A DNA stretch of 34,237 nt from Mycobacterium sp. 1423905.2. Its GTDB lineage: Bacteria > Actinomycetota > Actinomycetes > Mycobacteriales > Mycobacteriaceae. Every line of letters begins with the position of its first letter. The first letter of the stretch is position 1. The position numbers and the translations under genes are program-made. Below the pieces are notes generated by a model. It did not search any database. It saw nothing but the letters and a program-made list of their open reading frames with translations, and had not been told where the DNA came from. Below, one piece after another: positions 1 to 34,237 of the stretch. The stretch spans positions 1 through 34,237 of the forward strand of contig NZ_LZLE01000047.1 in the NCBI RefSeq assembly GCF_001673155.1, given 5' to 3'.

Positions 1-1
1 C

Positions 2-151
2 CAGAAACGGCAAGGCATGCGCATCGACTTCATTCTGGCCTCACCGGCGCTGGCCGCCCGGGTGCTCGACGCGCGGATCGACCGGGAAGAACGCAAAGGC
101 AAAGCCCCGAGTGATCACGCGCCGGTGGTAGTTGATGTGAAAATCGTGTGA
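2..151 (+). CDS. xthA: Exodeoxyribonuclease III, 3' end only (partial)
   Basis: Only the last 49 codons are inside the window; the gene enters from the left edge. The frame reads QKRQGMRIDFILASPALAA and later APSDHAPVVVD before a TGA. The SDHAP motif holds the conserved C-terminal Asp-His of the exonuclease III/AP endonuclease family, which cuts DNA 5' of abasic sites in base excision repair. The MRIDFIL segment before it is also typical of this fold. The following small membrane protein gene and ctpH are the same neighbours xthA has in M. tuberculosis (recalled), which supports the name. The remainder of the enzyme, including the metal-binding Glu, cannot be judged. Confidence 0.9.
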   Translation, partial: QKRQGMRIDFILASPALAARVLDARIDREERKGKAPSDHAPVVVDVKIV

Positions 152-351
152 CTTCAGTTTTCGTCCCCTGTGCGTGGGTCGAGTGCGCCGATCGCCCAAG
201 ATTCTCGTTGTCCGCGCGTCGGTGAAGTGGCAGGCTTGCCCCAGAGATGCTGACAGACAGATCCGTTTCGCGCTGTTAACCATGGGTTCAATGGGTATAC
301 ACCTAGCACCACCAAGGTTCTGAGCGAAGCGGTCGAGACCAGGGAGTCATC

Positions 352-789
352 ATGAGTGTCATCGGCGGAGCCGTCCGCAATGTCGGTCGAACGGTGAATC
401 GCGCCGCGACGGCCACCACGGCAGCCGCGGGTGCTGTCGGTGGCGCTGCGGTCAACGGTGTGGTGGGGGGTGTCAAGGGTGCCGCGGACGGCATTCAGCG
501 CGGCATCGGCACGGGCAGCAAATCCACTCCCGCAGCGGCATTGGCGATCGGTGCGATCGGCGCCGCCGGCCTGGTCGAGTGGCCGATCCTGCTGGCCGTC
601 GGTGGCGGCGCCTTGTTGCTGCGACGCCTCAACCAAAACGCCGACGCTGCTGCGCCGGCGAAGGCAACGCTGAGTTCGGTGCCCGACGCCGAGCCCGAGA
701 AGGCAGCGCCGCAGAAGGCGCCCAGGAAGGCAGCCAAGAAGACGACGGGCCGCCGAGCGGGCACAACCGAGCTGCGCAGCACCAAATAA
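352..789 (+). CDS. Small Gly/Ala-rich membrane protein (Rv0426c-like)
   Basis: 145 residues, ATG start with AGGGAG seven bases upstream. Residues 1-58 are rich in Gly and Ala in glycine-zipper style spacing (GAVGGAAVNGVVGGVKGAA). A hydrophobic segment lies at about 62-90 and contains VEWPILLAV. The tail (about 100-145) is charged and Lys/Ala/Arg-rich, resembling a flexible basic tail. It ends nine bases before ctpH and is probably co-transcribed with it. Function is not known. Its central segment resembles that of the 91-residue protein on the other side of ctpH. By analogy with the PacL (DUF1490) partners of other mycobacterial P-type ATPases it could assist CtpH, but it is not recognisably DUF1490, so this is inference only. 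Confidence 0.8.
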   Translation: MSVIGGAVRNVGRTVNRAATATTAAAGAVGGAAVNGVVGGVKGAADGIQRGIGTGSKSTPAAALAIGAIGAAGLVEWPILLAVGGGALLLRRLNQNADAAAPAKATLSSVPDAEPEKAAPQKAPRKAAKKTTGRRAGTTELRSTK

Positions 790-798
790 CGGGGAGCG

Positions 799-3700
799 AT
801 GCAACGCCCCTTGACCATTGCCACATCGTTAAGACGGTCGCTACAGGGCGGCTTAAACATCGCCGCCATCCCACTGCGCGAAGGCGTGCGGGCGCTGACC
901 GCCGACCTCTCGGTAGAGACGTTCAGTCGTCATTGTTGGCGCGGCGCGAACCGGGCATGGATCGAGGTGCGCGGCCTCGACGGCCCCGACGGGTCCCGGC
1001 TCGGGGACCTTGTCGTCGAGGCGCTGAGCGGCCACCCCGGGGTTACGTCGGTCAACGTGAATCGGCCCCTGTCGCGGGTCGTGGTCCATCTCGACGATCG
1101 GGACACCTCCCTGCGTGACCTGTGCCGGGTGGTCGAAAGCACGGAAAAGCGTTGTCAGGCAAGGCAAGGAGCTACGCCGACCAGCCTGCCCGGCGACGGC
1201 GCGGTGCTCGCATCCAGGGCTGTGACGGTAGCCGCCAACGCGGCGGGATTGGGGATAGCGGTCACCGGCCGAGCGCTGAACTGGCCGCGATTGCCGATCA
1301 GCGTGCTCGCCGGAATGGCAGCGGTGGACTACCAGCCGCGGCTGCGCCGCCTACTCGAGGACAGCATCGGCGGGCCGGCGACCGATACGGTGCTCACGCT
1401 GGCGGTGGCCGCCGCCGAAACCCTCGCGCAAGCGCCGGCATCACTGTCGGTCGGTTTGGTCATGCAGTCTCTGAAAGCCGCGGAATCCCGGGCCGAGGCC
1501 CGCGCCTGGTACCGGCACGAACCCGAGTTGGCCCGGCACGCCGAAGCGCCGGCAGCGCCGTGGACCCGCACCCCGCCCGCCGCGCGCACCGTCGAACGCA
1601 ACGCCGGCCGGTTCGGCCTGATTCAGGCGGTGAGCGCCGGTCTGGTCGGCCTCGGCACCCGCGACGTCAACGCCGCCGCCACTGCGGCACTGGTCGCCAC
1701 CCCGAGGGCCACCCGGACAACGCCGGAAGCGTTCGCCGCGGCGCTGGGCCGGGACCTGGCCGACCGGCATGCCGTGCTGCCGTTGCGACCCGACGGCCTG
1801 CGCCGGCTGGACACGATCGATGCCATCGTCATCGATCCGCGGGTGTTGTGCACCGACAGCTTGCGGGTGGCCCGCATCCGCGGCGCCGACGAGGACGAGC
1901 TGTCGGCGGCTTGGAACCGCGCGCAACTGATGCTGGAAAAGAGCGGTTTAAGGCCGGGCTGGCATCCGGTACCGGGGATTTCGCCCACCGGACCGGACGC
2001 CGAAGTCCAAGCCCTTTTCCGGTACGCACACGACCCGTTGGCCTCGGCCGTGGTCGCCGAGGCACACCGCACCGGAGCGGATCTGGTGTCGGTCGACGTC
2101 GAATCCTTGGGTGAGCTACGGCCCGCTTTCGACGAGGTGCGGCCGGTGACCAACGACTCCGACCAGTCCGTCGACGACGCCCTGGCCCGCGCGGTGACCG
2201 ACCTCAAACAGGCGGGGCGCACGGTCGCGGTGCTGTCCACCGTTGCAGCACAAGCTATTTCGACCGCTGACATCGCGCTCGGTGTGCTGCCGCACGGGGA
2301 CTCCACCCCGCCGCCTTGGTACGCCGACCTGCTGCTGCCCGATCTTGCCGCCGCCTGGCGCGTCATGCTGGCCCTGCCCGCGGCCCGCGCCGCCCGCCGA
2401 CGCGGCGTCGAAATATCCGGCGGCGCATCGGCTTTGGGCGCACTGCTGATGCTGCCAGGGGTGCGGGGGCTGGGCCCCGGACCCGTCACCACCGGCGCGG
2501 CGGCGGGAATGATGTCGGGCTATTCCCTGGCGCGAAAGGTCGTCGGTACGCCCCTCCCGCGGCCGGCGGCATTCCACGAGTGGCACGCGATGTCGGTGGA
2601 GCAAGTCCGCAACGTGCTGCCGTCGCCGCACGAACAGCAGGCCCTGGCGCCGCAGCGCGCGACGCTAGCCAGCCGGGCGTTGGCCGGCGGGGTGGGCACG
2701 GCCAAGCGGGGCGCGCAGCTCACCGCGCCGCCCATCCAAGCCGTGGGCAAACTGTTCGGCGCAGTGCGCGCGGAGTTGTCCGATCCGTTGACCCCCATGT
2801 TGGCCCTCGGTGCGACCGCCAGCGCGGTGCTGGGGTCACCCGTCGACGCGGTCATGGTCGGCTCGGTGCTGACCGGCAATTCCATCCTGGCGGCCACCCA
2901 GCGACTGCGGGCCGAGAGCCGACTCAATCGTCTTCTCGCACAGCAGATTCCGCCGGCGCGCAGGGTGGTGATCGGGCCGGACGGAGCGCGGCGGTATGAG
3001 GAGGTGGTCGCCGAGCAGCTGCAGCCCGGCGATGTCATCGAGGTGCGGACCCACGAGGTGGTACCCGCCGACGCCCGCGTCATGGAAGAGGTCGACGTCG
3101 AGGTCGACGAGTCGGCGCTGACCGGCGAATCGCTGTCGGTGACCAAGCAGGTCGAGGCCACGCCGGGTGCCGACCTGGCCGACCGGCGCTGCATGCTCTA
3201 CGCCGGCACCACACTGGTCGCGGGCACCGCGGTGGCGGTGGTGACCGCGGTCGGCGCCGACACCCAGGAACGCCGCGCCGCCGATCTGGTGTCCGGCGAC
3301 GTCTCCTCCGTCGGCCTGCAGCATCAACTGAGTCAGCTGACCAACCAGGCCTGGCCGGTCAGCATGACCGGCGGCGCACTGGTCACCGGGCTGGGGTTGT
3401 TGCGCCGCCAGGGGCTGCGTCAGGCGGTGGCGAGCGGTATCGCGGTCACGGTGGCCGCGGTGCCCGAAGGCATGCCGCTGGTGGCGACCCTGGCCCAGCA
3501 GGCCTCGGCGCGGCGCCTCAGCCAGTTCGGCGCCCTGGTGCGCGTGCCACGTTCGGTCGAGGCCCTCGGCCGGGTCGACATGGTCTGCTTCGACAAGACC
3601 GGGACGCTGAGCGAGAACCGCTTGCGGGTGGCGCAGGTGCAGCCCGCGCCGGGCCACTCGGCCGACGAGGTGCTGCGGTGCGCCGCGCACGCCGCCCCGC

Positions 3701-5274
3701 CGTCCAACGGCGGCCCGCAGATCCACGCCACCGACGTCGCGATCGTCGAAGCGGCCGAGGCCAACGGTTCCGGTCCTGGCGCAGGACCGGTGGCCCACTT
3801 ACCGTTCCGCTCCGGCAGGTCGCTCTCGGCGTCGGTGACCGGCACCGAATTGACCGTCAAAGGCGCCCCGGAGGTGGTGCTGCCGGCCTGCGGCGACGAC
3901 GGTTCCCGCACGGGTGACACGGTGCACGAATTGGCCGCCGGCGGACTGCGCGTCATCGCGGTGGCAAAGCGCCGGCTCGACGAGCAGCTGGTCCAGTCGG
4001 TGCGCGACGACCCCGACACCGTCGCGGACTTCTGCCACGACGGGTTGACGTTGGTCGGATTCCTCGGTCTGTCCGACACCCCGCGCGCCGCGGCGGCCGG
4101 TCTGCTCGCCGACCTGCGCGCCCACCAACTGGACGTGCGGCTGATCACCGGTGATCACCCGATCACCGCGGCGGCCATCGCCCGCGAGTTGGGCGTGCCG
4201 GTGGGCACCGACCAGATCATCAGCGGCGCCGAGTGGGACGCCCTGTCGCGCAAGGACCAGGAGAATGCGGTCGCCGAGCGGACGATCTTCGCGCGCATGA
4301 CACCGGAGAACAAGGTGCAAATCGTCCAGACGCTAGAACGCAGTGGCCGCGTCTGCGCCATGGTCGGCGACGGCTCCAACGACGCTGCGGCGATCCGCGC
4401 CGCCACAGTCGGCATCGGGGTGGTGGCCCACGGTAGCGACCCGGCCCAGGTCGCCGCCGACGTGGTGCTGGTCGACGGGCGTATCGAATCGCTGCTGCCG
4501 TCGATCCTGGAAGGGCGCCAGCTCTGGCAGCGGGTGCAGGCGGCGGTGTCGGTGCTACTCGGCGGCAACGCCGGAGAAGTGGCCTTCGCGATCATCGGCA
4601 GCGCGGTCACCGGCGTCTCTCCGCTGAACACCCGCCAATTGCTGCTGGTCAACATGCTCACCGACGCGTTACCCGCGGCCGCGCTGGCGGTCAGCAAGCC
4701 CAGCGATCCGCGCAGTTCCGGTGCCCGCGGCCCGGACGAGCGGGCGCTGTGGCGGGCGGTCGGTATCCGGGGTGCGACGACGGCCGCGGCGGCCACGGCG
4801 GCTTGGACCATGGCCGGCGTCACCGGGTTGCCCCGACGCGCGTCGACCGTTGCGCTGGTGGCGCTGGTCTCGGCGCAGCTGGGTCAGACGCTGCTGGACT
4901 CGCGCGACTGGCTGGTGGTGTTCACCGCGGCCGGGTCGCTGGCCGCGATGGGCACCCTGATCAGCATTCCGCTGATCAGCCAGTTGCTCGGCTGTACGCC
5001 GATCGGGCCGGTCGGGTGGGCTCAGGCCCTGGGGTCGGCTGGCGCCGCGACCGTCGCGGTGGCGGTACTGAACCGCGTTCTGGAAAGTCGGGACCAAGCG
5101 AGTCGGCAACTACCTGAGTTGGGTACTCCCTCGGATCAGGCTTCACAATCTCCACCACCCCAGCGCGCCACAACAGCGCGTAGAGCTCCCTCAACGGCAC
5201 GCTCAGCAAAGCGGCAAACGACGAAACTAGCGGGTCAGCCGGGGCGTCGGTCGTCGACATATTCCCGACGGTGA
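799..5274 (+). CDS. ctpH: P-type cation-transporting ATPase CtpH, with degenerate N-terminal half
   Basis: 1491 residues; ATG preceded by GGGGAG. The C-terminal half is a complete P-type ATPase: actuator motif TGES (775-778), membrane motif VPEGMPL (888-894), phosphorylation motif DKTGT with D932, ITGD, and the hinge motif GDGSNDAAA around D1191. Residues 53-118 look like a heavy-metal-associated (HMA) fold without its Cys pair (SGHPGVTSVNVNR). Residues about 340-560 look like a broken copy of the P domain: VIDPRVL replaces FDKTGTL (D346), and ADIALGV (490-496) corresponds to ATVGIGV. The PEGMP signature resembles Ca2+-type rather than heavy-metal pumps; the transported ion cannot be read from sequence. 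The last ~60 residues are Gln/Arg/Pro/Thr-rich with codon use unlike the rest of the gene (see the opposite-strand ORF). It is flanked by two related small membrane proteins. Confidence 0.93.
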   Translation: MQRPLTIATSLRRSLQGGLNIAAIPLREGVRALTADLSVETFSRHCWRGANRAWIEVRGLDGPDGSRLGDLVVEALSGHPGVTSVNVNRPLSRVVVHLDDRDTSLRDLCRVVESTEKRCQARQGATPTSLPGDGAVLASRAVTVAANAAGLGIAVTGRALNWPRLPISVLAGMAAVDYQPRLRRLLEDSIGGPATDTVLTLAVAAAETLAQAPASLSVGLVMQSLKAAESRAEARAWYRHEPELARHAEAPAAPWTRTPPAARTVERNAGRFGLIQAVSAGLVGLGTRDVNAAATAALVATPRATRTTPEAFAAALGRDLADRHAVLPLRPDGLRRLDTIDAIVIDPRVLCTDSLRVARIRGADEDELSAAWNRAQLMLEKSGLRPGWHPVPGISPTGPDAEVQALFRYAHDPLASAVVAEAHRTGADLVSVDVESLGELRPAFDEVRPVTNDSDQSVDDALARAVTDLKQAGRTVAVLSTVAAQAISTADIALGVLPHGDSTPPPWYADLLLPDLAAAWRVMLALPAARAARRRGVEISGGASALGALLMLPGVRGLGPGPVTTGAAAGMMSGYSLARKVVGTPLPRPAAFHEWHAMSVEQVRNVLPSPHEQQALAPQRATLASRALAGGVGTAKRGAQLTAPPIQAVGKLFGAVRAELSDPLTPMLALGATASAVLGSPVDAVMVGSVLTGNSILAATQRLRAESRLNRLLAQQIPPARRVVIGPDGARRYEEVVAEQLQPGDVIEVRTHEVVPADARVMEEVDVEVDESALTGESLSVTKQVEATPGADLADRRCMLYAGTTLVAGTAVAVVTAVGADTQERRAADLVSGDVSSVGLQHQLSQLTNQAWPVSMTGGALVTGLGLLRRQGLRQAVASGIAVTVAAVPEGMPLVATLAQQASARRLSQFGALVRVPRSVEALGRVDMVCFDKTGTLSENRLRVAQVQPAPGHSADEVLRCAAHAAPPSNGGPQIHATDVAIVEAAEANGSGPGAGPVAHLPFRSGRSLSASVTGTELTVKGAPEVVLPACGDDGSRTGDTVHELAAGGLRVIAVAKRRLDEQLVQSVRDDPDTVADFCHDGLTLVGFLGLSDTPRAAAAGLLADLRAHQLDVRLITGDHPITAAAIARELGVPVGTDQIISGAEWDALSRKDQENAVAERTIFARMTPENKVQIVQTLERSGRVCAMVGDGSNDAAAIRAATVGIGVVAHGSDPAQVAADVVLVDGRIESLLPSILEGRQLWQRVQAAVSVLLGGNAGEVAFAIIGSAVTGVSPLNTRQLLLVNMLTDALPAAALAVSKPSDPRSSGARGPDERALWRAVGIRGATTAAAATAAWTMAGVTGLPRRASTVALVALVSAQLGQTLLDSRDWLVVFTAAGSLAAMGTLISIPLISQLLGCTPIGPVGWAQALGSAGAATVAVAVLNRVLESRDQASRQLPELGTPSDQASQSPPPQRATTARRAPSTARSAKRQTTKLAGQPGRRSSTYSRR
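4976..5260 (-). CDS. Possible small ORF antisense to the 3' end of ctpH
   Basis: 94 codons from ATG at 5260 (a further in-frame ATG lies at 5320). The first ~60 residues read like a folded protein (AALLSVPLRELYALLWRAG, then VEIVKPDPREYPTQVVADSL), while the ctpH frame over the same bases gives a low-complexity Gln/Arg/Pro tail using AGA, TCA and ACA codons that are rare elsewhere in the window. Third-position G+C looks higher in this frame over about 5090-5260 than in the ctpH frame. Upstream, CGGGAAT is only a weak ribosome site. The remaining ~35 residues are Pro/Arg-rich and overlap well-conserved ctpH, so the real end is doubtful. No family recognised. It may be a genuine short gene or a chance open frame. 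Confidence 0.3.
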   Translation of the reverse strand: MSTTDAPADPLVSSFAALLSVPLRELYALLWRAGVVEIVKPDPREYPTQVVADSLGPDFPERGSVPPPRRSRRQPTPGPEPTRPARSAYSRATG

Positions 5275-5323
5275 CGGCTTCATCCGGCAGGACGGCAAAC
5301 CCGACATTACTGAAAGGCAAACG

Positions 5324-5599
5324 ATGGCCGAAAAGAAGAAGCGGCAGGCAACGTCCCAGCGTGAGGCGGTGGAGAAAATCCGCGCGGGGGAGACATTCGC
5401 GGTGAATCTACCGGTGGTGGGTCAGGTGAGCATTCCCCGGCCCGACCAACTTGCCTACTACGGCGGCCTGGCCGCCCTCGCCGTCTTCGAGCTCATCGAC
5501 TGGCCGGTCGCCCTGGTCATCGCCGCCGGACACGTCATGGCCAGCAATCATCACAACAAATTGCTGGAAGAGTTCGGCGAGGCGATGGAGGAGGTGTAG
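5324..5599 (+). CDS. Small membrane-associated protein (Rv0424c-like)
   Basis: 91 residues; ATG preceded by AAAGG. The N-terminus is charged (MAEKKKRQATSQREAVEKIR), followed by a predicted beta-like stretch (FAVNLPVVGQVSIPRP) and a hydrophobic segment at about 43-70 containing LIDWPVALVIAAG. The C-terminus contains H70, H76 and H77 followed by acidic residues (LEEFGEAMEE), which could bind a metal. It follows ctpH by 49 bases in the same direction. The IDWPVAL segment parallels VEWPILL in the 145-residue protein upstream of ctpH. No biochemical function is known to me; a CtpH partner role is inference from position and the shared segment. It is followed by the convergent kinase-phosphatase gene, with 10 bases between the stops. 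Confidence 0.8.
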   Translation: MAEKKKRQATSQREAVEKIRAGETFAVNLPVVGQVSIPRPDQLAYYGGLAALAVFELIDWPVALVIAAGHVMASNHHNKLLEEFGEAMEEV

Positions 5600-5609
5600 C
5601 CCGCGGCGG

Positions 5610-8600
5610 CTAGCGCAGCGCCTTGTCGAACTGCAGCGTCACCCGGGTGCCGTCGGGACTGCGGATCGTGTCGACCTGATCGGCGAGCCGGCTGATGATT
5701 GTCAAACCCCGGCCCCGGCGCCGGCTGCGCAGGCTCGCCGACGAATCGCCCACCCAGCGACCCACATCGCTGACCGTGACCGTGACCGCGTCGACGGCGA
5801 GGAACGCCTCGACCGAGACGGTCTTGCCGGCATCACAGTGGCTGCCGTGTTCGATGGCGTTGGTCACCGCTTCGCCGGTCGCCAGCAGGATGTCCTGTTG
5901 GCGATCCGGCTGGACCCCTAGCGCGTCCAGCCAGCCGTGCAGTCGCTGACGATTGGTGGGGATGCTGGCGATCACCGCGGGCATCACCTCGACGAAGCTG
6001 CGCGGGCCGGCATGGCTGGGACGCAGCGCCAACACCACGACGTCGTCACGGAAACCTCCCGAGGGCCGCATCCGGTGCAGCAGCTCGTCGCAGACCGACT
6101 CGACCGGCAGGTCAGCGCATCCGACAGCGGCGGCCTGAAGCCGGGCAAAGCCCTGACCGAGGGTTTCTCCGGCACGTTCGATGAGCCCGTCGGTGTACAG
6201 CACCAGCAGGCCGCCCACTGGTAATCCGACCCGCGCCGTGGTCGGTTCTGGTGACGCGGGATTTGGGCCGCCCGCCCCGGAGGCCACCGGCCGACGCCGA
6301 CCGGTCCTGAGGAAGACGGGCGGACCGTCGGCGGGCACCAGCAGCGGATAGGGATGTCCGGCGCAAATGTAGCTGAAGTCGGCGGTGCCGGCTTCCACCT
6401 CGAGCAGGCCGTAGGTGACCGTCGCGCCCCGGGCGCCCGGCACCGTCGCCGCGTAGGTGTCCAGGGCGTGCACGACCGCGTCGGGATCGGCTTCGGTCAG
6501 CGCCGTGGCGGCCACCCCGGCACGCAGCTTGCTCATCACGATCGCCGCGGGTAACCCGTGGCCCACCACATCACCGACCGAAACACCCAGCCGGCCCGAG
6601 CGATCCAGCGGAGCGACCAAATACCAGTCCCCGCCGACGCGCATCGCTTCGCCGGCGGGCTGATAGACCGCGGCGACCACCGCGGCCGTCGAGCGCCGGT
6701 CCAGGTCGAGCAGATGCTCCTGGAAGTCGACGGCGATGCGGTGTTCGCGGGCGGTGCTGCGGATGCGGTCCAGGGCCACTTCGGTCACGTCGGCGGCCCG
6801 GGCGAACCGGTCCAGCTCGGCGGTTTCGAAGCGCCGCGGCATCCCCCACAGCAGCGCCATGACCCCGATGACCTGACCTCGGCGACCGCGCAACGGGTGC
6901 ATGACGAACGCGCGCACGTTCTCCGCCGCGTCGCGCACGGAATGGTGGTAGCGAGGCGGCAGAGCGAAAGTGTCGCCGGCGATCATCGGTTCGCCCTTGC
7001 TGATCACGTCCACGGCGGCCAGCGGGGCGCCCATCGTGGCGACGTAATAGCGGTCGCGCAACTCGGTAGGAAGGTCACCGCCGTATTCGAATCGGACGGT
7101 GACGCCGTCGTCGTCGAGCATCCCGATCGAGGCCGCATTGGCATCACAGATGCCCAACAGTGCCGCCAGAATCGCCTCCAGGCTGTCGCTGCCCTGCAAC
7201 TTGCCGTCAAGGTCGGCGGCCAGGCGAAATTCGGCTTCCCGCAGCTGCTGGCCGGCGCGCTCGCGCTCCGCCGCGGACAGTCTCGCCGAGAGCCGGTCGA
7301 CGAGCTCCTGGGACCGGAACGGCTTGGGCAGGTAGTCGTCGGCCCCGCCGGCATAGCCTTCGCTGACGGCCTCGGTGCCGGCGCGCGCGGACAGCATCAC
7401 GATTGGGGTGGCGGCCAATTCGGGGTCGGCCCGGATGGCCGTGACGAAGTCGAACCCGTCCAGCCGGGGCATCATCACATCGGTGACGATCGCGTCCGGA
7501 CGCAGGTCGCGGGCGGCGTTCAGGGCGGTCTCCCCGTCCCCCACCAGGACGGTGTCCCAATGCCGCGACAGCACCAGCTCGAGGTGGGCCCGCATGTCGG
7601 CGTTGTCGTCGGCCACCAGAACCAGCTGACGACTTCTCGTCGCCGGTGGCTGCGAACGCCCGAGCGGCGGGGACACCCATTGGTTGGCCTCGACCAGGTA
7701 GGGGTTGTCCAGCAGGTTCGCCACGGAGTGATCGACCGGTACGCCGTCGCGCGACTTGGGCAGCCGGATCGATACCACCGTGCCGACGTCGAGTTCGCTG
7801 GTGATCTCGACGGTGCCGTGCTGCAACTCGACGAGCCCGCGCACCAGCGACAGCCCGATGCCGGTGCCTTCCACACTGCGCCCGCGGGCGTTGTCGGCGC
7901 GGTAGAAGCGTTCGAAGAGCCGGTCGAGGTCCTGCTCGGCGATGCCGACGCCGGTGTCGCGGACCCTGACCAGGCAGTTGGCCGGGTCGGCGCTGACATG
8001 GACCGAAATGGTGCCCCGCAGTGTGTATTTCACCGCGTTCGACAACAGGTTGAGCATGATCGTTTCCCACATCGCCGGGTCGACGTCGGCGAGCACGGAT
8101 TGGCAATCCAGGGTGAGCTCCAGCCCGGCGCGCTGGCACAGCTCGGTGAACGACGACGCGATGTGGGCGGTGAGCCCGCCGACATCGATACACCGCAGCT
8201 TCGGTGCCGCACGACCGGCCTCGATGCGGGAGAAGTCCAGCAGCGAGTCGACCAAGCGCAGCAGCCGCCCCGCGTTGCGCCGAGCTGCACCGAGGCGGTG
8301 GGCGAGCACGTCGTCCACCCCTTCCTCGGCCAGGGCGTCGTCGAGGGGTCCCATCAGCAAAGTCAGCGGAGTGCGGAATTCGTGGCTGACATTGGTCAGG
8401 AACGCGGTCTTGGCCCGGTCCAGTTCGGCCAATGCGTCGGCGCGTGCCCGCTGTTGGGCGTAAGAGACCGCGGCCGCCAACGCCGAGGAGAGCTGGTCGG
8501 CCAGCAGTTGGCAGAAGCCCGCGTACTGATCGTCCAGCGCGCACAGCGGATTCACGCCCAGCACCAGAGCGCCGGTGGTGTCGGCCTCCCCCAGCGGCAA

Positions 8601-9437
8601 CACCAGTGCCTGCTCCGGGCAACCGGCGCCCAGCACCGCGTCGATGCCCGGCAGCACCGCAGTCAGGTCGTCGATGGTCTGCAGCTCGGCGCGGGAGCGC
8701 GCGGTGGCGTCCCAATCGATCAGCTCGGTCAACGTCGACGGCAGCAGCGCCCGCAGCGACGGCGTGGCCCCGCGCAAGGTGAGGTCGGTGGATCCGGCGG
8801 CGCCGACATAGACGGCGATGAACGGTGTGTCAGCGGGCTGCTCGGTGCAGACCCCGACGGCGGCGTGCACCGCCGCGTCGATGGTCTGGGTTTCCATGAC
8901 CGCGGCCGCCACCGCGTTCAGGACGTGCAGCCGCCGTTCGCTGAGCACGCGTTCGGTGGTTTCGAACGAGGGACAGAAGATCCCGTAGATCTCGCCGCGG
9001 TCATCGATCAGCGTGCTGTAGGTGAAGGTGAAATACCGTTCGCGGCGCTTGCCGGCGGTCATCATCGGCAGCATCAGGTCACGCGACCACGTCGCGGTGC
9101 CGGTGGCGACCACGCTGGACAGCATCGGGCTGATCGGTTCCCAGATGTCCCACCACACTTGTGAACCCGCCTGCCCGAGCGCGGTGGGGTGTTTTTCCCC
9201 CAAAATCGGGATGTAGGCGTCGTTGTAGACGACGAACAAGTCCGTTGCACCCAACCACAACACGATGGGGAATCGGGACGTCAGCACCACCGCCACGGCC
9301 GACCGGATTTCCGCCGGCCACTGGTCCGGCCCGCCCAATGGGTGGCTGGCCCAGTCGTATTCGGCGAACCGGCGCCCCATCTCACCGCCCAGAGCGACCG
9401 CGGGTGCCAGGTCGTCGGGCAGCGCATACCCGCTCAT
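5610..9437 (-). CDS. Hybrid histidine kinase fused to PP2C phosphatase and RsbW-like kinase
   Basis: 1275 residues. Order: PAS-like sensor (~20-165), GAF (~165-325), HisKA with phospho-His H352 (SHEFRTPLTLL), HATPase with N-box NLLSNAVKYT (463-472), DTGVGI and GTGIGLSL, response receiver with acidic pair D610/D611, phospho-acceptor D653 and K705, second GAF (~735-895), SpoIIE/PP2C phosphatase (~900-1140) with metal-binding D937 (GGDWY), D956 (GDVVGHG), D1083 (YTDG) and D1131/D1132, then an RsbW-like GHKL kinase (~1150-1275) with EAVTNAIEHG. All catalytic residues looked for are present. No membrane segment is evident, so it is probably cytosolic. Its ATG overlaps the stop of the STAS gene (ATGA), implying translational coupling, and that STAS protein is the obvious substrate of the phosphatase and kinase ends. 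No sigma factor is adjacent, so the output is unknown. It is absent from this locus in M. tuberculosis (recalled), so it is an insertion. Confidence 0.92.
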   Translation of the reverse strand: MSGYALPDDLAPAVALGGEMGRRFAEYDWASHPLGGPDQWPAEIRSAVAVVLTSRFPIVLWLGATDLFVVYNDAYIPILGEKHPTALGQAGSQVWWDIWEPISPMLSSVVATGTATWSRDLMLPMMTAGKRRERYFTFTYSTLIDDRGEIYGIFCPSFETTERVLSERRLHVLNAVAAAVMETQTIDAAVHAAVGVCTEQPADTPFIAVYVGAAGSTDLTLRGATPSLRALLPSTLTELIDWDATARSRAELQTIDDLTAVLPGIDAVLGAGCPEQALVLPLGEADTTGALVLGVNPLCALDDQYAGFCQLLADQLSSALAAAVSYAQQRARADALAELDRAKTAFLTNVSHEFRTPLTLLMGPLDDALAEEGVDDVLAHRLGAARRNAGRLLRLVDSLLDFSRIEAGRAAPKLRCIDVGGLTAHIASSFTELCQRAGLELTLDCQSVLADVDPAMWETIMLNLLSNAVKYTLRGTISVHVSADPANCLVRVRDTGVGIAEQDLDRLFERFYRADNARGRSVEGTGIGLSLVRGLVELQHGTVEITSELDVGTVVSIRLPKSRDGVPVDHSVANLLDNPYLVEANQWVSPPLGRSQPPATRSRQLVLVADDNADMRAHLELVLSRHWDTVLVGDGETALNAARDLRPDAIVTDVMMPRLDGFDFVTAIRADPELAATPIVMLSARAGTEAVSEGYAGGADDYLPKPFRSQELVDRLSARLSAAERERAGQQLREAEFRLAADLDGKLQGSDSLEAILAALLGICDANAASIGMLDDDGVTVRFEYGGDLPTELRDRYYVATMGAPLAAVDVISKGEPMIAGDTFALPPRYHHSVRDAAENVRAFVMHPLRGRRGQVIGVMALLWGMPRRFETAELDRFARAADVTEVALDRIRSTAREHRIAVDFQEHLLDLDRRSTAAVVAAVYQPAGEAMRVGGDWYLVAPLDRSGRLGVSVGDVVGHGLPAAIVMSKLRAGVAATALTEADPDAVVHALDTYAATVPGARGATVTYGLLEVEAGTADFSYICAGHPYPLLVPADGPPVFLRTGRRRPVASGAGGPNPASPEPTTARVGLPVGGLLVLYTDGLIERAGETLGQGFARLQAAAVGCADLPVESVCDELLHRMRPSGGFRDDVVVLALRPSHAGPRSFVEVMPAVIASIPTNRQRLHGWLDALGVQPDRQQDILLATGEAVTNAIEHGSHCDAGKTVSVEAFLAVDAVTVTVSDVGRWVGDSSASLRSRRRGRGLTIISRLADQVDTIRSPDGTRVTLQFDKALR

Positions 9438-9817
9438 AAAGGTCGCTCGGCATCCCCGGGGCGTTTATTGCGCTTGAGCGCATCGTCGATGGTGGGATAG
9501 ATGTCGAAGGTGCCGTTGAGTTCCGTCACTTCGATGGGCTGCAGTACTTGGCCGTGGTCGGCGACCAATCGCACGGACGTGCCGGCGGCCACGCCGCCCT
9601 CGTGACAGTCGAGGACGGCGTTGAGCCCGGCGCTGCCGAAGAAGGTCACCGGTTTGAGGTCGATGATGAGCATTCGCGCCGGATGGGTTTCAGCCAGGCG
9701 TAGCGCTGCGGTGAGATGCGAGATGAGCTCGTCTACCGTGGAAGAGTCGACGTCGCCTTTGACATGTACGAACACTGCGTCGTCGCGGGCGACATGCTCA
9801 ACCGCCAGCAGTTCCAT
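9434..9817 (-). CDS. STAS-domain anti-anti-sigma-factor-like protein
   Basis: 127 residues forming one STAS domain. The strand-loop-helix signature LIIDLKPVTFFGSAGLNAVL carries D53 and S62; S62 aligns with the serine phosphorylated in RsbV and SpoIIAA proteins. In that family the dephosphorylated form binds the RsbW-type kinase and releases its partner. The gene ends in ATGA shared with the start of the 1275-residue kinase-phosphatase, so the two are made together. ATG at 9817 was chosen because the STAS fold begins directly after it; the upstream GAGGCGGG is a fair ribosome site. In M. tuberculosis Rv1364c the STAS domain is fused to the phosphatase and kinase; here it is a separate coupled gene. 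Which sigma factor, if any, it controls is not visible. Confidence 0.88.
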   Translation of the reverse strand: MELLAVEHVARDDAVFVHVKGDVDSSTVDELISHLTAALRLAETHPARMLIIDLKPVTFFGSAGLNAVLDCHEGGVAAGTSVRLVADHGQVLQPIEVTELNGTFDIYPTIDDALKRNKRPGDAERPL

Positions 9818-9934
9818 CCGTTCACCCGCCTCGAGGGCCCGAGCATTATGCGGCGGCGGTCTGCTGCGGTGCCCGAACCGCGGCGTGCGCCGGCCAAAGT
9901 CGCACTGAGCCTAACCCGCCAGGCTTCGCTGTGG

Positions 9935-10729
9935 TCAGGAGTCGCGATGGGAATCGTTGGGAATACGCTCGTGCGCCGTCAACAGCAGATGGTCGAACTG
10001 GCTTTGCACGGCCGCCGACGGTGCGGTCATGGTCATGACGTCGTCGAGCAGTTGCCTGGCCAGGGCGCGCACTTTGGTGTTGGTCTCCTGGGAGCGCCAC
10101 TGCAGCACCCGGAACGCCTGCTCAGCACTCACCCGGTAGACGTACATCAGCACGCCCTTGGCCTGCTCGATCGCCGCGCGGTTTTCGAACAAGTCGGGCA
10201 GCGCCTCGTCGAGCACCTCCTGCCGCGTCTCGAACCGCGTTTCGTCGAAGGTGTCGGTGAGGTCGATGTAATGGCCTGCGGTGCCCAGCACCGTTCCAGA
10301 CTCGTCGACCATGCGGTCGGCCACCACGATCGCGTCGTGCACGTTGCCCGCGGTGTCGATGAATCGGTGCCGGCTGGAGAACGGTTCACCGGATCGCAAG
10401 GCGTAGTCGAGCAAGTCTTGAACGTGCGCGCGGTCGTCCGGATGTTTGTGCGAGAGCAGCAGTTTGGTGGTCGGTACCACCGTTCCCGGCTGGTAACCGT
10501 GCATGCGGGCGACCTCGTCGGACCACTCCCAGCGCTGGCCGACGAACCAGAAGCGGAAGCTGCCCACGTTCAGGTAAGTGCCGGCCCCGGTGGGCATCGC
10601 GGCGACGAACCGATCCCGCTGCCGGTCGGCCACCGGTGTGCTTTTTTGGGCGGACTGCTGCACGTTTGCATCATCGCACTTGGCCGGTGCGGGGGCCAGC
10701 ACCTTGGTATCCCTGCACGCCGGGGTCAT
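9935..10729 (-). CDS. PAS-ANTAR RNA-binding antiterminator-type regulator
   Basis: 264 residues from the furthest ATG. A PAS domain covers about 58-160 (WEWSDEVARMHGYQPG, later GHYIDLTD) and a C-terminal ANTAR domain about 180-232 with the diagnostic RAAIEQAKGVLM and the following SAEQAFRVLQ. ANTAR proteins bind paired hairpins in nascent RNA and prevent transcription termination. PAS suggests a small-molecule, redox or light input. The N-terminal ~44 residues are unstructured-looking, and the thiC promoter candidate lies over them, so the true start may be GTG at 10663 or ATG at 10597; no strong ribosome site decides. It is the first gene of the minus-strand signalling group and divergent from thiC. 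The gap to the STAS gene is 117 bases, so co-transcription is likely but not certain. Confidence 0.85.
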   Translation of the reverse strand: MTPACRDTKVLAPAPAKCDDANVQQSAQKSTPVADRQRDRFVAAMPTGAGTYLNVGSFRFWFVGQRWEWSDEVARMHGYQPGTVVPTTKLLLSHKHPDDRAHVQDLLDYALRSGEPFSSRHRFIDTAGNVHDAIVVADRMVDESGTVLGTAGHYIDLTDTFDETRFETRQEVLDEALPDLFENRAAIEQAKGVLMYVYRVSAEQAFRVLQWRSQETNTKVRALARQLLDDVMTMTAPSAAVQSQFDHLLLTAHERIPNDSHRDS

Positions 10730-10742
10730 GCTGCGCTAGCGT
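10713..10742 (+). promoter_or_regulatory. Candidate thiC promoter
   Basis: A TANNNT -10 element, TAGCGT (10737-10742), lies 24 bases before the TPP riboswitch; CTGCAC (10713-10718) is a possible -35 at 18-base spacing. The 14 bases GCGCTAGCGTGGAC here are repeated exactly upstream of the thiO riboswitch. It overlaps the first codons of the longest version of the divergent PAS-ANTAR gene. Confidence 0.5.
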
Positions 10743-10765
10743 GGACCAGGTCCGACTAATCAACC

Positions 10766-12685
<1,920 letters not shown>

Positions 12686-13574
12686 CCGGGCGCTTATCTG
12701 CCGCTGCCGTCACCAGGAACGACCCCGCTGCGCGTGCTGACCATAGCGGGATCGGATTCCGGTGGCGGCGCGGGCATTCAGGCCGACATGCGCACCATCG
12801 CCATGCTGGGCGGGCACGCTTGCGTGGCCGTCACCGCGGTCACGGTGCAGAACAGCTTGGGCGTGCGGACCTTTCACGAGGTTCCGAACGACATCGTGGC
12901 CGGACAGATCGACGCGGTGGTCACCGACATCGGGATTCAGGCCGCCAAGACCGGGATGTTGGCGTCCTCAGCCATCATCACCACGGTGGCGCAGACCTGG
13001 CAACGGCTGGGACTGACGGTGCCGCTCGTCGTCGACCCGGTGTGCGCCTCGATGCATGGCGATCCACTGTTGGCCCGAGACGCGCTGAATTCCCTACGGA
13101 CAGAGCTCTTTCCATTGGCCACGCTGGTGACCCCGAACCTCGACGAGGTGCGACTGCTCGTCGACATCGACGTGGTGGACGGCGAATCGCAGCGGGCCGC
13201 GGCCAAGGCGCTGCACGCGCTGGGCCCGGGCTGGGTGCTGGTCAAAGGCGGGCACCTGCGCTCCTCCGACCGCAGCAGCGACCTGCTGTACGGACCCGCT
13301 GAGGGTGCCGACTTCCACGAGTTCGACGCTCCCCGGGTCTCCACCACGAATGACCACGGCGGCGGGGACACCCTGGCCGCGGCGGTGGCATGTGCCCTGG
13401 CGCACGGGTATTCCGTTCCGGACGCGGTCGGCTTCGGGAAGCACTGGGTCACCGAATGCCTGCGGGCGGCTTACCCACTGGGCGGCGGCCACGGCCCCGT
13501 CTCGGCTCTGTTTCGGCTGACATGAGTCCGCGCCCGTGACGATGCATAGCCCAGCGACGGGAGGCAGCGGCGCC

Positions 13575-14204
13575 ATGGATCTGTCGTCGATCGACGGTGT
13601 CGCACACCAACCCGAGGGCTCCCCGGCCGGCGTGGTGGTACTGACCCACGGCGCTGGCGGCAACCGGGATTCGCCTCTTCTGCAACGGCTTTGCGAAGAG
13701 TGGTCGGGGCTGGGCTGGCTGGCGATCAGATACAACCTGCCGTACCGTCGGCGCCGCCCCAAGGGTCCGCCGTCGGGATCGGCAGCCGCGGACCGGGAGG
13801 GAATCGCGGCAGCGATCGAACTGTGCGCCAACCTGGTCAGCGGGCCGGTGATCGCCGGCGGGCACTCCTACGGTGGCCGGCAGACCTCGATGGTGGTCGC
13901 CGCCGGACCGGCCCGTGTGGACGTCCTGACACTGTTCTCGTATCCGGTGCATCCGCCCGGTAAGCCGGAGCGCGTCCGCACCGAACACCTGCCGGACATC
14001 ACCGTGCCGACGGTTTTTACGCACGGCACGTCGGACCCCTTCGGCACCCCGGCGGAGTTGCGCGCTGCCGCGGCATTGATCCCCGCGCTGACCGAGGTCG
14101 TCGAAATCGCAGGCGCCCGGCACGATTTGAGGTCGAAGACACTCGACGTGGCCGCGCTGTCGGTCGCGGCGGCACTTCGGCTCTCGCGTACCGCGCGGCG
14201 CTAG
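13575..14204 (+). CDS. Alpha/beta hydrolase (Rv0421c-like)
   Basis: 209 residues. GGGAGG ten bases before ATG 13575 decides this start over GTG 13536 and ATG 13542. An oxyanion-type loop THGAGGN (24-30) and the nucleophile elbow GGHSYGGR with S98 mark a serine hydrolase; D154 (GTSDPFG) and H183 (ARHDLRS) can complete the triad. The fold resembles the dienelactone hydrolase/KANL3-Tex30 group. The substrate is unknown. It follows thiD by 49 bases in the same direction, so it may be transcribed with thiCD, but nothing links it chemically to thiamin. Its stop TAG overlaps the stop TAG of the convergent 87-residue gene (CTAG at 14201-14204). Confidence 0.85.
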   Translation: MDLSSIDGVAHQPEGSPAGVVVLTHGAGGNRDSPLLQRLCEEWSGLGWLAIRYNLPYRRRRPKGPPSGSAAADREGIAAAIELCANLVSGPVIAGGHSYGGRQTSMVVAAGPARVDVLTLFSYPVHPPGKPERVRTEHLPDITVPTVFTHGTSDPFGTPAELRAAAALIPALTEVVEIAGARHDLRSKTLDVAALSVAAALRLSRTARR

Positions 14205-14464
14205 TTCGCGCCGGTGCAACCAGCTGGTAGCAGCAGCAGCGCCGGCCACAAGACGGTGGCCTCGCCCAGTGCGGCGATGTCCGCACCGGCCGGCAGCACT
14301 TTGTTCCAATAGGTCTCCCGCTCCTGCAATGTGCCGGCATGCAGGAATGCCCACGTGACGCCGATAATGAAGTAAGGCACCGCCAGCCAGGTGGCCAGCT
14401 CGAGAACCGCCCCTACCGATACCGGACGCTGCAGCGTGGATCTGAGCCGTTGCAACCCGCGCAT
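14201..14464 (-). CDS. Small membrane protein, third member of the local PY...WP family
   Basis: 87 residues. It carries the pattern seen in the two 74-residue proteins at 16835 and 17167: E....., then VPYFIIGVTW, a His, GAD, and VLWPALLLL...C near the end, with an insertion between the two helices. Two membrane segments are likely at about 24-42 and 66-82. It lies nine bases behind the DUF2236 gene on the same strand and is almost certainly in one operon with it. No ribosome site is obvious. Function unknown; conserved pairing with an oxygenase-like gene and a TetR regulator suggests an accessory membrane subunit (inference). It is convergent with the hydrolase and shares CTAG. Confidence 0.7.
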   Translation of the reverse strand: MRGLQRLRSTLQRPVSVGAVLELATWLAVPYFIIGVTWAFLHAGTLQERETYWNKVLPAGADIAALGEATVLWPALLLLPAGCTGAN

Positions 14465-14473
14465 GACTGTCGC

Positions 14474-15376
14474 TTACAGCAGCGGCTTGCGACGCCTGAT
14501 TCGACGCCGCACGTCGGCCAACAGGAGGTGGCTACCTCCTTGCCGAAGGAAGGGAGGAATGAAGCGGTTGACGAATGCGACGAGCAAGAACAAACGTTCA
14601 AAACGCCACTGCTTGCCGCTGCTCCATGACACACCCATCGCGTCCCGAAAGACCGGCGCCAGGAAGCCGGTGGTGAGGAACTTCAGCAGCGGCCTAAACG
14701 GCACGCCCAGTACCGGATTGACCATCTTGAGGTTGATCAGGTCCAGCAGATAACCGCGCACCACGTCGTCGACCAGCACCCGCCCGCAAGCCGCATTCCA
14801 ATACTCGTCGAACGCGGCGCGCGTCGGCGGCCACTGTTCGGCGGGGACTTGCAACGTCGTTCCCAACGTCCACGCCGACCGATAGAACTGTTCTGCTTGT
14901 TGCGGGGACATCGGCCCGCGCAACAGCTGATAGGTGTCCTCCAGCCCGACGAACAGACAGGCGGCCACCCACATCTGCAGGTCGCGGTCAAACGCGTTGT
15001 AGGGCACCGGGCTCGACGAGGTCGACCGAACCTGGCGATGCGCCGTGTCCACCGCGGCGCGAAAGGCGCTGCGGTCATGGTCCGTGCCGAACACCGCGAC
15101 GGCCAAATACTGGAAGGTGGTCCGAGCCCGTTTCCACGGATGCTTGAGCAGATTGCCCGAGTCGACTTTCGATTCGACGACGCCGTAGCCCACCTCGGGC
15201 CAGGACAACTGCATGACGACGTTCGCCGCACCGGCGGCGAAGGCCCAGAAATCCATGGCCTCGGTCACCGCGACGGGCCCGTCGCCCCAGCGGGCGGTGC
15301 GGCGGCCGATGCTGATTCGCGTCTGGCTGATGGTCAAGGGGGCGGCGGCCGACGCCGTCGCACGCGGTGTGGACAT
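14474..15376 (-). CDS. DUF2236 (MpaB/latex-clearing-protein type) oxygenase-like protein
   Basis: 300 residues from ATG 15376 (upstream CGGGAA); a longer frame begins at 15460 but adds an unstructured leader. Family segments: HPWKRARTTFQYLAVAVFGT (79-98), AHRQVR with H113, and DLQMWVAACLFVGLEDTYQL (132-151). Proteins of this family (Pfam MPAB_Lcp_cat) include rubber oxygenase Lcp, where a heme is held by His, and many uncharacterised mycobacterial members, so a heme-dependent oxygenase is plausible but unproven. No signal peptide is seen. It is divergent from the double-TetR gene with a shared control region carrying TAATNATTA-type sites, and followed by the 87-residue membrane protein gene. 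The whole group is inserted relative to M. tuberculosis gene order (recalled). Confidence 0.82.
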   Translation of the reverse strand: MSTPRATASAAAPLTISQTRISIGRRTARWGDGPVAVTEAMDFWAFAAGAANVVMQLSWPEVGYGVVESKVDSGNLLKHPWKRARTTFQYLAVAVFGTDHDRSAFRAAVDTAHRQVRSTSSSPVPYNAFDRDLQMWVAACLFVGLEDTYQLLRGPMSPQQAEQFYRSAWTLGTTLQVPAEQWPPTRAAFDEYWNAACGRVLVDDVVRGYLLDLINLKMVNPVLGVPFRPLLKFLTTGFLAPVFRDAMGVSWSSGKQWRFERLFLLVAFVNRFIPPFLRQGGSHLLLADVRRRIRRRKPLL

Positions 15377-15463
15377 TGGCGTTCCCGAGCGATGTGTGGT
15401 GCGTGCGCTTGCACGGGACTGATCCCGCGTTTCGAGCCTCTCACACGCTTGACCGCGCACGCA

Positions 15464-15549
15464 ACGATAAGTTAATGATTATTCTTCAGCGTGGTGATGG
15501 TTCAACTCAACGTAGAACCGGTTCGAGGCGGATGAAGTGAGTAATCATT
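15464..15549. promoter_or_regulatory. Divergent control region with AATGATTA/TAATCATT inverted repeats
   Basis: The palindrome TAATGATTA (15473-15481) lies just upstream of a minus-strand -10, TATCGT (plus 15464-15469), that would serve the DUF2236 gene. An inverse copy, TAATCATT, occurs at 15542-15549, 60 bases away on the side of the TetR promoter. This AT-rich pair stands out in GC-rich DNA and is the best operator candidate for the adjacent double-TetR protein. Confidence 0.4.
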
Positions 15550-15589
15550 CGGATGTTCGATATGCCGGGCTGGTCGGGAGCCGAAACGC

Positions 15590-15595
15590 TAGCGT
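15590..15595 (+). promoter_or_regulatory. -10 element for leaderless TetR transcript
   Basis: TAGCGT ends seven bases before an in-frame GTG (15603). This places the expected transcription start on the G of the start codon, the usual arrangement of leaderless mycobacterial mRNAs. It decides the start chosen for the TetR gene. Confidence 0.5.
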
Positions 15596-15602
15596 GAACA
15601 CC

Positions 15603-16829
15603 GTGACCGGTGCCCGCAACGAGTCGTCCAGTCCGATACGCCGGCGTCCCAAGGACCGTAAAGCACAAATCGCCCGGGCATCCACCGATGCGTTCAGCGC
15701 GCAGGGTTATCACGCGGTGAGCATGGAAGACATCGCCTCCCGGGTCGGGATCTCGCCGGCGGCGTTGTACCGGCACTCACCGAGCAAGTACAACCTCTTT
15801 CGCGATGCGGTCCTGACGCTGGGCCAGCGGCTCGTCGACGCCACGGCATTCGCCGACGACGCCACCGGCACCGATCCCGCCGAGCTACTGACCCGGTTGA
15901 TCGGTGCGCTGGTCGACACCACCATCGCCAACCGCACCGCCGGCGGTCTGTACCGCTGGGAGGGCCGTTACCTGCGCGGCGCCGACCAGACTGCGCTCAA
16001 AGAGCAACTCAAACTCACCAACAGCCGGCTGCAACGACCCCTGGCAGCGCTGCGGCCCAGGCTGCAACCGCCACAACTATGGACGTTGTCGGCGGCGGCG
16101 CTCAGCGTTATCGGCAGCATCACCGACCATTCGTTGCCGATGGCCGTCAACGAGATTCGCAGTGGTGTTGCCGAGATGGCCGCCGATGTGCTGGCCGCAG
16201 AAGTCTCGCTCAACAAGGGTCGCGCGTCCGCACCGGCTGCGCGTCCGGTCGTCACCGCGGCCGCCGGCGTCTACGAATTCGTGCTCGCCGAATCCATGCG
16301 ACTGTTCTACGAGCGCGGTTTTCGCGATACCAGCATGGACGACATCGCGGCGGCGGTGGGCATGCAACCCTCCGGGCTCTATCGTTACTTCCCCGGCAAG
16401 GTCGACATCCTGGCCGCGGCGTATCGCCGTGCGGCCGACCGTTGTTCGGCCGATGTGGCCAAAGTCGTCGCTCGAACGGCCGACCCGGAGCGGGCGCTGG
16501 CCGCGCTGGTCGAGGTGTACGTCGCCCGATCCTTCGCGCGACCGGAGATCGCCTACGTCTATTACACCGAGCGGCACAATCTGCCCGCCGACGAGCTTTC
16601 CATGCTCGACACCATCCAGCAGTCCACCGCCGAGGCGTGGGCCCGGCTGGTGACGGCGGTGCGCCCAGAGTTGAGCGCGGCGCGGGCCCGCTACGCCGTC
16701 CACGGCGCCTACGCGCTGATCGTCGACTCGGGCCGCCTGGTCCGGCGCCACGACACCGCCCAGGCACGGTCAACAGCGCGTCGCCTCACCGAGATCACCC
16801 TGCTGGGCCGGCCGGCCAAGAGGAGGTGA
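15603..16829 (+). CDS. Double TetR-family transcriptional regulator (two TetR units fused)
   Basis: 408 residues from GTG 15603; a longer frame starts at GTG 15537, but TAGCGT seven bases before 15603 favours the shorter form. There are two complete TetR N-terminal DNA-binding domains: first at about 21-68 (FSAQGYHAVSMEDIASRVGI, then SPAALYRHSPSK), second at about 224-272 (FYERGFRDTSMDDIAAAVGM, then QPSGLYRYFPGK). Each is followed by its own helical ligand domain, so one chain has the make-up of a normal TetR dimer. It is probably a repressor of the divergent DUF2236 operon and of itself. It is followed by a 74-residue membrane protein gene whose ribosome site (AGGAGG) is formed by this gene's last codons. 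Confidence 0.9.
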   Translation: MTGARNESSSPIRRRPKDRKAQIARASTDAFSAQGYHAVSMEDIASRVGISPAALYRHSPSKYNLFRDAVLTLGQRLVDATAFADDATGTDPAELLTRLIGALVDTTIANRTAGGLYRWEGRYLRGADQTALKEQLKLTNSRLQRPLAALRPRLQPPQLWTLSAAALSVIGSITDHSLPMAVNEIRSGVAEMAADVLAAEVSLNKGRASAPAARPVVTAAAGVYEFVLAESMRLFYERGFRDTSMDDIAAAVGMQPSGLYRYFPGKVDILAAAYRRAADRCSADVAKVVARTADPERALAALVEVYVARSFARPEIAYVYYTERHNLPADELSMLDTIQQSTAEAWARLVTAVRPELSAARARYAVHGAYALIVDSGRLVRRHDTAQARSTARRLTEITLLGRPAKRR

Positions 16830-16834
16830 GGCGG

Positions 16835-17059
16835 GTGATCACCAAATTGCGTCTACTGCTCAACTACCAGATGACAGTCGCGGAGTGGATCGGACTCGGC
16901 GTGCTCTTCGGCGCTCCCTACCTCGTCGTGGGCCTGATCTGGTCTGCATCGCACACCGATCATCTGCGCGGCATGCAGGGCGCCGACCTGGTCGTGTCGT
17001 TCCTGGGTTCGATCGTCTCCTGGCCGGTGCTGCTGTTCTCCAACGTCTGCATGACGTAG
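16835..17059 (+). CDS. Small membrane protein, 74 residues, copy 1 of tandem pair
   Basis: GTG start with a perfect AGGAGG eight bases upstream, made by the TetR gene's final codons, so it is translated from the same message. Two hydrophobic segments at about 18-36 and 52-70 are joined by a His-rich loop (SASHTDHLRGMQGAD). Key residues are PY at 28-29, W36, H40, H43, WP at 63-64 and C72. By hand count 43 of 74 residues match copy 2 without gaps. Function unknown. Position directly behind the regulator suggests it belongs to the DUF2236/TetR module, and the 87-residue protein behind DUF2236 is a more distant relative. Confidence 0.8.
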   Translation: MITKLRLLLNYQMTVAEWIGLGVLFGAPYLVVGLIWSASHTDHLRGMQGADLVVSFLGSIVSWPVLLFSNVCMT

Positions 17060-17166
17060 CCGGCCCGGCTACCACCTGTGGAGAATATCTATTAACATAT
17101 GTGAGTAGCTGGGGGGCTTTCTCGGGTTCGACCAGGTCTGCAGAAAGATGACTGAAGGAACCGATC

Positions 17167-17391
17167 ATGTTGGACAAGGCTCGCCGGATGCTCAGTTACC
17201 CGGTGAGCATCGGCCAGTTGATTGTCATCGGATTAGCGCTCGGGACACCATACTTGCTCGTCGGAGCTATCTGGTCGACCACACACACCGATCACCTGCA
17301 CCGGATGTATGGGATCGACCTGGCCGTGTCGTTCCTCGGCTCGATCGTCTCCTGGCCGGTGCTGGTGTTCTCCGACGTCTGCATGACCTAG
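17167..17391 (+). CDS. Small membrane protein, 74 residues, copy 2 of tandem pair
   Basis: ATG with AAGGAA upstream. Same length as copy 1 and aligns end to end: MLDKARRMLSYPV start, TPYLLVGAIWSTTHTDHLH across the first helix and loop, and SFLGSIVSWPVLVFS in the second helix, ending VCMT. H40 and H43 are kept. It is separated from copy 1 by 107 bases that include an AT-rich stretch (TATCTATTAACATATG) that could be a promoter. The C-terminal half is much more conserved than the N-terminal half, suggesting that the second helix and loop carry the function. Role unknown; a local duplication is the simplest origin. Confidence 0.8.
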   Translation: MLDKARRMLSYPVSIGQLIVIGLALGTPYLLVGAIWSTTHTDHLHRMYGIDLAVSFLGSIVSWPVLVFSDVCMT

Positions 17392-17405
17392 TCGCCGGGC
17401 CGTAA

Positions 17406-17415
17406 TGAACGTTCA
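17406..17415. promoter_or_regulatory. Perfect palindrome TGAACGTTCA upstream of the 107-residue gene
   Basis: A 10-bp perfect palindrome sits 25 bases before GTG 17440. Size and symmetry fit a TetR-type operator half-site pair. No regulator is proven, although a double TetR is encoded nearby. It differs from the TAATNATTA pair at 15473-15549. Confidence 0.35.
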
Positions 17416-17439
17416 CTTCCTCGACGATATGGAGAAGCC

Positions 17440-17763
17440 GTGAGTCGTCGTCAGATCTATCTCGGCGTAGCCGGCCTGGTGCTTCTGGTCATCGGTGTGG
17501 CCGGCCTGTGGTTCCCCGTGTACTTGAATCAATTCGACGTGTATGGGGTCAAAGTCAGCTGCGGCAACGGCTTTTCGTCCACCGTTCCGCCGAATGCGCT
17601 CGCTGACGGCGGCAATCCCGCGGCGCGATGCGGTACCGCCCTACTCATTCGCCGGGCCTGGACCATCCCGACGGTCATCCTGGGCTGGCTACTCGTCACC
17701 CGGTTCGTGGTGGCGTGGGTGCACACCGGTCAACGCGCCCCGGAGGAAGCTTCACCCGCCTAG
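17440..17763 (+). CDS. Membrane protein with two helices and two external cysteines (Rv0420c-like)
   Basis: 107 residues; GTG with GGAGAAG just upstream. Helices at about 7-27 (LGVAGLVLLVIGVAGLWFPV) and 74-93 (TIPTVILGWLLVTRFVVAW) flank a loop with C41 and C64, which could form a disulfide outside the membrane. The gene keeps the place and direction of M. tuberculosis Rv0420c (recalled) between the hydrolase and lpqM, so it marks the right border of the inserted module at 14.2-17.4 kb. Function unknown. It ends two bases before the convergent lpqM stop. Confidence 0.75.
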   Translation: MSRRQIYLGVAGLVLLVIGVAGLWFPVYLNQFDVYGVKVSCGNGFSSTVPPNALADGGNPAARCGTALLIRRAWTIPTVILGWLLVTRFVVAWVHTGQRAPEEASPA

Positions 17764-17765
17764 CG

Positions 17766-19229
17766 CTACGACGGGTAGCGCGAATAGCAGCCGCCCATGT
17801 CCCCCGCCACGCCACCGCGGAAGGCGGCGATCCGGGTGAACCCGGCCGGCACACTGACACCGTCGGCGTCACTGGCCACCATGTGGTTGGTGAGCAGCCC
17901 GGACACGGCTTCGTCGAGGTCGCCGGCGGTGAGGACTAGCTGGTTGCCGGAAGCCAATTCAATGGGCTCGGCCATCTTGCGATGCGCGACGCCGGTCAGG
18001 CACGCCGTCCGCAACGCGGTCCACGGGCTCTGCATCGGCAGTCCGCGCTCGTGCTGTGCCGCCAGCGCGTACCGCGACATCACCACCGACAGGGCGGTGT
18101 CATCACCCTGGGGCAGACTGTGTTGCTTGGTTCCGGCGACCTTGCCCATCGCGGCCAGTGCGGGCAGATCCACCACGATGGTGTTGGTCGACGGGCAGTA
18201 GGACGCCGGCGGGCTCGCCTTGGCATCCGAACAGCTCGCGGCCTGAAACGACAGCGACGGCGGATTCTTCAGTGCGAAGATCTTGCCCATCAGCTCCATC
18301 AGCGTCTTCAAGGTGTCCTGATTGATTTGCACCTCACCGGTTTCCGTGGTGCCGGTGGTGTCGACGCGCAACGTCGTCGGCAGATCGCCGCGGCGTCGCT
18401 CGATTTCGGACCTGTTGATCGCCGCGCACGCCGACGTGCCGGTGATGAAGCCCATTTGGAAGGCGCTCACCCGGTCCAACGCCGACCCGTGTTCGTCGTC
18501 GTTCTGGGTGTCGGCGTCCATGACCGGGTCGCGGGTGGTGATGATTCCGGCGAGGACGTGGTCCAGGCCGTCCGCGGTGCTCAAGGTGAAGCGCGGCGAC
18601 TTACCTTCGGCCACGTGGTAGAGGTAAACCCCGGCGAAGCAATCGGCTTGCTGCTCGCGGACGATGGTGGGGTCTCTGCGAGTGACCAGTTTAGCCATCG
18701 ACTGCAATGCATGCCCGAACTCGTGGGCGAGCACGCCGTTGACCGACATGTCGCCGAAGTACTTCTGCGCGACGGCCATGAAAACAGTGCGGTCCCAAGC
18801 GATCATGTTGCAGCGGGAGGTGAAGAAGGCGTTGACGAGCTGGTAGGTGTCGTTGTGGCAGACGATAGGACTGTTGGGATCGTCGGAGTCGTAGGACACC
18901 AGCTTCTCGACCGGCTTGAACGTCCCTTTCAGGGGGTCGTGATAGTTGGCTTTCCAGAATTCCTGGATGTCGTTGATCGAGAGCAACGACAACTTGTCGA
19001 TGGGGCCGTTGTTGGTGTTGATCACCGTGCCGGTGGGCGCGGGGCCGTTGGGCCGAGCGCCGCTGGGCCCGTTGTCCGCCGGCAACCCGCCCACCCGGAA
19101 CGGGTCGTTGAGAATAGACAGCGCGTGGCCGTTGACCACGGTGCTGCAGCCCGCCACCACCAGGATTGCGGCCAAGCAGGCCATAGCGGCCCGCGCTGAA
19201 GCGATCACTTTGCGCGAGCGCCTAGTCAT
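17766..19229 (-). CDS. lpqM: Lipoprotein zinc metalloprotease LpqM
   Basis: 487 residues. Signal peptide with lipobox LVVAGC (C28), so anchored to the outer face of the membrane. The zinc motif LAHEFGHALQ gives H169, E170 and H173; E192 of REQQADCFAG is a probable third ligand, as in neutral zinc metallopeptidases of the YpfJ type. Homologues are known in mycobacteria as LpqM and have been linked to conjugal DNA transfer in M. smegmatis; whether that holds here is not shown. It has its own promoter (TTGACA/TAGAAT at 19271-19297) and is otherwise in line with the lpqL pair. Natural substrates are unknown. Confidence 0.93.
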   Translation of the reverse strand: MTRRSRKVIASARAAMACLAAILVVAGCSTVVNGHALSILNDPFRVGGLPADNGPSGARPNGPAPTGTVINTNNGPIDKLSLLSINDIQEFWKANYHDPLKGTFKPVEKLVSYDSDDPNSPIVCHNDTYQLVNAFFTSRCNMIAWDRTVFMAVAQKYFGDMSVNGVLAHEFGHALQSMAKLVTRRDPTIVREQQADCFAGVYLYHVAEGKSPRFTLSTADGLDHVLAGIITTRDPVMDADTQNDDEHGSALDRVSAFQMGFITGTSACAAINRSEIERRRGDLPTTLRVDTTGTTETGEVQINQDTLKTLMELMGKIFALKNPPSLSFQAASCSDAKASPPASYCPSTNTIVVDLPALAAMGKVAGTKQHSLPQGDDTALSVVMSRYALAAQHERGLPMQSPWTALRTACLTGVAHRKMAEPIELASGNQLVLTAGDLDEAVSGLLTNHMVASDADGVSVPAGFTRIAAFRGGVAGDMGGCYSRYPS

Positions 19230-19270
19230 AGGTGAACCCCGTCCCCGGTCGGTGCCGTCAAAGGAACCTC

Positions 19271-19297
19271 ATTCTAGAACGCTTGGTTTGCTGTCAA
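19271..19297 (-). promoter_or_regulatory. Promoter of lpqM
   Basis: On the minus strand, a perfect -35 TTGACA (plus 19292-19297) is followed after 15 bases by TAGAAT (plus 19271-19276). The spacing is slightly short but both hexamers are near consensus. The expected start is near 19264, giving a leader of about 35 bases before ATG 19229. Confidence 0.6.
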
Positions 19298-19312
19298 CCC
19301 ACAAATGCGTGG

Positions 19313-20794
19313 CTAAGACGGCCGTATCCGGTGGCGTTTGCCGTGCGGTGTGACGCCGTTGACGCCGGTGACCGACTCCGCGTAGTACCCCGCGGCGAAT
19401 GCCACGCCTGCACCCATGACGGCTAACGCCTCCCGATTGACGTTGTCCACGGTGTCGCCGGCTCCCTGGTAGTTCGGATCGAACGGCGCCCCGGCCTGGC
19501 CGCCCCAAAGTCGCGCCTGCACCGTGGATTTCGTCTGCGAAGCCCCGGTGTTCATCCCGCCGACCGGCACACCGGCGACCAGGAACGGGTGGTAGTCGGT
19601 GCGGGTGTTCAGCGGCATGTCAGCGGGCCGCTTGCCGGCCAGGTTCAGATATCCGGCCAGGGTGCGCTCCAGCGCTGCCGAGCCTTCCGGGACGTCTGCC
19701 GACGCCACCCCCGGTCCGGGCGGTCCGGACTGATCACCGTCATCGGTGAAGTAGCCGGCGTTCGGGGAGCCGAGCATATCGAAGTTCAGGTACAGCGCGA
19801 TGTTGTTGAGTTGTTCGTTGTTCAATCCGAACAGGTAGTCGGTGGCACCGTTGATGCCGTTCTCTTCGGCTCCCCAGAACACGAATCGCACCGCGTTGGT
19901 CACCGGTGCCAACGGGCCCAACTGCAGCGCGGTCTCCAACACGGCGGCCGTCCCGGACCCGCCGTTGTTGATTCCCGGTCCCTCTCGCGGGCTGTCCAGA
20001 TGCGTGCCGACCATCACCACTTCATTTGCTGCCCCGGTTCTGGTCTGTGCCAGCACGTTTCGCGAGGTGATGTCGACCGCTTCGGAGTCCAGCACCAGGC
20101 GCACCGAGGCACCGACACGGTCCAATGCGGACGCGCCGTTGGCTCCGATCACTGCCACGGGCACGCTGAGCTGTTTGTAGTAGCCGCGGTTGAACAGTCC
20201 GGGCGGCGCCCCCTGACCGCTGGACTGGTTGATCACGATGAGGGCCGCCGCTCCCCGGGCGACCGCGCTGTTGTGTTTGTCGACCACCGAACAGCGGGTG
20301 TCGTCGACCACCGCGACTGCCCCCTTGGGTACCACCGCCGGGTAATCACCGGCCGCGCAGCCGGCCGCTTGACTCGGCCGTACCACCGGGCCAGTCAGTC
20401 CCCCCGGTGGTGTCCGAACCAGCAGCGAAGCTTGGTCGACGGCATAGCTGCGGCCGGCGACCGTCACGGTGGGCTTGCCTTGCGAGAGCGTGACCAGTCG
20501 CTCGAACTGCGGCGTTGATACATCAAACCCTTTGTCCCGCAACTGCTTGGCGACATAATCCACGCTCGCGTCATAGCCCGGCGTGCCCGCGGCGCGGTTT
20601 CCGCCATGTGCGGCGGCGATCGCCTGCAGTGCCCGCAGATGGGTGAACATCGCATCGGCGGTCACCTTGCCGGCCAGCGCCCGTCCCAGATCCGGTGCCG
20701 CACCCGGCGGTGCGGCATGGTGCGTTGTCGTACAGCCCACCAGGAAGGCGGCCAGCAACACAGCGCCGAGTCGCGTGCGCACGCCTCGATTCAC
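19313..20794 (-). CDS. LpqL-like lipoprotein, M28 peptidase fold lacking two zinc ligands
   Basis: 493 residues from GTG 20794, which overlaps the stop of the preceding lpqL (GTGA). Lipobox AAFLVGC with C21. It has a PA insertion and M28 peptidase body similar along its whole length to the upstream gene. THLDS (first His ligand), WGAEEN (catalytic Glu pair) and NFDMLGSPN (Asp ligand) are kept. The bridging Asp is replaced: GINNGGSG here versus GINDNGSG upstream. The last His ligand is also replaced: PNYQGAGDT versus PNYHQKGDT. With two of five metal ligands changed, normal two-zinc aminopeptidase activity is unlikely; it may bind peptides, have one metal, or regulate its neighbour. M. tuberculosis has one lpqL here (recalled), so this is a duplicate that has diverged. 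Confidence 0.88.
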   Translation of the reverse strand: MNRGVRTRLGAVLLAAFLVGCTTTHHAAPPGAAPDLGRALAGKVTADAMFTHLRALQAIAAAHGGNRAAGTPGYDASVDYVAKQLRDKGFDVSTPQFERLVTLSQGKPTVTVAGRSYAVDQASLLVRTPPGGLTGPVVRPSQAAGCAAGDYPAVVPKGAVAVVDDTRCSVVDKHNSAVARGAAALIVINQSSGQGAPPGLFNRGYYKQLSVPVAVIGANGASALDRVGASVRLVLDSEAVDITSRNVLAQTRTGAANEVVMVGTHLDSPREGPGINNGGSGTAAVLETALQLGPLAPVTNAVRFVFWGAEENGINGATDYLFGLNNEQLNNIALYLNFDMLGSPNAGYFTDDGDQSGPPGPGVASADVPEGSAALERTLAGYLNLAGKRPADMPLNTRTDYHPFLVAGVPVGGMNTGASQTKSTVQARLWGGQAGAPFDPNYQGAGDTVDNVNREALAVMGAGVAFAAGYYAESVTGVNGVTPHGKRHRIRPS

Positions 20795-22293
20795 GGTTTG
20801 GCGAGCACGTGGCGGGTGCGGTCGCCGATGGCCGGAACTCCGTTGCGACCACTGAGATCTTGGGCGTAGAGGGCAATCGCATAGGCGACCCCGCCGCCTT
20901 GAATGCCCAGCGACGTCCGGTCGATGTGTTCGAGCGTGTCGCCCTTTTGGTGGTAATTCGGATCGAACGGCTGATCGGCCGTTCCGCCCCACATCTTGGC
21001 CTGCTCGTCGGACTTCTTGACCTCCGCGCCCGAGAACAACCCGCCGGCTGGGATACCCGCGAGCGTGAAGCCGTCATAATCGGATCGGCCGTCGAACGAG
21101 GTGTCCTGCGCGGTCTTGCCGGCCGACTTCAGATACGCGACCAGAGTCCGCTCGATCCCGGCCGAACCCTCGGGCACCACCGGCTGGCCACGGGCATCCA
21201 TCGGCAGCGACTGATCACCGTCGTAGGTGAAGTAACCGGGATTGGGTGAAGCCAGCATGTCGAAGTTGAGGTAGAGCGCGATGCTTTTCAGCGCGTCGAG
21301 GTCCAGCGACTCGACATAGTTGCGCGAACCGATCAACCCGAGTTCCTCGGCTCCCCAGAAGCCGAACCGCACCGCATTGTGGACCTGCGGCGAATTCCCC
21401 AGTTGCACAGCGGCTTCCAGAATCGCGGCCACACCGGAACCATTGTCATTGATGCCCGGGCCTTCGGGCACGCTGTCGAGATGTGCACCGGCCATCACCA
21501 CGTCGGTCGGCGACCCGGTCTTGGTCTGCGCGATGACGTTGCGGGCTTTGAAACTTTGCGTCGTGGCGGTCAGTTTGACGGTGGTGGGTCCGGAGCGTTC
21601 GCGCAGTTGCAGTCCGACGGACTTGGTGACGCTGATTACCGGGATCTTCACGTCGGTGTTTGCTCCCAACGTGCCGCCCATCGTTTGTTCGTCGACGTTG
21701 TCGGCGACGATCAACGCTGCGACGCCACGCTGCGCGGCGGCGTCCTCTTTCTGGGCGAATTGGCAACTGCCGCGGTCGACAATGACGATCGCTCCCTGCG
21801 CCGGCAGCTTGTCGTAGTCCGACGGGGTGCACCCTGGGCTTTCCTCGGCGGGTGCGACCACCAGCGGCCCGGTTACTCCGTCGGGTCCGGTGCCCAGACT
21901 GAATTCCAGGGCGCGGGCCTCGACGGTCTGACCGGCGACGGTCACCGAGCCCTTGTCGGCATGGAACACGCGGGCGGAGAATTCCGGGGTCTGCACGTCA
22001 AAACCGCTGTTGCGCAACGTGTTGACGACGTAGTCCACACTGGCTTCGTAGCCCGGTGTTCCCACCGCACGGGTGCCGTCGTGGGCGTTTGCGATGTCTT
22101 GCAATTTGGACAGGTGCGCCATCATCGCGTCGGTAGTGACTTTGTTGCGCAACGTAGCGGCGAATTCGGCCGCGGCGGGATTACCGGCGGTGGGCTGCGA
22201 CTGAGTCGACCCGCGGTGGCAGCCCACCAGCAACGACCCGACCAGCGCGGCAGCGGCGAGCACCGCAGACATGGTTCTGGATTTGTTCACCAT
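20791..22293 (-). CDS. lpqL: Lipoprotein aminopeptidase LpqL (M28 family)
   Basis: 500 residues from ATG 22293. Lipobox GSLLVGC with C25. M28 zinc aminopeptidase with the full ligand set: GAHLDS, GINDNGSG, WGAEELG, NFDMLASPN and NYHQKGDT; a PA (protease-associated) domain lies at about 130-235. It removes N-terminal residues from peptides at the cell surface by family knowledge. The -10 TAGTCT seven bases before the ATG suggests a leaderless message. Frames starting further upstream at 22635 lack a signal peptide and are rejected. The degenerate paralogue follows with a 4-base overlap. Confidence 0.93.
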   Translation of the reverse strand: MVNKSRTMSAVLAAAALVGSLLVGCHRGSTQSQPTAGNPAAAEFAATLRNKVTTDAMMAHLSKLQDIANAHDGTRAVGTPGYEASVDYVVNTLRNSGFDVQTPEFSARVFHADKGSVTVAGQTVEARALEFSLGTGPDGVTGPLVVAPAEESPGCTPSDYDKLPAQGAIVIVDRGSCQFAQKEDAAAQRGVAALIVADNVDEQTMGGTLGANTDVKIPVISVTKSVGLQLRERSGPTTVKLTATTQSFKARNVIAQTKTGSPTDVVMAGAHLDSVPEGPGINDNGSGVAAILEAAVQLGNSPQVHNAVRFGFWGAEELGLIGSRNYVESLDLDALKSIALYLNFDMLASPNPGYFTYDGDQSLPMDARGQPVVPEGSAGIERTLVAYLKSAGKTAQDTSFDGRSDYDGFTLAGIPAGGLFSGAEVKKSDEQAKMWGGTADQPFDPNYHQKGDTLEHIDRTSLGIQGGGVAYAIALYAQDLSGRNGVPAIGDRTRHVLAKP

Positions 22294-22300
22294 CGCGCTC

Positions 22301-22306
22301 AGACTA
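22301..22306 (-). promoter_or_regulatory. -10 element for leaderless lpqL
   Basis: Minus-strand TAGTCT (plus AGACTA) is separated by seven bases from ATG 22293, placing the start of transcription at the start codon. No good -35 at normal spacing; TTGACC lies 23 bases further up. Confidence 0.45.
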
Positions 22307-22367
22307 GACGGACCCCCGGCACCCGCGCCGGTCAACCACCCATCCTGGTGCCCGGATCTTTTGCTAC

Positions 22368-22793
22368 TCAGACGAACAGCGCGGCGAATGGCGGGACGGG
22401 CATATTGCGTATTACGAACCAGGCCGCCACCAGCGACAGCGTCACCGGCGCGGCCCAGCGATTGTGTTGCCAACTTCGAATCCGCCGACCGACCACGCGG
22501 CCGTAGGTCCAGGCCAGGTATGCCCAGATCAGCAGGGCCAGCGCCGCCAGGCCCAGAGCGTTGAACCTGGCGGCGGCCAACAGGTTGCCGTGCAGAAGGC
22601 TGTACAGCATTCGTAAGCTGCCGCACCCGGGGCAATCGATGCCCAGCAAGGCTTTGGTGGGGCAGGTGGGTAGTGGACCGTTGGGGGTGGTCGGGTCACC
22701 CACCCAGATCGCGGCGCACACCAACGTCGAAGCCGCGGCCACCACTAGTGGCGCACCAAGACGTAATTGCACCGACCCTGAGCGGGTCACCAT
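22368..22793 (-). CDS. DUF2752 membrane protein
   Basis: 141 residues. The family motif C44P, G51, then C54-PG-C57-G and R61 (GIDCPGCGSLR) lies between hydrophobic segments at about 12-31, 72-92 and 115-132. DUF2752 proteins are small bacterial membrane proteins of unknown function; the Cys set looks suited to bind a metal or form disulfides. It starts 14 bases behind the CD225-type gene, so the two are probably cotranscribed. The stop is 74 bases before lpqL, which has its own promoter. No clear ribosome site before ATG 22793; GTG 22790 is an alternative. Confidence 0.82.
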   Translation of the reverse strand: MVTRSGSVQLRLGAPLVVAAASTLVCAAIWVGDPTTPNGPLPTCPTKALLGIDCPGCGSLRMLYSLLHGNLLAAARFNALGLAALALLIWAYLAWTYGRVVGRRIRSWQHNRWAAPVTLSLVAAWFVIRNMPVPPFAALFV

Positions 22794-22807
22794 TGCCGGT
22801 ACCCGGC

Positions 22808-23137
22808 TTAAAGCATCGCCGCCATTGCGGCGTTCGTGTCAGTGTTCATCGCCCCCACGGCAATCAGGATGCCGTAGATGATGAGTGCCACCACACCGGC
22901 GATGACCGACCACTTGACCCACTTCTTGGCGTCCGCGGAGGCCGCTTGCGCCTCGGCGTATTGGCCTTGCGCCCACAGTCCGCTGACCTGAGAGGACTTC
23001 ACGATCGCAACGATTCCGAGGGGAAGGCAGCAGAACAACGTCGCCAAGATCGACCACACCAAGTAGTTGTCCGGCTGTTGCCCAGCGGGCGGCTGCTGCG
23101 GCGGGTAACCGGGCGGTGGGGGCGGTGGTTGTGTCAT
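22808..23137 (-). CDS. CD225/dispanin-type membrane protein
   Basis: 109 residues from ATG 23137, chosen over 23152 because GGAGAG precedes it and the Pro-rich head starts there. Residues 1-23 are a Pro/Gly/Gln tail (MTQPPPPPPGYPPQQPP), then a first hydrophobic segment with C36-C37-LPLGIVAIV, a short helix loop (ASADAKKW) and a second membrane span at about 76-95. This is the CD225 layout shared with interferon-induced transmembrane proteins; bacterial members are uncharacterised. It pairs with the DUF2752 gene. The function is unknown; a membrane-shaping or scaffold role is only a guess from the family. Confidence 0.85.
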   Translation of the reverse strand: MTQPPPPPPGYPPQQPPAGQQPDNYLVWSILATLFCCLPLGIVAIVKSSQVSGLWAQGQYAEAQAASADAKKWVKWSVIAGVVALIIYGILIAVGAMNTDTNAAMAAML

Positions 23138-23595
23138 GAACTCTCCAGTCAAGAGAAGTTAGCTGGCGTGAAGCGGTGCTTACCATACCGGAGAGCCGTC
23201 GCAACGGCACCACCAAACTGCAAACTTTTTGTCCGACGCGTTGGCACTGAGTTACCGACGGTGGTGGGCAGCTCGTTGACGCCCCGATCCGAGCCGAAGA
23301 CGCACCTGCCGATTCCGGGTCTGCGCACTGCCGATCGTGCCTCGAGTGGGTGTCAAAGCTGCTGTGGTTGTTGGCCTTTGGCGGTGTCCACTCGAGTCGG
23401 CCGGGCAGCTGCACACCGGCCCGGCGGCAAATTCAGTCCTACACAGACAATTTCTTAGGGCACGAGTTGCATGGCGAAGTCACGGCAGGCTCATACAGAT
23501 TGAGCAGAAAGCTCTGTTGTCAGACGTTCAAGAGAAATACACTCCGGGATGTCAGCGCCGCTGCACCGTCTATCCGGCGACCTAAGGAGTCAAGG
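23138..23595. other. Intergenic stretch with a 9-bp inverted repeat
   Basis: No convincing gene. It holds the divergent promoters of the CD225 gene and the secreted-protein gene. The clearest structure is CTCGAGTGG (23341-23349) and its complement CCACTCGAG (23388-23396), with a further CAAAG/CTTTG match inside, able to form a stem around a ~25-base loop. A long frame in this stretch leading into the secreted protein lacks coding character and ignores the good AAGGAG site at 23583-23588. Confidence 0.4.
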
Positions 23596-24114
23596 ATGTT
23601 GAACACCACTCATGCGCTTCGGGCAGCGACGGCTGCGGCGCTGCTGGGCAGCTTTGCCTGTCTGGGCACTGCGACCGCGAACGCAGATCCGACCGACACG
23701 CTCACCTCTTCTCTTTCGAAGGGTTACAGCACCAGCAACTGCGGCACGCAGGCGGTTTCGGAAGTGCAGTCCACCTTCCCCACGGTTCAGGCGATCATGG
23801 CGTGCGGGCAGAACGCCGACTCCGCCGGTCCGGCCTCGGCGAAGTACTTCCTATTCCCCAACAGCGCCGACCTGGCCAGCTCGTTCACCAAACTCATTGG
23901 TACAGACACCCTCACCAACTGTGGGGATGCCAAGTCGCCGACCACCTGGCACCAGGGCAGCAACAACGACTCGGCCGGACAGGTGGCCTGCGGCACCGAT
24001 CAGGGCCAGGCCGAGGTCATTTGGACCGTCGACGCCAAGAACGTGTTGGCCTTCGTCCGTGCGTCCAACGGTGACACCTCGAGCCTGTACCAGTGGTGGC
24101 GCACCAACGGCTGA
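23596..24114 (+). CDS. Secreted Cys-containing protein
   Basis: 172 residues; ATG with AAGGAG eight bases upstream. Signal peptide 1-30 (ATAAALLGSFACLGTATANA) with likely cleavage before DPTD. The mature part has four Cys (C49, C70, C109, C132), enough for two disulfides, and ends SLYQWWRTNG. The arrangement W....G..AC..D.G.A.VIWT.D...LA......L..WW resembles the extracellular sensor domains of some mycobacterial Ser/Thr kinases, but no kinase is attached. It is probably exported and free or wall-bound. Exact role unknown. It is convergent with the SGNH hydrolase, two bases apart. Confidence 0.8.
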   Translation: MLNTTHALRAATAAALLGSFACLGTATANADPTDTLTSSLSKGYSTSNCGTQAVSEVQSTFPTVQAIMACGQNADSAGPASAKYFLFPNSADLASSFTKLIGTDTLTNCGDAKSPTTWHQGSNNDSAGQVACGTDQGQAEVIWTVDAKNVLAFVRASNGDTSSLYQWWRTNG

Positions 24115-24116
24115 CC

Positions 24117-25828
<1,712 letters not shown>

Positions 25829-25832
<4 letters not shown>

Positions 25833-26848
25833 CGGTGCGCTCCAACCGGAACAAGTTCGGCGACTATTTGCTCGGCGGTCCACGGCGCCAACAGGAAACC
25901 GGACCGTCCGTGCCCGGCGGCCACCAGCGTCCGCTCGTCCAGACGGTGCACCAGGGGCACGTTTTCCGGCGTCATGGGCCGCAATCCCGCGGCGCACTCG
26001 GCCAACTCGTATTCGCCCAGCGCGGGCAACACCGCGCAGGCGTCATCGAGTAGGTCGCGCACCCCGGAGACCGCCGGGGCGGTGTCACGGCCGTGTTCGT
26101 ACTGGGTGGCACCGACCACCACGCCGTCCGCGCGGGGCACCAGGTATACCTGCCGTCCATGCACCCGGGCGCGAATCACCCGGCCCGGCGACGGCATACA
26201 TCCTTTGCGCCAGCGCAGCCGCAGCACTTCGCCCTTCACCGGCCGCACGGGCAGGCCCGGCCACAACGAGGGCGCGTCGATGCCGTTGGCGATCACTACG
26301 GCGTCGGCGGCCACGGTCGACAACTCACGCACCGGCGGCGCCCACCGCACGCCCAGCCGCTCACAATCCGCGCTCAGCGCGTCGAGCAGCGCGCGGTTGT
26401 CCACCGCCAGCTCGGTGGGTGCCCGAAAACCGTGCCGGATGCCTTGGGCCAGCAGTGGTTCGAGGTCCCGCATCGCCGACTCCCACACCACCGGGTGCCC
26501 CTGCTCGGACAACCAGTCGGCGACGGTGCGCAGATCGGCAATGTCGGCCCGGTCGACGGCCACCACCAACGACTCGCGGGCGGTGATCACCTCCGGCGGC
26601 AGCCGGTCGAGGAATCCGCTTTCGTGCCACAAGCGCAGCGACTCCAAGCCGAGCCGCAGTAGCCGTTCCTCACCCGGCCACGCTTCGCTGTGCGGGGCCA
26701 GCATGCCGGCGGCGACCCAGGATGCGCCGCGGTCGCTGCTGCGGTGCACGCGCACGGCCCAGCCGGCTTGCGCGGCCCGGCGGGCGATCGACAGCCCGAT
26801 GACACCGCCGCCGATGACGGCTAGGGACCCCGCGGGGGTGGAGGGCAT
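25829..26848 (-). CDS. thiO: Glycine oxidase ThiO
   Basis: 339 residues. FAD-dependent amine oxidase of the DAO type that turns glycine into the dehydroglycine used by ThiG. The dinucleotide motif LAVIGGGVIGLSIARRAA occupies residues 9-26, and the C-terminal LVAAGHGRSGFLLAPWTAE (near 310-330) is the second FAD-contacting segment. ATG 26848 is preceded by AGGGAG, which is the 3' end of the TPP riboswitch, so translation is likely the controlled step. First gene of thiO-thiS-thiG-SGNH, all overlapping. Confidence 0.95.
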
Positions 26849-26854
26849 TGGCTG

Positions 26855-26962
26855 CTCCCTTCGCCGGCATGACCCGGATCAGGTGTGACGGTCAGGACAG
26901 GCCCAGACGTCTTCTGGTGGTGTCCACTCTCAGCCCCGCTGGTACCCGGGACTCCCGTGCTC
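26855..26962 (-). ncRNA. TPP riboswitch (THI element) upstream of thiO
   Basis: Read on the minus strand, the aptamer blocks appear in order: CACGGGAGTCCC, CGGGGCTGAGAG, then CACCTGATCCGGGTCATGCC and GGCGAAGGGAGC. The AGGGAG at its 3' end is the thiO ribosome site. The variable arm between the two halves is longer than in the thiC element. Confidence 0.93.
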
Positions 26963-26972
26963 TTCGCCGTCC

Positions 26973-26978
26973 ACGCTA
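26973..26978 (-). promoter_or_regulatory. -10 element of the thiO operon
   Basis: Minus-strand TAGCGT in the sequence GCGCTAGCGTGGAC, identical over 14 bases to the one before the thiC riboswitch. The expected start falls at about 26966, just before the aptamer. Confidence 0.5.
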
Positions 26979-26984
26979 GCGCGA

Positions 26985-26990
26985 TAACGT
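26985..26990 (+). promoter_or_regulatory. -10 element for leaderless thiE
   Basis: TAACGT ends six bases before GTG 26997, so transcription is expected to start on the start codon. It lies only six bases from the oppositely directed thiO -10 element. Confidence 0.5.
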
Positions 26991-26996
26991 CGCTTT

Positions 26997-27677
26997 GTGC
27001 ACAGCCCCCGTACCAGCGCCCGTGCCCGGTTGGCGACGGCCACGCTTTATCTGTGCACCGATGCACGTCGCGAGCGCGGTGACTTGGCCGAGTTCGCCGA
27101 CGCCGCCCTGGCCGGCGGTGTCGACATCATCCAGTTGCGCGACAAGGGCTCGCCGGGCGAACAGCGGTTCGGCCCGCTCGAGGCGCGCGACGAACTGGCG
27201 GCCCTGGCGGTGCTCGCCGACGCGGCGCGCCGCCACGGCGCCCTGCTGGCCGTCAACGACCGCGCCGACATCGCTCGCGCGGCCGGAGCCGACGTGCTGC
27301 ACCTGGGTCAACGCGACCTGCCGCCGCAGCTCGCGCGCGAGCTCGTCGGGCCCGACATGGTGATCGGCTTGTCCAGTCACGACCCCGACCAGGCCCGGTC
27401 GGCGGCCGCGGCGGGCGACTACTTCTGCGTCGGCCCGTGCTGGCCCACCCCGACCAAGCCGGGCCGCGCGGCGCCCGGTTTAGACCTGGTGCGCAGCGCC
27501 GCGCAACTCGCCGTCGGCATACCGTGGTTCGCCATCGGTGGCATCGATGCGCAGCGGCTGCCCGAGGTGCTTGCGGCCGGCGCGCGCCGCATCGTGGTGG
27601 TCCGCGCGATCACGGCGGCGGACGACCCGCGCGCCGCGGCGCAGCAGCTCAGCTTGGCGCTTGCAGCAGCGAGCTGA
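26997..27677 (+). CDS. thiE: Thiamin-phosphate synthase ThiE
   Basis: 226 residues. It joins hydroxymethylpyrimidine diphosphate and thiazole phosphate into thiamin phosphate. Family motifs: [21 protein letters not shown] (43-51), NDRADIA (87-93), LHLGQRDL (101-108), [16 protein letters not shown] (146-161) and FAIGGID. The usual TIM-barrel length is met. GTG 26997 chosen because the frame begins here and the -10 TAACGT fits a leaderless start; no ribosome site exists. Divergent from thiO but without a riboswitch of its own, so not under the same TPP control. Its 3' end overlaps that of the convergent mutT3 by 29 bases. Confidence 0.95.
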
Positions 27678-28365
27678 TCCGCCGGCTCAGCTGCGAGGGC
27701 GCCTCGTCGGCCTGAAGTGGAGGGCCCGGCATGCACCACACGAAGACTCCGGACTCGACCTCCATGGTGCGCGGCAGCCGCTGACGGCGTTCGTCACCGT
27801 CACCCAGCGGCACGGTCGCCGGGGCGGTGCGCAACCGCTGCCAGCTGGCCGCGAAACCGGGGTGCAACGGCAGGTCGGCCACCTCGTCCTCGCCGACCCA
27901 GCGCAGCTCGGCGCTCTCGTGATTGGGCACCGTATGCAGCAATTCAACGGCATCGGCGACGACGGTGGTGTAGGTCCAATTGGTGCCGCTCGCCACGGCG
28001 GTGACCACTGCGGCCCGCACGGTGACCCGGTCGGCGGCCAATCCCGCCTCCTCGTGGGCTTCTCGGACCGCGGTCTGCTCGGGCGTCTCGTGGCTGTCGC
28101 GGGCGCCGCCGGGCAGTCCCCAGGTGCCGCCCTGATGGCTCCACACCGCCCGATGCTGCAGCAGCACGGCGGGGGTGCCGTCGGGACGCGGCGCGCGAAG
28201 TAACAGACCGGCCGCGCCGAACCTGCCCCAGTAGGGGACGCCGCTGTCGGATACGACCCATCCGTCACCGTCGCCCCGCACGAGTTCAGGATAGGCAGAC
28301 TGTTCGATGAGGTTCCTTGCAATTGGGGTCCAATTGGCTCCGCCTGCCCCCATCTGTCGGAACAT
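27649..28365 (-). CDS. mutT3: Nudix hydrolase MutT3
   Basis: 238 residues in the longest form. The Nudix box is complete: G87-x5-E93-x7-REAHEEAGL (101-109). MutT-type enzymes hydrolyse oxidised or other nucleoside diphosphate derivatives; mycobacterial MutT3 is described as acting on 8-oxo-dGTP. Homology to M. tuberculosis MutT3 begins near [12 protein letters not shown] (residue 24 here), so the first ~20 residues may not be translated. ATG 28365 and ATG 28353 are the available starts, neither with a good ribosome site; AAGGAA lies further inside but no standard start codon follows it. Position between thiE and glnX is as in M. tuberculosis. Confidence 0.9.
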
Positions 28366-28423
28366 TCTCTTAGAATTCGCTTATTCGGGTTCGACATGGT
28401 CGAAAGATGAGGTCCGAGCAGAC

Positions 28424-29742
28424 GTGACGGTTGAGCTGGCGCACCCGTCGACCGAGCCGCTGGGGTTGCGCTCGCCCGTGGAACCGGCTCACCCGCGCTG
28501 GTGGTTCGTCTCGACGACGCCCGGCCGCATCCTGACCATCGGCATCGTCTTGGCGGCGCTCGGCGTGGCCAGCGCCTTCGCCACCTCGACGACCATCAAC
28601 CACCGCCAGCAGGTGCTGACCACCGTGCTGGAGCACACCGAGCCGCTGTCCTATGCGGCCGGACGGCTGTACACGACGCTGTCGGTGGCGGACGCCGCGG
28701 CGGCCACCGCGTTCATCGCCCAAGCCGAACCGCGCGCGGTGCGGCTGCGCTACGAGCAGGCCATCACCGATGCCGCCGTGGCGGTGACCCGGGCGTCCAG
28801 CGGACTCACCGACGAACGATTGGTGCAGTTGCTGGGCCGGATCAACGCCGAGTTGGCGGTCTATACCGGGCTGATCGAAATTGCCCGCACCAACAACCGA
28901 GCCGGCAATCCGGTGGGTTCGTCGTATCTGTCGGAGGCATCGGGGCTGATGCAGTCGACGATTCTGCCTGACGCCCAGCAGCTTTATCAGGCGACGTCGG
29001 CGCGGGTGGACAGTGAGACTACCGCGTCGACCCAGATCCCGGCGCCGGTGATCCTGGTCGTCACCACGACGGTGGTGTTCGGTGCGTTCTCGCATCGCTG
29101 GTTGGCCCGGCGCACCCGCAGGCGCATCAACCCAGGTCTGGTGGTCGGTGCGCTCGGTATCCTCGTCATGGTGGTGTGGGTCGGAACTGCCCTGACAATT
29201 TCCACCACTGCCAGCCGCAGCGCCAAAGACACCGCCGCCGAGTCGCTCAAGAACATCACCAATCTGGCGATCACCGCGCAGCAGGCGCGCGCCGACGAGA
29301 CCCTGTCGTTGATCCGGCGCGGCGACGAAGAGGTTCGCAAGCAGGCGTTCTACCAACGGATCGACCGCATGCACCGTCAGCTGGCCGAGTACATGGCCCG
29401 CAACGACGCCGTCGACAAGCCCGACCTGCAAGGCGCCGACCAGTTGCTGGTGCGTTGGCAGCAGGCCAATGACCGGATCAATTCCTACATCTCGGTCGGC
29501 AACTATCGGGCCGCCACGCAGGTCGCGCTCGGCAAAGGCGAGAACGACTCCACCCCAGCGTTCGACAAGCTGGACGAGGCGCTGACCAAAGCCATGGATC
29601 AAAGCCGCAACCATCTGCGCAACGACGTGCTCAACGCCCATGCCGGGCTGGCCGGCGCCCAGGTGGGCGGCGTGGTGCTCAGCCTGGGCGCGGCCATCGC
29701 GGTCGCCCTCGGCCTGTGGCCCCGGCTGAAAGAGTATCGGTG

Positions 29743-29743
<1 letters not shown>
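28424..29743 (+). CDS. glnX: GlnX, transmembrane partner in amino-acid sensing for PknG
   Basis: 439 residues from GTG 28424. Four membrane segments: about 36-55 (ILTIGIVLAALGVASAFA), 208-225, 238-257 and 410-430 (VVLSLGAAIAVALGLW). The two large loops (about 56-205 and 260-405) are helical. In M. tuberculosis the Rv0412c product GlnX passes the signal from the lipoprotein GlnH across the membrane to PknG. GTG was chosen because it gives the length I recall for Rv0412c; longer frames start inside the mutT3 leader. Its stop overlaps glnH (TGATG), consistent with one transcript. Confidence 0.92.
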
Positions 29744-33038
<3,295 letters not shown>

Positions 33039-33044
33039 CGGTTT

Positions 33045-33158
33045 CGGGGCTCGGCGTCGAGCGTGCGCTCTTGGCGTCGAATGTGCGCTCTTGGCGCCGA
33101 GTGTGCGGCTGCGGCGGCCAATGCCCGCAAATCCCGCCCTGGACGCTCAGTCAAAGCC
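33045..33158. repeat. Left inverted repeat of the nuclease element
   Basis: The complement of 33071-33158 matches 34083-34170 at 67 of 88 positions without gaps (hand count), including AGGGCGGGAT and CCGCACACTC. The outer part has three ~20-base iterons based on GGCGTCGAGTGTGCGCTCTT (starting at 33053, 33073 and 33093). It begins eight bases inside the nuclease gene's 3' end. Confidence 0.85.
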
Positions 33159-34011
33159 GTGAGCGCACAACCGATTCCGCGATGGCCTCGCGGACCCGCC
33201 GCAGAATGTCGACGGGCCGATCCTCCACGACGACGCGGACGATGATCCACCCCATCCGCTCAAGCATTTCGATCCGGCGCAGATCCTTGACGTATTGTCG
33301 TCGATCGGTCCGGTGTTGGTCACCGTCATACTCGACGGCGACCAAATGCTCCGGCCAACCGAGATCCAGATACGCAACTGGTATGCCGTCCACACCCAAC
33401 ACCGGAATCTGCGTCTGCGGCCGAGGCAACCCCGCGTCGATCAGCAGCAGCCGCAGATAGCTCTCGCGAGGCGACTGTGCGCCCGGGTCAACCAGTTCCA
33501 GCGCGGATTCCAGACGCCGCAGTCCTCGTGCGCCACGGTGGCATTGCGCCACCGTCAACACATCGTCGACTTTAAAACCGGTAGCGCGGGCCAATGTGTC
33601 CAATCGCGCGACCGCCGAGCGGATCGCCCCGCGCCGACCGATGTCGAACGCGGTGCGTTCGGGTGTGGTCACCGGCAACCCGTCCACGCTCTGCGTTTCC
33701 CCGTCATGCAACGCCTCGCGGCGCGTCATGACGCCCACCGGCGGTCGCGTGTTGGGATGAACGAGTTCGACCGGAACCTCGTCGGGAATCCACTCGGCGC
33801 CGTGCAGCGCCGCGGCGGCCGCGCCGGTGATGGTCGCTTGGCGGTGCGACCAGAGCCAAGCCGCAACGATGCGCCGCCGCAGTGACGGCTCGACGTCGTT
33901 GGCCAGGTATACGTTCGGGTAGACCGCGCGGAACCTGGTCCGCAGTTGATGCCGGTTCAACGCCCCGCGCGCCAACGCTTCACTGCCGATGAACGGTTCC
34001 CCGAGATCCAT
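33151..34011 (-). CDS. DUF559-type endonuclease-like protein with N-terminal AbiEi-like region
   Basis: 286 residues. The N-terminal ~60 residues (SEALARGALNRHQLRTRF, RAVYPNVYL) resemble the winged-helix start of AbiEi-type proteins. The C-terminal ~100 residues look like a Vsr/PD-(D/E)xK nuclease: E183 (SPRESYLRLLL), D216 (AYLDLGWPE), E227 and D229 (AVEYDGDQHR), then ERMGWIIVRV, the core of the DUF559 fold. Such proteins are common and multicopy in mycobacteria; their function is not established. The gene sits alone between the convergent pknG and ackA, inside a pair of inverted repeats, and is not at this place in M. tuberculosis (recalled). It may be cargo of, or the mover of, that element. 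ATG 34011 gives the full N-domain. Confidence 0.83.
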   Translation of the reverse strand: MDLGEPFIGSEALARGALNRHQLRTRFRAVYPNVYLANDVEPSLRRRIVAAWLWSHRQATITGAAAAALHGAEWIPDEVPVELVHPNTRPPVGVMTRREALHDGETQSVDGLPVTTPERTAFDIGRRGAIRSAVARLDTLARATGFKVDDVLTVAQCHRGARGLRRLESALELVDPGAQSPRESYLRLLLIDAGLPRPQTQIPVLGVDGIPVAYLDLGWPEHLVAVEYDGDQHRTDRRQYVKDLRRIEMLERMGWIIVRVVVEDRPVDILRRVREAIAESVVRSRL

Positions 34012-34082
34012 GCGAGCACAGTCGCACGACGAGCATCACCCGCGTGTTCAGCTATCCACAGGCCGGCCCAGTGTGCGCTGAT

Positions 34083-34170
34083 GGCCTCGAGTGAGCGCCC
34101 AGGGCGGGATTCGCGGCGGATCGCCGCCGCCACCGCACACTCGACGCGCAGGCTTCACACTCGACGGCAA
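34083..34170. repeat. Right inverted repeat of the nuclease element
   Basis: Inverted partner of 33071-33158. It lies 71 bases upstream of the nuclease gene and reads outward like the left one, with two CACACTCGACG iterons (near 34134 and 34155) at the outer end. It stops 19 bases short of the ackA stop codon. Confidence 0.85.
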
Positions 34171-34189
34171 AGCCAAATCAAGCCACGAT

Positions 34190-34237
34190 CTAGAGCGACG
34201 CCACCACGCCGGCGCAATCGCGGGCGATAGCCAGCTC
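34190..34237 (-). CDS. ackA: Acetate kinase, last 16 codons (partial)
   Basis: The minus strand reads ELAIARDCAGVVASL and then TAG, running off the right edge in frame. EELAIAR-type endings are typical of acetate kinase, and ackA follows pknG in convergent orientation in M. tuberculosis (recalled). Too short for more certainty. Confidence 0.65.
   Translation of the reverse strand, partial: ELAIARDCAGVVASL

What the first reader, a model, noticed from the sequence alone, without database searches (positions are those of the whole stretch)
33045..34170. Nuclease gene enclosed by ~88-bp inverted repeats: a candidate new mobile element
The single gene between pknG and ackA encodes a DUF559/PD-(D/E)xK-type protein with an AbiEi-like head. 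On both sides, reading outward from the gene, lies the same sequence: the complement of 33071-33158 matches 34083-34170 at 67 of 88 positions, ungapped. Outer ends carry CACACTCGACG iterons. The unit is ~1.1 kb, has no transposase, and occupies the space between two convergent stop codons, where insertion is harmless. This looks like a transposon-like or homing-like element whose nuclease could drive its own spread, or a TA/abortive-infection cargo carried by repeats.
Basis: partly seen in the sequence, partly recalled or inferred. Interest (0 to 1): 0.8.

Follow-up and report, generated by a model that had tools for sequence, protein, structure and literature searches.

The report
Nuclease gene with its own palindromes
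In Mycobacterium, a family of genes for predicted DNA-cutting proteins is often bracketed by short palindromes; copies scattered between genes elsewhere tend to match the type beside the genome's own gene, and the protein likely recognises these palindromes and would help them spread, which would make this a nuclease-based counterpart of the known REPIN repeats.

Summary
The repeats are real: 67 of 88 positions match. Each side holds a 54-nt imperfect palindrome (33099-33152, 34089-34142) plus 20-nt iterons. The gene belongs to a family found in 60 of 60 sampled genomes of the genus. About half of the 97 family loci examined have matching flanks (47), and different protein clades carry different palindromes. 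The best-studied palindromes (F2, F8) are 54-61-nt elements dispersed between genes: 692 F8 copies in 60 genomes, reversed-pattern control 0. They are commoner where the cognate protein is present, on average match the type beside the genome's own gene, and one is absent from the matching place in a related genome. The predicted fold is an AbiEi-like head on a nuclease-like tail; similarity of the head tracks the palindrome best. RAYT-type transposases were found in only 10 of 60 genomes. So this resembles a REPIN-RAYT system run by an unrelated nuclease. The gene itself sits downstream of pknG in 70 of 80 named loci, so it is mostly inherited in place. Cutting and copying are inferred. Ten literature searches found no such report.

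The parts
33151..34011 (-). Gene of 286 aa: predicted AbiEi-like head (residues 1-175) and Vsr/EDxHD-like nuclease tail (about 180-282)
33099..33152 (.). 54-nt imperfect palindrome at the 3' end of the gene, overlapping its stop codon
   Evidence: similar layout in orthologs and in the divergent F8 clade
34089..34142 (.). 54-nt imperfect palindrome, 77 nt upstream of the start codon
   Evidence: 44 of 54 identical to the left one when inverted
33071..33169 (.). Left arm of the long inverted repeat (partner 34072-34170)
   Evidence: 76 of 99 positions
34072..34170 (.). Right arm of the long inverted repeat
33050..33109 (.). Three tandem 20-nt iterons of the palindrome's outer arm (GTCGAGTGTGCGC type)
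   Evidence: family D1
34136..34166 (.). Two CACACTCGACG iterons, 20 nt apart

Best explanation
The gene encodes a predicted AbiEi-headed, Vsr-like nuclease, it is bracketed by two copies of a 54-nt palindrome of a kind that is dispersed in these genomes, and the protein likely binds such palindromes and would cut or nick DNA at them, driving copying of the short palindromes to new intergenic sites much as RAYT transposases do for REPINs. Shown here: the bracketing, the change of palindrome with protein clade, the dispersed copies of near-constant length (read base by base for clades F2 and F8), their link with the presence and type of the nuclease, and one palindrome present in one genome and absent from the matching place in a related one. 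Predicted: the two-domain fold. Inferred: that the AbiEi-like head reads the palindrome's arms (known AbiEi proteins bind inverted repeats), that the Vsr/I-Bth0305I-like tail cuts there, and that repair or single-strand copying then seeds new copies. The gene copy between its two palindromes is likely a vertically inherited master, not a frequent traveller.
For: Flank match: 47 of 97 loci score >=24 against 4.1% of 2390 mispaired flanks, 0 of 74 control ORFs, and 25 of 30 in the divergent F8 clade against 26% of mispaired flanks, which there share the outer arm. Palindrome similarity rises with protein identity among 4123 pairs without shared context; 0 of 2000 permutations reach the observed value. 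In a joint fit the first 60 residues weigh most and the nuclease half least. Full F8 palindromes: 692 in 60 genomes, control 0; median 10 with the F8 protein (n=43) against 0 without (n=17), p=6e-6. F2 word: 181 against 15 in the reversed control; median 7 with the F2 protein (n=17) against 0 without (n=43), p=1.7e-7. Dispersed F8 copies match the inner arm beside the genome's own gene at 5.05 of 7 positions against 3.36 for other genomes' genes; none of 20000 permutations reaches it. Intergenic: 19 of 21 F2 and 30 of 30 F8 palindromes, while about 92% of random positions fall inside called genes. Compensatory stem pairs. Empty site, G015 against G021. Fold. AbiEi proteins bind inverted repeats (abstract of PMC7319586). 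PF01797 in only 10 of 60 genomes.
Confidence: 0.55

Rival explanations
1. The palindromes are mainly transcription terminators or mRNA-end structures between genes, and the protein is a regulator that happens to bind similar repeats around its own gene.
For: Placement is intergenic, mostly convergent or tandem and rarely divergent (2 of 30 F8, 0 of 21 F2); F8 stems show compensatory change; one site carries a different hairpin in a related genome; AbiEi proteins autoregulate through inverted repeats (abstract).
Against: Terminators need no fixed outer sequence, no near-constant length, no match to the type flanking one nuclease gene and no dependence on its presence.
Confidence: 0.2
2. The protein is a homing-type or selfish element: the unit of gene plus palindromes invades sites as a whole and the nuclease cuts empty alleles.
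Against: A homolog is at the same place in 70 of 80 named loci; paralogs at other loci have other palindromes; rare in the plasmid (7 of 72,556 records) and phage (1 of 50,697) collections.
Confidence: 0.12
3. It is a defence or toxin-antitoxin gene (AbiE-like) and the flanking repeats are only operators; dispersed copies are an unrelated repeat family.
For: AbiEi-like head.
Against: No gene for a nucleotidyltransferase toxin beside it at this locus; the head is joined to a nuclease-like tail; dispersed copies follow the gene.
Confidence: 0.08

Closest known systems
REPIN-RAYT systems (REP-associated tyrosine transposases)
   Same: Short inverted-pair palindromes dispersed between genes; a dedicated enzyme gene, distinct for each type and vertically inherited; more copies where the enzyme gene is present (passages of PMC3116915 and PMC8049555).
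   Different: The enzyme is not a Y1 tyrosine transposase but a predicted AbiEi-headed, Vsr-like nuclease; PF01797 is found in only 10 of 60 genomes and not in G000.
AbiEi antitoxins (S. agalactiae AbiEi, Rv2827c)
   Different: Joined to a nuclease-like domain; no toxin partner beside it at this locus; cognate repeats are dispersed.
Vsr and EDxHD homing endonucleases (I-Bth0305I)
   Different: No intron was seen; bracketed by palindromes; a mismatch-repair partner was not looked for.
MITEs and insertion sequences
   Same: Discrete short elements with terminal inverted arms.
   Different: No transposase in the unit and no target duplication detected.

Membership tests
REPIN-RAYT | Dispersed intergenic palindromes made of inverted arms | tested here: met
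   692 F8 palindromes in 60 genomes (46 genomes have any), control 0; 30 of 30 F8 and 19 of 21 F2 examined are intergenic
REPIN-RAYT | Associated Y1 tyrosine transposase (RAYT, PF01797) | tested here: not met
   10 of 60 genomes have any PF01797 match; none in G000, G006, G007, G015, G021, G038
REPIN-RAYT | Enzyme gene distinct for each type and vertically inherited | tested here: met
   Homolog at the same place in 70 of 80 named pknG loci; paralogs at other loci have other palindromes. Some genomes have two F8 genes
REPIN-RAYT | GTAG or CGTC tag at one end of the palindrome (title and abstract start in the search listing) | not tested
   Not tested
MITE / insertion sequence | Target-site duplication | tested here: not met
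   Own flanks no better than mispaired ones: F2 mean 0.48 against 0.55 (21 sites), F8 1.23 against 1.24 (30 sites); F8 sites with 4 or more matching nt 13% against 6%
AbiE type IV toxin-antitoxin | AbiEi-like N-terminal fold | tested here: met
AbiE type IV toxin-antitoxin | Adjacent nucleotidyltransferase toxin gene | tested here: not met
   Only gene called between pknG and ackA in the window; other loci were not examined for this
Homing endonuclease (EDxHD) | I-Bth0305I-like catalytic fold | tested here: met
Homing endonuclease (EDxHD) | Cuts the empty allele and copies its own gene there | not testable with these tools
   No enzyme assay
Vsr mismatch-repair endonuclease | T:G nicking next to a cytosine methylase gene | not tested
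   Not tested; feature recalled

The most novel reading that the evidence does not exclude
A previously undescribed class of genetic system: a large family of AbiEi-headed Vsr-like nucleases, several per genome, each maintaining and spreading its own private population of 54-61-nt palindromes in actinobacterial genomes, with the head domain setting sequence specificity. It would be a REPIN-like world built on a nuclease instead of a transposase.
Probability: 0.55. Interest if true: 0.92.

Novelty: categorically new. Interest (0 to 1): 0.83.

Why it matters
Homologs of this gene occur in 60 of 60 sampled genomes of the genus and in 39 of 49 genera sampled from the order. Pairing them with cognate dispersed palindromes gives them a testable role, suggests an enzyme for dispersed palindromes in a genus where RAYT-type transposases were found in only 10 of 60 genomes, and offers a natural set of paired nucleases and target sequences with changing specificity. 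It would also show that REPIN-like populations arose more than once with unrelated enzymes.

Tried and rejected
One long inverted repeat as the unit of movement: rejected, because paralogs carry short palindromes in direct or inverted order and the dispersed form is the single palindrome. Chance or G+C bias: rejected by shuffles, mispaired flanks and control ORFs. RAYT in trans: PF01797 was found in only 10 of 60 genomes. Known RNA family: no Rfam match at gathering score in five loci, L286, L302, L391, L189 and L001. Plasmid or phage carriage: 7 of 72,556 and 1 of 50,697 records, none covering 80% of the query. Target duplications: none clear. A first F8 pattern that included an inner arm (AAACGTGCGATTTTGC, one mismatch) matched in only 12 of 60 genomes, at most 6 sites each, so I went on to the whole-palindrome pattern. 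Literature: all ten searches used; from listings I saw no report of DUF559- or AbiEi-type genes with dispersed palindromes. A look for mycobacterial or actinobacterial cases in PMC3733652 found no occurrence of those words. The library lacks most subscription papers and all bioRxiv preprints. F1 words: 266 against 37 in the reversed control (my sum; the figure 18 printed was a partial sum). Of the 12 of 20 order-level loci at >=24, L355, L356, L360 and L368 are long, gapped, repetitive alignments that I do not count as palindromes; L359 scores 23 yet has clear ones. In the G052/G023 comparison L411, L426 and L427 had no counterpart in the G023 stretches fetched.

Full report
OBSERVATION. The inverted repeat is present exactly as stated (67 of 88; 76 of 99 when extended) and far exceeds shuffles (score 44, maximum 22 in 5000). 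Each arm holds a 54-nt imperfect palindrome: 33099-33152, overlapping the stop codon of the gene, and 34089-34142, 77 nt before its start codon. Three 20-nt iterons of the outer arm sit on the pknG side and two CACACTCGACG copies on the ackA side.

FAMILY. The window's genome has eight copies, the window gene included, and 60 of 60 sampled genomes of the genus have between 2 and 17. Palindromes in their flanks have other sequences: GAGTGTGCGC (F1, the window's clade), GTTGACTCTGCG (F2), CGAGATTGCCG (F3), GTGCGGCTAGCC (F4), CGAGTCTGCGC (F5), CGAGACTGCGC (F6) and GAGCAGACRCAAA (F8, the most divergent clade; its G000 member is 30% identical to the window protein). The clade labels are mine. In 47 of 97 loci (46 of 96 after dropping L099, the same place as L057) the 5' and 3' flanks match at score >=24, against 4.1% of 2390 mispaired pairs. 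None of 74 control ORFs, taken from the window and nine stretches of G023, does so. In the F8 clade 25 of 30 loci pass, against 26% of mispaired pairs, which share the outer arm. There an automatic count found a palindrome on both sides in 21 of 30 loci, upstream only in 6 and none in 3 (L295 and L307 are cut short by a contig end; in L008 the palindrome overlaps the end of the called gene). The upstream one ends 123-255 nt before the called start codon, the downstream one begins -2 to +28 nt from the stop codon, and 0 of 426 random pieces of G023 matched. In the F8 clade the outer 13 nt are largely shared, but the inner arm differs between genes and usually agrees on the two sides of one gene. 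Fifty of the 97 loci fail the threshold, including several close orthologs of the window gene.

SPECIFICITY. Among 4123 pairs of loci without shared genomic context, flank similarity rises with protein identity: 0.5% of pairs reach 24 at 45-50% identity and 48-50% do so above 65% identity; none of 2000 permutations reaches the observed correlation. In a joint fit on 2161 pairs the first 60 residues carry the largest weight and the nuclease half the smallest (0.74 against 0.28). By simple correlation residues 61-130 (0.39) and 1-60 (0.37) lead and the nuclease half is last (0.15). The pairs are not independent, so this is a trend, not a proof.

DISPERSED COPIES. A pattern for the whole F8 palindrome finds 692 copies in 60 genomes (46 genomes have any) and none for the reversed control; up to 65 per genome, and most of those listed are 56 nt long. 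Genomes with the F8 protein at 1e-40 (43) have a median of 10 and those without (17) a median of 0; four of 43 and ten of 17 have none (p=6e-6). The F2 word occurs 181 times against 15 for the control, median 7 with the F2 protein (17 genomes) and 0 without (43) (p=1.7e-7). The F2 list has 14 genomes placed by the tree and three (G027, G032, G036) added by identity; it was drawn up after the counts were seen. Sites without a listed F2 protein are commonest in G013 (8), G019 (7) and G012 (6). The 21 F2 palindromes read in 20 loci of G021, G038 and G015 are 60-61 nt long, with unrelated flanks except at one site shared by G021 and G015 (L396, L409). By a codon-usage gene call of my own, 19 of 21 F2 and 30 of 30 F8 palindromes (the first listed in each of 30 genomes) lie between genes, while about 92% of random positions fall inside called genes. 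For F1 the evidence is weaker: 266 words against 37 in the control in 60 genomes, 19 against 1 in the window's genome, seven of them in one array. In 12 genomes, 106 dispersed F8 palindromes match the inner arm beside the genome's own gene at 5.05 of 7 positions, against 3.36 for other genomes' genes; none of 20000 permutations reaches this. The own gene ranks first in 6 of 12 and second in 3; G004, G052 and G048 rank 3, 6 and 9. Several of the 12, G048 and G052 among them, have a second F8 gene that this test did not use. Stem positions 14-20 of 53 distinct F8 palindromes show compensatory pairs, for example 96% paired against 48% when shuffled at position 19; in F2 the effect is smaller.

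GAIN AND LOSS. The 80 named loci are the best 80 of 111 pknG relatives, so they lean to close species; some species appear more than once, and the ackA end was located in 58 of them. A homolog lies downstream of pknG in 70 of 80, sometimes in pieces (L123, L160, L167, L178, L181). Of the 10 without it, 9 have no exact F1 arm in the stretch read (L140 had only 153 nt, L172, the exception, 393 nt); 34 of the 70 with it have one. L118 and L179 show the empty junction against L188. For dispersed copies, a collinear stretch of G015 and G021 has one F2 palindrome at the same site in both (outer arms identical, inner arms changed) and one, with two mismatches in its outer arms, present in G015 where G021 has a gap of 93 nt including the 61-nt element, with both sides aligned. 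Which genome changed is not known. A third G015 copy lies where G021 carries several kilobases of other sequence. Between G052 and G023 two sites are shared (one shown base by base) and one differs, but G023 has another palindrome there, so that case is ambiguous. No clear target duplications were found.

INTERPRETATION. The pattern (palindromic elements, a distinct enzyme gene per type, inheritance in place, copy number following the enzyme) is that of REPIN-RAYT systems (passages of PMC3116915 and PMC8049555). The enzyme is different, and PF01797 occurs in only 10 of 60 genomes, so membership fails while the way of working is likely alike. In an order-level sample 98 of 121 genomes (the window's own and nine others of its genus included) have homologs, and 12 of 20 loci fetched from other genera pass the flank test against 6% of mispaired pairs; four of those 12 I discount as repetitive alignments. 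Dispersal was not tested outside the genus.

LIMITS. No experiment; counts depend on the patterns chosen; related genomes are not independent; most genomes used are unnamed. The window's organism is close to Mycobacterium kubicae by this protein (90% identity).

Noticed in passing
L021:1030-1600 (G000 contig C319): A long array of 20-nt iterons and F1-type palindromes with no nuclease gene seen in the part read; seven exact GTCGAGTGTGCG words.
   Followed up: partly
L189, L128, L305, L313 and other F1 and F8 palindromes: An asymmetric CGGCGTGTCG / CGACACGCCG motif recurs in the loop of palindromes of otherwise different families (F1 and F8).
   Followed up: no
L359 and L362 (other genera of the order): Nearly perfect 24-26-nt palindromes with an AAAATGGCCATTTT core on both sides of the gene, a shorter form than in Mycobacterium.
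   Followed up: no
L365 (same family, another genus): Iteron arrays (GTTGACCGTGCGTC type) instead of hairpins on both sides of the gene.
   Followed up: no
L118-L197, pknG-ackA spacer: Many loci carry about 2.5 kb of further sequence, apparently another gene, between this site and ackA; not identified.
   Followed up: no
L127 and L129 (Mycobacterium tilburgii): The same contig holds two copies of the pknG region, each with a diverged nuclease copy.
   Followed up: no
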